Part shown: piece by piece, positions 1 through 64,000 of the stretch
How the letters are laid out: the number at the start of each line of letters is the position of its first letter
Position numbering within the stretch: position 1 is the stretch's first letter
NCBI GenBank assembly: GCA_026705605.1
Contig: JAPPAK010000008.1
Coordinates: forward strand, 1-64,000
Length of the DNA: 64,000 nt
Source: Chloroflexota bacterium
Lineage (GTDB): Bacteria; Chloroflexota; Dehalococcoidia; Tepidiformales; Tepidiformaceae
Direction: 5' to 3'
Program-made: the position numbers and the translations under genes
The notes under the pieces: model-generated
Database searches by the model: none
The model's input: only the letters and a program-made list of their open reading frames with translations
What the model was told of the DNA's origin: nothing

Positions 1-2
1 AC

Positions 3-152
3 TCCTTAAGAGGCCTGAACTCCGCTGTGGCGGCCGGCATTGACTGCGTCATCGTCCACAACGACTTCACGAAGACACAGGACTTTTCGCAGGCCAGCTA
101 TCGAATCGATACCCTTCGTGAATTGAAGGACATCATCCTCAATGAAGCCTGA
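3..152 (+). CDS. HAD-superfamily hydrolase, C-terminal end (partial)
   Basis: The frame is open from the window edge and ends in TGA at 150-152, giving 49 residues. The run AAGIDCVIVHNDFT, then QDFSQA and a TLRELKDI helix, matches the C-terminus of beta-phosphoglucomutase/phosphoglycolate phosphatase-like HAD hydrolases, where 'GL.AA..AG..CI.V.N..T..QDF..A' precedes a final 'SL.EL' helix. The nucleophile Asp and cap domain lie outside the window, so the substrate cannot be named. It is followed on the same strand by the P450 gene. The family call is fairly sure; the exact function is unknown. Confidence 0.7.
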   Translation, partial: SLRGLNSAVAAGIDCVIVHNDFTKTQDFSQASYRIDTLRELKDIILNEA

Positions 153-266
153 ACGAGCGTTTGGCGGCGTGTGCCATACTCCTTCGAGTCACAGCCTGGC
201 GGCCCTCCTCGTGTCGGGGATCCGTTGCCCCGGCGCGAAGTCGCCGTTGGTGGCGCGAGGTATGCG

Positions 267-1505
267 ATGACCCTCAGCATCGACGACGTCGACCTCTTCT
301 CTCCCGAGACGCAGGAAGACTGGTACCCCTCCTACCACGCCATCCTCGATCAGGCCCCCGTCTACCCCATCCCCGGCCGCAACATGTTCCTCGTCTCGAA
401 GTTCGAGGACATCGCCTGGATCGTGCGCAACCCCGATCGCTTCCCCCACAACCCCACCGGCAGCCACGGCCTCCTCATGAGCGACGAGGCCAAGGCCTAC
501 CACGAGGAGCACGGCTACCCCCGCATCCAGCCCCTCAGCACCAACCCGCCCGAGCACCGCCGCTACCGCGAGCTCGTCGACCCCTTCTTCTCTCCCGCCG
601 GCGCCACCCGCCAGCAGGAGATGATTACCGTCACCATCGAGGAGCTCGTCGACGAGGTTGTGGCGAAGGGCACCGTTGAGTTCGTCGAGGACTTCGCCGT
701 TCCCCTCCCGGTCCGCGTGATCACGCTCATGCTCGGCTTTCCGCTCGAGGACATCCCCCAACTCCGCGTCTGGTCGAACGCCTGGGTTATGCCCTTCCAG
801 ATGGGGCTCACCCATGAGGAGCAGATGTACCTCGCCGAGAAGGGCGTCGAGTTCCAGAAGTACATCGAGGGCTTCATCGACGAGCGTCGCGCCAACCCCG
901 GCGAGGACGTGCTCTCCCACCTCGCCGCGCGCGCCCGGTATGGCGGCGAGCGCCCGCTCAGCAACGAAGAGATCATCGGCATCATCAGCCACCTCTACAT
1001 CGGCGGGAACGAGACGACGACCTTCGCCCTCACCTCGGCGCTCTGGCTCCTGACGCAGGACCCGTCACTCTGGCCACGCCTCAAGGAAGACCGGTCGCGA
1101 GTACGCTTCTTCGTCGAGGAGGTGCTGCGTCTGGAATCCCCCACGCAGGGCCTCTTCCGGGTCACCGTCCAGGACGAGGAGCTGCGGGGCGTGAAGATTC
1201 CCGCCGGCTCCGTCCTCCATCTCCGCTTCGCCGCCGCCAACCGCGACGCCGACGAGTTCCCCGAACCCGACGACTTCAGCCTTGAACGACCAAACGCCGC
1301 CAAGCACGTCGCTTTCTCGCAGGGTGAGCACATGTGCCCCGGCGCGGGCCTCTCCCGCCTCGAGCAGAACATCACCTGGGAAACGATGCTCGACCGCGTC
1401 GAGCGCTTCGACCTGGTGCCCGGCGCCAACGACTTCACCCACCTGCCCGGCTTCGTCCTGCGCGGCCTCAAGGAGCTCCACGTCACCCTGACGCCCGTGG
1501 GGTAG
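267..1505 (+). CDS. Cytochrome P450 (bacterial, soluble)
   Basis: A 412-aa heme-thiolate monooxygenase, the usual length for a soluble bacterial P450. The I-helix reads IGGNETTT from about residue 245, equivalent to the AGxxT oxygen-activation motif. The K-helix ExxR is E285-R288. The heme-binding loop is FSQGEHMCPG with the ligand Cys at 357. No membrane anchor is visible. I chose ATG 267 because a GAGG sits at proper spacing before it; a GTG at 171 in the same frame would add 32 residues unlike P450 N-termini. No ferredoxin or reductase gene lies beside it, so redox partners must be encoded elsewhere. The substrate is unknown. Confidence 0.9.
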   Translation: MTLSIDDVDLFSPETQEDWYPSYHAILDQAPVYPIPGRNMFLVSKFEDIAWIVRNPDRFPHNPTGSHGLLMSDEAKAYHEEHGYPRIQPLSTNPPEHRRYRELVDPFFSPAGATRQQEMITVTIEELVDEVVAKGTVEFVEDFAVPLPVRVITLMLGFPLEDIPQLRVWSNAWVMPFQMGLTHEEQMYLAEKGVEFQKYIEGFIDERRANPGEDVLSHLAARARYGGERPLSNEEIIGIISHLYIGGNETTTFALTSALWLLTQDPSLWPRLKEDRSRVRFFVEEVLRLESPTQGLFRVTVQDEELRGVKIPAGSVLHLRFAAANRDADEFPEPDDFSLERPNAAKHVAFSQGEHMCPGAGLSRLEQNITWETMLDRVERFDLVPGANDFTHLPGFVLRGLKELHVTLTPVG

Positions 1506-1513
1506 GGACGCCC

Positions 1514-2179
1514 TTACAGGTGCTCGACCAGCCAGCGGTGCACGGCGGCGCACCTGAGAAGGTGTCGCGCGCACCACGGGGCCAAGTCCGAGTCATCTTC
1601 CGGGAACGGCTCCATCCAGCGAACCTGGAGCCATTTGCAGCGGAGCAGGTCCGCGCGTGGGTGCTCGGCTGGATACGGTTTCGGGACGCGCTTGTACTCG
1701 ATGCCCGCGACCTCGGCGCCCGTCTCCGTCACCAGCTCAGCGACTGCGGAGGCGAGCGCAGCGCCAGTCGCCTCGGAATCCACAAGCTCCCGCCAGCGGT
1801 CCAGCGACGGCAGCATGACCCCTGTGGCGAAGCCCACCTCGTCCGCGGCAAGCCGCACGAACAGGGTGGGCGCGGTCTTCTTGCCCTCACCCTCCCACCA
1901 GCGAAACAGCAGGTGGTCCTTGTAGGGAGTCTTGTCGGCGGAGAAGCGGATGTCGCGGTTGATGGGTGAGATGGAGCCGTTGACGCGGGGCACACCCACG
2001 ATCGCCGGCGACAGCTCGTTCCGGAGGTCCGTCGCGACCGCCTCGACCAGTGCCTTCGCGGGTTCCGCGATGAGCGACTGGTAGGACGGCCGGTTCGCAT
2101 CGAACCAGGCCTTGTCGTGGGTGGGAAGCTCTCGCAGGAAGTCCCGCGCCTCCGCCGGGAAGGAGACGGGCGCCGTCAT
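1514..2179 (-). CDS. DUF2461 family protein
   Basis: A 221-aa protein of the DUF2461 (TIGR02453-type) family. Characteristic elements are the early FLRELPTHDKAWFDANR segment, the INRDIRFSADKTPYKDH block near residues 85-105, and the later FVRLAADEVGFATGVM. The biochemical role of this family is not established. The frame is open upstream to 2413, but ATG 2179 is the natural start: its ATG overlaps the stop of the preceding TfoX/YjbR-like gene (ATGA-type junction), and the upstream extension is Arg-rich shadow sequence. It is the last gene of a three-gene overlapping block on this strand. Confidence 0.85.
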   Translation of the reverse strand: MTAPVSFPAEARDFLRELPTHDKAWFDANRPSYQSLIAEPAKALVEAVATDLRNELSPAIVGVPRVNGSISPINRDIRFSADKTPYKDHLLFRWWEGEGKKTAPTLFVRLAADEVGFATGVMLPSLDRWRELVDSEATGAALASAVAELVTETGAEVAGIEYKRVPKPYPAEHPRADLLRCKWLQVRWMEPFPEDDSDLAPWCARHLLRCAAVHRWLVEHL

Positions 2180-2523
2180 GCCGGCCCGTCGTCGACGAAT
2201 GCGCGCCCTTCGTCGAGGAGCGCCTGCCACAGGTCGGCGTCGCGACCCGGCACGTGGACCCACTCCCGGAACCGCCTCCCGGCCGGGGCGAATGGCAGGC
2301 CCGTCCCCGCTTCGACCAACTCCTCCACCCTGCCCGCGGGGATCTTCACGATCAGGTCGCCCGAGCGGTGCTCGGCCATTGCGAGGAAGCCCCCGCTGCT
2401 CGTACGCAGGCACGGGAACCCCATGATCGTGCCTTCCTCTACCTCGCCCGCAGCAAGAAGCGGTTCCGCCAGCTCCTGGAAGAGCGCGCCGTCGAAGCCC
2501 GGGCCGGTACGGATTGGGCTCAT
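2176..2523 (-). CDS. TfoX/YjbR-like small protein
   Basis: A 115-aa protein. The segment 'MGFPCLRTSSGGFLAM...DLIVKIP..RVEELVEAGTGLPFAPAGRRFREWVHVP' has the layout of TfoX N-terminal/MmcQ-YjbR-like small domains: a glycine-rich strand, a K(I/L) strand, then a terminal helix. Members are thought to bind DNA or other partners, but no role can be assigned here. It overlaps the flippase-like gene upstream by 4 bases and DUF2461 downstream by 4 bases, so the three are almost certainly translationally coupled. Confidence in the family is moderate. Confidence 0.6.
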   Translation of the reverse strand: MSPIRTGPGFDGALFQELAEPLLAAGEVEEGTIMGFPCLRTSSGGFLAMAEHRSGDLIVKIPAGRVEELVEAGTGLPFAPAGRRFREWVHVPGRDADLWQALLDEGRAFVDDGPA

Positions 2524-3548
2524 TGGCCCTGCAGGGCGCGGCGCACCCTGTTCATGGCTACAGCCGGCTGGGGCGGGCCATCCCTCCCGAACCTGGGGAT
2601 GGCGTCACGCCAGCCCAGCCGCATGTCCCAGGCGGCCAGTGGCGCCAGCAGGATCGCCGGCAGGATGATGATCGCCTCCACCCCGACTGCGTAGGAGAGC
2701 GCCGCCGCCTGGGTCTCGCCCAGCGCCACCAGCGCCTCCTTCGCGAGGAACGCGAGGCCGACGCTCGCCTGCGCCAGGGGAATGCCCGCGCCGATGTTCG
2801 CCGCCGCCACCACGAAGACGTGCACGAGGAAGTTGAGGCTGATGCCGAGCGAGGCCGCCACGGCCCAGTAGAGGAGGGCCTCGCTCATCCAGATCGCAGC
2901 CGTGAGGACCAGCACGTTCGTCGTCTGGCGGGGGCTCTGCACGGATCGCAGGCCACGCAGGAACGGCTCGATGCGAGGATGCGCGAGCAGCCCCCGCCAG
3001 CCGATCGCCGAGGGAGGCTCCCCCCGCTCCCGCGTCAGGAACCACGCCAGCGCGATCCCCGCCGGCGTGCCGAACAACATGAACGCCCCGAGCCCGGTGA
3101 AGCTGTCGCCGATCGTGAGCGTCGCGATCGCGACCGCCATGAGAAGGGCGAACACGAAACCGTCCATGATCCGTTCCAGCGCTTCCGCCCCCAGCAGCTC
3201 CAGCCGCCCAATCCCGAACTTTCTGGCCGTCACCTGGATCATGAGCACGTAGCCCAGTCCGAACGGCAGGGCCATGTTCGCCGCCTGCCCAAGGATCACG
3301 CGCGGGAAGGCCCGCCGGGTCGTCACCGACTTGAGGTGCTCGACCAGGATCCTCCAGCGAATGGCGCGCAGCCAGTAACGCGTGAAGAACACCAGGGCGA
3401 TGGGGACGAGGAGGCGCAGGTCCGCCTTTTGCAGCGTCCTCGCGACATCACCGAGGTGCACGTCGCGAAGCAGCAGCCAGACGAGAAAGAGGCTGACGGC
3501 AATGCCGACTGCGAGCCTTAGCGGCTTGCCCAGTCGCCCAAGCGACAC
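2520..3548 (-). CDS. Lysylphosphatidylglycerol synthase-type flippase-like membrane protein
   Basis: A 342-aa polytopic membrane protein with about eight hydrophobic segments, beginning with LAVGIAVSLFLVWLLL near residue 12. The order of segments and the 'FFTRYWLRAIRWRILV' and 'ILGQAANMALPFGLGYVLMI' blocks match the UPF0104/LPG_synthase_TM (AglD-like) family. Members move or modify lipid-linked substrates, or form the flippase half of MprF. No aminoacyltransferase half is present, so it is a stand-alone transmembrane protein of unknown substrate. It is the first gene of an overlapping block with the TfoX/YjbR-like and DUF2461 genes. Confidence 0.75.
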   Translation of the reverse strand: MSLGRLGKPLRLAVGIAVSLFLVWLLLRDVHLGDVARTLQKADLRLLVPIALVFFTRYWLRAIRWRILVEHLKSVTTRRAFPRVILGQAANMALPFGLGYVLMIQVTARKFGIGRLELLGAEALERIMDGFVFALLMAVAIATLTIGDSFTGLGAFMLFGTPAGIALAWFLTRERGEPPSAIGWRGLLAHPRIEPFLRGLRSVQSPRQTTNVLVLTAAIWMSEALLYWAVAASLGISLNFLVHVFVVAAANIGAGIPLAQASVGLAFLAKEALVALGETQAAALSYAVGVEAIIILPAILLAPLAAWDMRLGWRDAIPRFGRDGPPQPAVAMNRVRRALQGQ

Positions 3549-3635
3549 GCGCTCCCTCCACCGTTGCGGGCAGTCACAACATTCCCGCGGCAGGCGGGCC
3601 TATTCTGAACGTTCGAGTGAGGCCTGTGTAGGGTG

Positions 3636-5321
3636 CTACTGTCCGGGAGAGGCCGGGTCCGGCAGCTCCTCGATCTGGTCGAGCACCGCCTCCTCGGGGT
3701 CGCCCTCGCCCCGCCCCTCCCCGCTCGCGCTCACGCCAAGCGCCTCCGCGAAGCGCCGGTACGACTCCAGCGAGTCGCCGTACTTGCGGTGCCCCGCCGT
3801 GTGCCAGGCGCTCGCAAGCAGCAGCGTGTCGCGCCGCGACGAGGTGGAGTGGCCGTAGTCCTCGGCCAGGCAGAGCCCTATCTCCTGGTTGTGCGGGTCG
3901 TTCCCGTGTTTTACGGCGGCGGTCGTCAGCGTCTGCACCAGTGGCGAGCGCCCGAACCCTGCATCGAGGTAGGCCTGCGTCCAGGCCACGCTCTCCTCTT
4001 TGTTCAGCGCCATGAGCGCATCGTCCAGGCGCGAGAGGAGCTGGTCACCAGAGAGCGACTCGGATTCCTTTGGCGGCGCGATCAGGGGCCGTCCGTGGCC
4101 CTTCAGGTTCGCGATCCAGCGCGCCGCCTGGTTCACGAACGAGCCCGCCACGAACAGCAGTTTCGTCCGGTGCGGGTGCTCGAAGGTGTCGTAGAACCAG
4201 CGCACGGTGTTCGTGTATTCGTAGGCGTGCTGCGGCATCGAGAACTCGTCCGGCACGACCGTCTCCAGGAGCACGTTCGCCGCCGCCACCTGGATCGTGT
4301 CGATGATCTGGCGCGGACCCCGCCCCGCGAGCAGCAGCGCGACCAGGTGCTCGATGTAGTCCGGCTCGGGCATCGTCGTGAGCGCCCGGATCAGCCCCTC
4401 CGCCTCCGGCTCGGAGAGGGGCGCCTCGTTCGCGAACAGCTCGGCGTCGCGGTTTGCGCCCGGGGTCGGGTCGATCGAGGAGCCGGGAAGCTCCTCGCGC
4501 AGCCGGTACAGCTCGACCTGGCAGGCCATCTCGTACTCGGAGTGCCAGCGCGGTCCCACGGCAACGTCGAGGACGCCTGCGTACAGGATGTGGTGGGCGT
4601 TCTCCCAGCCGATCGCCTGCCCCAGCTCGATCGTGGCGCGGGCCCGGTAAGCCTTGTGGCCGGTGGTGTACGAGCGGTTGTAGAGCAGCCGCCCCTGCAC
4701 GTCGATGAGCCCCGCGAAGACGAGTTGGGCGAGCAACTCCTTGCGCCGCTCCGTCTCCTCGAACAGCCCCAGGAACACGCGGTAGGCGCGGATCACCTCG
4801 CCACGCTCCACCAGCGTGAGCCATTCGTTCAGCCGCTCCTCGAACGTGCCCTCGATGTGCAGCGGCTCCTGGTCCTCCCAGTGCCGCTCCGGCGGCGGCG
4901 GCTCGACTCCCGGCACCGGCTTGTAGGTGCGCCGGCCGTAGTGCCCCGGCATCCGCCCGATGAGCTGGTTCCACGGGTCGAGCCCCGTTGGCACGTACCA
5001 GAGCGTCTGCGCGATGGGCAGGTGCTTCAGCTCGGGCGGGAGGTAGCGGGGAAGGGTCAGGCTCGTGCGTGAACTGAGCATGCAGTGGTCGTTGTTCACG
5101 AAGCGCATCACGCCGCCGTCGACGCGCTGGTGGTACGGCACGTTGGTGTAGGGGCCGTGGGTGCGGACGGTCTCGCTCAGGATCTCGACCGGGTCACGGT
5201 CGGCCGCCAGCAGATCCAGCAGCGTCTGCCGCGTCGCCTGCTGATCGCGCCCGAGGATGCTCTCGCCAAGCTGGGCGAAGAGCCGGTCGGCTTCCCTGTC
5301 GCGTGTCGCCGTGGCCGTCAT
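3636..5321 (-). CDS. Conserved protein of unknown function, 561 aa
   Basis: I do not recognise this family with confidence. The protein is soluble and mostly helical, with no signal peptide or transmembrane segment. It carries scattered His, Trp and Tyr clusters, such as 'VNNDHCMLSSRTSL' near residue 75, 'GRMPGHYGRRTYKP' near 122, 'TGHKAYRARATIELGQAIGWENAHHILYAG' near 215 and 'HAYEYTNTVRWFYDTFEHPHRT' near 365. The helical layout with conserved His recalls questin-oxidase-like (DUF4243) proteins, but this is a weak resemblance. It is flanked by the flippase-like gene downstream and the aldolase upstream on the same strand, with gaps of 87 and 52 bases. Confidence 0.6.
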   Translation of the reverse strand: MTATATRDREADRLFAQLGESILGRDQQATRQTLLDLLAADRDPVEILSETVRTHGPYTNVPYHQRVDGGVMRFVNNDHCMLSSRTSLTLPRYLPPELKHLPIAQTLWYVPTGLDPWNQLIGRMPGHYGRRTYKPVPGVEPPPPERHWEDQEPLHIEGTFEERLNEWLTLVERGEVIRAYRVFLGLFEETERRKELLAQLVFAGLIDVQGRLLYNRSYTTGHKAYRARATIELGQAIGWENAHHILYAGVLDVAVGPRWHSEYEMACQVELYRLREELPGSSIDPTPGANRDAELFANEAPLSEPEAEGLIRALTTMPEPDYIEHLVALLLAGRGPRQIIDTIQVAAANVLLETVVPDEFSMPQHAYEYTNTVRWFYDTFEHPHRTKLLFVAGSFVNQAARWIANLKGHGRPLIAPPKESESLSGDQLLSRLDDALMALNKEESVAWTQAYLDAGFGRSPLVQTLTTAAVKHGNDPHNQEIGLCLAEDYGHSTSSRRDTLLLASAWHTAGHRKYGDSLESYRRFAEALGVSASGEGRGEGDPEEAVLDQIEELPDPASPGQ

Positions 5322-5373
5322 CGCGAGCCTCCCGTCGTGCTCCCTGCGGCTGGCTCGATTATAGGCGCGGTTG

Positions 5374-6402
5374 CTAGCCCGCCGCCGAGGCTTCCGGCTC
5401 GCCCTCGTAGCGACCGTCGCGCGCGAGCCCGTTCAGCCTCGCCCGCTCGAAGAAGGCCGCCTGAGCCGCGGGTTCGTTCTCGACCTTGCCGCCCCATGCC
5501 GCCAGCGCCGGAGCCTGCAGGCCCCGGCCGTAGGAGAAGCTCAGCGCCCAGGGCTTCTCGCCGGAGGCGGCGTTGATCGCGTGCAGGTTCTCCGTCGACT
5601 CGACCGCCGACTGGCCGCCGGAGAGGAAGTTGATCGTCGGCACCGCCGCCGGCACCGCCCGCCGGAAGACCGTCAGCGTCGCGTCCGCGACCTCCTCGGG
5701 GGAGGCTTTGCGGTCGCTCTCGCCGCCGGGCAGGACCATGTTCGGTTTCAGCACGATCCCCTCGAGCAGGACGCCGTGCCGGTCCAGCGCCGCAAAGACC
5801 GCGTGCAGCACGGCCTCGGTCACCTCGGCGCAGCGCTCAATCGTATGGCCGCCGTCCATCAGCACTTCCGGCTCGACGATCGGCACCACGTCCGCCTCCT
5901 GGCAGATGCGCGCGTAGCGAGCCAGCACCTCGGCGTTGGCGGAGATGGCCAGGGCGCTCGGCAGGTCGTCGGTGATGTTGTAGACCTCGCGCCACTTGGC
6001 GAAGCGCGCGCCCTGCTCTTTGTACCCCTCGAGCCGTCCCGCGAGGCCGTCGAGCCCCTCCGTGACGAGGTCGCCCGGGGCGCCTGGCAGAGGAACCGTG
6101 CCCTTGTCGACCTTGATGCCGGGCACCACGCCGGCGTTCGCCGCGACCTGCGGCAGGGGCGTGCCATCGCCATCCGCTTGGCCCAGCGTCTCCTCGAACA
6201 GGATCACGCCGCAGATGTACTCGCCGACGCCCGGTGTGGTCAGGAGCAGCGACCGGTAGGCGCGCCGGTTCTCCTCCGTCGACTCAACGCCGATCGAGTC
6301 GAAGCGGCGCTTGATCGTGCGTGTGCTCTCGTCGGCGGCGAGGATGCCCCTGCTTGGTGCGACCAGGTCCGCCACGGTCTGCCGAAGTACGCCTTCGTCC
6401 AT
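5374..6402 (-). CDS. Fructose-bisphosphate aldolase, class I
   Basis: A 342-aa class I aldolase, cleaving fructose 1,6-bisphosphate to dihydroxyacetone phosphate and glyceraldehyde 3-phosphate in glycolysis/gluconeogenesis. The N-terminal 'SRGILAADESTRTIKRRFDSIGVESTEENRRAYR' is the classic class I start. The Schiff-base lysine is K219 in IVLKPNMVLPGG. The later 'FLSGGQS' and 'WALSFSYGRGLQ' complete the phosphate-binding and C-terminal parts. Class I enzymes need no metal. It looks like a single-gene unit, with a small zinc-ribbon gene upstream on the same strand. Confidence 0.93.
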   Translation of the reverse strand: MDEGVLRQTVADLVAPSRGILAADESTRTIKRRFDSIGVESTEENRRAYRSLLLTTPGVGEYICGVILFEETLGQADGDGTPLPQVAANAGVVPGIKVDKGTVPLPGAPGDLVTEGLDGLAGRLEGYKEQGARFAKWREVYNITDDLPSALAISANAEVLARYARICQEADVVPIVEPEVLMDGGHTIERCAEVTEAVLHAVFAALDRHGVLLEGIVLKPNMVLPGGESDRKASPEEVADATLTVFRRAVPAAVPTINFLSGGQSAVESTENLHAINAASGEKPWALSFSYGRGLQAPALAAWGGKVENEPAAQAAFFERARLNGLARDGRYEGEPEASAAG

Positions 6403-6508
6403 GTCTTCCCCCTGCCCTCGGTGGCTGCGATGGGCGCAATCTTACGCCCGTCTTCGGGAGCCGCTATGGGGGGTTCAGAGGGGTGCTGATGAAGGGGCCG
6501 GGGGTTGC

Positions 6509-6682
6509 TCAGGCAGCCGTCGTGCGCCGGCCGCGCAGCCAGTTCAGGAACGCCTGCACGCGCGGATTCGGGCCCTTGTCGGCGCTCCCCGAATCCTCCA
6601 GCTCCGCGAAACCGCTGCCGCATTTCTGGCAGTAGCCGTACACGTTGAGGTTCTCGTATCCGCACGACGGACAGATCTTCAT
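6509..6682 (-). CDS. Small zinc-ribbon protein, 57 aa
   Basis: A short gene found by reading the gap. It starts at ATG 6682 and ends at TGA 6509. The protein opens with MKICPSCGYENLNVYGYCQK and continues CGSGF, so two CxxC knuckles (C4/C7 and C18/C21) form a zinc ribbon. A short acidic linker and a basic tail (NWLRGRRTTAA) follow. Proteins of this kind are common and of unknown role. It is divergent from clpP, with about 100 bases between the starts. Confidence 0.7.
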   Translation of the reverse strand: MKICPSCGYENLNVYGYCQKCGSGFAELEDSGSADKGPNPRVQAFLNWLRGRRTTAA

Positions 6683-6783
6683 GGCGTCAGTCTAGCCTGC
6701 CCGTTCGCCTCTGGCACGGTCCCCGGATTGTTCGCACGGATCGCGCCTAGCAAACTGGAGGGACTACCGCCGGGAGTGCCTAC

Positions 6784-7431
6784 GTGAGCCTTGACCCCAT
6801 CCGCGACATCATGCCCCTCGTCATCGAGTCCGATGGACGCCGCGAGCGCGCCTACGACATCTACTCCCTCCTCCTCAAGGAGCGCATCGTCTTCCTCGGC
6901 ACGCCCATCGACGCCATGGTCGCGAACATCATCATCGCCCAGCTCCTCTACCTCGATCGCGAGGACGACGAGAAGGACGTGACCCTCTACGTGAACAGCC
7001 CCGGCGGCAGCGTCACCGCGGGCCTCGCCATCTACGACACGATGCAGCTCATCCGCCCCGATGTCGCCACCGTCTGCATCGGCCTCGCGGCCAGCATGGG
7101 CACGGTGCTCCTCACCGGCGGCGCCAAGGGCAAGCGCACCGCCCTCCCCAACGCCACCGTCCACCTCCACCAGGTGATGGGCGGCGCCGAGGGCCAGGCT
7201 TCCGATATCGAAATCCAGGCCCGGGAGACGCTGCGCCTCCAGGCCATCCTCCGCAACATCATCCACGAGCAGACCGGTCAGCCGATGGAACGCATCGAGC
7301 GCGACACCGACCGCGACTTCTGGCTCGACGCCGAGGCGGCCAAGGAATACGGCCTCATCGACGAGGTGCTCGAGGGCCCCGTCGCCGGGGCCAACGGCGC
7401 GACTTCGGACACGGCCGGCGGCGGCAGCTAG
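6784..7431 (+). CDS. clpP: ATP-dependent Clp protease proteolytic subunit
   Basis: A 215-aa serine peptidase that assembles into the tetradecameric Clp barrel and degrades unfolded substrates delivered by ClpX/ClpC/ClpA. The catalytic Ser104 is in [11 protein letters not shown], His129 is in VHLHQVMGG, and the Asp falls in the [10 protein letters not shown] segment near residue 178. The start is GTG 6784, giving the expected [16 protein letters not shown]-terminus with little or no propeptide. Its stop overlaps the stop of serS on the other strand (tail to tail). No clpX follows here. Confidence 0.95.
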
Positions 7432-8708
7432 GCCGAAGCCTCAGGCTCGATTCGCGTGATCCCGCCCATGTAGGGCTGGAGCACGTCCGGGACGGCCACT
7501 GAGCCGTCCTCCTGCTGGTAGTTCTCGATGACGGCGATGAGCGCCCGTCCGGGGGCCAGGCCCGACCCATTCAGCATGTGCGGGAAGCGTGGCCGTGCGC
7601 CCGCCTCGGGCCGGTAGCGCACCCGCGCCCGGCGCGCCTGGAAGTCAAACGTATTCGAGACGGAGCTCACCTCCATCCACTCCTCCTGCCCCGGGGCCCA
7701 CATGTCGATGTCGAAGCCCTTCGACGCCTTGAAGTCGAGGTCGCCGCTACAGAGTTCGAGGACACGGTAGGGAATCCCCAGCTCTTCCGGGATGGAACGC
7801 GCCCGGGAGACGAGCAGGTCGAGTTCGGCGCCGCTCTGCTCGGGCTCGCAGAAGGAGAACATCTCGACCTTCTCGAACTGGTGCACGCGCTTGAGGCCGC
7901 GCGTCTCGCGCCCGGCGCTCATCTTCTCGCGACGGAAACAGGGTGTGTGCGAGACGAACCGGAGCGGCAGCACCCCCGGATCGAGGATCTCGTCGCGGTA
8001 GAGGTTTGCGAAGGGAGCCTCCGCCGTGGGGATGAAGAGGTAGTCCTCCTCGGTGTCCTGGTACAGGTTCTCCCGGAACTTCGGCAGGTGGCCCGAGGCC
8101 AGGAACGATTCCTCCGTGAGCATGTAGGGCAGGTAGTGCTCCTCGAAGCCGGCGGCTACGTGCCAGTCGATCATCCACTGGGTCAGCGCGCGATGGAGGC
8201 GCGCCGTCGCCCCGCGCAGGACGAAGAAGCGCGTACCTGACATCTTCACGCCGCGTGCGAAGTCAATCCCGTCGAGCGCTTCCCCCACCTCCCAGTGCGG
8301 CTGCGGCTCGAAGTCGAACTCGCGGAACACCCCCACCGTGTCGACAACCACGTTCTCGCTCTCGTCGGCCCCGTGCGGCGCCGTTGGATCGAGGATGTTG
8401 GGAACCTCGTAGAGCGCGTCCTGCAGCGACGCTTCCGTCTCCCGGAGCTGCTGCTCAAGACCGTCCAGCCTGTCCCCCAGCGCCCGCGCCGCTTCGATTC
8501 GCTGGGTGCGCTCCTCCGCGTCCTTCGTGGCGCCAATCGCCTTGCTTGCCGTGTTGCGTTCGGCGCGCAGCCCCTCGACCTCCCCGATCAGCGTGCGCCG
8601 CTGCTCGTCCAGGGTCAGGATCGCGTCGATGGGTGCGTCGGCGCCGCGTGCCGCGATGTCGCTCTTGACCCGGTCGAGGTTCTCGCGGATGAATTGGGCG
8701 CTCAACAT
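7428..8708 (-). CDS. serS: Seryl-tRNA synthetase
   Basis: A 426-aa class II aminoacyl-tRNA synthetase that charges tRNA-Ser with serine (and tRNA-Sec where present). The N-terminal helical hairpin (about residues 1-100) is the long tRNA-binding arm. Motif 2, '[35 protein letters not shown]', and motif 3, '[20 protein letters not shown]', are intact. It is the last gene of the greA-lysS-Nudix-serS unit; its start overlaps the Nudix gene by 7 bases, which points to coupled translation. Confidence 0.96.
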
Positions 8709-9211
8709 CGCCGTTCTGCCTCCGCCGCCGCATCCAGCGCCCGCACTCCCAGCAGTCGAACGTCTTCCGCCACGGGCACGAGCCTACCATCGGGCGCGGG
8801 GAGCGAAAACGCGTCCGCCAGCGTTGCCCGGTCGACCCAGCGGCAGGCGCCGTGCGGGATCGGCGCCTCGTAGTCGACCGTCCCGGTCGCACGCGTGAAA
8901 TAGACATGGTCGATGTGCTGGTGGAAGGGCTGGTCGTCCCGCACGATGTCCTCGATCAGGATGACCGCCGGCGGCGGCAGCACCTCGGGTTCGCTGACCG
9001 TCAGCAGGTCCCTGGACGGAATCACCTCGACTTCCAGCCCCGACTCCTCCCGCGCTTCGCGCAGCGCTGCCTGCACCGGGTCCTCGTTCGCCTCGCTGTG
9101 TCCTCCGGGGGCCAGCCACATGCCCAGCCTGGGGTGCCAGAGCAGGAGCGTTCGCTCCCCCGCAACCACGTAGGCGGTGCTCGTGTGGTGGCGCTCGAGT
9201 GGCTCCGTCAC
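8702..9211 (-). CDS. Nudix hydrolase
   Basis: A 169-aa protein with a complete Nudix box (Gx5Ex7REUxEExGU) written as GGHSEANEDPVQAALREAREESG around residues 38-60. The family hydrolyses nucleoside diphosphates linked to another group, with Mg2+ or Mn2+ held by the REUxEE glutamates. It is sandwiched between lysS and serS with overlaps of 4 and 7 bases. Lysyl-tRNA synthetase is a known source of Ap4A, so a diadenosine-polyphosphate or 8-oxo-dGTP cleaning role is attractive but unproven. Confidence 0.88.
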   Translation of the reverse strand: MTEPLERHHTSTAYVVAGERTLLLWHPRLGMWLAPGGHSEANEDPVQAALREAREESGLEVEVIPSRDLLTVSEPEVLPPPAVILIEDIVRDDQPFHQHIDHVYFTRATGTVDYEAPIPHGACRWVDRATLADAFSLPAPDGRLVPVAEDVRLLGVRALDAAAEAERRC

Positions 9212-10746
9212 TCCTCGTCCTGCCCCGTGAGGCTGCGGTGCTGCGGGAAGAGGATCACCTCGCGGATGCTCGTCTGGCCCGTGAGCAGCATCACCAGCCG
9301 GTCGATCCCGAACCCGAGGCCGCCCGCCGGCGGCATCCCGTGCTCAAGCGCCAGCAGAAAGTCCTCGTCCGCCAGCTCCACTTCGTCGTCCCCTGCAATC
9401 CGTAACGCCTGTTGCGCCTCGAACCGCTCTCGCTGGTCGACCGGATCGTTCAGTTCGGAGTAGGCGTTCGCGAACTCGAAGCCGCCGGCGAACGCCTCGA
9501 AGCGCTCGACCACGCCCTCCACGCCGGCCTTCCGCTTCGCAAGCGGTGAGAGCTCGATAGGGTAGTCCAGCAGGAACGTCGGCTGGATCAGGTGCGGCTC
9601 GACGAGGGTGCTAGCGGCGATGTCGATCAGCTTGCCCCGGCTCGCCTCGGAGGGTGCATCGAATCCCCGCCTTCGCAGCTCCTCCCGAAGTGCCTCCGTG
9701 TCGCCGAACTCGTCGAGGTCGAGGTCGCCGTACTCGCGCAGCGCTTCGTGGTAGCCGATTCGTCGCCAGGGCGGACTGAAGTCGATCTCGTGCCCGCCGA
9801 AGGACACTGTCGTCGTCCCCAGCACCTCCCGCGCTACGCCGCTGATCAGCTCCTCGAGCAGGGTCGCGATCGTGCCGTAGTCGCCGTACGCCTCGTACAG
9901 CTCCAGCATTGTGAACTCGGGGTTGTGCCGCTGGCTGAACCCCTCGTTCCGGAAGATGCGCCCGATCTCGTAGACGCGCTCGTAGCCGCCCACGAGCAGC
10001 CGCTTCAGGTGCAGCTCCAGGCTGATGCGCAGCGCGCGCGCTTCGCCGAGGGCCTGCGAGTGCGTCTCGAACGGCCGCGCCGCCGCGCCCCCCGCCTCCT
10101 CCTGCAGCACCGGGGTCTCCACCTCGAGAAAGCCGCGTTCGTCGAGGTGGCGGCGAACCGCCGCCACGATCCGGCTCCGTACCCGAAACGTATCCCGTAC
10201 TTCCTCGTTCGCAAGCAAATCGAGGTATCGCTGGCGCTGGCGGATCTCGACATCGGTCAGGCCGTGGAACTTCTCCGGCGGCGCCCGCAGCGCCTTCGTG
10301 ATCACCTGCCACGAGGTCGCCCCCACCGTCGCTTCCCCCGTCCGCGTGCGCATGGGCGAACCCTGCACGGCGACGAAATCACCGAGGTCGAGCAGCTTCA
10401 GCCGCTCGTACGCCTCGTCCCCGACCGCGTTCTTGCGAATCAGGACCTGCAGCCGGCCGCTTCCGTCGACAATGTCGAGGAAGCTCGCACGGCCCATTCC
10501 ACGCTGCGCAACGACCCGCCCGACGATCGCCACCGGGTCGAGATCAGGTTCTTCCCCGCTTTCGACGCCTTCCAGGAGCGCGTCGACCTCGGCGTTCGTG
10601 TGCGTCCGCTCGATGCGAGGGGGGTAGGGGTCGAGGCCCGCGGTGCGAAGCTGCTCCGCGCGCTCAACGCGCTGGACGCGAAGGCTCTCCGCCCCCGTTC
10701 CCGCGGGGGCGGCGTCCGGTTCCTGCGTCCCCTGTTCCTCGCCCAT
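9208..10746 (-). CDS. lysS: Lysyl-tRNA synthetase, class II
   Basis: A roughly 512-aa class II lysyl-tRNA synthetase. The OB-fold anticodon-binding domain (about residues 50-180) includes 'GRVVAQRGMGRASFLDIVDGSGRLQVLI'. The catalytic domain follows, with motif 2 'RIFRNEGFSQRHNPEFTMLELYEAYGDY' and motif 3 'GLGFGIDRLVMLLTGQTSIREVILFP'. An ATG at 10767 would add seven residues, but that site lacks a ribosome-binding site and sits against a hairpin; ATG 10746 has an AGAGG upstream and is preferred. It is transcribed after greA and overlaps the Nudix gene by 4 bases. Confidence 0.95.
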   Translation of the reverse strand: MGEEQGTQEPDAAPAGTGAESLRVQRVERAEQLRTAGLDPYPPRIERTHTNAEVDALLEGVESGEEPDLDPVAIVGRVVAQRGMGRASFLDIVDGSGRLQVLIRKNAVGDEAYERLKLLDLGDFVAVQGSPMRTRTGEATVGATSWQVITKALRAPPEKFHGLTDVEIRQRQRYLDLLANEEVRDTFRVRSRIVAAVRRHLDERGFLEVETPVLQEEAGGAAARPFETHSQALGEARALRISLELHLKRLLVGGYERVYEIGRIFRNEGFSQRHNPEFTMLELYEAYGDYGTIATLLEELISGVAREVLGTTTVSFGGHEIDFSPPWRRIGYHEALREYGDLDLDEFGDTEALREELRRRGFDAPSEASRGKLIDIAASTLVEPHLIQPTFLLDYPIELSPLAKRKAGVEGVVERFEAFAGGFEFANAYSELNDPVDQRERFEAQQALRIAGDDEVELADEDFLLALEHGMPPAGGLGFGIDRLVMLLTGQTSIREVILFPQHRSLTGQDEE

Positions 10747-10774
10747 GCTCGTCTCAGTCCTCTTCATACAGCAA

Positions 10775-10800
10775 AGAGGGCCACCGGTTGGCGGCCCTCT
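10775..10800 (-). terminator. Hairpin between greA and lysS (terminator or attenuator)
   Basis: An 8-bp perfect stem, AGAGGGCC paired with GGCCCTCT, closes a 10-base loop. Read on the minus strand it lies after greA and before lysS and is followed only by TTTGCTG, a poor U-tract. It could be a partial terminator lowering lysS-serS relative to greA, or a processing site. The sequence shows the stem; function is inference. Confidence 0.5.
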
Positions 10801-10826
10801 CCGGATGTACCCGTGGCGCCGCCTCG

Positions 10827-11294
10827 CTAGTCGATTTCGAGCACCTTCAGCTTGATGACGCCGCTCGGCACCGTGATCTCGACTTCGTCGCCCTTGGCTC
10901 GCCCGAGCAGGGCCGCGCCGATGGGCGACTCGTTCGAGATGCGGCCTTCGGCGGCGTTCGCTTCCGGCGGACCGACGATCTGATAGTGCAGGGTCTTGCG
11001 GCCCTGCCGCACCTTCACGCCGCTCCCCACCACCACGCGCGAGGCGTGATGCGCGCCCTCCTCGTCGATAATGACCGCCCGTCGCAGGAGGTCCTCCAGG
11101 TTGAGGATCTTCCCTTCGAGCAGGCTCTGCTCCTGTTTCGCGTTGTCGTACTCGGCGTCGTTCTGGCTCGTGCCCAGCTCGCGGGCCTTGTGGATGTGGT
11201 CCGCGACGGTCTTGCGATCGGCCTTCAGGCCCTCAAGCTCCTCGTGGAGCCTTGCCACGCCTTCCTCGGTCATCGGCACTGGATCTTGCGACAT
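10827..11294 (-). CDS. greA: Transcription elongation factor GreA
   Basis: A 155-aa protein that rescues backtracked RNA polymerase by stimulating RNA cleavage. The N-terminal coiled coil (residues 5-75, 'MTEEGVARLHEELEGLKADRKTVADHIHKARELG' onward) carries the acidic tip segment 'SQNDAEYDNAKQEQ'. The C-terminal FKBP-like domain ends with 'ESPIGAALLGRAKGDEVEITVPSG', the standard GreA signature. It is first in the greA-lysS-Nudix-serS cluster, a common synteny in Gram-positive-like phyla. Confidence 0.95.
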   Translation of the reverse strand: MSQDPVPMTEEGVARLHEELEGLKADRKTVADHIHKARELGTSQNDAEYDNAKQEQSLLEGKILNLEDLLRRAVIIDEEGAHHASRVVVGSGVKVRQGRKTLHYQIVGPPEANAAEGRISNESPIGAALLGRAKGDEVEITVPSGVIKLKVLEID

Positions 11295-11497
11295 GATTTT
11301 GCTGCCTTCACGAACGCGAGCCGCCTCCGGGGAGGCCGCTCGCGGAATACCAAGTATACCGCACCGACGCCCGCCCCTTCCCCGCTCTGGATGTTGGGCG
11401 CTGGTAGGCGATAATCGCTCCTGATGCTTCCGCTGCTTGCCTTCACGCTCGAACGTTGGGGTTGTGCTCGCCCGGCGTTTCCCGTGGGTGGGGCGCG

Positions 11498-13174
11498 GTG
11501 ATCCGGCCCGGACCCCGCCGCGGCTACGCCGGGGGAGCGGTGCAGCGCTCGGCCTTCTCCGACGGTCGCCGCCCGTCGCCCGTGCGCTTCGTGGTTCTCG
11601 CGGTCATCGCGATCGCCGTCATCGCCGTCGGCGTGCTCATCTGGTTCTTCTTCGGTCGCTCGCCCGGAGAGTGCACCGATGCCTACTGCGAGGCCACCGC
11701 ATCCGAAATCGACATCCCCGCCGACTTCGACCTGCACAGCAGGCTCTTCGAGCGGAACCCGAATGCGGAGCCCCTCCCGGACGGCTTCGACCTGCAGATC
11801 ACGATTCCCCTGGAAGTCCCGACGATGGATGGGCGCGGTCTGAGCTTCTACGGCTACAACGCCGAGAGCCAGATATGGGAGCCCGTCGCCAGCGCCGCTC
11901 TCGATGAGACGGGCGAGCGGGCCACCGGCATCTTTGCCGATCCCCCCCGCTTCCTCGCGGTGTTCCGGCGGCTGAACGAGGGACGCCAGGTGGTTGCCTA
12001 CCTGGCGCCGGGCGAAACCCTTCATCCCACCGCCGCCCTCCTCGCGACCGTCGTCCACACGCTCGACTTTACCCCCGCGCCCGACGGCTCCCTCCGGGGC
12101 CAGCCGAGCGCCCGTCCGCCGACAACGGCCCTCCACTACCCCGTCATCTCCGCCTCCGCCGAGATCGACGGAACCGTCCCCAGCGTCGACAACATCCTGT
12201 CGACCGGCGCCGATCGCACGAACCACGTCCAGCAGATCCTCCAGCGGGTCGCCGCCCACCGCCTCTCCGGCATCGATATCGCCTACCTGGATCTGCGCGC
12301 CGACCATCGCACCTCCTTCACGCTTTTCATCTCCGAGCTGGCCGAAGGGCTGCACTCGCAGGGCAAGACGCTCACCCTCACCCTCCCCGCTCCGCTCAAG
12401 GCCATCGACCGCATCGACGAGGGCGCGTACGACTGGGCCGCGCTCGGCGAGTCGGCCGACCTCATCAAGATTGCGCCCGTCCGCGACCAGAGCACCTACC
12501 GCCTGCACATGCCCGAGGTGCTGGACCACATCACCTCCCTGGTCGATCCCGGCAAGGTGATCCTCACCATCACGCCCTACGCCTCGGAGAAGTCGGGAGA
12601 CGGCATCCGCCCGCTCACCCTTGCCGAGGCGATGACGATCGCCAGCAAACTCGGCATCCGGAGCGAGAGCCTGGTGGCAGGCAGCGACGTCCAGATCGTC
12701 GGCGTCAATATCGACCGCGACGAGGGACTGAGCGGCCTCCGCTGGCAGGCGGAGACGGCGACCGTCGCCTTCACCTACAAGCTCAACGGCGGCCGCACTG
12801 TCTGGCTCGAGAACTCCTTCAGCGCGGGTTTCAAGCTCGAGTTCGTGAGCGTCTTCAACCTCGGCGGCCTCGCGGTGGAGGACTCGAGCGACAACGACTT
12901 CCTCGGCAACATCTGGATCGCCGTCGAACCCTTCGTGGCATCCGGACAGCCCGTGCTCCTGCAGCCCAGCCACTCCCACCTCCTCCCGCAGTGGGAGGTC
13001 ACGGCCGGCAGCCTCGTGGGCGGTGATCGCGGCCTCGTCACCTGGCAGACCCCGCTGGAGGCCGGCTCCTACACCGTCACCCTCACCCTCAGCGATGGTG
13101 TCGAGCGTTTCGAGAGCCGCATCGTGCTGGCCCTTCCCCCGGCCGAGACCGAAGAGCCCGAGGAGGCTCCCTGA
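11498..13174 (+). CDS. Membrane-anchored GH18-like protein, probably catalytically degenerate
   Basis: From GTG 11498 the protein has 558 residues; a TTG at 11456 in the same frame is less likely, since a GGGTGGGG precedes 11498. A single membrane anchor, FVVLAVIAIAVIAVGVLIWFFF, lies near residues 28-50, with the rest outside the cell. The middle (about residues 240-430) resembles the TIM barrel of glycoside hydrolase 18/YaaH-type proteins: 'GIDIAYLDLR' at the catalytic strand, then 'LAEGLHSQGKTLTLTLPAP' and 'ADLIKIAPV'. The expected DxxDxE acid is not seen (the last position is Leu), so a binding rather than hydrolytic role is likely. The C-terminal 80 residues look like an Ig-type domain, then an acidic tail. 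It abuts rsmD. Confidence 0.65.
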   Translation: MIRPGPRRGYAGGAVQRSAFSDGRRPSPVRFVVLAVIAIAVIAVGVLIWFFFGRSPGECTDAYCEATASEIDIPADFDLHSRLFERNPNAEPLPDGFDLQITIPLEVPTMDGRGLSFYGYNAESQIWEPVASAALDETGERATGIFADPPRFLAVFRRLNEGRQVVAYLAPGETLHPTAALLATVVHTLDFTPAPDGSLRGQPSARPPTTALHYPVISASAEIDGTVPSVDNILSTGADRTNHVQQILQRVAAHRLSGIDIAYLDLRADHRTSFTLFISELAEGLHSQGKTLTLTLPAPLKAIDRIDEGAYDWAALGESADLIKIAPVRDQSTYRLHMPEVLDHITSLVDPGKVILTITPYASEKSGDGIRPLTLAEAMTIASKLGIRSESLVAGSDVQIVGVNIDRDEGLSGLRWQAETATVAFTYKLNGGRTVWLENSFSAGFKLEFVSVFNLGGLAVEDSSDNDFLGNIWIAVEPFVASGQPVLLQPSHSHLLPQWEVTAGSLVGGDRGLVTWQTPLEAGSYTVTLTLSDGVERFESRIVLALPPAETEEPEEAP

Positions 13175-13735
13175 GTGCCCCAGACCCGCGTTCGCGTTAC
13201 CGGCGGCGCCTTGCGCGGCTTCCAGCTGGCCGAGCCGGGTGGCGCCCGCCTGCGCCCCACCAGCGCCCGCGTGCGCGAGGCGATCTTCAACGTGCTCGCC
13301 ACGCGCATCGAGGATGCCGCCGTGCTCGACCTCTTCGCCGGCACCGGGGCGCTCGGCATCGAAGCCCTCAGCCGGGGGGCCGGCCGCGCCGTCTTCATCG
13401 AGAACCACCGATCGTCCGCTCGCGCGATCGTCCAGAGCCTCGCCCGCGCCGAGATGGCCGAACGAGGGTCGGTCATTCGGGGCGCCCTGCCGGGCGCGCT
13501 CGATGCCGCCGACGGCCCCTTCGACCTCATCTTCCTCGACCCGCCCTACGACTCCGAGCAGGGGCTGCCCACGCTCAGCGCGGTCGGGACGCTCCTCGCC
13601 GGGGGCGGTCTGGTCGTCTATGAGCACCGGAGCCGATACAATCCTCCAGAACGCCCGCTCGGCCTGAATCTGTCCGATCGGCGGGTCTACGGCGATACCG
13701 CAGTGGCGTTCTTCGTGGCTTTGGAGGGTGAATGA
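13175..13735 (+). CDS. rsmD: 16S rRNA (guanine(966)-N(2))-methyltransferase RsmD
   Basis: A 186-aa SAM-dependent methyltransferase that modifies G966 of 16S rRNA in the 30S subunit. 'GGALRGFQL' and 'RPTSARVREAIFNVL' are the RsmD N-terminal signature, 'VLDLFAGTGALGIEALSRGA' is the SAM motif, and 'DLIFLDPPYDS' contains the DPPY catalytic motif of N6/N2 methylases. The start is GTG 13175, directly after the stop of the preceding gene. It overlaps coaD by 4 bases; the rsmD-coaD pairing is widespread. Confidence 0.95.
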   Translation: MPQTRVRVTGGALRGFQLAEPGGARLRPTSARVREAIFNVLATRIEDAAVLDLFAGTGALGIEALSRGAGRAVFIENHRSSARAIVQSLARAEMAERGSVIRGALPGALDAADGPFDLIFLDPPYDSEQGLPTLSAVGTLLAGGGLVVYEHRSRYNPPERPLGLNLSDRRVYGDTAVAFFVALEGE

Positions 13736-14217
13736 GAACCGCGATATTCCCGGGTGCATTCGATCCCGTCACCAACGGGCACCTCGATCTCGTCAAGCGT
13801 ATGACCGGCCTCTTCGATCAGGTGATCGTCGCCGTCATCCGCGGGCGCGAGAAGAGCACCATGTTCACCTGCGAGGAGCGCATCGAGCTCTTCCGCGAAG
13901 CCGTCAAGGAGCTTCCCAACGTCGAGGTTGAGATGCTCGAGGGACTCACCGTCGAGTTCGCCAAGAACCGGGGCGCCGTCGCGATCGTGCGCGGTATCCG
14001 CGGCGGCGGCGACTTCGAGTACGAGTTCGACATGGCCCTCATGAACCGCAAGATGGCGCCGTCGATCGAGTCCGTCTACCTGATGACGAACCACGAGTAC
14101 ATCTACGTGAGCGCCAGCCGCGTGCGCGAGGTCTCCCAGCTCGGCTACGACGTGGACGGCCTGGTTCCGGACCACGTGCGGGCCGCCATACGCGAGCGGG
14201 TCGGCCTCCAGGCCTGA
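13732..14217 (+). CDS. coaD: Phosphopantetheine adenylyltransferase
   Basis: A 161-aa enzyme of coenzyme A synthesis that joins 4'-phosphopantetheine and ATP to dephospho-CoA. 'FPGAFDPVTNGHLDLVKR' carries the TxGH nucleotidyltransferase motif. 'IVRGIRGGGDFEYEFDMALMNRKM' and 'YVSASRVREVSQLG' are the other CoaD blocks. Length is typical. It overlaps rsmD by 4 bases and is followed 16 bases later by a coiled-coil gene, which suggests one transcript. Confidence 0.96.
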   Translation: MRTAIFPGAFDPVTNGHLDLVKRMTGLFDQVIVAVIRGREKSTMFTCEERIELFREAVKELPNVEVEMLEGLTVEFAKNRGAVAIVRGIRGGGDFEYEFDMALMNRKMAPSIESVYLMTNHEYIYVSASRVREVSQLGYDVDGLVPDHVRAAIRERVGLQA

Positions 14218-14233
14218 CCCGGGGGAGGCCCCC

Positions 14234-14746
14234 GTGGAACTCCTCGATCTCATCGCCCGTCTTGAGACCCTCGTCGTAGACGCGCGCCGCCTGCCCGTGG
14301 GTGGCAACCTCGTCGTCGAGCGCCGCGCCATCCTCGACCTCGTCGATCAGCTGCGCCTCGCCGTTCCCGATAACGTCCGCCAGGCCGCCCAGGTGCTCGA
14401 ACAACGCGAGCAGCTCCTGCGCGACGCCAAGGAGCACGGACAGGCCGTGATCGAGGAAGCGGAGCGGCAGCGCGCGCACCTGGTGAGCGAGACCTCGGTG
14501 GTGCAGGAAGCGCAGCAGCGCAGCCAGGACATCATCATGGACGCCGAGGCGCGCGCCCGGCAGACCGTCGCCGATGCCGACGCCACCGCCGCCGCCCACC
14601 TGAGCGAGGCCGCTGAGGCCGCCGCCAGCCAGCTCCAGGACGCCGACCGCTATGCCGTCGGCGTCATCGAGCGGCTGCAGGCCGATATTCGTACCGTCCT
14701 CGAAGCCCTTGATCGCAGCAGCGAGAGCCTGCGCGAGTCGCGCTGA
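14234..14746 (+). CDS. Coiled-coil protein, ATP synthase subunit b-like/DivIVA-like
   Basis: A 170-aa protein, almost wholly charged and helical. Residues about 50-150 form a long coiled coil rich in Ala, Glu, Gln and Arg ('VLEQREQLLRDAKEHGQAVIEEAERQ' onward). There is no transmembrane segment, unlike true F0 subunit b. The first 45 residues ('LDLIARLETLVVDARRLPVGGNLVVERRAILDLVDQLRLAVP') resemble the opening of ATPase-like stalk proteins that follow coaD in Chloroflexota and other phyla. The role is unknown; a structural or division-related function is plausible. Confidence 0.7.
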   Translation: MELLDLIARLETLVVDARRLPVGGNLVVERRAILDLVDQLRLAVPDNVRQAAQVLEQREQLLRDAKEHGQAVIEEAERQRAHLVSETSVVQEAQQRSQDIIMDAEARARQTVADADATAAAHLSEAAEAAASQLQDADRYAVGVIERLQADIRTVLEALDRSSESLRESR

Positions 14747-14770
14747 CCACCTCTCGCTCCCGCCTGCTCC

Positions 14771-15124
14771 CTACGAAGCTCCGATCGCTTCGCCCACCGC
14801 CTCGTGCGTGATGCTCCCGTGCGAAGCCGCCCACCGCGCCCTCGCATCCCGCAGGATCAGCACCTGCGGCGACTCGTGCTTTACGCCCGTGCGCGTCTCG
14901 ATCGAGCGGGTCAGTTCCCGTCCCTCGGACACATCGATGAGTGCGATCTCGCCCTCCACCAGCGACATCTCGTCGTAGGCGCGGCTCGAGATGGGGCACC
15001 AGTAGTCGTGCAGGAACAGCACGATGTCGCCCTCGCGGGAGCGCTCGAAAAGCGTGTCGAGCTCGGCCATCTCCGTCAGGTTCTGGAAGTCCTTCGCACC
15101 CACCAGCGCTCCTCCTCGCCCCAT
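14771..15124 (-). CDS. YtxJ/BrxC-like monothiol bacilliredoxin
   Basis: A 117-aa thioredoxin-fold protein. The motif WCPIS near residue 42 matches the TCPIS of YtxJ (BrxC), which removes bacillithiol from bacillithiolated proteins; only one Cys is present, as in that family. The 'TGVKHESPQVLILRD' block carries the cis-Pro of the thioredoxin fold. An internal Met 19 (MAELDTLFERS) is a possible alternative start. If the call is right, the cell uses bacillithiol or a similar low-molecular-weight thiol. Confidence 0.75.
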   Translation of the reverse strand: MGRGGALVGAKDFQNLTEMAELDTLFERSREGDIVLFLHDYWCPISSRAYDEMSLVEGEIALIDVSEGRELTRSIETRTGVKHESPQVLILRDARARWAASHGSITHEAVGEAIGAS

Positions 15125-15170
15125 GCCGGGGCCGCGCCCTCACGATAGCAAACGCGCTGCCTGCCCGTAC

Positions 15171-15590
15171 TCAGGAACGCCGCGCGATCGCGTACGTCAC
15201 GCGCCCCGCCGCCGCCAGCTCCCCCGCCTCGTCCCGCACCTCCACCGCTACGAACACCGTCGTCCGGCCCGCCCGCAGCACCCGCCCCTCGGCTCGCGCC
15301 TCCCCGCGTACCGCCCGCAGGTACGAGACGTTCAGGTCCGTCGTCGCGTGACCGGTCCAGGTTTCGTCCTTCGGATCACGCAGCGTTGCCACCGCCGACC
15401 CCGAGGCCGCGTCGACGAGCGAGGCAATCGCGCCTCCGTGCATCACGTCTGGGCGACGCGTCGCGAGCTCCTCGCGCATCGCGAGTCGCAGCGTCACGTG
15501 CCCGCGTTCCGCGTCCACGAGCTCGATGCCCAGCAGCGACCAGTAGGGAATCTGATCGGCTGCCACCAGCTCTGCCATCGCTGCGTCCAT
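15171..15590 (-). CDS. PaaI-family thioesterase (hotdog fold)
   Basis: A 139-aa hotdog-fold protein. 'PDVMHGGAIASLVDAASGSAV' is the PaaI/4HBT motif, with HGG at the start of the central helix and the Asp that activates water. 'TTDLNVSYLRAV' and 'GRVLRAGRTTVFVAVEV' are the standard following strands. The family hydrolyses aromatic or aliphatic acyl-CoA. The frame is open further upstream to 15728, but ATG 15590 gives the usual length and leaves a promoter-sized gap to the divergent phosphotriesterase-family gene. Confidence 0.85.
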   Translation of the reverse strand: MDAAMAELVAADQIPYWSLLGIELVDAERGHVTLRLAMREELATRRPDVMHGGAIASLVDAASGSAVATLRDPKDETWTGHATTDLNVSYLRAVRGEARAEGRVLRAGRTTVFVAVEVRDEAGELAAAGRVTYAIARRS

Positions 15591-15648
15591 GGGCCTCCCC
15601 CCGGCCCGTATACTGCCGCCCGCCAGCGACTCGGTCACGGAGGCAGGC
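15591..15648. promoter_or_regulatory. Divergent promoter region with a TATACT -10 candidate
   Basis: This 58-base gap separates two divergent starts. A TATACT at 15609-15614, about 35 bases before ATG 15649, fits a -10 box for the phosphotriesterase-family gene. Read on the other strand the same site gives AGTATA. No convincing -35 is visible. A GGAGG ribosome-binding site follows at 15639-15643. Confidence 0.4.
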
Positions 15649-16593
15649 ATGGTCACCATCCCCACCGCCGCCGGCGCCATCGAGCACACCGACCTGGGCG
15701 CCACCCTCATGCACGAGCACGTGTTCATCCGCTCGCCGGGGGTCTACGAGGCCTGGCCCGAGCTCTGGGACCGCGATGCCGAGGTCGCCAACGCCGTCGA
15801 ACGTTTCCGCGAGCTGAAGGCCGCCGGCATCGACTCGATCGTCGACCTGACCACCATCGATCTCGGCCGCGACGCCGCCATGGTGTCGGAGGTCGCCCGC
15901 CAGGTCGACCTCAACATCGTCATGTGCACCGGCGTCTGGCGGCAGCCCCCCAACCTCTTCAAGCAGATGACTAGCGACGCCATCGCCGACCTCTTCGTTC
16001 GCGATATCGAGCAGGGCATCGAGGGCAGCGACGTCCGCGCCGGCGTCATCAAGCTGGCCACCCAGCCCACCGTCGACGCGGAAAACGAGATCATGCTGCG
16101 GGCGGGCGCCCGCACGCATCGCCGCACCGGCGTCCCCATCAGCACCCATACCGACGTCTCCACCGAGTCGGGGCTCGCCCAGCAGGACGTGTTCGAGAGC
16201 GAGGGCGTCGACCTGACGCGCGTCGTCATCGGCCATTCCGGCGATAGCGACGACACCGGCTACCTGAGCCGCATCATGGATCGCGGCAGCGTCATCGGCA
16301 TGGACCGCTTCGGCATCGACCGCAGCCTCAACACCGAGGGCCGTGTCGACACCATCGTCAAGCTCTGCGAGATGGGCTACGCCGAGGGCATGGTCCTCTC
16401 GCACGACACCAACTGCTTCATGGATACGATGCCGCGTGCCTCATCCCGGGAGTGGGCGCCGAACTGGCACTACCTCCACATCAGCAACGACGTGCTCCCG
16501 GCGCTGCGTGAGCGTGGCGTCAGCGAGGGGCAGATCAACGCGATGATGGTGGAGAACCCGCGGCGCGTCTTCTCCCGCCGCGACCCGTACTAG
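15649..16593 (+). CDS. Phosphotriesterase-family metal-dependent hydrolase
   Basis: A 314-aa amidohydrolase-fold protein with a binuclear metal site. The N-terminal metal ligands are in LMHEHVF, the bridging carboxylated Lys in 'AGVIKLAT', His ligands in 'ISTHTD' and 'IGHSGDS', and the catalytic Asp in 'LSHDTN'. All the ligands of the PTE/PHP family are present. Natural substrates are usually lactones or esters rather than organophosphates. ATG 15649 was chosen over GTG/ATG at 15589 because a GGAGG sits upstream and the family N-terminus starts here. It is divergent from the PaaI thioesterase. Confidence 0.9.
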   Translation: MVTIPTAAGAIEHTDLGATLMHEHVFIRSPGVYEAWPELWDRDAEVANAVERFRELKAAGIDSIVDLTTIDLGRDAAMVSEVARQVDLNIVMCTGVWRQPPNLFKQMTSDAIADLFVRDIEQGIEGSDVRAGVIKLATQPTVDAENEIMLRAGARTHRRTGVPISTHTDVSTESGLAQQDVFESEGVDLTRVVIGHSGDSDDTGYLSRIMDRGSVIGMDRFGIDRSLNTEGRVDTIVKLCEMGYAEGMVLSHDTNCFMDTMPRASSREWAPNWHYLHISNDVLPALRERGVSEGQINAMMVENPRRVFSRRDPY

Positions 16594-16611
16594 GGGGCCT
16601 GTGCCGGGGCG

Positions 16612-16905
16612 CTAGAAGTCCAGGTCGCCGCCCATGTCGAGCCCGTCCATGCCGGGCATGCCGCCCATACCGGGCATGCCGCCACCCATGTCGGGCATGC
16701 CGCCCATATCCGGCATCCCGGCCAGATCGCCGAGGTCGCCGAATTCGTCGCCGCCACCGCCCACGCCGATGATCGCCGCGCCGAAGACCCGCTGCGCCAT
16801 CTTGTTGCACTCCGGGCAGCGTGCACCCTGGCCGGCCTTCTCGACTGGCCGCTTGCGCTCGAAAACGTGTCCGCACGAAAGGCAGTTGAATTCGTAGATG
16901 GGCAT
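16612..16905 (-). CDS. FmdB-family zinc-ribbon protein with Gly/Met-rich tail
   Basis: A 97-aa protein. 'MPIYEFNCLSCGHVFERK' and 'ARCPECNK' give the CxxC...CxxC zinc ribbon of the FmdB family (putative regulatory proteins). The C-terminal half is low complexity: seven or so MPDMGG/MPGMGG-type repeats ending in DMGGDLDF. The frame is open upstream to 17010, but MPIYEF is the universal start of the family. It lies tail to tail with the phosphotriesterase-family gene. Confidence 0.88.
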   Translation of the reverse strand: MPIYEFNCLSCGHVFERKRPVEKAGQGARCPECNKMAQRVFGAAIIGVGGGGDEFGDLGDLAGMPDMGGMPDMGGGMPGMGGMPGMDGLDMGGDLDF

Positions 16906-17023
16906 GGCGGAGGCCCCTTTCCGGAGGTACGACGCGAAGTGTCGCCCGATCGTAGCACTCCCGTCCGAGCGGTCGAGGCTGGTGCGGGTGCGCCCCCGAC
17001 GCGCTACCATCGAGCCTCGCCGG

Positions 17024-17098
17024 GCCCCCGTAGCTCAGCGGATAGAGTGTCGGCCTCCGGAGCCGAAGGCAGAGGTTCGAGTCCTCTCGGGGGTACCA
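17024..17098 (+). tRNA. tRNA-Arg (anticodon CCG)
   Basis: A full cloverleaf can be folded: acceptor GCCCCCG with CGGGGGT, D-arm AGCTC...GAGT, anticodon stem TCGGC/GCCGA around loop CTCCGGA (anticodon CCG), and T-arm AGAGG-TTCGAGT-CCTCT. The discriminator A is followed by an encoded CCA. A TACCAT at 17005-17010 could be its -10 box. It reads CGG arginine codons, which are common in this GC-rich window. Confidence 0.93.
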
Positions 17099-17316
17099 CC
17101 ACTTCACAAATGAAGTCCCCTTGGAGAGCCTGACTCAGCGCCCCCATCTCCGATGTCGCTTCGGCCCGGGCAATCTAGCGGCGTGCCGCTACGTGGGGCG
17201 CGGGCGGGTCCGGCGCGACCGCGGCGCGTGAGTCTTGCTGCGAGGCAGCGTCGCCCTCAGGCAGCGCTCGAGGCCCTCTCTGTAGAATCGCCAGAGATCT
17301 GGGTGGCAGGTACGCC

Positions 17317-18063
17317 ATGCTGACTGAAGACGTTCGCCTGGCGACCAGCGATGGGGAGCTGTCGGCCTACCTGGCCACGCCGAGCCAGGCCGGTGGTCCC
17401 CGGCCAGGCGTCATCGTCTTGCATGAACTGTTCGGCCTGAACGATGACATCCGCCGGATCGCCCGGCGGTTTGCCGACCATGGCTACGTGGCGCTGGCCC
17501 CGGACCTGTACTCGGCCGGAGCCGGCCCCTGGCTGCTCTGCATCCGCCGCACGATGGCCGCGCTGCGCAGCGGCACCGGTCGCGCCTTCGACGACATCGA
17601 GGCCGCCCGCCAGTGGCTGGCGGCGCGGCCAGAGGTCGATGCGTCGCGGCTGGCGGTGGCCGGTTTCTGCATGGGCGGCGGGTTTGCCATCCTCTACGCC
17701 GCCCGCGCGCCGATCGGCGCGGTGGCGGACTTCTACGGCGCCGTCCCGCAGGAGCGCGAGGCGATCGAGGGGATCTGCCCGGTGGTCGGCGGCTACGGCG
17801 GCCAGGACCGGGTCTTCGGCGGCCAGGCCGAACGGTTGCGCGGCCATTTGCGGGAACTGGGCGTGGAGCACGAGATAACCACCTACCCCGATGCCGGCCA
17901 CTCGTTCATGAACCGGCACGGCCGGTTGCAGTCGCTGCTGGTGCGGTTCTCGCCCATGGCGGCTGCCCATCACGAGCCCTCGGCCGAGGCGGCGTGGACC
18001 TCAATGTTGGGGTTCTTCGACCGCCACCTGTCACGGGGTTGGTCACCAGAGAAGCGGGTTTGA
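17317..18063 (+). CDS. Dienelactone hydrolase family protein
   Basis: A 248-aa alpha/beta hydrolase. The nucleophile is Cys118 in GFCMGGG, the dienelactone hydrolase form; the Asp lies in 'YGGQDRVF' and the His in 'YPDAGHSFMNRH'. 'GVIVLHELFGLNDDIRRIARRFADHGYVALAPDLY' is the family's N-terminal signature. Members open lactone rings in aromatic degradation or act as general esterases. A TAGAAT about 30 bases upstream (17283-17288) could be a -10 box. No catechol pathway genes are near. Confidence 0.9.
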   Translation: MLTEDVRLATSDGELSAYLATPSQAGGPRPGVIVLHELFGLNDDIRRIARRFADHGYVALAPDLYSAGAGPWLLCIRRTMAALRSGTGRAFDDIEAARQWLAARPEVDASRLAVAGFCMGGGFAILYAARAPIGAVADFYGAVPQEREAIEGICPVVGGYGGQDRVFGGQAERLRGHLRELGVEHEITTYPDAGHSFMNRHGRLQSLLVRFSPMAAAHHEPSAEAAWTSMLGFFDRHLSRGWSPEKRV

Positions 18064-18143
18064 GCGGGCGTGCTCGTGTCAACGAGGGTTAGGCGGCGCG
18101 CGGCAGGGCAGTGTGGCGCAGCTCGCGGAGATCGAGGAGGGGC

Positions 18144-19001
18144 GTGACGGAGGGCTCGAGTGTCGACATTGCCGGCCTGGAGAAGCTGGGTGAGGGATAC
18201 GAGGCGGAGATCTTCGCGTGGGAGGATGGTCAGGCCCTGCGGCTGTTCCGGGAGGGGTACGAGGCCAACGTCGAGCCGGAGCGGATCGCGATACCGGCAG
18301 CGCTGGCGGGAGGCATCCCGGCGCCGCGCCTGGGCGAGGCGCTGCGCCTCGGCGGCCGCGCGGGCACGCTCATGGAGCGCATCCACGGCGAGAACCTGCT
18401 TGACCTCGTGGGGCGCAAGCCGTGGCTGCTGGCGCGGGAGGCGTGGGAGACGGGCAAGATCCATGCCCGGCTGAACGCGCTTCCCGCCCCCTCAGGAATC
18501 GCGACTGTCCACGAGCGGGCGCGCGAATGGGTCGGGAACGTGGAGATTCCCCCGCACCTGGCGGCGCTCGCCAGGGAAACGCTGAAGGGGCTCGAAGGCG
18601 GAGACCGGTTCTGTCACGGAGACTTCCACGCCGGGAACGTCTTGCTGGAGCGGGGAGGGCGGCGGGTGGTGATCGACTGGGGGTCCTGCGCGACCGGGCC
18701 GGCCGAGGCGGACGTGGCGCGGACGGTGACCCTGGTGCGCCTGGGCGAGCCGCTCGACGCGACCCCGGCGATGCGGGTGATCACCCGGCTGTTCCGACCG
18801 ATGGCCGCCTTCGCCTACTTGCGGGGGTACCAGCTGACGGGGCCGGTCAACACGAACCTGATGTGGCGCTGGGTGGTTGTACGAGCGATCGAGCACCTGG
18901 CCATCCTGCGGGCGATCCGCCCACCCGACGAGGAGACCCCGTCCCGAGTAGCAGCGGTCGAGCGACTGGTAGCGTTGGCGCAGAAGCGTGCAGGTGCGTA
19001 G
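18144..19001 (+). CDS. Aminoglycoside phosphotransferase-family kinase
   Basis: A 285-aa protein-kinase-like small-molecule kinase. The catalytic loop is CHGDFHAGNVLL (H158, D160, N165) and the Mg-binding 'VIDWGSCATGP' follows about 20 residues later. The N-lobe is short, with 'GYEAEIFAWEDGQALRLF' in place of the usual nucleotide-binding loop. Family members phosphorylate antibiotics, choline, homoserine or sugars; nothing here picks the substrate. GTG 18144 has a strong GGAGGGG upstream, better than a start at 18111. Confidence 0.85.
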   Translation: MTEGSSVDIAGLEKLGEGYEAEIFAWEDGQALRLFREGYEANVEPERIAIPAALAGGIPAPRLGEALRLGGRAGTLMERIHGENLLDLVGRKPWLLAREAWETGKIHARLNALPAPSGIATVHERAREWVGNVEIPPHLAALARETLKGLEGGDRFCHGDFHAGNVLLERGGRRVVIDWGSCATGPAEADVARTVTLVRLGEPLDATPAMRVITRLFRPMAAFAYLRGYQLTGPVNTNLMWRWVVVRAIEHLAILRAIRPPDEETPSRVAAVERLVALAQKRAGA

Positions 19002-19126
19002 TCAGGCGTCTGGCCCCCGGCTCTCCGCATCGGGGCTCGCCCGAGTGCGCGGCGCGAGCGTACGCCGCTCTCACAAGGGTTCTCCCTGCAATTAGGCTGG
19101 CGGTATGGCGCCCCAGCACCGTCCCG

Positions 19127-21532
19127 TCATGACCGCGCGTGCGCGCTGTCCTCGCCTTCGTCCGGAGGCTCGGGTTTCGCCATGCGGTAGCCGACGCGGG
19201 CCTCCGTGAAGATATAGGTGGGGCTGGCGGCATCGTCGCCGAGCTTGCGGCGGATGCTGTTGATGGCCGTGCGCATGGGCCGGACATCGTCCCCGGCCTG
19301 CAGACCCCACACCCGTCGAAGCAGCTGTTCATGGGTTACCACGCGGCCTGCGTTCGCCGAGAGCTCGACGAGCGTCCGGTGCTCCATCGGGGTCAGGGGA
19401 ACCAGTTCACCGGCGAGGACCACCCGCCGTTCGTTGAAGTCGATGACGAGGTCGCCCATCACATACGGCTCCTCAGGCTCGGACACCACCCGCCTCCGCA
19501 GGGCCGCCTTGATCCGAGCGCCCAGCTCCGTCGCTGAGAAGGGTTTCACGACGTAGTCTTCGGCTCCCTCTTCGAAGGCTCGGGCGATGAGTTCGTCCTG
19601 TCCATAGGCCGAGATGAAGATGACGGGTACGTCCGCCATCGCCGTGATTTCAGCCATCAGCTCGATGCCGTCGGTCCCGGGGAGGCGCAGGTCGAGCAAT
19701 GCCAGGTGGGGGCGTTCGTCCTTCATGAGGCCCAGCGCATCCTGGGGTTCGGTGGTCGCGATCGGCTCGTAGCCAGAATCGATGAGCGCGGCGCGGATGT
19801 AGCGAAGCGCCTCGGGGTCGTCGTCGACTGCGAGCACGCGCAACCGCTCCTCCTGCGGTTGCGCGGAGTGGGGGGATGGCTGGGTGGTCTGGGCCGGGGA
19901 GGGGGCCTCGACCCTTCCCACGGTGGGGATGGTGAAGGAGAAGCGGGCCCCCGTCCCTGGGCCGTCGCTCTCCGCCCAGATGCGTCCGCCGTGGGCTTCG
20001 ACGATGCCCTTGCAGATGGCAAGGCCCAGGCCCGTCCGCGCGAAGTCGCGCTCCCTGTCCTCGGCCGTGATGCCCGAGAACTTTCGGAACAGGCTCGACA
20101 TCTGGTCCGCCGGCACGCCGCTTCCCTCGTCGGCCACCGTGACCGTGACCTGAATCTCCCCCCGCTCAACGAACACCCTGATGGGAGAGGTCTCCTGTGA
20201 GTGTCTGGCCGCGTTGAACAGCAGGTTGTTCAACACCTGAACCATGCGCAGCCTGTCGGCCATGACGAGGGGCAGCTCCGGATCGAGGTCGATGAGCAGC
20301 GTGTGCTGGCCGCCACCGCTCTGGAAGGCCTGCCTGGCCTCACTGACCAGGGTTGCGAGATCTGTGGGTTCTGGCGTGACGCCGAGCGTACCGGTGTCGA
20401 TACGCGCCACATCAAGGAGGTCGGCTATCAGCTCCCGCATCTGGTCGGTCTGGGAGTCGATGATCCGGTGGAACTGGAGAATCTCGGCCGGGTTCAGGGG
20501 GCTCGAGGGGTTCAGGAGGGTGGTGATGGAGCCCTTGACCGAGGTGAGGGGCGCGCGAAGCTCGTGGCTCACCATGGCGAGGAACTCGGCCCGGAGCCGC
20601 TCCAGCTCCCTCAGCGGCGTCATGTCCTGCACGGTGGCGACGTACCTCTCCAACTCTCCGCTCTCCGTATGGATGGGCGTGGCGTTGAGAAGGACGGTGA
20701 GCGTGCGGTCCTCGCCCGTCGTGAGGGTTATTTCCTCCCCTCGTACCGTCTCGCCCCCCCGCAGCGCCTCCGCCAGGGGGGACTCAGGCAGGAAAATCTC
20801 GCGCCCATCCGCTCGCTGCACGGTCAGGGCGGTGAGGAGCTCCGCCGGGGGCCGGCCCGGACTGAGGATGTCGACGAGCCTCTTCGCCTCCTGGTTGACC
20901 GACACGAGCGCCCCTGTGGTTGCGTCGACGACGATGACGCCGACCGGGGCGGTGTTGACGAGTGTTTCCAGGTCGCCCCGGGCGCGCTGCACATCCCGGT
21001 GCCGCCTGGCGTTGGCGACAACCGACGCTGCCTGCGAGGCGAACATGACCAGTGTCTCGGAATCCTCCTCGCTGAACCTCGCATCGGGTCGGTCATGCCC
21101 CAGCATGATGATTCCCACGGGCTCGGCGCGATGTCGCATGGGCGTGGCCAGGCCGGAGAAGACGGTCATGGGCAGCCGCACGTCGAGTCCGACCGAGGCC
21201 GCGTATTCGTCCCAGTCCTCCACACGGAGAGGCCCCGCGATCGTGCTGAAGTGATCGAAGATGCCCATCCCGCCCGGCAGCTCGACGAGCGTGCCGTGCT
21301 GCTCCTCCGTCGTCCCGGAGGTGAGGAGCGCATCCAGACCGCCGGCTTCACTCACCGCTGCGATCACGCCGTAGCGGGCGCCGGTGAGGCGCCGGGCGTT
21401 ATCGATGGTTTCCTGCAGGACCACGTTGAAGTCGAGGCTCTCGTTGATGCGCACGCTGGCCTCGCTCAACCTCGAGAGGCGCTCCCGCAGAGCCTGCGTC
21501 TCGCGCGCTGGCGGCGTGTCGTCCTGGCTCAT
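19127..21532 (-). CDS. GAF-PAS histidine kinase fused to receiver and winged-helix DNA-binding domains
   Basis: An 801-aa one-piece signalling protein. In order: GAF (about residues 15-175), PAS (185-310), HisKA with H323 in MVSHELRAPLTS, HATPase_c (about 430-540, with N box 'NNLLFNAARHS', G1 'DEGSGVP' and G2 'TGLGLAI'), a Ser/Pro/Gln linker, a receiver with phosphoacceptor D614 in 'LALLDLRLPGTDG', and an OmpR-type winged helix (about 695-785, 'LTPMEHRTLVELSANAGRVVTHEQLLRRVWG'). Sensor and transcription factor are thus in one chain, with no transmembrane segment, so the signal is cytoplasmic. ATG 21532 is preferred; ATG 21613 would add 27 residues. It is divergent from the giant cadherin-repeat gene. 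Confidence 0.9.
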   Translation of the reverse strand: MSQDDTPPARETQALRERLSRLSEASVRINESLDFNVVLQETIDNARRLTGARYGVIAAVSEAGGLDALLTSGTTEEQHGTLVELPGGMGIFDHFSTIAGPLRVEDWDEYAASVGLDVRLPMTVFSGLATPMRHRAEPVGIIMLGHDRPDARFSEEDSETLVMFASQAASVVANARRHRDVQRARGDLETLVNTAPVGVIVVDATTGALVSVNQEAKRLVDILSPGRPPAELLTALTVQRADGREIFLPESPLAEALRGGETVRGEEITLTTGEDRTLTVLLNATPIHTESGELERYVATVQDMTPLRELERLRAEFLAMVSHELRAPLTSVKGSITTLLNPSSPLNPAEILQFHRIIDSQTDQMRELIADLLDVARIDTGTLGVTPEPTDLATLVSEARQAFQSGGGQHTLLIDLDPELPLVMADRLRMVQVLNNLLFNAARHSQETSPIRVFVERGEIQVTVTVADEGSGVPADQMSSLFRKFSGITAEDRERDFARTGLGLAICKGIVEAHGGRIWAESDGPGTGARFSFTIPTVGRVEAPSPAQTTQPSPHSAQPQEERLRVLAVDDDPEALRYIRAALIDSGYEPIATTEPQDALGLMKDERPHLALLDLRLPGTDGIELMAEITAMADVPVIFISAYGQDELIARAFEEGAEDYVVKPFSATELGARIKAALRRRVVSEPEEPYVMGDLVIDFNERRVVLAGELVPLTPMEHRTLVELSANAGRVVTHEQLLRRVWGLQAGDDVRPMRTAINSIRRKLGDDAASPTYIFTEARVGYRMAKPEPPDEGEDSAHARS

Positions 21533-21658
21533 GAGTCCCGCGTGAATCGGCTGGTGGTTGGCATCGCCGCCGAATACTAACAGAAATCTTACGAATAAGA
21601 ATCCATATTTCATATCACTCTCATATAAGACGCGGCCCGCTCACCTATCGTTTCACGC
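21533..21658. promoter_or_regulatory. AT-rich divergent promoter with CATAT direct repeats
   Basis: This gap is clearly richer in A and T than its surroundings. Three CATAT copies lie at 21604-21608, 21611-21615 and 21622-21626, so the last two are 11 bases apart, the spacing typical of OmpR-family direct-repeat sites. A TATAAG at 21625-21630 could be a -10 box for the giant surface-protein gene. Binding by the divergent regulator is inference. Confidence 0.4.
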
Positions 21659-24600
21659 GTGTTGGGTCTTCTCTCTCCAGGGCCTCGGCGCGCCGTGGGT
21701 CCCTGGACGAAACGTCGCGCACCCTGGGCGCACTTTCCGTTTCTTGAGCGCCGGCGCGTCTGCCGTCTGATCGCTCCGGTCTCGGTCCTCCTCGTGCTGC
21801 TCGGGCTGCTGCTCACGGGCACGGACGGGGCCGGCGCCGATGCGACCTGCAGCGTGCCCCCGGTCAACCTGAACAGCGCCCTGAGCGAGGACGGCTCGGC
21901 CGTCGTGCTGACCTGGGAGGCCTCGCCCGATTGCACGCCCGACGAGTACGCCGTCTACCGCCGCGACATGGACGTCCAGGGCGCGCGCATGACCAAAATC
22001 GACAGCGTCGACGGCAGCGTCCTGACCTACACCGACAGCACCGTCACGGCTGGGCAGGACTACCGCTACCGCATCCGCTCGAACGACCAGGGCTCGCGTT
22101 CCGGCCGGACCGACATCACGATCCCCGAGGCCACCGTGTCCGAGCCGGAGCCTGAGCCGACACCCGAGCCGGCTTCGGAGCAGGCCAACGAGCCGCGCGT
22201 GGAGCCCCGAGCCGACGTAACGCTGATTTCGAACTTCGCCGCGAGCGGCACCTCGGTCCACCAGAACGCCGCCGGGTTTGCACAGCGATTCACCACAGGC
22301 TCAAGCCCGGCTGGTTACAAATTGAGCACGGTGGAAGTGAGGTTCAACACTGGAAATGAATTCAACCTGTCCGTATGCACCGTGGAAACAGACAACACGC
22401 CGACGGATGACTGCTGGAACTTCACGTCACCTAGCTCCTTCAGCAATGACTCAACCGTGTCCTTCACCGCGCCAGGGACTATCGATGCCCTTGACCCTGG
22501 CACGAGCTACTCAGTGGTGCTCGAGCCGAAAACGACGGGCCAGACCATCAATGTCCCGGTGACAAGCGAGAACACGGAGGACTCGGGAGGCGCTGACGGC
22601 TGGACCATCGCAGATGGCAGCCATGTTCTGTCGGGTGGATCCTGGCAGTCACAGAGCAACGTGATGCGCATCAAAGTCAAGGGCGCCAGGCTCAACACCG
22701 AACCAGAGTTTGACGACAGCATCATCACTACCCGCAACGTGAACGAAAACGTTACTGGGGGCACAGCGATAGGTGGTCCGATTTCAGCATCGGATGACGA
22801 CGGCGATACGCTGGACTATCACCTGAACTCAGCAACGCTACGAGAGACGTTCACCGTCGATTCGGCCACCGGACAGATCAGGGTTAAATCCGGGGTAACG
22901 CTGAACCACGAGGTGGCCAGCAGCTACATGCTCCCCATACGGGTGCGGGACGGCTTTGACGCTGACAGGGACCCCGACACTGTCTACGACGACACCATCA
23001 CCGTAACCGTCAACGTCGTAGACCTGGACGAACCTGCAACGGTGTCGTTTACGCCGTCGAGCGGGCCGTACGAGGCGGGCGATCAGATCACCGCGACGGT
23101 CGCCGATGAGGACGACAGCTTCAGCGTGGATACGTACCAGTGGTCCAGGGGCGCCACCCAGACCGGGTCATTTGCGGACATTGACGGGGCCACCAGCGCC
23201 ACCTACACCATGGCCGAAGCCGACCTCAACAACTTCCTGCGCGTTACGGTTCAGTACGACGACACGCACGGTAACGACAAGACGATCAGCGCGACCACCG
23301 GCACCAAGGTGGTCCTGGGCAACGCCGAACCCGAGTTCTCCGCGGCCTCGACCACCCGAAACGTGGACGAGAACACGGCATCCAACATGAACGTTGGCGC
23401 GCCTGTCAGCACGACCGACAACGACGGCGACACCCTGGAGTATCGCTTGACCGGCACGGACGCAGGGTCGTTCAGCATCGAATCGGGCAGCGGCCAGATC
23501 AAGACCAGCGCGTCGCTGAACTTCGAGAGCAAGTCCAGCTACTCGGTGGTGGTTGAGGTGCGCGACAAGAAGGACAGCACCGGGGCAAGCGACACCGCCT
23601 GGGACGACACCATCGCCGTGACCATCAACATCAACAACCTCGACGAGCCGGGCACGGTGACGATCTCGGGCATCGAGTCGGGCGGCGAGGAGCTGACGGC
23701 TTCCCTGAGCGACATCGACGGGACGCCGACCAGCGTGAGCTGGCAGTGGGCGCTCGCGGCCTCGGCCTCAGGTCCCTTCGCCCCCATCAGCGGGGCCACC
23801 GCGAACAAGTACACGTCCGTGGCCGTGGACGTGAACCGATACCTGCGCGCCACGGCGTCCTACACGGACCCCCAGGGCTCGGGCAAGACCGCCAGCGCCG
23901 TGACGGGCCAGATCAGCGCCAGCAACGCCGAGCCGGAGTTCGACGAGACCTCGCCTGCAACGCGGGAGGTGCCGGAGAACAGCGGCGGTGGGGTGAATGT
24001 CGGCGATCCGGTGGAGGCCACGGACGACGACAACGACACGCTCACCTACTCGCTCAGCGGCACTGATGCGTCCTCCTTCACCATCGATGCCGGCACCGGA
24101 CAGATCAAGACCAAGAACGGCATCACCTACAACTTTGAAAGTCGTTTCTTCTACTCCGTCACCGTGCATGTGCGGGACAGCAAGGACGCCGCCGGCAACC
24201 CCAACACATCCAACGACGACGACATCACGGTGAACATCAGCCTCACCAACGTCAACGAGCAACCGACGATCACGACCACCCAGACGATGGCGTCGGTGGC
24301 GGAGAACACGCCCGCCACCACCGACATCATCACCTTCCAGGCCTCCGACCCCGACGCCTCGACCACGTACAGCTGGTCCGTGGAGACAGCCGACGACGGC
24401 GACAAGTTCGACATCAGCTCCGGCGGCGTGCTCACCTTCAAGACCTCGCCCAACTTCGAGATGCCGACCGACAACGGCACGGACAACGTCTACGACGTGA
24501 CGGTCAAGGTGACGGACAACGGCTCGCCCGCGATGAGCGACACGCACCAGTTCGCCGTCCACGTCACGAACGTCAACGAGGCGCCGGAGATCACGAGCAC

Positions 24601-27600
24601 GGGGAACAGCCACACCGACCCCACCTTCCACGAGATCGAGTACGACGCCGATGCCCAGGGGCTGCCTGTCAGTCTCGTGGTCGCCACGTACACGGCGAGC
24701 GACGTCGACGCCGATGACACCGGGGCGAACTGGTCCTGGCGTCTGAGCGGCAATGACGCAGCCGACTTCACGATCACCAGGAACGCCGCCGGGGAAGGCG
24801 TGCTCTCCTTCAAGCAACGCCCCGACTTCGAAGATCCAGCCGACGCCGACACGTTGAACGACTACGACCTCACGGTGATCGTCAGGGACGACGGCAACCT
24901 GGAAGACACCCTGGGCGTCGAGGTCATGGTCGAAGACGTCAACGAGCGGCCGAGAATCGTCGGCGATACGTTGGTCGATCTGGACGAGATCGAGTTCGAT
25001 CTGACCGACGCCGAAGTGGCCGCAGAGCGTCTGCTGGAGGTTCTGGACTACGACGCGACCGACGAGGAGAACGACACGATCGCCTGGTCGATCCACGCGG
25101 ACCCGCCGGATAGCGCCTCGGTGGGTCACATGGAGATTGACGTGACGACCGGCCTCCTGTCGTTCAAGTCCGGCAGCCGGCCCAACTTCGAGGCGCCCGC
25201 CGACGGCAACTCCGACAACACGTACGCGATCAGAATACGGGCGACCGACGACGACCCGGACGCTCCTCGCTTCCGAGAGGTCGGCGTACTGGTCCGCATC
25301 CAGAACAAGAACGAGACGCCCGAGATCCCGGGCGGGGTCGCCGACGAGAGCTTTGCGGAGATCGAGTGGGACGACGACTCCCCGAACCTGGAGGTGATGA
25401 CCTACATCCCCCGTGACGAGGAAACAAGCAGCCTGACCGACCTGTCCTGGTCATTGGCCGGCACGGACGCCGCCGACTTCCAGATCACCGAGGACTCCAC
25501 AAGCGGCCACGGGACGCTCAGCTTCCGGAACGGGCCGAACTTTGAGGACCCGACCGACCGCGTGAACGCCACCGAGAGCCACGCCGCCGATGACAACCAG
25601 TACGAGGTCATCGTGAGGATCGGCGACGGCGTGAGCACGCGGGACTACCCGCTGACCGTGACGGTCACCAACGTGGACGAGAGGCCGCAGTTCACTGCCG
25701 TGTCTACCGGTCGGCACGCTGACGAGATCGAGTACGACTCAGGGATAACGGTGTCTGATCTCTCCACCATCCCCGCGACTGTGCCGAATCAGGCCTACTG
25801 GTACCGGGTCGAGGCCCGGGACGAGGAGGGGCAGGACATCATCTGGACCATCACCGGGCCTGACGCGGCTGACTTCGTGATCGCGGAGGACTCCGACTTT
25901 GTCCCGACGGCCGATGCCGACGAGAGCGCTATTGCCCGCTGGAATATCGTGCCGGACTTCGAGGACCCGATGGGCTCCTCAACCGATGTAGGAGCTAATG
26001 GGTACGTGTTCACCGTGAACGCGTCCGACGGCACCAATATCTCGACGCACGAGGTCTTCGTCCGCATCTTCGACGTAAACGAGCGGCCGGAGTTCACGGG
26101 GACGGTCGAGACGGCGATAGCGCTCGACGAACACGACGCCACCCTCGACGCGAGCTTCCAGGAGCCGCCATACGCGTTCCCGGCCATCGCCACGTACACC
26201 GGTCGCGACGAGGAGGGCGGGGTCACGTGGTCGCTGACCGGCACGGATGCGGGCGACTTCGAGATCGACAGCGGCGGCAACGTCATCTTCAAGGAGACGC
26301 CCAGCTTCGAGGACCCGAAGGACTCCGGCGGGGACAACGTCTACAACTTCACCGTCGTCGTCACCGACATCCTGAGCAAGACCAACCGGCGCACGGCCGA
26401 GCAGCCCGTCACCGTGACGGTGCGCGACATCGAAGAGACCGGCGTCATCCAGGTGAGCAACCTCGATCCGGTCGTGGGGGATAGGATCACCTTCACGTTG
26501 TCGGACCCGGACGGCGGCATTGACACGGGTCAGACTAGCCTCAGCTGGACCCTGAGGGCGCAGGAGTCCGGGGTGTGGCAACCCATCAGCCTGGGTGCTA
26601 CCTCCTCGAAGACGCTGATGTACACGGTGGACGAAGACGACACGGGGAAGCCCCTGCGGGCCGAGGTGTCCTACTTCGATCGGCGAAACGCGGATCGGGA
26701 CTTCGCCAACCGGAAGATGGTGACCAGCGGAGAGACCGCTCCCGTGGAAGCGGACCCGCTGCCCAACGTGAAGCCCAGATTCCGATCGGGATCCAACCAG
26801 GCGATGGAAGAGGGAGAGGCCGGCAGATTCCTCCCCGACCGCATCACCGCCACGGACCGCGATGGCGACAACCTGACGTTCGGTATCCAGGACGGGCAGG
26901 ACTCCGCACTCTTCGAGATCAACGCCTCTACCGGACAGGTCAGGACCGTCGGGGCGTTGGACTTCGAAACGGTGGGAGGGCAAGGACTCCTGTTCTTCAC
27001 GGTCACGTTGCACGACGGCAAGGGCCTGGACGGCAGCAACATGGTGATCAATGACGACTCCATCGACGCCACCACCGTTGTGTCGGTTCGCGTCCTCGAC
27101 GTGGAGGAGGAGGGCGTGGTCACGCTCTCCGTGCCCGAGCCGGGAGTCGGCGTCACGGTGCAGGCCACCCACACAGACGGCGACGGCAGCGTCAGCGGGC
27201 GCAGCTGGCGGTGGTGGCGTTCCCGCGACGGGCGCACGGGCTGGACCCCCATCCCGAACACGACCTCCAACGCGACCTCAACCAGCTACACCACGGTGCT
27301 GGCGGACGCGGGCTTCTACCTGCGCGCGGCCGTCTCCTACACAGACAGACGCGGTGGCGGCAAGAGCGCGGAGGGGATCACGGCGCTGCGCGTCTTCGGC
27401 GAGAACCAGCAGCCCACCTTCCCCGCCACGGAGGACGGCGCGCGGTCCGTGCCGGAGAACAGCTCGCCCGGCACGAGCATCGGCGCCCCCGTGGCCGCCG
27501 AGGACCCTGAGAACGACCGGCTCACGTACTCGCTCAGCGGGACGGATGCTGCCTCATTCACCATCGTTGGCGGCAGCGGCCAGCTGCGCGTGAAGGACCC

Positions 27601-30600
27601 CCTCGACTTCGAGACGAAGTCGAGCTACCGGGTCACGGTCGACGTCCACGACGGCAAGGACGGACTCGGCAACCCCTCGGCCGCGATCGACGACTCGATC
27701 GATGTGACGATCACGGTCGGGAACGTGGACGAGCCGGGCAGTGTCACGCTCACCACGCTCACGGCCACCATCCAGGCCCGCGTCGAGGTGACGGCGGTGC
27801 TCGAGGACGACGACGGCCCCAGCTCCGTCAGCTGGACTTGGCACCGCTCGCCCAACGGCCGCACGGACTGGGTCAACCTGGTGGGGGAGACCAGCGCCAG
27901 GTACACGCCGACGCTGGTCGATGCGGGCAACTACATCCGCGCGACGGCCTCCTACACGGACGGCCACGGCCAGAACAAGACCGCCTCGGAGGTCTCGTCG
28001 CGCGTGGGCGACCCGCCGCCGGTCAACTCGGCGCCCGCCTTCCCGGCCACGGAGGACGGCACGCGCGACGTGCCCGAGAACGCCCGGGGCGGCGATGCCA
28101 TCGGCGACCCTGTGGCGGCCAACGATGTGAACGCCGGCGACTCAGCCGTCAACGATCCCCTCGCCTACTCGCTCACCGGAACGGACGCCGCTTCGTTCAC
28201 CATCGACGCGGGCACCGGGCAGATCAGGCTGGCGCAGGGCGTGTCGCTGGACTTCGAGGGCAAGCGGACGTACCGCGTCACCGTGCAGGTCACCGACGGC
28301 AGGGACCAGAACGGCGACGACGACTCGGACGCCATCGACGCCAGCCGAACCGTGACGATCTCGGTGACCAACATCAACGAGGCGCCGGTGGTCAGCGGCA
28401 ACACCTCGCCGTCCATCGCCGAGAACAGCAGTGCCGCTATTGCGACCTACACGGCCGCCGATCCGGAGCGCGACACGCTCGAGTGGTCGGTCAACAGCAA
28501 CGACTTCTGGATCTCCAGCCGCGGGCAGCTGTACTTCGCCTCGCCGCCGGACTACGAGGACGGCAACACGAGCTTCTCGATCAGAGTGACCGCGGCAGAC
28601 CCTGGCGGCCTCACGGGAAGCCTCGACGTGACCGTCGCGGTGACGGATGTTGAGGAGGCGGGCGTGCTCACCCTTTCGCCGCCGCGCGGCTGGGACGGGA
28701 CGCGGTTCGAGGCTGAGCTGGACGACGACGACGGCAGCCCGAGCGGCTTCAGCTGGAAGTGGGAGCGGTCCAGCAACCGCTCGAGCTGGGATGAGATCGC
28801 GGGCGCCACGGCGAGCTCCTACACCGCGGGCGCCGACGACGTCGGCAGCTACCTGCGGGTGACGGTGGAGTACTCCGACCGTCGGGGCGGCAACAAGTCC
28901 GCTTCGGCGGTGCTGGGTGTGCGGATCGGCGAGACCTCGCCCTCGTCGAACACCGCCCCCGCCTTCGACGAGGCCGAGGTGCCTCGCTCGGTCGGTCAGG
29001 GCGCGACGGCGGGGCGGGCCGTGGGCCCACCCGTGAAGGCGACCGACCCCGACTCCGACGACATCCTCACCTACACGCTGAGCGGACCCGACGCCGGCAA
29101 GTTCGAGATCGACCCGGAGACCGGCCAGATCCGGACCAAGGCCGTGCTCGACCCGGATGTGCAGGAGACCCACAACGTCACCGTGGATGTGCACGATGGG
29201 TTCAATCCCGCCTACAACCCGTCCGACTCAACCGACGACTCCGTTGACGTGATCATCACCGTCGCCAGGTCCAGCAGAGGCACGTTCGGTGGCGGTGGCG
29301 GTGGCTTCGGCGGCGGCGGAGGCGGCGGCGGTGGCGGGACAGGCCCGACCCCGAGCACTGTCGACTTCGAGTGGACTGTGAAGCACGACATCGAGGAGCT
29401 CGCCGGCGGTCACGATTCCCCCACCGGGATGTGGTCCGATGGCGCCACGCTCTGGCTCCTCGAGAACGGCGCCGGCGCCGACGACGCCGTCTACGCCTAC
29501 GACCTCGCCACCGGCCAGCGCGTCGAGAACCGCGAGTTCGAGCTCGACGAGCGCAATCGCGCGCCTCGCGGGGTGTGGTCCGACGGCACGACCATCTGGG
29601 TCTCCGACAGCGGCCGGGACAAGCTCTTCGCCTACGACCTCGCAACCGGCGAGCGCCTCCCCGAGCGCGACATCGACCTGGCCGAGGGCAACCGCGACGT
29701 GCGCGGCATCTGGTCCGACGGGACGACGATGTGGGTGCTCAACCGCAACCCATCCCTCTTCGCCTACGACCTCGCGAGCGGCGACTTCCTCGCCAGGTAC
29801 ACCCTCGATTCACGCAACGGCGATCCTCGCGGCCTTTGGTCCGACGGCGTCTCGTTCTGGGTCTCTGACCCCGGCGCAAGCCCGCGCCGCCTCTTCGCCT
29901 ACCGCGTGCCCACCCTGCCCAGGGAGGGCGAGGCCACGCCCGAGGAGCCCCCGGCTCTCGAGCGCTTCCCCGACGAGGACTTCGCCGAGCTGAGCGACGC
30001 GAGCAACAACAGCCCGCGCGGCGTCTGGTCCGACGGCGACATCTTCTACGTCGCCGACCAGAGCGATGGCAGGGTCTACACCTACAACATGCCCGACGCG
30101 ATCGACGCCCGCCTCGCTTCGCTCAGGCTCACGGGCATCGTCATCGGCGTGTTCGACCCGGACCGCACCGACTACCGGGGCGTCATCGCCGAGGGCGTGA
30201 CGGAGACGACGGTCGAGGCGAGGGCGGTGCAGCGCCGCACGGAGGTCGAGGTCAAGCCCGACGACGCCGACGGCAATGGCGCGAACGGCCACCAGGTCGC
30301 CCTGGACGGCCTCGCCGCCATCACCGTCGAGGTCACTTCGGCGGACGGCAGCCGCACGAAGGTCTACTCCGTGGCGTTCGGGGCTGGGTCTGTGGAACTT
30401 GAGCTGGGCCCCGCCTGGACGTCGTTCGAGTGGCCCGGCGCAGATGGGGTGGCGATTGCCGAGGCCGGCGTTCCAGGGGAAGTCGTTGCCATCTACGCCT
30501 GGGACGAGACCGCGCGCCGGTGGCTCGGGTACTTCCCCGGCCTGGAGGACGTGCCCGGCCTCAACACCTTGACCGCCTTCTCCTCCGGCGCGACGTACTG

Positions 30601-30643
30601 GGTCGTGGCCGCGGAGGACGTTACCTGGACGGCGGGGGATTGA
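21659..30643 (+). CDS. Giant secreted cadherin-repeat/Ig-like/WSDG-propeller surface protein, 2994 aa
   Basis: A secreted adhesin-like protein. Start GTG 21659, or GTG 21695, precedes a signal segment LIAPVSVLLVLLGLLLTG near residues 41-58. An FnIII-like domain (about 65-160) and a beta-sandwich carbohydrate-binding-like domain (about 180-340) follow. About 14 cadherin-like units then run to residue 2535, each opening with N(E/A)xPxF and carrying a (L/P)(D/N)FE motif and DxD-type calcium ligands. Six Ig-like units with 'W.W..S' and 'YLRATxSYTD' sit between some of them. A Gly-rich hinge (about 2541-2560) leads to a propeller of five WSDG repeats, a cadherin-like beta-sandwich and a C-terminal domain. 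No LPXTG or sorting motif is visible. Codon-level similarity between units 11 and 12 points to internal duplication. The ligand is unknown. Confidence 0.85.
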   Translation: MLGLLSPGPRRAVGPWTKRRAPWAHFPFLERRRVCRLIAPVSVLLVLLGLLLTGTDGAGADATCSVPPVNLNSALSEDGSAVVLTWEASPDCTPDEYAVYRRDMDVQGARMTKIDSVDGSVLTYTDSTVTAGQDYRYRIRSNDQGSRSGRTDITIPEATVSEPEPEPTPEPASEQANEPRVEPRADVTLISNFAASGTSVHQNAAGFAQRFTTGSSPAGYKLSTVEVRFNTGNEFNLSVCTVETDNTPTDDCWNFTSPSSFSNDSTVSFTAPGTIDALDPGTSYSVVLEPKTTGQTINVPVTSENTEDSGGADGWTIADGSHVLSGGSWQSQSNVMRIKVKGARLNTEPEFDDSIITTRNVNENVTGGTAIGGPISASDDDGDTLDYHLNSATLRETFTVDSATGQIRVKSGVTLNHEVASSYMLPIRVRDGFDADRDPDTVYDDTITVTVNVVDLDEPATVSFTPSSGPYEAGDQITATVADEDDSFSVDTYQWSRGATQTGSFADIDGATSATYTMAEADLNNFLRVTVQYDDTHGNDKTISATTGTKVVLGNAEPEFSAASTTRNVDENTASNMNVGAPVSTTDNDGDTLEYRLTGTDAGSFSIESGSGQIKTSASLNFESKSSYSVVVEVRDKKDSTGASDTAWDDTIAVTININNLDEPGTVTISGIESGGEELTASLSDIDGTPTSVSWQWALAASASGPFAPISGATANKYTSVAVDVNRYLRATASYTDPQGSGKTASAVTGQISASNAEPEFDETSPATREVPENSGGGVNVGDPVEATDDDNDTLTYSLSGTDASSFTIDAGTGQIKTKNGITYNFESRFFYSVTVHVRDSKDAAGNPNTSNDDDITVNISLTNVNEQPTITTTQTMASVAENTPATTDIITFQASDPDASTTYSWSVETADDGDKFDISSGGVLTFKTSPNFEMPTDNGTDNVYDVTVKVTDNGSPAMSDTHQFAVHVTNVNEAPEITSTGNSHTDPTFHEIEYDADAQGLPVSLVVATYTASDVDADDTGANWSWRLSGNDAADFTITRNAAGEGVLSFKQRPDFEDPADADTLNDYDLTVIVRDDGNLEDTLGVEVMVEDVNERPRIVGDTLVDLDEIEFDLTDAEVAAERLLEVLDYDATDEENDTIAWSIHADPPDSASVGHMEIDVTTGLLSFKSGSRPNFEAPADGNSDNTYAIRIRATDDDPDAPRFREVGVLVRIQNKNETPEIPGGVADESFAEIEWDDDSPNLEVMTYIPRDEETSSLTDLSWSLAGTDAADFQITEDSTSGHGTLSFRNGPNFEDPTDRVNATESHAADDNQYEVIVRIGDGVSTRDYPLTVTVTNVDERPQFTAVSTGRHADEIEYDSGITVSDLSTIPATVPNQAYWYRVEARDEEGQDIIWTITGPDAADFVIAEDSDFVPTADADESAIARWNIVPDFEDPMGSSTDVGANGYVFTVNASDGTNISTHEVFVRIFDVNERPEFTGTVETAIALDEHDATLDASFQEPPYAFPAIATYTGRDEEGGVTWSLTGTDAGDFEIDSGGNVIFKETPSFEDPKDSGGDNVYNFTVVVTDILSKTNRRTAEQPVTVTVRDIEETGVIQVSNLDPVVGDRITFTLSDPDGGIDTGQTSLSWTLRAQESGVWQPISLGATSSKTLMYTVDEDDTGKPLRAEVSYFDRRNADRDFANRKMVTSGETAPVEADPLPNVKPRFRSGSNQAMEEGEAGRFLPDRITATDRDGDNLTFGIQDGQDSALFEINASTGQVRTVGALDFETVGGQGLLFFTVTLHDGKGLDGSNMVINDDSIDATTVVSVRVLDVEEEGVVTLSVPEPGVGVTVQATHTDGDGSVSGRSWRWWRSRDGRTGWTPIPNTTSNATSTSYTTVLADAGFYLRAAVSYTDRRGGGKSAEGITALRVFGENQQPTFPATEDGARSVPENSSPGTSIGAPVAAEDPENDRLTYSLSGTDAASFTIVGGSGQLRVKDPLDFETKSSYRVTVDVHDGKDGLGNPSAAIDDSIDVTITVGNVDEPGSVTLTTLTATIQARVEVTAVLEDDDGPSSVSWTWHRSPNGRTDWVNLVGETSARYTPTLVDAGNYIRATASYTDGHGQNKTASEVSSRVGDPPPVNSAPAFPATEDGTRDVPENARGGDAIGDPVAANDVNAGDSAVNDPLAYSLTGTDAASFTIDAGTGQIRLAQGVSLDFEGKRTYRVTVQVTDGRDQNGDDDSDAIDASRTVTISVTNINEAPVVSGNTSPSIAENSSAAIATYTAADPERDTLEWSVNSNDFWISSRGQLYFASPPDYEDGNTSFSIRVTAADPGGLTGSLDVTVAVTDVEEAGVLTLSPPRGWDGTRFEAELDDDDGSPSGFSWKWERSSNRSSWDEIAGATASSYTAGADDVGSYLRVTVEYSDRRGGNKSASAVLGVRIGETSPSSNTAPAFDEAEVPRSVGQGATAGRAVGPPVKATDPDSDDILTYTLSGPDAGKFEIDPETGQIRTKAVLDPDVQETHNVTVDVHDGFNPAYNPSDSTDDSVDVIITVARSSRGTFGGGGGGFGGGGGGGGGGTGPTPSTVDFEWTVKHDIEELAGGHDSPTGMWSDGATLWLLENGAGADDAVYAYDLATGQRVENREFELDERNRAPRGVWSDGTTIWVSDSGRDKLFAYDLATGERLPERDIDLAEGNRDVRGIWSDGTTMWVLNRNPSLFAYDLASGDFLARYTLDSRNGDPRGLWSDGVSFWVSDPGASPRRLFAYRVPTLPREGEATPEEPPALERFPDEDFAELSDASNNSPRGVWSDGDIFYVADQSDGRVYTYNMPDAIDARLASLRLTGIVIGVFDPDRTDYRGVIAEGVTETTVEARAVQRRTEVEVKPDDADGNGANGHQVALDGLAAITVEVTSADGSRTKVYSVAFGAGSVELELGPAWTSFEWPGADGVAIAEAGVPGEVVAIYAWDETARRWLGYFPGLEDVPGLNTLTAFSSGATYWVVAAEDVTWTAGD
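22693..29270 (+). repeat. Array of about 14 cadherin-like units with 6 interleaved Ig-like units
   Basis: By reading the protein I count 14 units that open with an asparagine-rich linker (NTEPEF, NAEPEF, NEAPEI, NERPEF, NSAPAF and variants), hold a GTDAASFTIDAGTGQI-type strand and end in a 'V.V.N(V/I)(D/N)E' strand. Ig-like units follow units 1, 2, 9, 10, 11 and 13. The middle units (4-9) lack Ig partners and are more diverged. Each unit is about 100-130 residues. Confidence 0.8.
29425..30070 (+). repeat. Five WSDG propeller-type repeats
   Basis: Five copies of a G(V/I/M/L)WSDGxxxWVxD motif occur at about 29428, 29572, 29707, 29830 and 30018, each followed by a 'LFAYDL.TG' strand in the first four. 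The pattern is that of NHL-like or Kelch-like beta-propeller blades at the C-terminal end of the surface protein. Confidence 0.75.
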
Positions 30644-30668
30644 AGCCAGCCCTCGGCGAGAAGCGCGG

Positions 30669-30696
30669 TTGACGAATAGAACGTACGTTCTATAAG
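30669..30696 (+). promoter_or_regulatory. SOS promoter with a perfect LexA-type palindrome
   Basis: TTGACG (30669-30674) and TATAAG (30691-30696) are spaced by 16 bases and form a good sigma-70 promoter. Between and over them lies ATAGAACGTACGTTCTAT (30676-30693), a perfect 18-bp palindrome with the GAAC-N4-GTTC core of Gram-positive-type LexA boxes. LexA bound here would block both promoter elements. The downstream genes are imuB and dnaE2, classic SOS targets. Confidence 0.9.
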
Positions 30697-30742
30697 GTGC
30701 CTCGACAGCCACCGCTGCCGACGACGCCACCGGGAGGACGCC

Positions 30743-32185
30743 GTGCGGATCGCCTGCGTGCTCATCACGCACCTCAGGGCCAGGGTCGAGCTGCGACGGC
30801 AGCCCCACCTGCGGGCGCGGCCCGCCGTGATCGCCGACCGCTCCGCGGGCAGGCCACGGGTGGTGGACGCCTTCCCGGCCGCGACGGGAATGCTCGCGGG
30901 CATGACGCTGGACGAGGCGCTCTCGCGGTATCCCGATGCGATCGTGCTGGAGGCGGACGAGCCCGCCTACCGTCGGGTGTTCCGGCAGACGCTCACGGCC
31001 CTGCAGGGGGTCAGCGACCGGGTGGAGGGAGCGGAGCTGGGCACGGTCTACGTGGGCCTCGACGGACTTGAGTCCCTGCACGGCGGCGAGGCGGCGCTCG
31101 TGCGCGCCCTGCGCGAGGCGCTCCCCCGCGACCTGGAGCCCCGGATCGGGGTGGCGGAGGCGAAGTTCCCGGCTTTCGTCGCCGCGCGCACGGGCAGGGG
31201 ACCGGAGGCGGTCACGGTTCCCGCCGATCCCGCCCCCTTCCTCGCGCCCCACCCGATTAACCTGCTGCCCATCTCCCGAGACGCGCTCGGCGGACTGCTC
31301 CGCTTCGGGCTGCACACCATGGGCGCCGTCGCCGCCATGCGGCCGGAACTGCTCATCGACCAGTTCGGGAACGAGGGACGGCGCGCCTGGGAGCTCAGCC
31401 AGGGCATCGACGACCGCCCCCTGCTGCCCATCGAGAGCGAGGAGGCGGTCGTGGAGCGCATCCCCCTGCCCTTCGCCTCCGCCTCGCTGGAGTTGGCGCT
31501 CACCGGGGTCGACACGCTCCTCAGGCGCGCCTTCGCGCGGCCCGCGGCGCGGGGGCGCCGCGCCGGCCGGGCCGAGCTGACCTGTCTCCTGCACGAGGCG
31601 CCCCCCTGGGAGCGGGCGTTCCACTTCCGGCAGGGCGTGGGAAGCCGGGAGGAGGCCTCCCCCGTCATCCGCCGGCGGCTGGAGCACGACCACCCCGAGG
31701 CCCCCGTCGAGGAGCTCGTGCTGGAGCTCGGCGACCTTGGCGAGGGGGTGGGCGAGCAGTTGGGTCTCTTCCCCGACGTGCGTGCGGGGCGCGAGCGCCG
31801 CCTGGAGGAGGCCGAGCGACAGCTCCGGGCCCGTCTCGGTGGTCCCGCGCTGTACCGGATGACCTCCGTCGCACCCTGGCACCCCGCCCCCGAGATGCGC
31901 GTCTTGCAGGCGCCCATCGACCCCGCCGCGCGCGACGCCATGCGTCCGCTCGCGCCGCCTGCCCCCGTGGCGGTGGAGGAGGGGCCGGAGGGGCAACCCC
32001 TGGCCGTACGCCTGGAACGGGGCTGGCGGCCGGTCGCGCGCATCGAGGATCACTGGAGCTTCGACCTCTGGTGGCTGCCCGCGCCCCTGAGCCGTGACTA
32101 CTACCGCGTCCGTGGCGAGGACGGGCGGCGGGTCACCCTCTTCCGCGACCGGCGTGAGGCGCGCTGGTACCGGCAGGCCTGCTAG
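30743..32185 (+). CDS. imuB: ImuB, Y-family polymerase-like mutasome subunit
   Basis: A 480-aa Y-family-like protein. ImuB is an inactive polymerase relative that bridges DnaE2 and the sliding clamp during SOS mutagenesis. The usual catalytic acids are not seen: the N-terminal strand reads ACVLITHLRARVE and the 'SxDE' region reads YVGLDGLESLHGG. A clamp-binding motif QLGLFPD lies near residue 339, as expected for ImuB. 'LLPISRDALGGLLRFGLHTMGAVAAMRPELLIDQFG' is the helix-hairpin-helix. It is placed under the LexA box and followed 12 bases later by dnaE2. No imuA gene is present. Confidence 0.88.
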   Translation: MRIACVLITHLRARVELRRQPHLRARPAVIADRSAGRPRVVDAFPAATGMLAGMTLDEALSRYPDAIVLEADEPAYRRVFRQTLTALQGVSDRVEGAELGTVYVGLDGLESLHGGEAALVRALREALPRDLEPRIGVAEAKFPAFVAARTGRGPEAVTVPADPAPFLAPHPINLLPISRDALGGLLRFGLHTMGAVAAMRPELLIDQFGNEGRRAWELSQGIDDRPLLPIESEEAVVERIPLPFASASLELALTGVDTLLRRAFARPAARGRRAGRAELTCLLHEAPPWERAFHFRQGVGSREEASPVIRRRLEHDHPEAPVEELVLELGDLGEGVGEQLGLFPDVRAGRERRLEEAERQLRARLGGPALYRMTSVAPWHPAPEMRVLQAPIDPAARDAMRPLAPPAPVAVEEGPEGQPLAVRLERGWRPVARIEDHWSFDLWWLPAPLSRDYYRVRGEDGRRVTLFRDRREARWYRQAC

Positions 32186-32197
32186 CGAGAGCGCTCC

Positions 32198-35100
32198 ATG
32201 TCCGCCGGCTACGTCGAGCTGCACGCGCGGAGCTTCTACTCCTTCGGGGAGGGAGCCTCGCACGGCCACGAGCTGCTGGCGCGCGTGAAGGCGCACGGCA
32301 GCCCGGCCCTCGCCCTCACCGATACGAACCTCTGCGGCGCGCTGGAGTTCGCGCGTCTGGCCAATAGCCTCGGCGTCCAGCCCGTCACCGGCGGGGAGCT
32401 GATGCTGGCGGACGGCTCCAGCCTGGTGCTGCTGGCGAAGACGCGCGAGGGCTACGCCAACCTCTCGCAGCTGTTCACCCTCGCCAACGCGACCGACCGG
32501 CGCGAACCGCGGCTCGACCCCGCCCGCCTGCCCGAGCACGCCGAGGGCCTGCTCCTGCTGACCGGCGGACGCGACGGGCGTCTCGCGCGGCTGGCCCTGG
32601 AGGGCCGGCGGCGCGAGGCGGGGGAGCTGCTTGACCGCTACCGCGAGTGGTACGGCCCCGACTCCGTGTACGTGGAGCTTCAGCAGAACCTGCTCCAGGG
32701 CGATACTACCCGCAACCGCGAGCTGGCGGAGCTCGCGCGGGAGGCGGGCGCTCCGCTGGTAGCCACGAACGACGTGCGCTACCACGACCCCGCGCGCTAC
32801 CGGCTGCAGCACGCGCTGACGGCCGCCCGCCGCAACGTCACCATCGACCGGGCGCTGCCCTTCATCCGGCCCAACGACCACTTCTCCCTGAAGCCACCGG
32901 ACGAGATGGCGCGCCTCTTCCGTGACTACCCCGAGGCCGTCGCCAACACCCTGCGCATCGCAGAACAGTGCCGCTTCAACCTCAGCACCGACCTGGGCTA
33001 CCGCCTGCCTGAGCCCCCGGTGCCCGCGGGCCACACGCCCGAGAGCTACCTGCGGCGGCTCTGCGAAGAGGCCGCTCGGCGGCGCTACGGCGCGCTCACG
33101 GAAGAGGTGCGTGAGCGCCTCGACGAGGAGTTCGGGCTCATCCACCGCCACCGTCTGGCGGGCTTCCTCCTGCTCTACCGGGAGATCGTCCGCCTCGCCC
33201 GCCGGATCATGGAGGAGCGGGGACTCGCCGATCCCGACACGTCCATTGAGGAGCGCCCGCCGGGACGGGGGCGGGGCTCCTCGGTGGCGCTGCTGGTCGG
33301 CTACCTGATCGGTATCAGCCACGTCGACCCGCTGCGCTGGAACCTCACCCTCGAGCGCTTCATGCCCGAGGACATGCAGACCCTCCCCGACATCGATCTC
33401 GACTTCCCCCGCGCCCTCCGCGATGAGCTGATCGTGCGGGTGCACCAGCACTTCGGTGCGGAGTACGCCGTCCTCGCGGGAGCCATCGCGACCTACTCGC
33501 TCAAGGGCGTTGTCCAGGACCTGGGCAAGGCCCTCGGCCTGCCGCGGGAGGACCTGCGGCTGCTCTCGAAGCAGCTCAGGTCGCGCGGGGGCGAAGGGCT
33601 GCGGGAGGCGATGCTGGAGGCGCCCGCCTTCCGCGAGCGGGTCGACGCCCCCGGCTGGCGCGAGCTGACGGAGCTGGCGCCCCAGCTGCTGCACGCGCCC
33701 CGGGGGCTGGGCCAGCACGTCGGCGGCCTGGTGCTGAGCGATGGGCCCATTCCGGGGATGGTCCCCACCCGCGAGGGGGCGATCGCGGGCCGCTTCATCA
33801 TGGATTGGAACAAGGACAGCGTGGCCGACGCCGGCTTCGCCAAGATCGACCTCCTCTCCCTGCCCGTCCTCGACCAGATCGAGGAGGCGCTCGACCTGAT
33901 CGAGGAGCGCGAGGGAACGCGGCCCGACCTGAGTCGCATCGCCCCCGATGACCCGAACGTGTACGACCTCATCAACGAGGGACGGGGGAAGGGCGTCTTC
34001 CTCCTCCAGTCGCCCGCCCAGCTCAAGATCGCCCAGCGCCTCCGCTCCCGGAACCTGCTCGATCTGGCCTACCAGGTGGCGCTCATCCGGCCGGGGGTGG
34101 GGGTGCAGGGCAGCGCCGTCTCGAAGTTCATCGACCGCTACCGGCACGGGGTGGAGTGGACGTACGACCACCCGCTGGAGGAGCGCGCCCTGGAGCGGGG
34201 CTGCGGCGTCATCGTCTGGCAGGAGCAGGTGGTGCAACTCGTGATGGACGTGGCGGGGATGACCGCCGCCGAGGCGGACGAACTGCGGCGCGCCTTCGCC
34301 CGCCCGCAGAGCGAGCACCTGATCGAGATGCAGTGGGAGCGCTTCCTGAAAGGGGCGCGGAGCCGGGGCGTGCCCGAGGAAACAGCGCGCACGATCTTCG
34401 CCAAGATCAACGGCCACTACATGTTCCCCGAGTCCCACTCCCACGCCTTCGCCATCACCGCCTACCAGGCCGCCTGGCTGAAGCGCTACCACCCCCTCGA
34501 GTTCTTCGTCGCGCTCGTCAACAACCAGCCCATGGGTTTCTACCCGCTGGAGACGCTCAAGGAGGACGCCCGCCGCTTCGGCGCGTCCTTCCTCAACCCT
34601 TGCGTGAACACGAGCGAGGCGCGCGCCATCCCCGACAACGGCTGCGTGCGGCTGGGGCTCCAGATGGTCAAGGACGTCGGACAGGCGGCGGCGGAGCTGA
34701 TCGTGGCGGAGCGCGAGCGGCGTGGTCCCTACGCCGGCGCCGGCGACCTCGTGCGCCGCACGGGCCTGAAGCCGCAGGCGGCGCAGTCGCTGGTGGAGGC
34801 GGGGGCGTTCGATGCCGTCGAACCGAGCCGCCGGCTGGCGCTCTGGGACGCGGGCCTCGCCACCCCGCCGTCCCGGAACGGGCAGCGTGCCTTCCCCACG
34901 ACGGGGGCGGCGGGCGTCCCCGCGCTCGTGGACTTCAGCGAATACGAGAGGATGGTGGGCGAGTACCGGACGCTGGGGGTCTACCCCAGCGGCCACCTGA
35001 TGGAGTTCGTGCGGCCCTCACTGCCCCCCGGCGTGACTCCCTGCGCCGACGTCGAGGGCCTGCCCGACGGAACGGCGCTGCGAGTGGCAGGGTGGCCCAT

Positions 35101-35344
35101 CGCGAGGCAGCACCCGCGCGGACAGGAGGGGACGGTCTTCGTCACCATCGAGGACGAGAGCGGGGAGGTGCAGGTCATCCTCTGGCCCCGTGTCCACGCG
35201 CGCCACCGCAAGGTGCTCCGGAGCGAGGTGCTCCTGATCCGGGGACAGGTTTCGTGCCGGGACGGGACCACGACCATCGTCGTTGCGCACGTGGAGCCGG
35301 TGGGCACGGGCGTCCCGATGCCGGATGCGCACGACTGGCACTGA
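32198..35344 (+). CDS. dnaE2: Error-prone DNA polymerase III alpha subunit DnaE2
   Basis: A 1048-aa C-family polymerase used for translesion synthesis after DNA damage. The N-terminal PHP domain begins YVELHARSFYSFGEGASH. The polymerase palm has PDIDLDF (acids D398, D400, D402), then the helix-hairpin-helix and a C-terminal OB fold ('VTIEDESGEVQVILWPRV'). The clamp-binding QxxLF tail of replicative DnaE is absent and the length is that of DnaE2. ATG 32198 lies just after imuB, so both share the SOS promoter. Confidence 0.93.
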   Translation: MSAGYVELHARSFYSFGEGASHGHELLARVKAHGSPALALTDTNLCGALEFARLANSLGVQPVTGGELMLADGSSLVLLAKTREGYANLSQLFTLANATDRREPRLDPARLPEHAEGLLLLTGGRDGRLARLALEGRRREAGELLDRYREWYGPDSVYVELQQNLLQGDTTRNRELAELAREAGAPLVATNDVRYHDPARYRLQHALTAARRNVTIDRALPFIRPNDHFSLKPPDEMARLFRDYPEAVANTLRIAEQCRFNLSTDLGYRLPEPPVPAGHTPESYLRRLCEEAARRRYGALTEEVRERLDEEFGLIHRHRLAGFLLLYREIVRLARRIMEERGLADPDTSIEERPPGRGRGSSVALLVGYLIGISHVDPLRWNLTLERFMPEDMQTLPDIDLDFPRALRDELIVRVHQHFGAEYAVLAGAIATYSLKGVVQDLGKALGLPREDLRLLSKQLRSRGGEGLREAMLEAPAFRERVDAPGWRELTELAPQLLHAPRGLGQHVGGLVLSDGPIPGMVPTREGAIAGRFIMDWNKDSVADAGFAKIDLLSLPVLDQIEEALDLIEEREGTRPDLSRIAPDDPNVYDLINEGRGKGVFLLQSPAQLKIAQRLRSRNLLDLAYQVALIRPGVGVQGSAVSKFIDRYRHGVEWTYDHPLEERALERGCGVIVWQEQVVQLVMDVAGMTAAEADELRRAFARPQSEHLIEMQWERFLKGARSRGVPEETARTIFAKINGHYMFPESHSHAFAITAYQAAWLKRYHPLEFFVALVNNQPMGFYPLETLKEDARRFGASFLNPCVNTSEARAIPDNGCVRLGLQMVKDVGQAAAELIVAERERRGPYAGAGDLVRRTGLKPQAAQSLVEAGAFDAVEPSRRLALWDAGLATPPSRNGQRAFPTTGAAGVPALVDFSEYERMVGEYRTLGVYPSGHLMEFVRPSLPPGVTPCADVEGLPDGTALRVAGWPIARQHPRGQEGTVFVTIEDESGEVQVILWPRVHARHRKVLRSEVLLIRGQVSCRDGTTTIVVAHVEPVGTGVPMPDAHDWH

Positions 35345-35416
35345 GGTCCCACGGCAGTTCCTGCTGGTCGGCGCCGCAGCATATTCGCAACCACCGATGC
35401 CGTAGGATGCCCCGCC

Positions 35417-36199
35417 GTGGGCGTTCTCGATCAGTTCCGGCTTGATGGACATGTGGCCGTGGTCACGGGTGGCGGGCGCGGCATCGGCCGCGGCATCGCC
35501 CTGGCCTTCGCCGAGGCCGGCGCCGACGTCGCCGTCGCGGCACGACGAGCGCACGAGGTCGAGGCCGTGGCGGAAGAGGTGCGGGCGCTCGGGCGGCGAA
35601 GCCTCGCGGTGGGCATGGACGTGCTCGACTGGCCTGCCAACGACCGCCTCGCCGAGGCGACCGTCGCTGAGCTCGGCAAGCTCACGATCTGGGTCAACAA
35701 CGCAGGAGGCAATCTCGACCGCACCCAGCGCAACCTCGTCGATACGCCGGAGGACGTCTGGGACACCCTCGTCGACCTCAACCTGAAGACTGCGTGGTGG
35801 GGAGCCAAGGCCGCGGCTGAACAGATGGCCGAGGGCGGCAACATCATCAACATCTCGTCGGTTGCTGCGTGGGGGGCGTCCCCCAGCGCGGGGCCCTACG
35901 CCGCGACCAAGTCCGCCATGATCAACATGACCAAGACCCTCGCGATGGAGCTGGCCCCGCAGAAGATCAGGGTCAACTGCATCGCGCCGGGCCTCGTACC
36001 GACGGAGATGTTCTTCGAGACCATGAAGGTGGACGAAGCCGCAGTGGAGAACATGGGCTCGCAGTTGCCGGCCGGACGCGCCGGCAAGCCCGAGGACATT
36101 GGCGCCGCGGCGGTCTACTTCTGCTCCCCGGCGGCCGAGTGGATCACGGGTCAGACGTTGGCCGTCAGCGGCGGGCCCACGGGAACGAGGGAAATGTGA
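35417..36199 (+). CDS. SDR-family oxidoreductase (first of tandem pair)
   Basis: A 260-aa short-chain dehydrogenase. The cofactor motif TGGGRGIG is near residue 17, 'WVNNAGG' near 96, the active-site Ser in 'NISSVAAW' near 152 and YxxxK as YAATK near 163. The start is GTG 35417; a TAGGAT -10-like box (35403-35408) is so close that the message could be nearly leaderless. It overlaps the second SDR by 4 bases. Both resemble 3-oxoacyl-ACP reductase/hydroxysteroid dehydrogenase-type SDRs, but the substrate cannot be read from sequence. Confidence 0.9.
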   Translation: MGVLDQFRLDGHVAVVTGGGRGIGRGIALAFAEAGADVAVAARRAHEVEAVAEEVRALGRRSLAVGMDVLDWPANDRLAEATVAELGKLTIWVNNAGGNLDRTQRNLVDTPEDVWDTLVDLNLKTAWWGAKAAAEQMAEGGNIINISSVAAWGASPSAGPYAATKSAMINMTKTLAMELAPQKIRVNCIAPGLVPTEMFFETMKVDEAAVENMGSQLPAGRAGKPEDIGAAAVYFCSPAAEWITGQTLAVSGGPTGTREM

Positions 36200-36960
36200 G
36201 CATCCTCGACCTCTTTCGACTCGATGGGCAGGTAGCTGTCGTCACGGGCTCCGGCCGGGGCATTGGCGAAGGCATCGCCGTGGGCCTCGCGGAGGCCGGC
36301 GCCGCGGTCGTCGTGGCCGCGCGCCGAACACACGAGATCGAAGCAGTCGCGGAGAAGATCCGGGCCGCGGGCGGTCAGGCCATGGCGCGGACCACGGACT
36401 TCCTCGAAGTCGACCAGATCGAGGCGCTCGCCGATGCCGCTGTTGCCGAGTTCGGCAAGCTCACCATCTGGGTCAACAACGTCGGTGGCGCCCAGGACCG
36501 CACCGCTCGCACGATCCTCGGCACGCCCGAGAAGGCGTGGGACAACCAGATCGCCCTCAACCTCAAGTCCGTCTGGGCCGGTGCGAGGGCTGCCAACCGG
36601 GTCATGGGCGAAGAGGGCGGCGTGGTCGTCAACATCTCCTCCGCTGCCGCCACGCAGCCGTCCCCGATGAACGGCCCCTACGCCGCCGCCAAGTTCGGCG
36701 TGAACAGCCTGACCATGACGCTCGCCCGCGAGCTCGCGCCGAGGGTGCGCGTCGTGGGCGTCTCCCCCGGCCCCATCCCCACGGAAGTCATGATCGAGTA
36801 CACCGGCATGAGCGAAGAGCAGCTGCGGCAGGGGCTCGGCGCGATGCTGCCCCTCCAGCGCATTGGCGAGCCCGAGGACGTTGCCGCCGCCGTCGTTTAC
36901 CTCTCCTCGCCCGCCGCCTCCTGGGTCACGGGCGCGACGCTTTCGGTCACCGGCGGCTAG
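36196..36960 (+). CDS. SDR-family oxidoreductase (second of tandem pair)
   Basis: A 254-aa short-chain dehydrogenase starting at GTG 36196, inside the stop of the preceding gene (GTG and TGA overlap). It has TGSGRGIG, WVNNVGG in place of NNAG, 'NISSAAATQ' and YAAAK. It is a clear paralog of the upstream SDR: both open with a DxFRLDGxVAVVTG segment and share 'AARRTHEIEAVAEKIRA'-like stretches, so the pair arose by duplication. The open frame extends upstream to 35869, but that part lies over the first SDR. Confidence 0.9.
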   Translation: MSILDLFRLDGQVAVVTGSGRGIGEGIAVGLAEAGAAVVVAARRTHEIEAVAEKIRAAGGQAMARTTDFLEVDQIEALADAAVAEFGKLTIWVNNVGGAQDRTARTILGTPEKAWDNQIALNLKSVWAGARAANRVMGEEGGVVVNISSAAATQPSPMNGPYAAAKFGVNSLTMTLARELAPRVRVVGVSPGPIPTEVMIEYTGMSEEQLRQGLGAMLPLQRIGEPEDVAAAVVYLSSPAASWVTGATLSVTGG

Positions 36961-37014
36961 CCCTCGCCCGACGGCGGTATCCTGAACAGCACATCTCAAG
37001 GGGAGTGATCTGCC

Positions 37015-37470
37015 ATGGGCGTGAAGCCACCAACCCTCGAAGAGCATCTCGAGATCGAAGCCATCAAGCAGCTGCGCGTGCTCTACTCGCAGTTGTTCGA
37101 TAGCCACCGCACGGACGAGATGGCAATGCTATTCACGGAAGACGCCGTCTGCGAATTCAGCGACGACCTGCCCTATGGGGACTGGGTCGGCCGCGATGAG
37201 ATCCGCAGGCAGTACAAGGAGGTCGCCGGGCACAGCCCCAAGCCCTTCTCGTTCATGCACGCGACGACCAACGGCTGGGTCGAGCTCACGGGCCCGGATA
37301 GCGCGACCGGTAGCTGGTTCCTGCTCGACCTCGGCATGGGCGACAACCCCAACCCCGTTGGTCTCCTCGGCGTCTACAACGACGTCTACAAGAAGGTCGA
37401 CGGCGAGTGGTTCATCCACCGCACGCGCATCGACCACATCTGGACCCAGGGCTCGGCCGGCGGCGGCTAA
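37015..37470 (+). CDS. SnoaL-like/NTF2-fold protein
   Basis: A 151-aa protein of the SnoaL_4/NTF2-like superfamily. 'IKQLRVLYSQLFDSHRTDEMAMLFTEDAVCEF' is the helix-strand opening, and 'HATTNGWVELTGPDSATGSWFLLD' and 'GEWFIHRTRIDHIW' are the sheet strands. The fold is shared by ketosteroid isomerases, polyketide cyclases and dehydratases. A GGGGAG precedes ATG 37015 and a TATCCT -10-like box is at 36978-36983. It follows the two SDRs by 54 bases, so a three-gene unit is likely. The reaction is unknown. Confidence 0.82.
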   Translation: MGVKPPTLEEHLEIEAIKQLRVLYSQLFDSHRTDEMAMLFTEDAVCEFSDDLPYGDWVGRDEIRRQYKEVAGHSPKPFSFMHATTNGWVELTGPDSATGSWFLLDLGMGDNPNPVGLLGVYNDVYKKVDGEWFIHRTRIDHIWTQGSAGGG

Positions 37471-37701
37471 GACGCGAACCGTTTCGGAGCATGCATCGCC
37501 CCGAGGCGCCCGTGCTTCGACTCGCCCGGCGATTCTCTCGCTGCCGGCGGTTGAGTCGCTCCTTACGGGTCTTTGACCTCCCGGGTTCCTCGGGCTGCGC
37601 GTAGTCCGCTGGTTGGGAAGAATGCTGCCAGCAGCGTTCGCCCTTCAGCTTCCCGTTCATGTGCTCCCGCGGACGCACCCCATGAAGCGAGATAGAACGA
37701 C

Positions 37702-40700
37702 GTGACCCTGAAGTCAGCGGTAGTCCTCCTCTGCGTCGCCTTGCTATCGGTCGCGCTGGCGGCGTGCGGCTCTGACTCCCCGGAGCCCGAGCCCTCACCC
37801 ACCCCGACAGCCACTGCTGTCGCGACGGCGGCGACAACCACTCCCGAGACCACGCCCAGGGCAACCGCTACTCCCACGCCTGTGGCGCCAACCCCTACGC
37901 CCACCTCCACGCCCGAACCGACCGCCACCCCCGCGCCGGTGGAAGTCCTCGGCCCGGACGGGAACCTCATCTTCGACCCCGCGGTGGTGCGGGGAACGCT
38001 AAGCAACGGGCTCTCGTACTACATCAGGCGCAACGAAGAACCGCGCGAGCGGTTGCACCTGTCGCTCGTCGTCAAGGCCGGGTCCGTTCACGAGGAGGAG
38101 GAGCAGCGGGGGCTGGCCCACTTCGTCGAGCACATGGCGTTCAACGGCACTGAGCGCTTCGCCAAGCAGGAGATCGTCGATTACCTCGAGTCCATCGGCA
38201 GTTCCTTCGGCGCCCACCTGAACGCCTACACGAGCTACGACGAGACCGTCTACTTCCTCGAAATCCCGACCGACGATCCCGAGATCCTCGAGAAGGCGTT
38301 TCAGATTCTCAGCGACTGGGCCTACGCCATCAGCTTCGAACCGGAGGAGGTCGAGCTGGAACGTGGCGTGGTGCTCGAGGAGTGGCGACTCGGCCAGGGC
38401 TTCGACTCCCGCTGGCGGGATGGTCTCTACCGGGCCCTGTTCGGCGACTCCCGCTATTCCGAACGGGCCCCGATCGGCCTGCCCGAGGTCGTCGAGACCG
38501 CCCCGGTCGAGCAGCTGCGCGCCTATTACGAGCGCTGGTACCGACCGGAACTGATGGCCCTGGTGGCAGTGGGTGACCTCGACCCCGCCCTCATCGAGGC
38601 CAAGATCAAGCAGCACTTCGCACCACCCCCCGAGGGCGAAGCACAGCAGGAACGGGCGGCCATTGCGCCCCCGACGACCTTGCCCACGTTCGACGTTCCC
38701 GGACACGAGGAACCGCGAATCGACATCTTCACCGACCCCGAGGCGCCCGGGACCCAGCTCATCCTCGTCCGCAAGATTGCCCCGGAGGCCGGCCAGGACC
38801 TTGCGTGGTTCAAGCGCTCCGTAACGCAGCAGCTGGCCTTCATGATGCTGAACGCGCGGCTATTCGAACGGGGCCAGGCGGCCGATCCCCCCTGGCTGTG
38901 GGCGGGAAGCGCGGGTGGAGCGTTCGTAAGGCCCACCGACATCGTGCAGTTCTCGGTCGTGACTGAGCAGGGTGGTCTTGAGGTGGGTTTCACGGCGCTG
39001 CTGGAGGAGCTGCAGCGCGTGCGCCAGCACGGCTTCACCGCCTCCGAGTTGGCTCGGGAGAAGGTCAACTTGCTGAGCTCGGTGGAGAGCCTCTACAAGG
39101 AGCGCGACCAGCGAGACTCCGAGCTGCTCGCCGGCGAGTACCGCACGCACTTCCTCTCAGGGGTCCCGGCTCCGGGCATCGAAGCGGAGTGGGAGCTGTA
39201 CCAGCGACTGATTCCGGAGGTCTCGCTGGGCGAAGTCGATCTGCTGGGGGCATCCTGGTCGGACTCGGGAGACACCGTGCTGTTCGTCATCCGGCCCGAG
39301 GACCCCGAGGCCAGCTCCGATGAGGCCCTGAGCACGGCCATGTTGGCGCAGATCGAGGGGGCAGACGCGCTCCAGGTGGAGGCGTACGAAGACGAGTTCG
39401 ACGACCTCCCGCTCATGGCAACGCTCCCGACGCCGGGGAGCATCACCGCCGAGGAACAGGTCGATTCGATCGATGCGGTGCGGTGGACCCTCTCGAACGG
39501 CGTGACCGTCATCGCCAAGCAGACCGATTTCCAGAATGACGAGGTGCTGTTCACGGCCTTCAGCCCGGGCGGCCACTCCCTCGTCTCCGACGAGGACCAC
39601 GTGTCCGCTCTCTACGCCGACGACATCGCCTCCGGCAGTGGCGTCGGCCTGCACGACAGCGTCACGCTCGACAAGCTGCTGGCCGGCAAGCGGGTGTCGG
39701 TTGCCCCCTACATCAGTGCGCTCTTCGAAGGGCTGAGCGGGAACGCCTCGCCCGAAGACCTCGAGACGCTGTTCCAGCTCATCGCGCTCTACGTGACCGA
39801 GCCCCGGTTCGATCCGGCCTACTTCTCGACGTATGAGGCGAGGTTGCGCACCAGCGCCGAGAGCCGCGCGACCGACCCGGACTCCGTGTTCTTCGACAAG
39901 GCGAACATGGTCCTCGCCCAGAACCACCACCGGGCCCGACCCCTCTCCCTCGACGTCCTTGAGGAGCTCGACCTCGATCGGGCGACGGCGGTCTATAGCG
40001 AGCGCTTCGCGGACTTCAGCGATGCGACCTTCGTGTTCGTTGGGGCCTTCGACTGGGATGAACTGCGGGACCTCACCTCCCGCTACCTCGCCAGCCTCCC
40101 GACCACTGGACGGGTCGAGAACTGGATCGACCACGACGTCGACCCTCCACCCGGGGTGGAAGAACACGTCGTTCGCAAGGGCATTGAACCGCGCAGCCAG
40201 ACGATCCTCATCTACGCGGGAGAGGCGCTGTGGACCCGCGAGGAGGCGCTCACGGCAACGGTGGCCGGCGAAATCCTCGGTACCCGCCTGCGCGAGCGCG
40301 TGCGCGAGGCGCTGGGCGGCACCTACGCCATCGGCGTCCGCGCCAGCATCAGCTCCATCCCCGACTCCGAGTACCTCCTGTACATCCTCTTTGGCAGCGA
40401 CCCCGCCCGTGTTGAGGAGCTGACCACAGAGGTTGCGGTGGAAGTCGCCTGGCTCCGCGACGGTGGCGAGCAAAGCTACCTGGACTCCGTCAAGGAGCAG
40501 CTTCGGACCTCTCGCGAGGAGCAGCTCCGCGAGAACAGCTTCTGGCTGAACCAGATCCAGGACGCAACGCAGCGGGGTGAGTCGCTCGGCGAGATCAACG
40601 GATTCGACGAGCGGCTGGAGGCGCTGACGCTGGAGGAGGTCGCGGCCGCTGCCCGACGCTACCTGCTCGACGACCGGTATATCCACATCGTGCTGTTCCC

Positions 40701-40713
40701 CGAGGAGGAGTAA
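37702..40713 (+). CDS. M16-family zinc metallopeptidase, lipoprotein
   Basis: A 1003-aa pitrilysin-type peptidase. The signal segment SAVVLLCVALLSVALAAC ends in a lipobox Cys at residue 22, followed by a Thr/Pro-rich tether (about 30-80). The zinc site HxxEH is H140-F-V-E143-H144, with the third ligand Glu near residue 220 in 'ELERGVVLEEW'. A second, catalytically silent M16 half begins near residue 580 ('VRWTLSNGVTVIAKQTDFQNDEVLF'). Such proteins degrade peptides outside the cytoplasm. The start is GTG 37702. It ends 9 bases before the FAD gene; a functional tie is not evident. Confidence 0.9.
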   Translation: MTLKSAVVLLCVALLSVALAACGSDSPEPEPSPTPTATAVATAATTTPETTPRATATPTPVAPTPTPTSTPEPTATPAPVEVLGPDGNLIFDPAVVRGTLSNGLSYYIRRNEEPRERLHLSLVVKAGSVHEEEEQRGLAHFVEHMAFNGTERFAKQEIVDYLESIGSSFGAHLNAYTSYDETVYFLEIPTDDPEILEKAFQILSDWAYAISFEPEEVELERGVVLEEWRLGQGFDSRWRDGLYRALFGDSRYSERAPIGLPEVVETAPVEQLRAYYERWYRPELMALVAVGDLDPALIEAKIKQHFAPPPEGEAQQERAAIAPPTTLPTFDVPGHEEPRIDIFTDPEAPGTQLILVRKIAPEAGQDLAWFKRSVTQQLAFMMLNARLFERGQAADPPWLWAGSAGGAFVRPTDIVQFSVVTEQGGLEVGFTALLEELQRVRQHGFTASELAREKVNLLSSVESLYKERDQRDSELLAGEYRTHFLSGVPAPGIEAEWELYQRLIPEVSLGEVDLLGASWSDSGDTVLFVIRPEDPEASSDEALSTAMLAQIEGADALQVEAYEDEFDDLPLMATLPTPGSITAEEQVDSIDAVRWTLSNGVTVIAKQTDFQNDEVLFTAFSPGGHSLVSDEDHVSALYADDIASGSGVGLHDSVTLDKLLAGKRVSVAPYISALFEGLSGNASPEDLETLFQLIALYVTEPRFDPAYFSTYEARLRTSAESRATDPDSVFFDKANMVLAQNHHRARPLSLDVLEELDLDRATAVYSERFADFSDATFVFVGAFDWDELRDLTSRYLASLPTTGRVENWIDHDVDPPPGVEEHVVRKGIEPRSQTILIYAGEALWTREEALTATVAGEILGTRLRERVREALGGTYAIGVRASISSIPDSEYLLYILFGSDPARVEELTTEVAVEVAWLRDGGEQSYLDSVKEQLRTSREEQLRENSFWLNQIQDATQRGESLGEINGFDERLEALTLEEVAAAARRYLLDDRYIHIVLFPEEE

Positions 40714-40722
40714 GGACCGGAC

Positions 40723-42078
40723 ATGCGGCGAATTGCCATCGTCGGCGGAGGAGTCTCGGGGCTTGGCGCTGCCTGGGCGCTGAACCATCACCCCGATCGC
40801 TTCGACTTCCGCCTGTACGAGGCTCAGGAGCAGGTCGGCGGGAACGCCATCACGGCCGATATGCCCCAGGACGGCGGCGGCTCCATCCCCTTCGATATCT
40901 CCGTCACCGCCTGCATCCCCTCCATCTACCACCACATCGTCCTGTTGCTGGAGCGCTTCGGCATCGATCTCGTCGATACCAGGTTCAGCTACAGCGTGAA
41001 GTACCAGGGCCGCCTCTATGCGCACGACTTCGACTCCGACATCCGGCAACAGCTGCAACCCGAGATTGCGAAATTCCAGCGCATCTTGCGGCGCCTGCAC
41101 CGCATCGGCTGGCTGACCCGGAAGCAGTCGAAGTTCCTGAACGCCCTCAATCCGTTCAATTACATAAGCATGGGGACGGTGCTCAACCTGGGAGGCTTCT
41201 CCGGGGAGTTCCGCTACAAGATCCTGAAGCCGATGTTCGTCAATTTCCTGATGGCGACGAACGTCTTCGACATGCCCGCGGCGCTCTTCTCGCGCTACCT
41301 CGAGTTCTTCGACATCGAGACCTCCACGCCCATGCAGACGTGGGACAAGGGCACGCGGCGCATCTACGAAGAGCTATCGGCCGGCTTCCGCGACAAGATC
41401 TTCCTCGGCCGGCCCGTCCACAAGGTCTATCGGGACAAGACCGGCGTCGTGGTCGAGGATGCGGAGGGCGTGCGGGAAGCGTTCGACGACGTGATCTTCG
41501 CCTGCAACGCCAACCAGACGCTGATGCTCCTCGACAAGCCCACCTTCCTCGAGCGCTCCATCCTCTCCTCGATCCGCTACGAGAGTGAGCTCCACAACCA
41601 CACGGTCGTCCACTCCGATGCCTCCGTCCTCCCCGACAACGAGGTCAAGCCCCTGACGACGCGGAGCAACCACATCGAGCAGTACGGTGCGAGGCCGGAC
41701 AACTACGAGATCACCTACATCATGCACAACCAGCAGCCGTGGGCTCAGGAGTCCGACAAGCCCTGCCTCGTGACCTACAACCCGATCAGCCCCATCGACG
41801 AGAGCAAGGTCGTGAAGAAGTGGTGGTTCCAGCACATCGTCCACGACGTGCGTCACGTTGCGGTGACGGCGAATATCTTCCGCTTCATCCAGGGCAAGAG
41901 GCGCACGTGGCACTGCGGCGCCCACACGCTGGTCAACGCCCAGGAGACCTGCTTCGTGACGGGCCTCGCCGCCGCCCGGCAGCTCGGGGCTGACTACCCC
42001 TTCGAGGACGACGCCGCCAGGCGTTCATTCAACTACTACGGGGGCATCCTCTACGGCTGGCGATTCCGGAAGGCGTAG
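40723..42078 (+). CDS. FAD-dependent oxidoreductase, COG2907-like
   Basis: A 451-aa flavoprotein of the amine oxidase/phytoene desaturase superfamily. GGGVSG at residues 8-13 is the dinucleotide-binding motif, followed by the Glu of 'LYEAQEQVGGNA'. 'YGGILYGWRF' at the end fits the short C-terminal FAD loop. The overall layout recalls the 'predicted NAD/FAD-binding protein' group (COG2907), often found beside lipid-modifying genes such as cyclopropane fatty-acid synthase. The reaction is unknown. Its last 54 bases overlap the end of the Rieske gene on the other strand. It lies 9 bases after the M16 gene. Confidence 0.82.
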   Translation: MRRIAIVGGGVSGLGAAWALNHHPDRFDFRLYEAQEQVGGNAITADMPQDGGGSIPFDISVTACIPSIYHHIVLLLERFGIDLVDTRFSYSVKYQGRLYAHDFDSDIRQQLQPEIAKFQRILRRLHRIGWLTRKQSKFLNALNPFNYISMGTVLNLGGFSGEFRYKILKPMFVNFLMATNVFDMPAALFSRYLEFFDIETSTPMQTWDKGTRRIYEELSAGFRDKIFLGRPVHKVYRDKTGVVVEDAEGVREAFDDVIFACNANQTLMLLDKPTFLERSILSSIRYESELHNHTVVHSDASVLPDNEVKPLTTRSNHIEQYGARPDNYEITYIMHNQQPWAQESDKPCLVTYNPISPIDESKVVKKWWFQHIVHDVRHVAVTANIFRFIQGKRRTWHCGAHTLVNAQETCFVTGLAAARQLGADYPFEDDAARRSFNYYGGILYGWRFRKA

Positions 42079-43161
42079 CCCTGCATCCGGTTGCCGGATT
42101 GCACGATCCGCCTCGGGGAGTCGATCCGCGGCGTCCTCCAGTTCCGGATAGAACTGAGCGCAGTAGTCCCGGAACATGGTGATCTCCCCATCGGCCCGGT
42201 TGAGGCGGGGGCGCGCCCGGTACTGCTTCCGGCGCCAGATCACCACGTCCTGAAGCACGTCCATCTTCTGCATGGGGCTCAGGAACCTGTTGACGACGTG
42301 AGCCCGCAGCCGGTGTGGGAGAAACCCCGCGCCCGCGATGAAGCGCCTGGTCTTCGGCTCCACTCGCACCTGCGAGACCAGCGACATGTCGATAAGCCTG
42401 CCGTCCACGGGTGTCGCCAGGATCCACAGGCGCATGTCCATTGGGATTGAATGCTCGCGGACCTGCACAAGGGAGTAGCCGAACCCGAAGATGCGGGTGT
42501 GGGCGGAGAGGTCGAGCGTGAGCCTGGCGATCCCGGCGATCTTCCGCACACTCCGGAAGTCCCAGCGGCTCACGAAGAGTGGCCCGTCTACTTCGATCGG
42601 GTGGGTGCGGTCCACGTTGTCGTAGCCATGCACGTAGCGAAGGTGGGCGATGTCGACCGAGTTCTCCGTCGTCTCCTGGGGGTGACCGGGGAAGCGCAGG
42701 GTCTGGATGCGGAGGTCGCTCCACCCTTCCTGGTCGGTTGCGTCGTCGGGAAGGCCCCACTGGGACGGCCGGCCCTCGAGCCCCCACCAGGCGAAGATCA
42801 GCCCCGCGACCTCGTGCGTCTCGAAGACTCGCAGCCTCGCCGATCGCGGCGGGGCGGCGAAGGGCGTGGCGACGCACTGCCCGCTGGTATCGAACTCGAA
42901 GCCATGGAACGGACAGACCACCCGTCCTTCGCAGATGCGCGCCCCTGCGGTCGGTCCGAGCGCCGAGCCGAGGTGCGGACAGACCGACTCCGCGACGCAG
43001 ATCCGACCGTCCTCGTCGCACCAGGCGACGATCTCCTCCCCCATCCAGGTCTTCTCGATGAGTCCGGCTCTCTCGATGGCCTTGCGGCTCGCGACGAAAT
43101 ACCAGCCCTCGGGAAAGGGCGAAAGCGTGTCGTTGGTGGCCTCGGGACGGGGCGTTGGCAT
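42025..43161 (-). CDS. Rieske [2Fe-2S] oxygenase, sterol 7-desaturase/KshA-like
   Basis: A 378-aa Rieske non-heme iron oxygenase. The cluster ligands are C61-P-H63 and C83-P-F-H86. The mononuclear iron motif is ENSVDIAHLRYVHG with D170, H173 and H178. The order 'GH.QE..EN..DIAHL..VH' is close to that of the Neverland/DAF-36 cholesterol 7-desaturases and bacterial KshA-type steroid oxygenases rather than to benzoate-type dioxygenases; this comparison is from memory and not computed. No transmembrane segment is obvious. It needs an electron donor, not found nearby. It is divergent from the GPP34-P450 fusion gene. Confidence 0.85.
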   Translation of the reverse strand: MPTPRPEATNDTLSPFPEGWYFVASRKAIERAGLIEKTWMGEEIVAWCDEDGRICVAESVCPHLGSALGPTAGARICEGRVVCPFHGFEFDTSGQCVATPFAAPPRSARLRVFETHEVAGLIFAWWGLEGRPSQWGLPDDATDQEGWSDLRIQTLRFPGHPQETTENSVDIAHLRYVHGYDNVDRTHPIEVDGPLFVSRWDFRSVRKIAGIARLTLDLSAHTRIFGFGYSLVQVREHSIPMDMRLWILATPVDGRLIDMSLVSQVRVEPKTRRFIAGAGFLPHRLRAHVVNRFLSPMQKMDVLQDVVIWRRKQYRARPRLNRADGEITMFRDYCAQFYPELEDAADRLPEADRAIRQPDAGLRLPESPAVEDAPVVVE

Positions 43162-43384
43162 CGTCCGACACTCCTCACCTGGAATCTCGACTAACGGATC
43201 CCCTTTGCCGAAGAGTCACCATTTACGGTAGGCGCACACGAATCTTACGTCAGGTGAGCACACTCACACCTGAACCGTTCCTTTCTTTCGGGATTGGTTG
43301 CACCCGCTAGATTCGCTTGCGATACACTTGCTTTTGAGGTCGGGCGCCTGCCGCGAGATAGCCCGCGCCTCGAGGATTGGACTC
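43162..43384. promoter_or_regulatory. Divergent intergenic region with inverted repeat, Rieske/GPP34-P450
   Basis: This 223-base gap carries no gene. It is less GC-rich than its flanks. An inverted repeat TCAGGTG (43250-43256) and CACCTGA (43267-43273), with a 10-base spacer, could be an operator shared by the two divergent genes. A GAGG before ATG 43385 serves as ribosome-binding site. No clear -35/-10 pair was picked. Confidence 0.35.
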
Positions 43385-45409
43385 ATGACTCTCGCTACAG
43401 AAAGCGTCGCAACGCGAGCGCTCACCCTGCCCGATGAACTCCTCCTGATGCTCCTCAATGAGGACAGCGGCTACTTTCGCCAGGTACCCGGGTGGGACCT
43501 GAACTGTGCAGTGGTCGGGGCGGTGCTCGCGGAGCTGTCCCTCATCTCCCGCATCGATACCGATATGGACTCGCTCATCCTCCTGGACAAGACTCCCACG
43601 GGAGACGCCGCCCTCGACGACATCCTGCGGGAGATTGCCGACGAACCGGCCCAGCAAAACGCCCAGTACTGGATCGAGCGCCTCGCGCCCCATGCCGAGT
43701 CGATCATCGATGTGACCCTGGAGCGTCTGGTGGCGATGCAGATTCTTCAGTACCACGACGGCGAGTTCTGGACGCTGTCGCGCATCGCCTGGCAGCGCGC
43801 AGAGACAGGCGATTCGCAGAACGGCTCGACCGAGTTCGTGACGACGCGTATCGGCAACGTGCTCTACAACAACGAGATTCCCGACCCGCGGGATGTCATC
43901 ATCATCGCGCTCGCAAACACCTGCGACGTCCTCCGCTTCGTCTTCCCCATCGAGGAAGAGCACGAAGAGCGTGTCGAACTCATCTGCAGGATGGACCTGA
44001 TCGGCCGGGCGATCGCCGATGCGGTCGCCAACAACCTGGCCGGCCCGCTGCTCCGGCGCGCCACGCTGACCAAGGAGATCCCGACGGTTCCGCTGCACAA
44101 GGTGTTGCTCAACCGACATCTCCGGAGAGGCAACCTGCCGGGGCTCTTCGCCGATCTCGCGGAAGAGTACGGCCCGGTGTTCAAGCTCAACCCGCCGTTC
44201 CTCGACACCATGACCTTCCTCGCCGGTCCCGAAACCAATCGCTGGGCGCACCGGCACGGGCGCACGTACCTGAGGGCCAAGGACTACCTCCAGGAGTTCG
44301 AGAAGGTCTACGGTGCGTCCGGCATCCTCCCCTCCCTCGACGGGGCCGACCACTTCCGCTTCCGCAAGTCCCTGCAGCCGGCCTACTCCCGTGCGCGGCT
44401 GGAAGGGCAGCTGGATACCGTCTTCACCAACGCCCGCGCGCACATGGCGACCTGGAAGGTCGGGGACGCCTTCCCCGCATGCCCCATGTCCCGGAAGCTG
44501 ATCAATTCGCAGATTTCGCCGCTCATGCTCAGCGTGCAGTCGCAGGACCTCCTCGACGACCTGAGCGTGTACAAGGAACGGGCGCTCGCCACGCGAGTCG
44601 TGAAGGTTCTGCCCAAGTTCATGCTGAACACTCCGGGCATGAAGCGGAAGGCGAGGGGTATCGAGACGTTGCTGGACCGCGTCCAGGGCATCCACACCCC
44701 GGCCCAGCGGGCCGGATGTCCCCGCGACCTCGCCGACGACCTCCTCAGCCTGCACGCGAGCGATCCGCAGTTCCTCCCTGAGTCGAATCTGCGCTTCGCG
44801 CTTTCGGCCCCGCTGATTGCGAGCGTGTACCTCGGCGACGGGCTCAGCTTCGCGCTCTACGCCATGGCCACCCAGCCCGATCTCTATGAGCGGATCCGCG
44901 CCGAAGCGGATGCCCTCTTCGCTGACGGCGATCCCGCCCCCGAGGACTTCACCCTGGAAGCCATCGACACCACCCACCGGTTCATCATGGAGTCCATGCG
45001 CATCTACCCGATCGTCCCTGTGTCGATCCGGACCGTGATGAACGCCTGCGTGGTGGAGGGCTACGAGCTCCCCGAGGGATCGGAGATCCATATCGCCCAG
45101 ACGGCCTCGCACTACATGAGCGACGTGTTCCCCGATCCCGAGAGGTTCGACATCGACCGCTACCTGCCTCCTCGAGACGAGCATCGCGGTCCCGGCTACG
45201 CCCCGTACGGGCTGGGTACGCACACCTGCCTCGGCTCGCGCTGGATGGAGTTGCAGCTCAGCGCCAACCTGCTGATGCTGGCGCACTACTTCACCATCAA
45301 GGTGGCGCCGGAAAACAAGCCGCTCCGGATAAACCCGTTCCCTTCGCTGTCCATCAGCAAGAAGATCAAGTTTGTGATCGCCGAGAAAAGGCGCGAGATC
45401 CCAACCTGA
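43385..45409 (+). CDS. GPP34 (GOLPH3-like)-cytochrome P450 fusion protein
   Basis: A 674-aa two-domain protein. Residues about 12-220 are a GPP34 domain: it begins LTLPDELLLMLLNEDSGYF, continues 'IDTDMDSLILLD', and holds NEIPDPRD (163-170) and 'RMDLIGRAIADAV'. Residues about 230-674 are a full P450, with E536-R539 (ExxR) in MESMRIYP and heme loop YGLGTHTCLG, ligand C615. The I-helix reads VYLGDGLSFALYA, without the usual acid/Thr pair. GPP34 proteins bind phosphoinositide or membrane surfaces in eukaryotes, so the domain may hold the P450 on a membrane. ATG 43385 has a GAGG upstream. SMT follows 77 bases later. Confidence 0.88.
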   Translation: MTLATESVATRALTLPDELLLMLLNEDSGYFRQVPGWDLNCAVVGAVLAELSLISRIDTDMDSLILLDKTPTGDAALDDILREIADEPAQQNAQYWIERLAPHAESIIDVTLERLVAMQILQYHDGEFWTLSRIAWQRAETGDSQNGSTEFVTTRIGNVLYNNEIPDPRDVIIIALANTCDVLRFVFPIEEEHEERVELICRMDLIGRAIADAVANNLAGPLLRRATLTKEIPTVPLHKVLLNRHLRRGNLPGLFADLAEEYGPVFKLNPPFLDTMTFLAGPETNRWAHRHGRTYLRAKDYLQEFEKVYGASGILPSLDGADHFRFRKSLQPAYSRARLEGQLDTVFTNARAHMATWKVGDAFPACPMSRKLINSQISPLMLSVQSQDLLDDLSVYKERALATRVVKVLPKFMLNTPGMKRKARGIETLLDRVQGIHTPAQRAGCPRDLADDLLSLHASDPQFLPESNLRFALSAPLIASVYLGDGLSFALYAMATQPDLYERIRAEADALFADGDPAPEDFTLEAIDTTHRFIMESMRIYPIVPVSIRTVMNACVVEGYELPEGSEIHIAQTASHYMSDVFPDPERFDIDRYLPPRDEHRGPGYAPYGLGTHTCLGSRWMELQLSANLLMLAHYFTIKVAPENKPLRINPFPSLSISKKIKFVIAEKRREIPT

Positions 45410-45486
45410 GGCGCCGGTTCTCTTCGGACTCCGTTCGGCAATTTGTCGGCTGGCCATAGACCAAAGGCAAGGGGGAACCCCAAGCG

Positions 45487-46521
45487 GTGCAGCTACGTAC
45501 GCTCCTGAAAGAGTTGAACCACTCGTACAGCGGCTCCGACGTCACAGGTCGCGTACGAGACTTCAACAAGTGGACCGACGTCGCGGCGATGGCCGCCGAT
45601 GGGTCGAGCGACTACTCCCATAGCGAAACGGCGAAGGAGTACTACGACCTGTGCACGGCGTTCATGGTCTGGGGCTGGAGCGAGTCCCTGCACTTCGCGC
45701 CGCTCAAGCCCTCGGAGAGCCTGGAGCAGTCACAGGAACGGCATCAGCGGTTGATGATCTCCAAGCTGGAGTTGGAAGAGGGCATGACCGTGGTCGACGT
45801 CGGATGTGGAATCGGCGGCCCCATGCGCCGGGTTGTCCGTGAGGCCGGCGTCCGCGTCTCAGGAGTCAACATCAACGAAATCCAGCTGGCGATGGCGAAG
45901 CAGCTAACTGCCGAGGCGGGACTCGACCACATGGTCGATTACGAGACGTGCAGCTTCATGGATATGAGCGGCATCCCGGACGGCGCCTTCGACCGCGGGT
46001 ACGCCATCGAGTCAACCTGCCACGCGCCGGACAAGCAGGGCGCGTTCGCCGAGATCTTCCGCGTGCTGAAACCGGGAGCCCTCCTCTGGGGCCAGGAGAT
46101 GTGCCTGACGGAGAAGTTCGACCCGAACGACAGCCGCCACAGGGCCATCAAGCAAGAGCTCATGCTCGGCATCGCGCTGAACGACATCGCGACCTTTGCG
46201 GAAGTGAATCACGCGCTTGAAGCGGTCGGGTTCGAGGTCATCGAGGGGATGGACCGGGATGTCCAGGAAGGACCATCCACACCCTGGTATCAGCCCATGG
46301 AGACTCGCCAGGGAACGCCGGGGAGCGCGGTGCGCAGGCTCCCATGGGGCCGCAAAGCGATATTCGGAGGAGTCAAGCTCGCCGAAACGGTGCGGCTGTT
46401 CCCGAAGGGCTCCGCGGAAGTCATCCGGCTCCTGGATCGGACCGCGGACGCCTATGTAGCAGGCGGCAAGACCGGGATCTTCACGCCGCTGTACTGTTTT
46501 CTGGCTCGAAAGCCGCTCTAG
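45487..46521 (+). CDS. Sterol 24-C-methyltransferase family protein (ERG6/SMT-like)
   Basis: A 344-aa SAM-dependent methyltransferase that aligns by eye with yeast Erg6 along its length. The aromatic 'WGWSESLHF' (from residue 62) stands for YGWGSSFHF, DVGCGIGGP (from 104) is the SAM motif, and YAIESTCHAP (172-181) matches YAIEATCHAP. 'HALEAVGFEVIE' and 'TPWYQP' match the following block, and the C-terminal 'LFPKGSAEVI...YVAGGKTGIFTPLYCFLARKPL' is the Sterol_MT_C domain. These are hallmarks of enzymes that alkylate C24 of the sterol side chain. The start is GTG 45487. It lies directly after the GPP34-P450 gene. Substrate and product number are unknown. Confidence 0.88.
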   Translation: MQLRTLLKELNHSYSGSDVTGRVRDFNKWTDVAAMAADGSSDYSHSETAKEYYDLCTAFMVWGWSESLHFAPLKPSESLEQSQERHQRLMISKLELEEGMTVVDVGCGIGGPMRRVVREAGVRVSGVNINEIQLAMAKQLTAEAGLDHMVDYETCSFMDMSGIPDGAFDRGYAIESTCHAPDKQGAFAEIFRVLKPGALLWGQEMCLTEKFDPNDSRHRAIKQELMLGIALNDIATFAEVNHALEAVGFEVIEGMDRDVQEGPSTPWYQPMETRQGTPGSAVRRLPWGRKAIFGGVKLAETVRLFPKGSAEVIRLLDRTADAYVAGGKTGIFTPLYCFLARKPL

Positions 46522-46531
46522 GCCCTGGCGC

Positions 46532-49009
46532 CTACGACGACTCCTGCTCGTACTGCTCGTGGACGCCCTCGATCGCCACGTCGAGCTCCTCCCACACCCG
46601 CTCCACCATCGAGCGCAGCTTCATGTTCTGGTACGCGCCCCAGACGGTCATCGCGGGCGGCACCAGCAGGATCGACACGATGAGCGCGTACGCGATCGTG
46701 ATCGCGGCCGTGATGCCGAACTCCTGAGACGCGAGCGTGGGCGAGAGCACCAGCGCTCCGAGTCCGAGGGCGGTCGTCAGGGCCGACCCGAGCAGCGCCG
46801 ATCCCGTGGTCGCCAGCGTTCGGATTGCCGCTTGCTCGGGATTGCGCAGGTGGGCGAACTCCTCCCGGTAGCGATGAATCACGTGGATCGTGTAGTCCAC
46901 GCCGATTCCGATCGAGAGCGCCGTGATGATTGCGGTGACCAGCGTGTAGGGAATGCCGATCAGGGCCATCGTGCCCAGCACCCAGATGAGCACCAGTATG
47001 ACCGGCGCCACCGCGATAAAGGCCAGTACCGGCTGCCGCAACGTGACCCAGAAGAAGATGGCGAGGATGCCGAACGCCATCGCGATGGTCGTGCTGATCG
47101 CCTCGGTCTGGCGACCGGTAATCTCGTCCGTGACTGCGATAGAGACGATGCTCCCCGACGTTGCCGTGACCGTTCCGTCCTCGCCGAACCAGAGGGCCTC
47201 CAGGTCCTCCTGGAGCGCCCTCGTCGTATCTGGATCACCCGAGAAGGCGGGGAACTGGACCAGCAGTGAATCGATCCCGTCCGGATCGTCGACCAGCGCA
47301 TGAGCGACAGCGGGTTCCACCTCCTTGAGCCGGTCGAGGAACTCCTGCAGCAGCTCTGGGTCGAGCTCCACCCCCGCGGAAGCTTCGTGGAAAAGCGCGG
47401 CCAGCTCGGGGTCGTAGTTGTCGCCCGGCTGCCCGCTGTCCGTCGTCCAGTCGCGCACGATCAGCTCATACGACATCTGGATGGGCCCTGCCGCCGCCCG
47501 CGGGCGGCGATCCTCATCGTCGAAGGCCTCCCTGAGGTCGTGGAGGTTCAGGTACGTCCGCGTCTCCGTCGCTTCCGCTTTCACCAGGACAGTGACCATC
47601 TCCGTCGAACCGCCGACGGCTGTCTCGAGGGTCTCGATGTCCTCCAGGACGGTCCCGCCCTGGGGCAGGATGTCGCGGATGTCAAACCCGGACTCGAGCC
47701 TCGTAGCGGAGAACCCGAGCCCGATCGTGATCGCCAGAATGACGATGAAGTAGGGCGCCGGCCGGCGCGCGACTGATGTCCCCAGCACCTCCGCCAGGCG
47801 GCCGATGCCGGGCAGCGCGTTCGCAACCGGTCGGGGTGGCGTCAGCTTGCCCCGCGCCTCGCGCCGCCGGTCGATGATGGTCCGCGCTGCCGGGAGCAGC
47901 GTCAGCATCACGATCAGGCTCATCCCCACGCCCAATCCCGCCACGATGCCGAAATCCCTCACCACGGAGATCGGCGAGAACAGGTTCGCCAGGAGGCTCA
48001 CGATCGTCGTGACGGCGGCCAGCACGAGCGGAATCGTCACGTTGCGCAATCCCGTCCTGACTGCGTCGACGACCGAGACGCCGGCGGTTCGCTGCTCGCG
48101 GTAGTGCGAGACGGCCTGGATGGCGTAGTCCACCGTGAGGCTGATGACGATGATTGGGACCATGGCCGTGAGCGAGCTCGGCGGGCCGATGAGATCGAGT
48201 GCGTCCGGCCCGAGCCAGCCCTCCACGCCGATGACCCAGATCAGTGAAATCAGCAGACCGGCCAGCGTGAGCAGCAGGTCGGAGAGCGTTCGCAGGAACA
48301 CCAGGATCAGGGCGAGGATCAGGAGCAGGGCCAGCCCGATCAGCGGCAACAGCCCCTCTTCCGTGGCTTTCTTGTACTCATCCTCGATTACCACGGGCGA
48401 GACGCTGCTTACGCGCAGCGGGCCTTCGTCGTCGGTCGCCAGCTCGTTGATCGAGCGTTCAGCCTCCTGAATTCGCTCGTCGCCGGTGTCGATCAGCCTG
48501 ATGGTGGCGATCGCGACGGCTGTGCCGTCCTCGTCGGTCCCCGTCATCGCGGCAAGCCCGGCGGCGATTTCGGGCACGCCGCGGGCAGAGTCAATCTCTG
48601 CCTGCGTGACCGATTCGAAGCTGTCGGTCTGGAGCACCGTTCCGATGAGGAACGTGGGTGCGATCGCCGCGTCGCCGGGCGCTAGCAGGCCGCCTATGTC
48701 AGGGTGGCCGAGGATCCAGTCCATCAGGGCGTCCATCTGCGACAGGCCGTCGGGGGTGAACGCTTCCCCCCGGAAGACGAGGGTCACGACCCGGACGTCG
48801 CCCGACTCCGAGAAGAGCTCGTCTATCTCATTGATCGCATCGGCGACGTCGTTCCCCGGGGGAAGGAATGCCAGGGCCGCGCCTTCGATCACCTCCGCGC
48901 GCCGCCCCGCGCCCATGGCCAGGACGACGGTAATGACGAGGAGGATGGCGATCGTGATGTACGGCCGGACGGTAACCAGCCAGCTCAGCCTGTCGAGAAC
49001 ACGGCTCAT
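46532..49009 (-). CDS. RND/MMPL-family transporter (lipid/sterol-type)
   Basis: An 825-aa membrane protein with the RND duplication: one TM helix near residue 15, a large outer loop (about 35-225), five TM helices, then a second TM near 405, another loop and a final TM bundle containing 'GIGVDYTIHVIHRYREEF'. Length and layout match MMPL/HpnN-like exporters, which move lipids such as hopanoids; bacterial sterol transport also uses an RND protein (BstA of Methylococcus). It ends 10 bases from the SMT stop, tail to tail, and is divergent from a sulfatase. Sterol transport is inferred from this position only. Confidence 0.88.
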   Translation of the reverse strand: MSRVLDRLSWLVTVRPYITIAILLVITVVLAMGAGRRAEVIEGAALAFLPPGNDVADAINEIDELFSESGDVRVVTLVFRGEAFTPDGLSQMDALMDWILGHPDIGGLLAPGDAAIAPTFLIGTVLQTDSFESVTQAEIDSARGVPEIAAGLAAMTGTDEDGTAVAIATIRLIDTGDERIQEAERSINELATDDEGPLRVSSVSPVVIEDEYKKATEEGLLPLIGLALLLILALILVFLRTLSDLLLTLAGLLISLIWVIGVEGWLGPDALDLIGPPSSLTAMVPIIVISLTVDYAIQAVSHYREQRTAGVSVVDAVRTGLRNVTIPLVLAAVTTIVSLLANLFSPISVVRDFGIVAGLGVGMSLIVMLTLLPAARTIIDRRREARGKLTPPRPVANALPGIGRLAEVLGTSVARRPAPYFIVILAITIGLGFSATRLESGFDIRDILPQGGTVLEDIETLETAVGGSTEMVTVLVKAEATETRTYLNLHDLREAFDDEDRRPRAAAGPIQMSYELIVRDWTTDSGQPGDNYDPELAALFHEASAGVELDPELLQEFLDRLKEVEPAVAHALVDDPDGIDSLLVQFPAFSGDPDTTRALQEDLEALWFGEDGTVTATSGSIVSIAVTDEITGRQTEAISTTIAMAFGILAIFFWVTLRQPVLAFIAVAPVILVLIWVLGTMALIGIPYTLVTAIITALSIGIGVDYTIHVIHRYREEFAHLRNPEQAAIRTLATTGSALLGSALTTALGLGALVLSPTLASQEFGITAAITIAYALIVSILLVPPAMTVWGAYQNMKLRSMVERVWEELDVAIEGVHEQYEQESS

Positions 49010-49198
49010 GGTCCGCCATTCTAGCGAAGCGGCTCCCCGCTGCGTGTCGGCTGGCTTCCCGCCCCTGGGAAGGCTCTCCGGGGGCCGTTACTGCCCCTCG
49101 GCTCGCCTCGCCAGAGGCTGCCGCTATACTGCGCGAACTTGTGCCACCAGTCGCCCTCCAGCAAGGGGGGCGCTCCCCAATCAGCCGAGGTGTGAGAG

Positions 49199-51448
49199 AT
49201 GAGCAGCGAACCGTATTTCCAGGGTCATATCGGGCGCTACACGAGCGAGTCGACGCCGTGGTGGCCCGAGCCTCCGAAGCCGGCGCCGGGAAGCCCCAAC
49301 GTCGTCTTCATCATGCTCGATGACGTTGGTTTCGGGCACCTCGGGTGCTACGGCTCCTCGATCGATACCCCTGCCATGGATCGCCTCGCGGCCAACGGGA
49401 TTCGCTACCGGAACTTCCACACCACCACCATTTGCTCCCCCTCCCGCGCGTGCCTGCTGACTGGACGGAACCACCACTCCGTCGGCATGCGCACGATCTC
49501 CAACTACGACACCGGCTTCCCCAGTGCCCGCGGCGCGATCTCTCCGAGCGCCGCCACGATCGCGCAGATGCTGCAGCAGACGGGCTACAACACCGCCGCC
49601 TTCGGCAAGTGGCACCTTGCCCCAATGGCCGACGGCTCCGCCGCCGGACCCTTCCACGGATGGCCCCTCGGCAAGGGGTTCGAGCGCTACTACGGCTTCC
49701 TTGATGCGCTCACCGACCAGTTCGCCCCCGAACTGATCCTCGACAACCGCCACATCCCCTCGCCCTCCGACCCGGACTACCACCTGAGCGAGGCTATCGT
49801 CGACGAGGCCATCGAGTTCGTCCGCGACCAGACCTCGCTCTCGACCACTCCCTTCTTCCTCTACGTCGCCTTCGGAGCGTGCCACTCCCCGCACCAGGCC
49901 CCGCAGGAGTACCTCGACAAGTACCGCGGCAAGTTCGACCAGGGCTGGGATGCCACGCGCGAGGCCTGGTTCCAGCGCCAGCTGGAGCTCGGCATCGTCC
50001 CCGAAGGCACGCAGCTCGCCCCTCGCAACAACGGCGTCCCCGCCTGGGATGATCTTTCCGAAGACGAACAGCGCGTCCGCGCCCGCCTGCAGGAAGCCTT
50101 CGCGGCCATGCTGGACCACATGGACCACCAGATCGGGCGGCTTGCCGACTACCTCGAGGAGGTCGACGAGCTCGATAACACACTCTTCGTCGTCGTCTCC
50201 GACAACGGCGCGAGCCAGGAGGGTGGTCCCCTCGGTGTCGTCAACGAAGGCCGCTTCTATAACCAGGTTCCCGCAAGCGAGGAGTACAACCAGGCCAACA
50301 TCGATGAGATCGGTGGGCCCAGGTCCCACACCAACTACCCCTGGGGCTGGGCGCAGGTCGGAAACACCCCGCTCAAACGCTACAAGCAGAACACCCACGG
50401 GGGCGGCATCCGCGACCCGCTCATCATCCACTGGCCCGATCGCATCAAGGACGCGGGAGCGATCCGCCCACAGTTCCACCACATCTCCGACATCGTCCCG
50501 ACCGTGCTGGAAGTGCTCGGCGTCGAGGCGCCGGAGATGTACCAGGGAGTGCCGCAGCTCCCGATCCACGGGACGAGCATGCTCTACACGTTCGACTCGG
50601 GCGATGAGCCCACGCGCAAGCGAAACCAGCACTTCGAGATGTTCGGTCACAGGGGCATCTGGCACGACGGCTGGAAGGCAGTCACCTTCCACGCGCCGGG
50701 CGGTTCCTTCGAGGACGATCAATGGGAGCTCTACCACCTCGATGAGGACTTCTCCGAGTGCAACGACCTCGCCGAGTCCGAGCCGGAGAAGCTCAAGGAG
50801 ATGATCGAGCACTGGTGGATCGAGGCGGCCAAATACGATGTGTTGCCGCTCGAAGACGGGCTCCGCGGGGCACGGGGTACGCCCCCCAAGAAAGGCTCCC
50901 CCCAGGACCGCACGAGCTTCGTCTACCGCCAGGGCATGGCCCACACGCCGACGAATGCCGCCGCCGATGTCCGCAACCGCGACTACACCATCACCGTCGA
51001 GCTGTCCCGGGAGACCGAGGCAGACGAGGGCGTGCTCATCGCCCACGGTGGGATCACCGGTGGGTACTCCCTGTTCATCAAGGACAGCCGCCTGGTGCAC
51101 GAATACAGCTACGTCGGCGAGCGCTATCGCATCGTCTCCGACACGGACGTGCCAATCGGGGGGTCAGTCGTGACGTTCGAGTTCACGAAGACCAACGAGC
51201 TGGCGGGAACGGCCATTCTCACGATGAACGGCCGTCAGGTGGGAAGCGGAGATCTCCCTGCCACGCTCGGTGGGATGTTCGCGATCGAGGGTCTCGATGT
51301 CGGCCAGGACCTCTACACGCCCGTCAGCGAGGACTACGAGGTGCCGTTCGCCTTCTCCGGCGCTATTGCCGGAGTGCGGATCGAGCTCGGCTCCAACCAG
51401 GTGCTCGATCGCGAGGCCGAACTGCGCGGTCGCATCATCGCCGAGTAG
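49199..51448 (+). CDS. Arylsulfatase (Cys-type sulfatase), 749 aa
   Basis: A type I sulfatase. The active-site motif is CSPSR with C79 in 'TTICSPSRACLLTGRN'; this Cys must be converted to formylglycine. Metal-binding 'MLDDVGFGHLGCYG' is near residue 40 and 'DNGAS' near 335. An extra C-terminal lectin-like sandwich (about 590-749) follows the catalytic domain. There is no signal peptide, so it works in the cytoplasm unless exported another way. A TATACT -10-like box is at 49125-49130 and GAGG precedes ATG 49199. FGE at 52420 would activate it. The substrate is unknown. Confidence 0.92.
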   Translation: MSSEPYFQGHIGRYTSESTPWWPEPPKPAPGSPNVVFIMLDDVGFGHLGCYGSSIDTPAMDRLAANGIRYRNFHTTTICSPSRACLLTGRNHHSVGMRTISNYDTGFPSARGAISPSAATIAQMLQQTGYNTAAFGKWHLAPMADGSAAGPFHGWPLGKGFERYYGFLDALTDQFAPELILDNRHIPSPSDPDYHLSEAIVDEAIEFVRDQTSLSTTPFFLYVAFGACHSPHQAPQEYLDKYRGKFDQGWDATREAWFQRQLELGIVPEGTQLAPRNNGVPAWDDLSEDEQRVRARLQEAFAAMLDHMDHQIGRLADYLEEVDELDNTLFVVVSDNGASQEGGPLGVVNEGRFYNQVPASEEYNQANIDEIGGPRSHTNYPWGWAQVGNTPLKRYKQNTHGGGIRDPLIIHWPDRIKDAGAIRPQFHHISDIVPTVLEVLGVEAPEMYQGVPQLPIHGTSMLYTFDSGDEPTRKRNQHFEMFGHRGIWHDGWKAVTFHAPGGSFEDDQWELYHLDEDFSECNDLAESEPEKLKEMIEHWWIEAAKYDVLPLEDGLRGARGTPPKKGSPQDRTSFVYRQGMAHTPTNAAADVRNRDYTITVELSRETEADEGVLIAHGGITGGYSLFIKDSRLVHEYSYVGERYRIVSDTDVPIGGSVVTFEFTKTNELAGTAILTMNGRQVGSGDLPATLGGMFAIEGLDVGQDLYTPVSEDYEVPFAFSGAIAGVRIELGSNQVLDREAELRGRIIAE

Positions 51449-51557
51449 CCGGGTCCGCCGGGGGGCCCGCGGCGTGCCGGGCGTATCGTGCGGCTGTGAC
51501 TCGCGTTCGGGGTATGCTGGCCATCACCAGCGCTAGCGCGATCAACCGTGCCGCCCG

Positions 51558-52406
51558 ATGCGGCAGGTGGAGCCTGACGTGCTAGAGGCGGTCCTGCTCA
51601 TCCTGCTGGGGCTGGGCGTGGGCATCTTCGGCGCGATCATCGGCGCCGGAGGGGGTTTCCTCCTCGTCCCCATCCTGCTGGTGGTCTACCCCGACCGCGA
51701 CCCCGCCACCGTCACCGCGATTTCGCTCGCGGTGGTGTTCGCGAACGCAAGTTCCGGCGCCATTGCCTACGCCTACCAGAAGCGCATCGACTACCGCAGC
51801 GGCATCTGGTGGGCCCTGGCCGCCATCCCGGGCGCTCTCGGCGGCGCGCTCCTCGTCGGCATCATCCCCCGCGACGTTTTCGTAATCGTGTTCGCGGTGG
51901 CGCTGGCGGGCGTTGCGACGCACCTCATCCTGCGCCGGCAAGCGACCGGCCTGCGGGAACCCATCACCGGCCGGGGGGCTGTCTCCCGCCGCATCAGGGA
52001 TCGCGAGGGGCAGAATTTCTTCTACACCTTCCGCCTCTGGCACGGCCTCTCGATCGCCGGGGCGATGGGCTTCGTCTCCGGTCTGCTGGGGGCGGGCGGC
52101 GGCGTTCTCCAGGTGCCGCTCCTGACGATCGTCCTGCGCTTCCCCGTCCACATCGCCACCGCCACGAGCCAGTTCGCCTATGCGCTTATCGCCCTCGAGG
52201 CGACGGTCGTGCACTCCGTGACCGGAGGCCTCCACCTCGACGAGCACCTGGCCGAGGCGGGGTTCATCGCCATCGGCGCCGTCGTTGGCGCGCAGGCCGG
52301 CGCCCGTGTCGCCTCGAGAGTCCGCGGAGCCGTGATCCTGCGCGTTCTCTCGACGACGCTGCTGCTGGTGGTGGCGTGGCTCGTGGTCGACACGTTCGCC
52401 CGCTAG
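51558..52406 (+). CDS. TauE/SafE-family sulfite/sulfonate exporter
   Basis: A 282-aa membrane protein with two repeats of four TM helices. The signature 'GIIGAGGGFLLVPILL' near the N-terminus and its repeat 'GLLGAGGGVLQVPLLT' near residue 180 are those of the TauE/SafE (DUF81) family, which exports sulfite, sulfoacetate or related anions. It starts 110 bases after the sulfatase on the same strand, so removal of the sulfate or sulfite released by sulfatases is a natural role. The substrate is inference. Confidence 0.88.
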   Translation: MRQVEPDVLEAVLLILLGLGVGIFGAIIGAGGGFLLVPILLVVYPDRDPATVTAISLAVVFANASSGAIAYAYQKRIDYRSGIWWALAAIPGALGGALLVGIIPRDVFVIVFAVALAGVATHLILRRQATGLREPITGRGAVSRRIRDREGQNFFYTFRLWHGLSIAGAMGFVSGLLGAGGGVLQVPLLTIVLRFPVHIATATSQFAYALIALEATVVHSVTGGLHLDEHLAEAGFIAIGAVVGAQAGARVASRVRGAVILRVLSTTLLLVVAWLVVDTFAR

Positions 52407-52419
52407 GCCCCGCGTTCCC

Positions 52420-53493
52420 TTACAGGTCGCGGACGCAGCGGAAGCCCGAGTTGGCCGTTGACGAGTCCGGTGTATTGCCCGTGCGGGCCGCGACGCGGTA
52501 GCGGTTGCAGTACGACACATGGCAGAGGAACGACCCGCCCCGCTGGACGCGATGCGTCCCTGTGGGCGGACCCGTGGGGTTCTCGCGTGTCTCCCCGGCT
52601 TCGTGCTGGTGGTAGTCGGGGCTGAACCAGTCAGCCGTCCACTCCCACACATTCCCCGAGCAGTTGTAGAGCCCGTAGCCGTTCGGCTCGAAGCTGTCGA
52701 CGGGACAGGTGCCGGTGAAGCCGTCCGCGCCGGTGTCGTGGTCGGGGAAGGCGCCTTGCCAGATGTTGCAGCGATGCTCGCCGTCCGGCTCGAGCTCGTC
52801 CCCCCACGGGTAGACAGCCTGCTCGAGCCCGCCGCGGGCGGCGTACTCCCACTCCGCTTCGGTCGGCAGGCGCGCCCCGGCCCACTCGCAGTACGCCTGC
52901 GCGTCGTTCCAGGAGACGTGCACGACCGGGTGCTGCTCGCGACCCCGGAGGTCGCGTCCGGGGCCCTCAGGCAGGTCCCAGCGGGCGCCGGGCACGGCGA
53001 GCCACCACGGCGCCTGCACCACCGCGTTCGTCTTTTCCAGGCGCCTCGCCAGCTGCCGCGAGAGATGCCGCCGGAAGACGAACGACCACCCGAACCGCTC
53101 CGCTTCTGTGACGTACCCGGTGGCCTCGATGAACGCCGCGAACTGCGCGTTCGTGACGGCGTGCGCGTCGATCGCGAAAGGCCGCAGGGTCACCTCGCGC
53201 ACGGGCCCCTCGCCGTCGTGGTCGGGTTCGCCGTTGGGGGGCGTCCCCATCAGGAACGAGCCGCCCGGCAGCTCGACGACCCCGTTGGCCGATGGCTCTC
53301 CCTGCGGCTGGATGCCCTGCGGCGCTGCAGCGGAACCGGTCGACCGCGCCGGCTCGGCAGGCTCCGAGTCCGAGCGCGACGGCGCCCACGACGTGGTGCT
53401 GGGCGTGCAGCAGGCATCCCCCGGCTCGTGTGCCACCCATGCCTCCAGCGCGCCCGCCTTGGGCGCTTGTGTCGTAGAATCCCGCCACTCCAC
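52420..53493 (-). CDS. Formylglycine-generating enzyme (SUMF1-like sulfatase activator)
   Basis: The protein oxidises the sulfatase active-site Cys to formylglycine using O2 and copper. From the GTG at 53493 it has 357 residues; the true start is uncertain, since GTG 53439 is also possible. The FGE domain begins near 'VVELPGGSFLMGT', then 'VTNAQFAAFIEATGYVTEAERFG'. The catalytic pair C324 and C329 lies in GGSFLCHVSYCNRYR, followed by 'ARTGNTPDSSTANSGFRC', almost the same wording as human SUMF1. It is divergent from the ABC transporter operon and tail to tail with TauE/SafE, in the middle of two sulfatase genes. Confidence 0.93.
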   Translation of the reverse strand: MEWRDSTTQAPKAGALEAWVAHEPGDACCTPSTTSWAPSRSDSEPAEPARSTGSAAAPQGIQPQGEPSANGVVELPGGSFLMGTPPNGEPDHDGEGPVREVTLRPFAIDAHAVTNAQFAAFIEATGYVTEAERFGWSFVFRRHLSRQLARRLEKTNAVVQAPWWLAVPGARWDLPEGPGRDLRGREQHPVVHVSWNDAQAYCEWAGARLPTEAEWEYAARGGLEQAVYPWGDELEPDGEHRCNIWQGAFPDHDTGADGFTGTCPVDSFEPNGYGLYNCSGNVWEWTADWFSPDYHQHEAGETRENPTGPPTGTHRVQRGGSFLCHVSYCNRYRVAARTGNTPDSSTANSGFRCVRDL

Positions 53494-53562
53494 ATTCCCA
53501 GTCAAGGAATGCTGGAACCGAGGAGTTGGATGCGGGCCCTTGCCCGCAGGAGGGGAACACTC

Positions 53563-55287
53563 ATGACGTCTCTGAAGGATCGAAGGATTAGCCGCCGGGC
53601 CTTGCTGGCCGGGAGCGGCGCGGCAGCGGCAGGCCTCGGGGCGGCAGCCCTGGTGGGCTGCGGCGACGACGACGACGACGAGCCCGCGCCGGCTCCAACA
53701 CAGGCCGCTGCAACCGAGGCAGCGGCCACCGAGGCAGCCGCGACCGAAGCTGCGGCCACCGAGGCGGCGGCGACCGAAGCTGCGGCGACCGAGGCGGCTG
53801 CAACCGAGGCTGCGGCCACGGAGGCGCCCCAGGAGGGCGGCCCCCAGACTGGCGGAACGCTGCGCGGCTCCGCTCCGACGTTCATCTGGAACACGGGCTT
53901 CCCCTTCTCCTTCACCTGGGAGAACGAGCCCTACTTCTCCGTCCTCGAACCGCTCGTCCGCTACCGGGACAGCCTCGACCCGTTCCCCGTCCTGGCGGAG
54001 CGCTTCGAGTACAACGACGACCGCAGCAAGCTGACGGTCACGCTGAAGCCCGACCTGGAGTTCCACGACGGCTCGCCCGTCACCCCCGAGGACGTGTTCC
54101 ACGGCATCGAGGTGATGCTCGACCCGGAGCCGTGGGGCATCGCGGGGCGTTTCCAGATCAGCTCGTTCGCGGTGACGCTCACGCGCTGGGAAGCGATCGA
54201 CTCGCGCACGATGGAGTTCGAGTTCGACAAGCCCCGCCCGAACATGACCGACTTCTTCGCCCAGCTTCTGGTCACGAAGAAGGACACCTACCGCGAGCTG
54301 CAGGAAGGCCAGAACGTCCAGGGCACCGGCCCCTTCGCCTTCGAGCAGTGGACCCCGGACGTTGGCGCCAGCTTCGTGGCCAACCGTAACTGGCATCAGT
54401 CCGCCGTCGAGGGCGGTCCCTACGTCGATCGCATCGAGCTGCAGAACTTCCCCGACACGGAGTCCCTGGGGCTGGCCCTGGAAGCCGGCGACATCGACTG
54501 GTCGCTCGGTGTGTCGCCTGCCGTCGCCAGGCGCACAGGGCAGGGCTTCCTCGCCCCGAAGGCCGGCATTGTCTACGTCGGCTGCGTGACCAACAGCCCC
54601 AAGCTGGTGGACCCGCGCGTGCGCCAGGCCCTCCTCTATGCCATCGACCGGCGGCGCATGACGGAGGAACTGCGGGAGGGTTTCGGCGACCTCACCGCCC
54701 AGCCGTGGCCGAGCTCCTCGCCCGCCTTCGACCCCGACCTTGAGAGCGAGCTCTACGAGCCCGACCGCGCGCGCGCCCTCCTCGCGGAAGCGGGCTGGTC
54801 GCAGGACTCGCCCTTGATGATCGAGCCGATTCCCGGCACGGAAGTGACCGCGGAGATCCTGAAGAGCAACTTCGCCGACATCGGCGTCGAGGTCGAAATC
54901 GTCACCCAGGAGATCGGCGTCTGGGTGGGCAAGCTGCGACAGCGTGGATTCGTCGACCTGTGGGTCGCCCCCCACAAGTTCTCGAACCTCTCGCCGCTCA
55001 CCACCATGCAGCAGACCTTCCCGTACCGCCTGGGCAACCCGAGCTACTACGAGACGGAGACGTACCTCGACATCATTGCCAACCTCGAGCGGCTGGACCC
55101 GCTCGGCGAGGAGGCGAGGGAGCAGTACGCCCGCTTCAACCGGATGTGGCTCGAGGATCCCTGGCTCCTGCCCGTGCACACCAACCAGCGAATCGAGGTG
55201 GCCAACGCCAACGTGAAGGGCTACGACGAGCACTTCGTCACGATCTTCGAACAGCCAAACCTGGCGAAGGTCTGGCTCGAGGCGTAA
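53563..55287 (+). CDS. ABC transporter substrate-binding lipoprotein, family 5 (Tat signal)
   Basis: A 574-aa extracytoplasmic binding protein of the oligopeptide/nickel/organic solute type. The N-terminus has a twin-arginine RRISRRALLAG, a hydrophobic stretch and a lipobox LVGC near residue 30, so it is probably exported folded and lipid-anchored. An Ala/Thr/Glu repeat tether follows. 'LVRYRDSLDPFPVLAERFEYNDDRSKLTVTLKPDLEFHDGSPVTPEDVFHGIE' and 'DPRVRQALLYAIDRRRM' are family-5 hallmarks. A strong AGGAGGGG precedes ATG 53563. The two permease genes follow directly. Confidence 0.9.
   Translation: MTSLKDRRISRRALLAGSGAAAAGLGAAALVGCGDDDDDEPAPAPTQAAATEAAATEAAATEAAATEAAATEAAATEAAATEAAATEAPQEGGPQTGGTLRGSAPTFIWNTGFPFSFTWENEPYFSVLEPLVRYRDSLDPFPVLAERFEYNDDRSKLTVTLKPDLEFHDGSPVTPEDVFHGIEVMLDPEPWGIAGRFQISSFAVTLTRWEAIDSRTMEFEFDKPRPNMTDFFAQLLVTKKDTYRELQEGQNVQGTGPFAFEQWTPDVGASFVANRNWHQSAVEGGPYVDRIELQNFPDTESLGLALEAGDIDWSLGVSPAVARRTGQGFLAPKAGIVYVGCVTNSPKLVDPRVRQALLYAIDRRRMTEELREGFGDLTAQPWPSSSPAFDPDLESELYEPDRARALLAEAGWSQDSPLMIEPIPGTEVTAEILKSNFADIGVEVEIVTQEIGVWVGKLRQRGFVDLWVAPHKFSNLSPLTTMQQTFPYRLGNPSYYETETYLDIIANLERLDPLGEEAREQYARFNRMWLEDPWLLPVHTNQRIEVANANVKGYDEHFVTIFEQPNLAKVWLEA
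53700..53826 (+). repeat. 15-bp tandem repeat encoding an (AAATE)n tether
   Basis: About eight near-perfect copies of a 15-base unit encode Ala-Ala-Ala-Thr-Glu in the tether between lipobox and binding domain. The copies differ mainly at third positions (GCA/GCG/GCT, ACC/ACA). Such arrays are prone to length change by slippage, which would alter tether length without breaking the frame. Confidence 0.85.
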
Positions 55288-55290
55288 CTC

Positions 55291-56235
55291 TTGCTCGCGT
55301 ACGTCTTCGCCCGCTTCCTGCAGGCGATACCCGTCCTCGTGCTGGCGAGCATCGCGGTTTTCCTGATGCTCCGGCTTGTGCCGGGCGATCCTGCCGAGTT
55401 GCTCGCGGGCCAGGACGCCACCGACGAGGAAGTCGTCCGGATCCGCCAGCAACTGGGCCTGACCGACTCCCTCCCTGAGCAGTACTTCGGCTGGCTCGCC
55501 GATGTCTTCCAGGGAGACCTCGGCGTTTCCTTCGCCCGCGGCCTGCCTGTGAGCAGGATGCTGCGCACCGCCATCCCGCCCACGGTCGAGCTTGCGGTGG
55601 CTGCCTATCTGGTCGCCGTCGTCGTGGGCATTCCCCTCGGGATCCTGGGAGGTATCCGTCCCCGTTCGGGATGGGACTGGACGCTCTCGGGCTTCACGCT
55701 CGTGGCCATCGGCATCCCCGGTTTCCTCCTCGGCATCATCATGCTCTGGGTCTTCAGCGTCAGGCTGGACTGGTTTCCGGTGTTCGGCGCGGTGTCCATC
55801 GTCGATGATCCCGTCGAGTCGCTCCGTCACCTTGCCCTGCCCGCGGTCGCGACAGGGGTGGGCGTCGCCGCCGTCCTCGCCCGCTACACGCGTACCACGA
55901 TCGCGGAGGTGATGGGGAACGACTACGTGCGCACGGCCCGCGCGAAGGGACTGGCCGAGAGCCGCGTCGTCGTCCGCCACGCCCTCCGCAATTCGATGAT
56001 CCCCGTCGTCACGGTCATGGCGCTCCAGGTTGGCGGGCTCCTCGTGGGGGCCGTCATCGTCGAGCAGGTGTTCACCCGCCCCGGTCTCGGTCGCCTGGTC
56101 GTGAACGCCATCCAGGCGCGCGACTACCTCGTCGTTCAGAGCACCCTCATCATCCTCGTGACGGTCTTCATCGGAGCCAACCTCGCTGCCGATATCGCCT
56201 ACGGCTTCCTCGATCCCCGGGTGCGCGGACGATGA
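55291..56235 (+). CDS. ABC transporter permease, DppB-type
   Basis: A 314-aa permease with six TM helices. 'LRLVPGDPAELLAGQDATDEEVVRIRQQLGL' is the DppB/OppB N-terminal loop. The cytoplasmic EAA-type loop, 'YVRTARAKGLAESRVVVRHALRNSMIPVVT', contacts the ATPase. The start is a TTG at 55291, just after the binding-protein stop. It overlaps the next permease by 4 bases. Confidence 0.92.
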   Translation: MLAYVFARFLQAIPVLVLASIAVFLMLRLVPGDPAELLAGQDATDEEVVRIRQQLGLTDSLPEQYFGWLADVFQGDLGVSFARGLPVSRMLRTAIPPTVELAVAAYLVAVVVGIPLGILGGIRPRSGWDWTLSGFTLVAIGIPGFLLGIIMLWVFSVRLDWFPVFGAVSIVDDPVESLRHLALPAVATGVGVAAVLARYTRTTIAEVMGNDYVRTARAKGLAESRVVVRHALRNSMIPVVTVMALQVGGLLVGAVIVEQVFTRPGLGRLVVNAIQARDYLVVQSTLIILVTVFIGANLAADIAYGFLDPRVRGR

Positions 56236-57134
56236 GCGCCGTCACGTTGGACGCCGAGGTTCAGCTCTCGTGGTGGGGGCGCAAGACCCGCGAGTCGCTG
56301 CTCTTCTCGACCATCAACGGGATCATCCGCAACCCCCAGGGCATGGTCGCGATCCTCGGGCTCGTGCTGCTGGTCGTTGGGGCCGTGGGCGCTCCGGTCA
56401 TCGCCCAGCACGACCCCATCGCGCAGGATTCCGCCGGGCGCTTCCTCAGTCCTTCGACCGAGAACTGGTTCGGCACGGACGAACTCCGTCGCGACCTGTT
56501 CTCCCGCACCCTCTTCGGCCTGCGAGCATCCCTGGCCGTGAGCCTCATCAGCGTCGCCGTCGGCACGTCCATCGGTGTGACGATCGGCTTCCTTGCCGGG
56601 TTTATCGGCGGGATCCTCGAAGCCGCGGCCATGCGCCTTGTCGATGCCTTGCTGGCGTTTCCCGGCCTGATCGCCGCCCTGGCCATCCTCAACATCCTCG
56701 GGCCTGGCGTGCGGAGCATCGGGATCGCGATCGCGTTCTTCACCATCCCCGCATTCGCGAGGCTGGCCCGCGCCCAGATGCTGGCCGAGAAGAACAAGGA
56801 CTATGTGCTTGCGTCGCAGGCCCTGGGCGCCCGTCCAGTGCGCATCATCTTCCGCCACATCGCCATCAACGCCTTCCCGCCACTGCTCACCCAGATGGCC
56901 CTGCTGATGGCCGTGGCCGTGCTCATCACCGCCGCCCTCAGCTTCCTCGGCCTGGGCGACAATCCCCCCGCGCCGTCGTTGGGCGGCCTCCTCAACGTCA
57001 GCCGCCAGTACCTGCGCGAGGCCTGGTGGTACGCCGTCTGCCCCGGGGCCGTCTTCGCCCTCCTCCTCTTCTGCCTCAACCTCCTCTCCGACGCGATCAA
57101 CGAAGCATCGAGCCCCTACCAGAGGCGTCGATGA
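56232..57134 (+). CDS. ABC transporter permease, DppC-type
   Basis: A 300-aa permease, partner of the preceding one. 'NWFGTDELRRDLFSRTLFGLRASLAVSLISV' is the DppC/OppC signature and the EAA loop reads 'YVLASQALGARPVRIIFRHIAINAFPP'. It starts inside the stop of the DppB-type gene. No ATP-binding subunit follows; the next gene is a sulfatase, so the ATPases must come from another locus. Confidence 0.92.
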   Translation: MSAVTLDAEVQLSWWGRKTRESLLFSTINGIIRNPQGMVAILGLVLLVVGAVGAPVIAQHDPIAQDSAGRFLSPSTENWFGTDELRRDLFSRTLFGLRASLAVSLISVAVGTSIGVTIGFLAGFIGGILEAAAMRLVDALLAFPGLIAALAILNILGPGVRSIGIAIAFFTIPAFARLARAQMLAEKNKDYVLASQALGARPVRIIFRHIAINAFPPLLTQMALLMAVAVLITAALSFLGLGDNPPAPSLGGLLNVSRQYLREAWWYAVCPGAVFALLLFCLNLLSDAINEASSPYQRRR

Positions 57135-57182
57135 CGGCCATCACGCCGATGGAGCGCCCGCACACCCGAGGAGGAGCATCCC

Positions 57183-58706
57183 ATGCCTGCTGACTCACGG
57201 CCCAACATCGTCGTCATCATGGCCGACCAGCACCGCGCCGACGCGCTCGGCTGCTACGGCAACGACATCATCCACACGCCCAACATCGACCGCCTCGCGG
57301 CCGAGGGCGCCCGTTTCGGCCGGGCCTTCTGTCAGGGGCCGCTCTGCATGCCCGCCCGCTGGTCGCTGCTCACGGGCCGCTACGTCCGCGACCACGGCGT
57401 GTTCGAGAACGACTGGGACATGACCCAGGACATCCCCAACCTCGCCCAGCACCTCCAGCAGGCCGGCTACTACACGAGCTGCATCGGCAAGATGCACCTC
57501 TTCGCCGACGAGACGCTCGTCTGCGGAAGGCCGGACATGGTGTCCGACCCGAACGTGACCGCGCGCTATCGAGCGGTCGGCTTCGATGAACCGCACCCGG
57601 CGCCCGAGAAGAACGGCGTGATGGGCCTCGACTGCGAGTACGTCGACTACCTCAAGGAGCGGGATCTCTTCGAGATGTACGGGGAGTGGTTCCACCTGCG
57701 CGCCTACCCCAAGAAGACGCGCGACCACCTCGGGCTGCCCATGTGGTTCCCCGAGTCAACGCCCCTGCCCAACGACGCCTACCTCGATACCTGGACCGGG
57801 CAGCAGGTCGTCGACTGGATCGACGGATACGACGGCGACCAGCCCTTCTTCCAGTGGGTCGGGTTTCCCGGGCCGCACGAGCCGCACGACGCCCCGAGCG
57901 ACTACGTCGACCTCTACCGCCGGGTCGAGATCCCCGTCGGCGAGCGCATTCCGCCGCAGGTGCCCGAGTCGGGACCGCTCCACACCCTCATGCGCTGGCT
58001 CCAGACCACGGCCCAGTGGGAGGGGCTCACCGACGACATCGTCGAGCTCCTCACGCGCTACTACTACGCCAACATCACCGCCATCGACGACCAGGTCGGA
58101 GCCATCGTCGACGCGCTCGAGCGCAAGGGCATCCTCGACAACACCTGGATCATCTACACCGCCGACCACGGCGAGATGATGGGCGACCACTGGATGCTCT
58201 GGAAGATGCTGTTCTACGAGCAGTCGGCAACCGTGCCCCTGGTCATCCGCCCGCCCGCCGGCATGGAGCCCCGTACCGTCGATGGCATCGTCGAGCACGT
58301 CGACGTGACCGCCACGATCGAGGCCCTGACCGGCATCGCGCCCCTCCCGGGCAACGAGGGCAACTCCCTCATCGGCCACGTCGACGGCAGCGGCGCCGGC
58401 CCCACCCGCGACGTCGCCCACAGCGAGAACTACGGGTTTGGCATGTTCGCGACCGACCGCTACAAGCTCGTCGTCTTCGAGGACACGCAGGAGCCAGTCC
58501 AGCTCTTCGACTTCCAGGAGGATCCCGACGAGAACTGGAACGTCGTCGCGGATCCCTCCTATGCGGACGTGATCGAACAGATGATGCAGGACCACGTCCG
58601 CCCGTTCTTCGAGACACCGCCGCAGCGACCGGCGAGGGGCATCTGGGAGGTCCAGGCGGGGCGCTACGAAGGCAACCGCCACTTGGCCGTGCGGAACCCG
58701 CGCTAG
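57183..58706 (+). CDS. Sulfatase (Cys-type, choline-sulfatase/alkyl-sulfatase-like), 507 aa
   Basis: A type I sulfatase with CMPAR (C55) as the site of formylglycine. 'NIVVIMADQHRADALGCYG' supplies the N-terminal metal ligands and 'YTADHGEMMGDHWMLWKMLFYEQS' the later ones. No signal peptide is visible, so it acts in the cytoplasm. It follows the two permeases after 48 bases and an AGGAGG ribosome-binding site, so import and desulfation are probably co-expressed. FGE is encoded a few kilobases upstream on the other strand. Substrate unknown. Confidence 0.92.
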   Translation: MPADSRPNIVVIMADQHRADALGCYGNDIIHTPNIDRLAAEGARFGRAFCQGPLCMPARWSLLTGRYVRDHGVFENDWDMTQDIPNLAQHLQQAGYYTSCIGKMHLFADETLVCGRPDMVSDPNVTARYRAVGFDEPHPAPEKNGVMGLDCEYVDYLKERDLFEMYGEWFHLRAYPKKTRDHLGLPMWFPESTPLPNDAYLDTWTGQQVVDWIDGYDGDQPFFQWVGFPGPHEPHDAPSDYVDLYRRVEIPVGERIPPQVPESGPLHTLMRWLQTTAQWEGLTDDIVELLTRYYYANITAIDDQVGAIVDALERKGILDNTWIIYTADHGEMMGDHWMLWKMLFYEQSATVPLVIRPPAGMEPRTVDGIVEHVDVTATIEALTGIAPLPGNEGNSLIGHVDGSGAGPTRDVAHSENYGFGMFATDRYKLVVFEDTQEPVQLFDFQEDPDENWNVVADPSYADVIEQMMQDHVRPFFETPPQRPARGIWEVQAGRYEGNRHLAVRNPR

Positions 58707-58812
58707 CCGCCGGCGCTCGCTTCCGGCCCCTCCTGGCCCGGCCGCGGGACGCTCTTTCCGGGCACGGCCAGGGCGTGAGCGGGGTCACTCCCGGGCTATT
58801 CCCGTTCGTGTA

Positions 58813-58847
58813 GGCTCCCGGCACGTCTCCGACGTGTCTGGGAGGCC
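58813..58847 (+). promoter_or_regulatory. Hairpin covering the ribosome-binding site of the ammonium transporter gene
   Basis: In the 5' leader, CACGTC (58822-58827) pairs with GACGTG (58831-58836) around a TCC loop, and outside it CTCCC (58815-58819) pairs with GGGAG (58840-58844). That GGGAGG is the Shine-Dalgarno sequence for ATG 58853. Folding would hide it, a simple way to tune translation. Function is inference. Confidence 0.45.
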
Positions 58848-58852
58848 TGCGA

Positions 58853-60280
58853 ATGGTCGCGAAACTCCGTCCCTATCGCCGTCCCGCGATCATCCTCGCA
58901 ATAACCGCCATCGGAGCGGCCGCCATCTTCCTCGGCCGCCCCGCCATTGCCGAAGCTGCCGCGGTCGACGGCGAGACCGAGTTCGTCCTGAACACCTTCG
59001 CCTTCCTCATCTGGGGCGCGCTGGTGATGTGGATGTGCGCCGGATTCACGATGCTCGAATCCGGCTCCGTCCGCACCAAGAACGCCTCGATGATCTGCTT
59101 GAAGAATATCGGCATCTACTCGATCGCCGGCCTCGCCTACTTCGTCATCGGCTACAACCTCATGTACGTCGATGTCGTCGGCGACTTCATCGGCTCCTTC
59201 AACCTCCTCTACGAGGCCTCTGACGTTGAGCTCGCCCTCATCGAAGGCGAGGGCACTGCCGAGGCCGTCCTCGCCGATGAGTCCTACGCCACCATGTCCG
59301 ACTGGTTCTTCCAGATGGTCTTCGTGGCCACCGCCGCCTCGATCGTCTCCGGCGCCCTGGCCGAACGGGTCAAGATGTGGCCGTTCTTCTTCTTCACGCT
59401 GGCCCTCACTGCCGTCATCTACCCGGTCGTCGGCGCCTGGACGTGGGGCGGCGGCTGGCTCGCCGACCTCGGCTTCCAGGACTTCGCCGGCTCGACCATC
59501 GTGCACGGCGTGGGCGGCTGGGCCGCGCTCGCCGGAATCCTCGTCGTCGGTCCGCGGCTCGGAAAGTTCCGCGCCGATGGCGCCGTCAGGCCAACGCCAC
59601 CCTCGAACGTGCTCGTCGTCACCCTTGGCGTCTTCATCCTCTGGCTGGGGTGGTTCGGCTTCAACGGCGGCTCCCAACTGGCGCTCGCCAGCACGCTCGA
59701 TGCCGTTTCCATGAGCCACGTGCTCGTCAACACGAACCTCGCCGCCGCCGCCGGGGTCATGGCGGCCCTCGCTCTCTCGCGGTTTGTCTTCGGGCGCATC
59801 GACCTGATCACGGGCCTGAACGGCGCCATCGCCGGGCTCGTCTCCATCACCGCCGGCCCCACGATGACCGAGCACTGGTGGGCCATCGTCATCGGTGCCA
59901 TCGGCGGCGTGATCTGCACGCTCGGAATCAAGGGGCTGGAGAAGCTCAAGCTCGACGATGTTGTCGGCGCCGTCCCCGCCCACCTCTTCGCCGGCATCTG
60001 GGGCACGCTCGCCGTCTGTATCGCCGCCGGGGGCGACTTCGGCGCCCAGATCGCGGGCGTCGCCGCCATCGGAGCGTTTGTGTTCACGGTCTCGTTCGTC
60101 CTCTGGAAGGGGCTGGCGATGACCGTCCAGGCGCGCGTCTCCCCGGAAGTGGAGCAACTGGGTCAGGATGCGGGCGAGCTGGGCATCGAGGCCTACCCCG
60201 AGTTCGTCCTCATGCCCGACGACTTCTCGCTGCCTGAGCCACCGCCACCCGAGCCCGAGGAGGCGCCTGCCGAGGCTTGA
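58853..60280 (+). CDS. amt: Ammonium transporter Amt
   Basis: A 475-aa ammonium channel with about 11 TM helices after a hydrophobic N-terminal signal-like segment. The twin histidines of the pore are in 'STIVHGVGGWAAL' and 'VPAHLFAGIWGTL', and 'MLESGSVRTKNASMICLKN' is the Amt N-terminal signature. The C-terminus ends in an acidic Pro/Glu tail. It takes up ammonium as a nitrogen source; no PII (glnK) gene is beside it, which is usual in many but not all bacteria. Confidence 0.94.
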   Translation: MVAKLRPYRRPAIILAITAIGAAAIFLGRPAIAEAAAVDGETEFVLNTFAFLIWGALVMWMCAGFTMLESGSVRTKNASMICLKNIGIYSIAGLAYFVIGYNLMYVDVVGDFIGSFNLLYEASDVELALIEGEGTAEAVLADESYATMSDWFFQMVFVATAASIVSGALAERVKMWPFFFFTLALTAVIYPVVGAWTWGGGWLADLGFQDFAGSTIVHGVGGWAALAGILVVGPRLGKFRADGAVRPTPPSNVLVVTLGVFILWLGWFGFNGGSQLALASTLDAVSMSHVLVNTNLAAAAGVMAALALSRFVFGRIDLITGLNGAIAGLVSITAGPTMTEHWWAIVIGAIGGVICTLGIKGLEKLKLDDVVGAVPAHLFAGIWGTLAVCIAAGGDFGAQIAGVAAIGAFVFTVSFVLWKGLAMTVQARVSPEVEQLGQDAGELGIEAYPEFVLMPDDFSLPEPPPPEPEEAPAEA

Positions 60281-60288
60281 GTCCACCT

Positions 60289-60326
60289 GACATGTGCAGC
60301 ACATGTGATAATGTGCTGCACATGTC
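60289..60326 (+). promoter_or_regulatory. Perfect 16-bp inverted repeat operator over the antitoxin start
   Basis: GACATGTGCAGCACAT (60289-60304), a 6-base spacer and ATGTGCTGCACATGTC (60311-60326) form a perfect palindrome that runs over the antitoxin start codon ATG 60322. An extended -10, TGTGATAAT (60303-60311), sits in the centre, so the transcript would start only a few bases before ATG, nearly leaderless. This is the expected place for autorepression by a FitA-type antitoxin or toxin-antitoxin complex. Confidence 0.8.
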
Positions 60327-60552
60327 CAAGATGATCCAGATTCGCAACGTGCCCGATGAACTGCATCGGGAAGCGAAGATAAGGGCCGCGAAAGCGGGCA
60401 TGACCCTCTCGGACTACCTGCTGCGGGAGATTAGGCGGTCCCTTGAGGCTCCCGACATCGAAGAATTGATGGCGCGGATAAGGGCGCTGGAACCTATCCA
60501 TCCCAGCGAGACGCCAGCTGAGATGATCCGGGCGGAACGCGACGCGCGGTGA
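60322..60552 (+). CDS. FitA-like ribbon-helix-helix antitoxin
   Basis: A 76-aa antitoxin. The N-terminal 'MIQIRNVPDELHREAKIRAAKAGMTLSDYLLREI' is the FitA/Arc-type ribbon-helix-helix DNA-binding domain, and the C-terminal 'PSETPAEMIRAERDAR' is the flexible toxin-binding tail. ATG 60322 lies inside a perfect palindromic operator; a start at ATG 60331 is also possible. The stop overlaps the PIN toxin start by 4 bases. Confidence 0.88.
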   Translation: MSKMIQIRNVPDELHREAKIRAAKAGMTLSDYLLREIRRSLEAPDIEELMARIRALEPIHPSETPAEMIRAERDAR

Positions 60553-60956
60553 TCGTCGCTGACGCCTCCGTTGTCGTGGAGATGCTCCTGAACCGCGACC
60601 AACGGGCAGGCGTCGCACTGGGGATGCGCATCGAGAGCGGCGAGGAGGTGTGCGCCCCTCATCTACTGGATGCCGAGGTAGGACAAGCGTTGCGCCGTCT
60701 GGCGCTGCAGCGGCGGACGACAGCCTCGAGGACGCGCTCCTCCCTAGCCCACTTGGTCAACCTTCCGATTAGGCGGTTCGCTCACGGGTGGCTGCTGCCT
60801 CGCGCCTTCGAGCTCCGCGACAACGTCACCATCTACGACGGCCTCTACCTCGCCCTGGCCGAAGCCCTCGATGTTCCCCTCCTCACATGCGACTCGGCGC
60901 TTACGGGCGTTCCTGGTTGTGATGCCACGGTCGAGATTCTGCCCGCGACTGGCTGA
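60549..60956 (+). CDS. FitB/VapC-like PIN-domain toxin
   Basis: A 135-aa PIN-domain ribonuclease toxin. Acidic metal ligands are D5 in 'IVADASVVVEML', an E in 'LLDAEVGQALRR', and D residues in 'TIYDGLYLALAEAL' and 'LLTCDSAL'. VapC-type toxins cut tRNA or rRNA. The start is GTG 60549, overlapping the antitoxin by 4 bases. It is directly followed by the GPP34 gene, with about 95 bases between. Confidence 0.9.
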   Translation: MIVADASVVVEMLLNRDQRAGVALGMRIESGEEVCAPHLLDAEVGQALRRLALQRRTTASRTRSSLAHLVNLPIRRFAHGWLLPRAFELRDNVTIYDGLYLALAEALDVPLLTCDSALTGVPGCDATVEILPATG

Positions 60957-61051
60957 TCGCGCCCCTCCGGTTAGGCCGCTTACATCCCGCGCTACCGAAC
61001 CCAACGGGCTGGCCGTGTAGCATGGGCGCGTCAGGGAGGGGTTAGACACTC

Positions 61052-61708
61052 ATGCTGAGATTCGCCGAAGAGATCATCCTGCTTTTGCTCCGCGACGAGG
61101 ACGGCACCTTCGTCCACGTGCCCAACTGGTCGATGGACCGCGCCATCGCCGGCGCCGTGCTCATGGACCTGGCCATGGAGAACCGCATCGACACCGACCT
61201 CGAAAACCTGATCCTGGTCGACTCCACCCCGATCGGCGATACCCTCCTCGACCCCACCCTCGCCGAAATCGCTTCCGACGAAACCCGTGATCCCCGCTAC
61301 TGGGTCGAGCACGTGGCCCAGCGCGCCCCCGAGATTCGCGAAGAGGCGCTCAACCGCCTCGTCGATGGCGGCATCCTCGAGCGCCAGGACGACCGCTTCC
61401 TCTGGGTCTTCCGCTCCCGCCGCTACCCCATGGTTGACGGCAAGGCCGAGCGCGAAGTGAAGCTGCGCATCATGGGCATCCTCTTCAGCGAAGAGATCCC
61501 CGACCCGCGCGACGTCGTCATCATCTGCCTCGTCGATGCCTGCCGCATCTTCCGCGAGCTCCTCTCCAAGCGGGAGCTGGAGCAGGTCACGCCTCGCATC
61601 GAGCAGGTACGCAAGCTCGACCTGATCGGCCAGGCCATGGCCCAGGCCATCCGCGACATCGAGGTCTGGATCACGACCGCCCAGATCGAAGGGCGGATGC
61701 TCTACTAG
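61052..61708 (+). CDS. Stand-alone GPP34 (GOLPH3/Vps74-like) protein
   Basis: A 218-aa GPP34-family protein. 'FAEEIILLLLRDEDGTFVHVPNWSMDRAIAGAVLMDLAMENRIDTDLENLILVD' is the N-terminal helical block, and 'LFSEEIPDPRDVVIICLVDACRIF' with 'RKLDLIGQAMAQAI' is the core motif. It is a paralog of the GPP34 half of the P450 fusion at 43385: both share IPDPRD and DLIGxAxAxA. In eukaryotes GPP34 proteins read phosphatidylinositol 4-phosphate on Golgi membranes; the bacterial ligand is unknown. A TAGCAT -10-like box is at 61018-61023. A methyltransferase follows 15 bases later. Confidence 0.9.
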   Translation: MLRFAEEIILLLLRDEDGTFVHVPNWSMDRAIAGAVLMDLAMENRIDTDLENLILVDSTPIGDTLLDPTLAEIASDETRDPRYWVEHVAQRAPEIREEALNRLVDGGILERQDDRFLWVFRSRRYPMVDGKAEREVKLRIMGILFSEEIPDPRDVVIICLVDACRIFRELLSKRELEQVTPRIEQVRKLDLIGQAMAQAIRDIEVWITTAQIEGRMLY

Positions 61709-61723
61709 GCTGCGGCTCAGTCC

Positions 61724-62485
61724 ATGGCCGTCTCCCCGGACGAACTGATCGACGGCTGGCTGCGAGAAGAGCAGCAGCCTTTCACCGGCTGGGACTTCTC
61801 CTACCTCGATGGCCGCATGGTCGTGGACCGGGAACCCTGGTCGTACCTCGACCGCGCAGCCGAACTGATGGCACGGTCCTCGGTCCTCGACCTGGATACC
61901 GGCGGCGGCGAGAAGCTCCTTGCGTTGCGGGAGCACTGGCCCGCGAGGGTAGTCGCCACCGAGGACTACGCGCCTAACTACGAACTGGCTTCCGGGCGAC
62001 TCTCACCCCTCGGCGCCACGGTTGTGAGGACGCCGGTCTCCGACACGGCTGCAATGCCCTTCGCCGACGGCGAGTTCGACCTTGTCCTGAACCGGCACGC
62101 CGCCTTCAACCCCAGCGAGGTGGCCCGCATCCTCGCAGGCGGCGGCTCCTTCCTCACTCAGCAGGTCCACGGGATGTGGGCCTGGGACCTGCTCGCCGCC
62201 TTCGACGCCACGCCCCGGTGGCCAGACGCTACGCCGGCCAAGTACGCGCCACTGCTGGAAGCGGCCGGCCTCACCATTCAGAACGTCGAGGAGTGGGAAG
62301 GCAGGCTCGCGTTCACCGATGTGGGCGCAATCGTCTACTACCTCAAGGCCACGCCCTGGGAGGTCCCCGGATTCACCGTGAAGACCCACCTCCGATACCT
62401 GCTCGCCCTGCAGCGGCGGGTGGATGCAGGCGAGGACCTGGCCTTCCACGCGGCCCTGTACCTCATCGAAGCCAGGAAACCGTAG
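61724..62485 (+). CDS. Class I SAM-dependent methyltransferase
   Basis: A 253-aa methyltransferase. 'SSVLDLDTGGGEKLL' is the SAM-binding motif I, 'VVATEDYAPNYELA' the acidic strand 2, and 'MPFADGEFDLVLNRHAAFNPSEVARILAGGGSFLTQQVHG' the later motifs. It is of the small general type (Methyltransf_11), unlike the SMT. It starts 15 bases after the GPP34 gene. The substrate is unknown. Confidence 0.85.
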   Translation: MAVSPDELIDGWLREEQQPFTGWDFSYLDGRMVVDREPWSYLDRAAELMARSSVLDLDTGGGEKLLALREHWPARVVATEDYAPNYELASGRLSPLGATVVRTPVSDTAAMPFADGEFDLVLNRHAAFNPSEVARILAGGGSFLTQQVHGMWAWDLLAAFDATPRWPDATPAKYAPLLEAAGLTIQNVEEWEGRLAFTDVGAIVYYLKATPWEVPGFTVKTHLRYLLALQRRVDAGEDLAFHAALYLIEARKP

Positions 62486-62496
62486 CCGGAGGCCCG

Positions 62497-62979
62497 TCAG
62501 CCCTCGCGCGCCCAGCGCGCGAGCGCCTTCTCCGGGGCCGCCAGCTCCTCGACCGACTCGTAGTACCAGTCGCGCCAGCCCTTGCGCGGCAGTCCCGTGA
62601 ATAGCATCAGGTTGAGCGGGTAGCCCTCGCTGTCCGTCACGCGACGGAAGTCATCGCGAAACAGGAAGGTCGGCTTCCCGAGCGCGATCGCCATCCCCAG
62701 CTCGACCATCACCCCCTCGTCCGGCGGCACCCCATTCACGACCGCGAAGATCGCGTCAGACTCGCGCACGTCCTCGAAGTCCGCCTGCCCGATGCGCCAC
62801 GCCCAATCCGCCCGGCCACGGTCAATCTGGTTGTTCCGCTCGAATGGCTCCCACGCCTCCAGCCCCAGCTCCTCCAGCGCCGCCACCAGTTGCGGCAGCA
62901 GCAGCGTCCGTTGCTGCTCCGAAAACCCGTACGGGCTCGCCAGGTAGATGGTCTTGCGGGGCTGTTTGGGGCTCGTCAC
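62497..62979 (-). CDS. Nucleoside 2-deoxyribosyltransferase-like protein
   Basis: A 160-aa protein of the nucleoside 2-deoxyribosyltransferase fold. 'IYLASPYGFSEQQRTLLLPQLVAALEELGLEAWEPF' is the phosphate/base-binding start, and 'ESDAIFAVVNGVPPDEGVMVELGMAIALGKPTFLF' holds the catalytic Glu and Asp. Typical members swap bases between deoxynucleosides in salvage. It lies tail to tail with the methyltransferase gene. Confidence 0.85.
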   Translation of the reverse strand: MTSPKQPRKTIYLASPYGFSEQQRTLLLPQLVAALEELGLEAWEPFERNNQIDRGRADWAWRIGQADFEDVRESDAIFAVVNGVPPDEGVMVELGMAIALGKPTFLFRDDFRRVTDSEGYPLNLMLFTGLPRKGWRDWYYESVEELAAPEKALARWAREG

Positions 62980-63010
62980 TGGTAACTGTCTCTGCGTCGG
63001 GCACGACTAA

Positions 63011-63038
63011 ACGGTGACCCCGCAGCCGGGGTCACCGT
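63011..63038 (-). terminator. Bidirectional-looking terminator hairpin
   Basis: ACGGTGACCCC (63011-63021) and GGGGTCACCGT (63028-63038) form an 11-bp perfect stem around a 6-base loop. On the minus strand a TTT run follows after the stem. It lies just downstream of the SnoaL-like gene at 63064 and would stop its transcript before the deoxyribosyltransferase gene. Confidence 0.75.
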
Positions 63039-63063
63039 TCCTGGTTCTGGAACGAAGAACGCC

Positions 63064-63507
63064 CTAGACCGGGACCGCGATCTTCGCGAACTCGCCGCTC
63101 AGGTCGGCCGGACCGCGATAGAGCGCCTGGAACTCGCGCGTCTGGATGTACCACTGCCCGTCGATGCGCGTGTACGTGTCCACGTAGCAGATCGAGTTCA
63201 TCGACTGCGAGCCGTCCGCCATGTTCAGGAACTCGCCCATGTACCAGCGGCCCCGGGCCGTGTCGCCCGTCACGTCGTCGACGACGCCCGAGTACACGTG
63301 CATGTAGACGTTGGGGATGCTGCCCATGATCTGCGTCCAGAGCGGCACCATCACGTCGCGGCCCTTGTGGACCTCGCCCACGTTCCATTCGCCGTCCGGC
63401 GCCCACGTCTGGCCCCACGCCTCGGCGTCGAAGCGGTTGACCGCATCGACGTAGCGCTCGGCCACCATGCGGATGGCGGTGTAGTCCTCAACTGTCGGCT
63501 TTCCCAT
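63064..63507 (-). CDS. SnoaL-like/NTF2-fold protein (first of tandem pair)
   Basis: A 147-aa NTF2-fold protein. 'IRMVAERYVDAVNRFDAEAWGQTWAPDGEWNVG' is the family's helix-strand start, and 'SGVVDDVTGDTARGRWYMGEF' and 'IDGQWYIQTREFQALY' the sheet strands. It is a paralog of the gene just upstream at 63571 (shared 'AERYVDAVNR', 'WAPDG', 'SGVV' and 'GDTA'). The fold serves isomerases, cyclases, dehydratases and hydrolases; no reaction can be assigned. A terminator hairpin follows it. Confidence 0.85.
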   Translation of the reverse strand: MGKPTVEDYTAIRMVAERYVDAVNRFDAEAWGQTWAPDGEWNVGEVHKGRDVMVPLWTQIMGSIPNVYMHVYSGVVDDVTGDTARGRWYMGEFLNMADGSQSMNSICYVDTYTRIDGQWYIQTREFQALYRGPADLSGEFAKIAVPV

Positions 63508-63570
63508 TGCGTTTCTCCCGGTTGATTTTGCCCTGCGCGCGCTGCGCCAGCGGGCCGCTGTTGGTCGCGT

Positions 63571-63996
63571 TCAGCGCGGGTCGTAGGGGTAGAAGGATCC
63601 CTCCAGTTCGCCGCTGAAGAGCACGTAGTGCTCTCGCAGCGCGAAGCGCCACTCCCCGTCGATGCGCACAACATCGTCTTCGTACAGGGTCAGGCCGGCC
63701 AGGGGCGTGTCGTCGCCCCGCTGGACGTACTCCGTGTGGTACCAACGCGCCTTGGCTGTATCGCCCTCGACGCGCTCAACGACGCCGGAGGTGACGGACA
63801 TGAGCACCTCCATCCCCTCCACCGACATGTCCCAGAAGCGGGCCAGCGCGTTGTGGCTGCGGGGCGGATCGTCGTGCCCGTAATCGAACACGCCGTCCGG
63901 CGCCCACGTCGCCAGCCACGCGTCCTGGTTCCGGCGGTTGACGGCGTCGACGTAGCGCTCGGCAAGCTGGCGGATGGCGGTGTACTCGTCCGGCAT
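63571..63996 (-). CDS. SnoaL-like/NTF2-fold protein (second of tandem pair)
   Basis: A 141-aa NTF2-fold protein, paralog of the gene at 63064. 'IRQLAERYVDAVNRRNQDAWLATWAPDGVFDYG' and 'TSGVVERVEGDTAKARWYHTEYVQRGDD' follow the same plan. ATG 63996 lies 4 bases from the window edge, so the start is complete but upstream context is missing. The pair is separated by 63 bases and probably shares a transcript. Function unknown. Confidence 0.85.
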   Translation of the reverse strand: MPDEYTAIRQLAERYVDAVNRRNQDAWLATWAPDGVFDYGHDDPPRSHNALARFWDMSVEGMEVLMSVTSGVVERVEGDTAKARWYHTEYVQRGDDTPLAGLTLYEDDVVRIDGEWRFALREHYVLFSGELEGSFYPYDPR

Positions 63997-64000
63997 GGGC

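Follow-up and report, generated by a model that had tools for sequence, protein, structure and literature searches.

A GPP34-cytochrome P450 fusion with an altered I-helix, a candidate component of a proposed sterol-modifying gene cluster in sponge and coral symbionts

A single open frame in the Chloroflexota DNA analysed here (the window, 64,000 nucleotides of contig JAPPAK010000008.1) encodes a GPP34 domain followed by a cytochrome P450, a fusion that constitutes a new P450 architecture and whose full-length relatives occur in about 40 MAGs from seven phyla. In our reading, to which we give a probability of roughly one half, the fusion supplies the P450 of a sterol-modifying cluster common to sponge and coral symbionts, with the GPP34 half docking a non-canonical P450. 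We infer all three parts of this reading (the sterol substrate, the docking function and the altered chemistry), and their combination has about even odds of being right.

The fusion protein and its predicted fold

The preliminary description of this DNA had proposed that one frame runs from a GPP34 domain with an IPDPRD core into a complete P450 with ExxR and heme Cys, which Pfam, motif and Foldseek analyses confirm. The frame starts with an ATG at 43385 and its end at 45409 includes the stop codon, an alternative TTG start being present upstream at 43298. PF05719 matches residues 15-215 with 106.7 bits (cut-off 29.1, E 2e-30), in agreement with the span of 12-220 initially proposed for it, and the IPDPRD core occupies residues 165-170; PF00067 matches residues 247-659 with 124.1 bits (cut-off 22.8, E 9e-36), and the P450 hallmarks are present as ESMR (the ExxR motif, 536-539) and as the heme ligand Cys615 within GLGTHTCLG. 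The protein thus belongs to the P450 superfamily by its HMM score, its ExxR and its heme Cys motif, and to the GPP34 family by passing the curated HMM cut-off and by matching the GOLPH3 fold. AlphaFold models the full protein with a mean pLDDT of 80.1 and a pTM of 0.64, the linker at residues 219-227 being of low confidence, and the GPP34 half alone with values of 81.5 and 0.81. In Foldseek searches, all eight PDB matches of the GPP34 half at E<=0.001 are GOLPH3 or Vps74 (including 3kn1, 9qpq and 2zih), and the matches of the P450 half are P450s, among them CYP51 of Methylococcus capsulatus, BM3 and CYP184A1.

Could the fusion simply be an assembly or frameshift artefact uniting two genes? Full-length copies of this open fusion occur in dozens of assemblies that are independent of one another and stem from several hosts and several phyla, which refutes this explanation and leaves it a practically nil probability. 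In line with the initial impression that this was not a described architecture, a full-text search of the open-access literature gave no GPP34-P450 fusion.

Table 1. Positions in the window of the fusion gene, its parts, its conserved neighbours and other genes mentioned in the text
Feature	Positions	Strand	Basis or remark
GPP34-cytochrome P450 fusion protein, 674 aa	43385..45409	+	Open frame, Pfam, motifs
GPP34 (PF05719) half, residues 15-215	43427..44029	+	GOLPH3/Vps74 fold; PI4P-pocket residues replaced
Inter-domain stretch, about residues 220-240	44042..44104	+	Includes low-confidence linker 219-227
Cytochrome P450 half, residues 247-659	44123..45361	+	I-helix ~478-484, ESMR 536-539, Cys615
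Rieske oxygenase with KshA_C domain	42025..43161	-	Pfam, motifs; 35/44 fusion loci
Sterol-methyltransferase-like (SMT-like) enzyme, CMAS/Methyltransf_11 + Sterol_MT_C	45487..46521	+	28/44 fusion loci
FAD amine-oxidase-family protein	40723..42078	+	Best solved relative LkcE; 25/44 fusion loci
MMPL/RND transporter with sterol-sensing-domain-like stretch	46532..49009	-	23/44 fusion loci
Sulfatase, near the cluster	49199..51448	+	Pfam
Second sulfatase-like ORF, near the cluster	57183..58706	+	
Open reading frame of 2994 aa	21659..30643	+	
Stand-alone GPP34 gene	61052..61708	+	
Small methyltransferase gene	61724..62485	+	Follows the stand-alone GPP34 gene

Distribution and selection

One scan of genome contigs yielded 43 loci, mostly with full-length fusions at 60-98% identity, which belong (per NCBI) to Chloroflexota, Gemmatimonadota, Pseudomonadota, Actinomycetota, Binatota, Latescibacterota and Myxococcota. 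Going by isolate codes, at least 33 of the 43 come from sponges or the coral Porites lutea, ten of the codes being unplaced. The sponge hosts so indicated are Rhopaloeides, Coscinoderma, Ircinia and Aplysina (listed as hosts in PMC8163846). Within a sample of 400 Chloroflexota genomes, 27 carry the fusion, and a search of 395 other Actinomycetota and 397 other Pseudomonadota genomes gave no further fusion of the window's kind (type I).

In the fusion tree, the phyla are partly intermixed, which suggests that the fusion has been transferred between phyla, in a sense that does not prove each single transfer. Between related pairs, dN/dS lies at 0.04-0.29 in the GPP34 half and the P450 half alike, so that both halves are under purifying selection and have been retained for function. 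The two halves can diverge unequally: when the window fusion is compared with L022 and L024, dN is 0.14 for GPP34 and 0.07 for the P450 in one pair, and the respective values are 0.08 and 0.22 in the other, a hint that copies may have recombined. One MAG carries a tandem pair of fusion genes (L047:5769-9953).

An altered I-helix and its possible chemistry

The I-helix of the window protein reads IASVYLGDGLSF at about residues 478-484 and has no acid/Thr pair, as the preliminary description had noticed. This is not a peculiarity of one sequence, since 62 of 63 distinct homologues carry AS[VMA]Y[LVM]GD (AS-x-Y-x-GD), the sole exception (L011) reading GQYLGD. AGxDT is retained both in stand-alone P450 relatives (33-40% identity) and in GPP34-P450 fusions of a second type (about 33% identity), and the loss of the pair is therefore a derived trait, near-invariant across the type I family; in the alignment, the type I I-helix is one residue shorter and its Thr is replaced by Tyr. 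By lack of the acid-alcohol pair, the protein falls outside the canonical P450 monooxygenases.

The second type (L129:8784-10787, L130:1272-3311 and L131:8002-10032) has the same domain order and length as type I, and differs from it in its canonical I-helix. The genes that follow its members are homologous to one another (the one in L129 is Acyl_transf_3 according to Pfam), and the copy in L131 is interrupted by a stop codon.

In P450s, such a change of the I-helix suggests that oxygen activation may draw its protons from a different source, or that the reaction may not be plain hydroxylation. Unusual oxygen chemistry, as initially suggested, is plausible for the fusion P450. In the reworked helix, which has lost the acid/Thr pair with a one-residue deletion and gained an invariant Tyr and a Gly-Asp, the protons for oxygen activation might come from elsewhere, namely the I-helix Tyr, water or a hydroxyl of the substrate; the enzyme may, instead, catalyse a reaction other than plain hydroxylation.

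A different explanation is that the P450 half is non-catalytic, a structural or regulatory partner that, together with GPP34, scaffolds the FAD and Rieske enzymes of the cluster. Its model is the P450-derived glycosyltransferase activators, which have lost the heme Cys. The family-wide absence of the oxygen-activating pair, the existence of a near-obligate partner enzyme (the FAD oxidase) and the disappearance of the heme Cys itself from one copy are in its favour. However, nearly all homologues keep both the heme Cys and ExxR, although a heme ligand would be superfluous in a scaffold, and purifying selection on the P450 half is strong. Furthermore, this retention of the Cys separates the fusion from the glycosyltransferase activators, to whose NCBIfam model it matches weakly, far below the cut-off, and we do not count it among them. 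All in all, a scaffold role appears unlikely. In the exceptional copy, L054:8001-10076, the heme ligand is changed to Arg (GLGTHTRLG), its close relatives retaining the Cys.

The GPP34 half as a putative docking module

The PI4P pocket of GOLPH3 consists of W81, R90, R171 and R174 (PMC4414131). None of the four is retained in any of the 24 fused domains examined, where mostly P, V, E/D and I/V are found instead, whereas the last pocket Arg persists in 15 of 16 stand-alone bacterial GPP34 copies. The identification of the fused domain as a GOLPH3-type PI4P effector was consequently rejected, and with it falls the phosphoinositide analogy with eukaryotic GPP34 that had been drawn at first; the eukaryotic lipid specificity does not carry over to the fusion. 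Recruitment to a membrane or to a partner is therefore suggested by the fold and not by lipid specificity. The fused domain shares with GOLPH3/Vps74 the fold and a PF05719 score over the cut-off, these proteins being its only significant structural matches in the PDB, but it is bacterial, is joined to an enzyme, has replaced the whole pocket and is shorter, residues found between 'RID' and 'DSLIL' in GOLPH3/Vps74 being absent from it.

GPP34 proteins that stand alone in bacteria, among them that of the window and SCO4440 of Streptomyces (described in PMC12402492), share the Pfam domain with the fused copies. Between the fused and the stand-alone copies compared here, identity is 30-42%, and both the FRSRRYP motif and the pocket Arg are absent from the fused ones. 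Fused domains of both types fall on one side of a branch that separates them from the stand-alone copies (SH-aLRT 95, long branches meeting there), and the type I domains form a clade with an SH-aLRT of 100. Stand-alone copies are also present in most fusion-bearing genomes, and the pair of such a gene with a small methyltransferase gene, as in the window, recurs in seven genomes of the genus.

The fold and the constancy of the fusion lead us to the hypothesis that the N-terminal half serves as a built-in docking module, which would hold the P450 at the membrane or against partner enzymes, at a place where sterols partition, through contacts other than the eukaryotic PI4P pocket. Could it be, instead, a mere solubility or stability extension? 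The loss of the PI4P pocket would agree with that, as would the P450-only relatives (33-40% identity), which do without GPP34. Nevertheless, conservation is about equal in the GPP34 half and the P450 half, the second fusion type has retained it too, and no type I P450 devoid of GPP34 was found, apart from fragments at contig ends and one truncated copy, all of which makes an extension without docking quite improbable.

The conserved neighbourhood and the sterol hypothesis

The genes around the fusion were counted over 44 loci, many of them cut by contig ends (Table 1). Their order and strand vary, and the neighbourhood is a new cluster type within known kinds. The Rieske oxygenase of the window scores 76.4 bits against KshA_C (cut-off 23.3) and has intact CxH..CxxH and facial-triad motifs, which identify it as a KshA-type enzyme. 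The SMT-like gene begins 77 bp downstream of the fusion, and its product, with Sterol_MT_C at 64 bits (cut-off 21.7) and the SAM motif DVGCGIGG, is a putative sterol C-24 methyltransferase by domain and motif. The FAD oxidase, about 80% identical across phyla, occurs in 25 of the 27 fusion genomes and in 0 of the 373 others of the Chloroflexota sample (Fisher p=1e-37, a figure that ignores kinship and is overstated), always 1.5-5.2 kb from the fusion in the 23 cases on the same contig. This pattern, nearly all-or-none, makes it clearly a near-obligate genomic partner of the fusion.

The preliminary description had imagined that the fusion could do for a lipid-acting P450 what phosphoinositide-binding GPP34 does for enzymes in eukaryotes; the phosphoinositide analogy does not stand, and a lipid role, taken as a sterol one, fits the SMT-like, KshA-type Rieske and MMPL neighbours. 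In the mechanism that we propose, the P450 half would oxidise a sterol-type substrate, on which the FAD oxidase and the Rieske oxygenase would also work, and the side chain of this substrate would be alkylated by the SMT-like enzyme in many, not all, genomes.

Where would such a substrate come from? An OSC-type cyclase was matched in only 6 of the 22 fusion genomes searched and no oxidosqualene cyclase was found in the other 16, where MAG incompleteness could hide some cyclases; these 16 include G044 and G052, two fusion-bearing single-contig chromosomes. If the substrate is a sterol, then, most carriers must get it from the host, and the fusion as a required part of a de novo sterol pathway was rejected. 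SMT orthologs (65-78% identity) are nonetheless present in 12 of the 16 genomes without OSC, and many of these fusion genomes encode an ERG4/ERG24-family reductase. We propose that the substrate is probably an imported host sterol, which the host would supply in most carriers, and that the fusion probably helps the symbionts to edit sterols that many of them are unable to make.

There is, on the other hand, the possibility that the substrate of the cluster is a lipid other than a sterol, or a terpenoid (a polyketide, a hopanoid, a carotenoid or another specialised metabolite), with the SMT-like enzyme methylating that compound. Within the PDB, the nearest relative of the FAD oxidase is LkcE, which belongs to lankacidin biosynthesis and is not a sterol enzyme, and the complete genomes G044 and G052 have the fusion, the FAD oxidase and the Rieske gene and no SMT ortholog. 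The ortholog is missing in 6 of the 22 fusion genomes; the SMT is hence not obligate, and the link to sterols is indirect there. Against this possibility, the methyltransferase bears a sterol-specific C-terminal domain over the cut-off, the Rieske gene is of the KshA type, and neither polyketide nor other biosynthetic genes are conserved beside the fusion over the 44 loci. A hopanoid substrate is weakened by the 8 of 22 carriers without a cyclase match of any kind, or with none over the threshold. We regard a non-sterol substrate as rather doubtful, and the sterol reading as the preferable one.

Comparison with known sterol systems

Sponge-symbiont SMTs alkylate sterols in vitro, some of them to the 24-isopropyl side chain (PMC10070321). 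Common to that system and the present one is an SMT-like enzyme with Sterol_MT_C, encoded in a cluster of sponge symbionts, but that study mentions neither a P450 nor a Rieske oxygenase nor GPP34. Clusters of steroid genes (CSG), in turn, are spread with transfer among Ircinia symbionts, again with no mention of GPP34 (PMC9531527), and the likeness lies in the transfer of sterol genes across many sponge-symbiont phyla, CSG being often flanked by an SMT. Their core is, however, ERG24, CYP51 and LSS, none of which is found in the fusion neighbourhood, and the latter is thus not a CSG. A CSG-like de novo sterol cluster resembling those of PMC9531527 is found elsewhere in the genome of the window (G000, contig C2), and comprises an SDR, a Rieske oxygenase with VanA_C, ERG24, a CYP51-like P450, a squalene-epoxidase/OSC fusion and a second SMT. 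In it, squalene epoxidase and oxidosqualene cyclase share one frame of 1115 aa (L066:6229-9576).

The solved P450s that come nearest in sequence and in fold include CYP51 proteins, one of them the CYP51-ferredoxin fusion of M. capsulatus. This is a bacterial sterol P450 carried as a fusion, although its partner is ferredoxin and not GPP34. The identity is about 20% in structure alignments and CYP51 retains an AGxHTS I-helix. With that motif absent from the fusion and a separate CYP51 present in the genome of the window, the fusion was rejected as a CYP51 ortholog (sterol 14-demethylase).

In another genome of the genus (G032, contig C74), a diverged fusion copy stands back to back with an SQMO-OSC gene (L146:11102-15087). 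The fusion lacks its first 87 residues and the SQMO-OSC its first 355, so that this locus is a rearrangement junction or a misassembly, and the adjacency of the two genes (L011/L146), both truncated at the junction, was set aside as sterol evidence.

Implications

Bringing these elements together, we tentatively picture a cluster passed among at least seven symbiont phyla, by which bacteria that do not make sterols may rework those of the host, using a Tyr/Gly-Asp P450 with GOLPH3-fold membrane docking; in this full form, the idea is still somewhat doubtful. The fusion P450 is a natural test case for oxygen chemistry in the absence of the acid-alcohol pair. As for its other half, GOLPH3-like proteins were termed previously undescribed in prokaryotes in 2025 (PMC12402492), and almost no function has been assigned to bacterial GPP34 proteins. 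Covalent fusion to an enzyme, with conserved enzymatic neighbours, offers a rare way into the role of the bacterial fold. It is debated where the unusual sterols of sponges, which serve as biomarkers of early animals, come from, and symbiont SMTs have already been implicated (PMC10070321). A separate symbiont cluster that acts on host sterols would be of direct relevance to this debate and, if our reading is true, could explain some of the peculiarities of the sponge sterol inventory.
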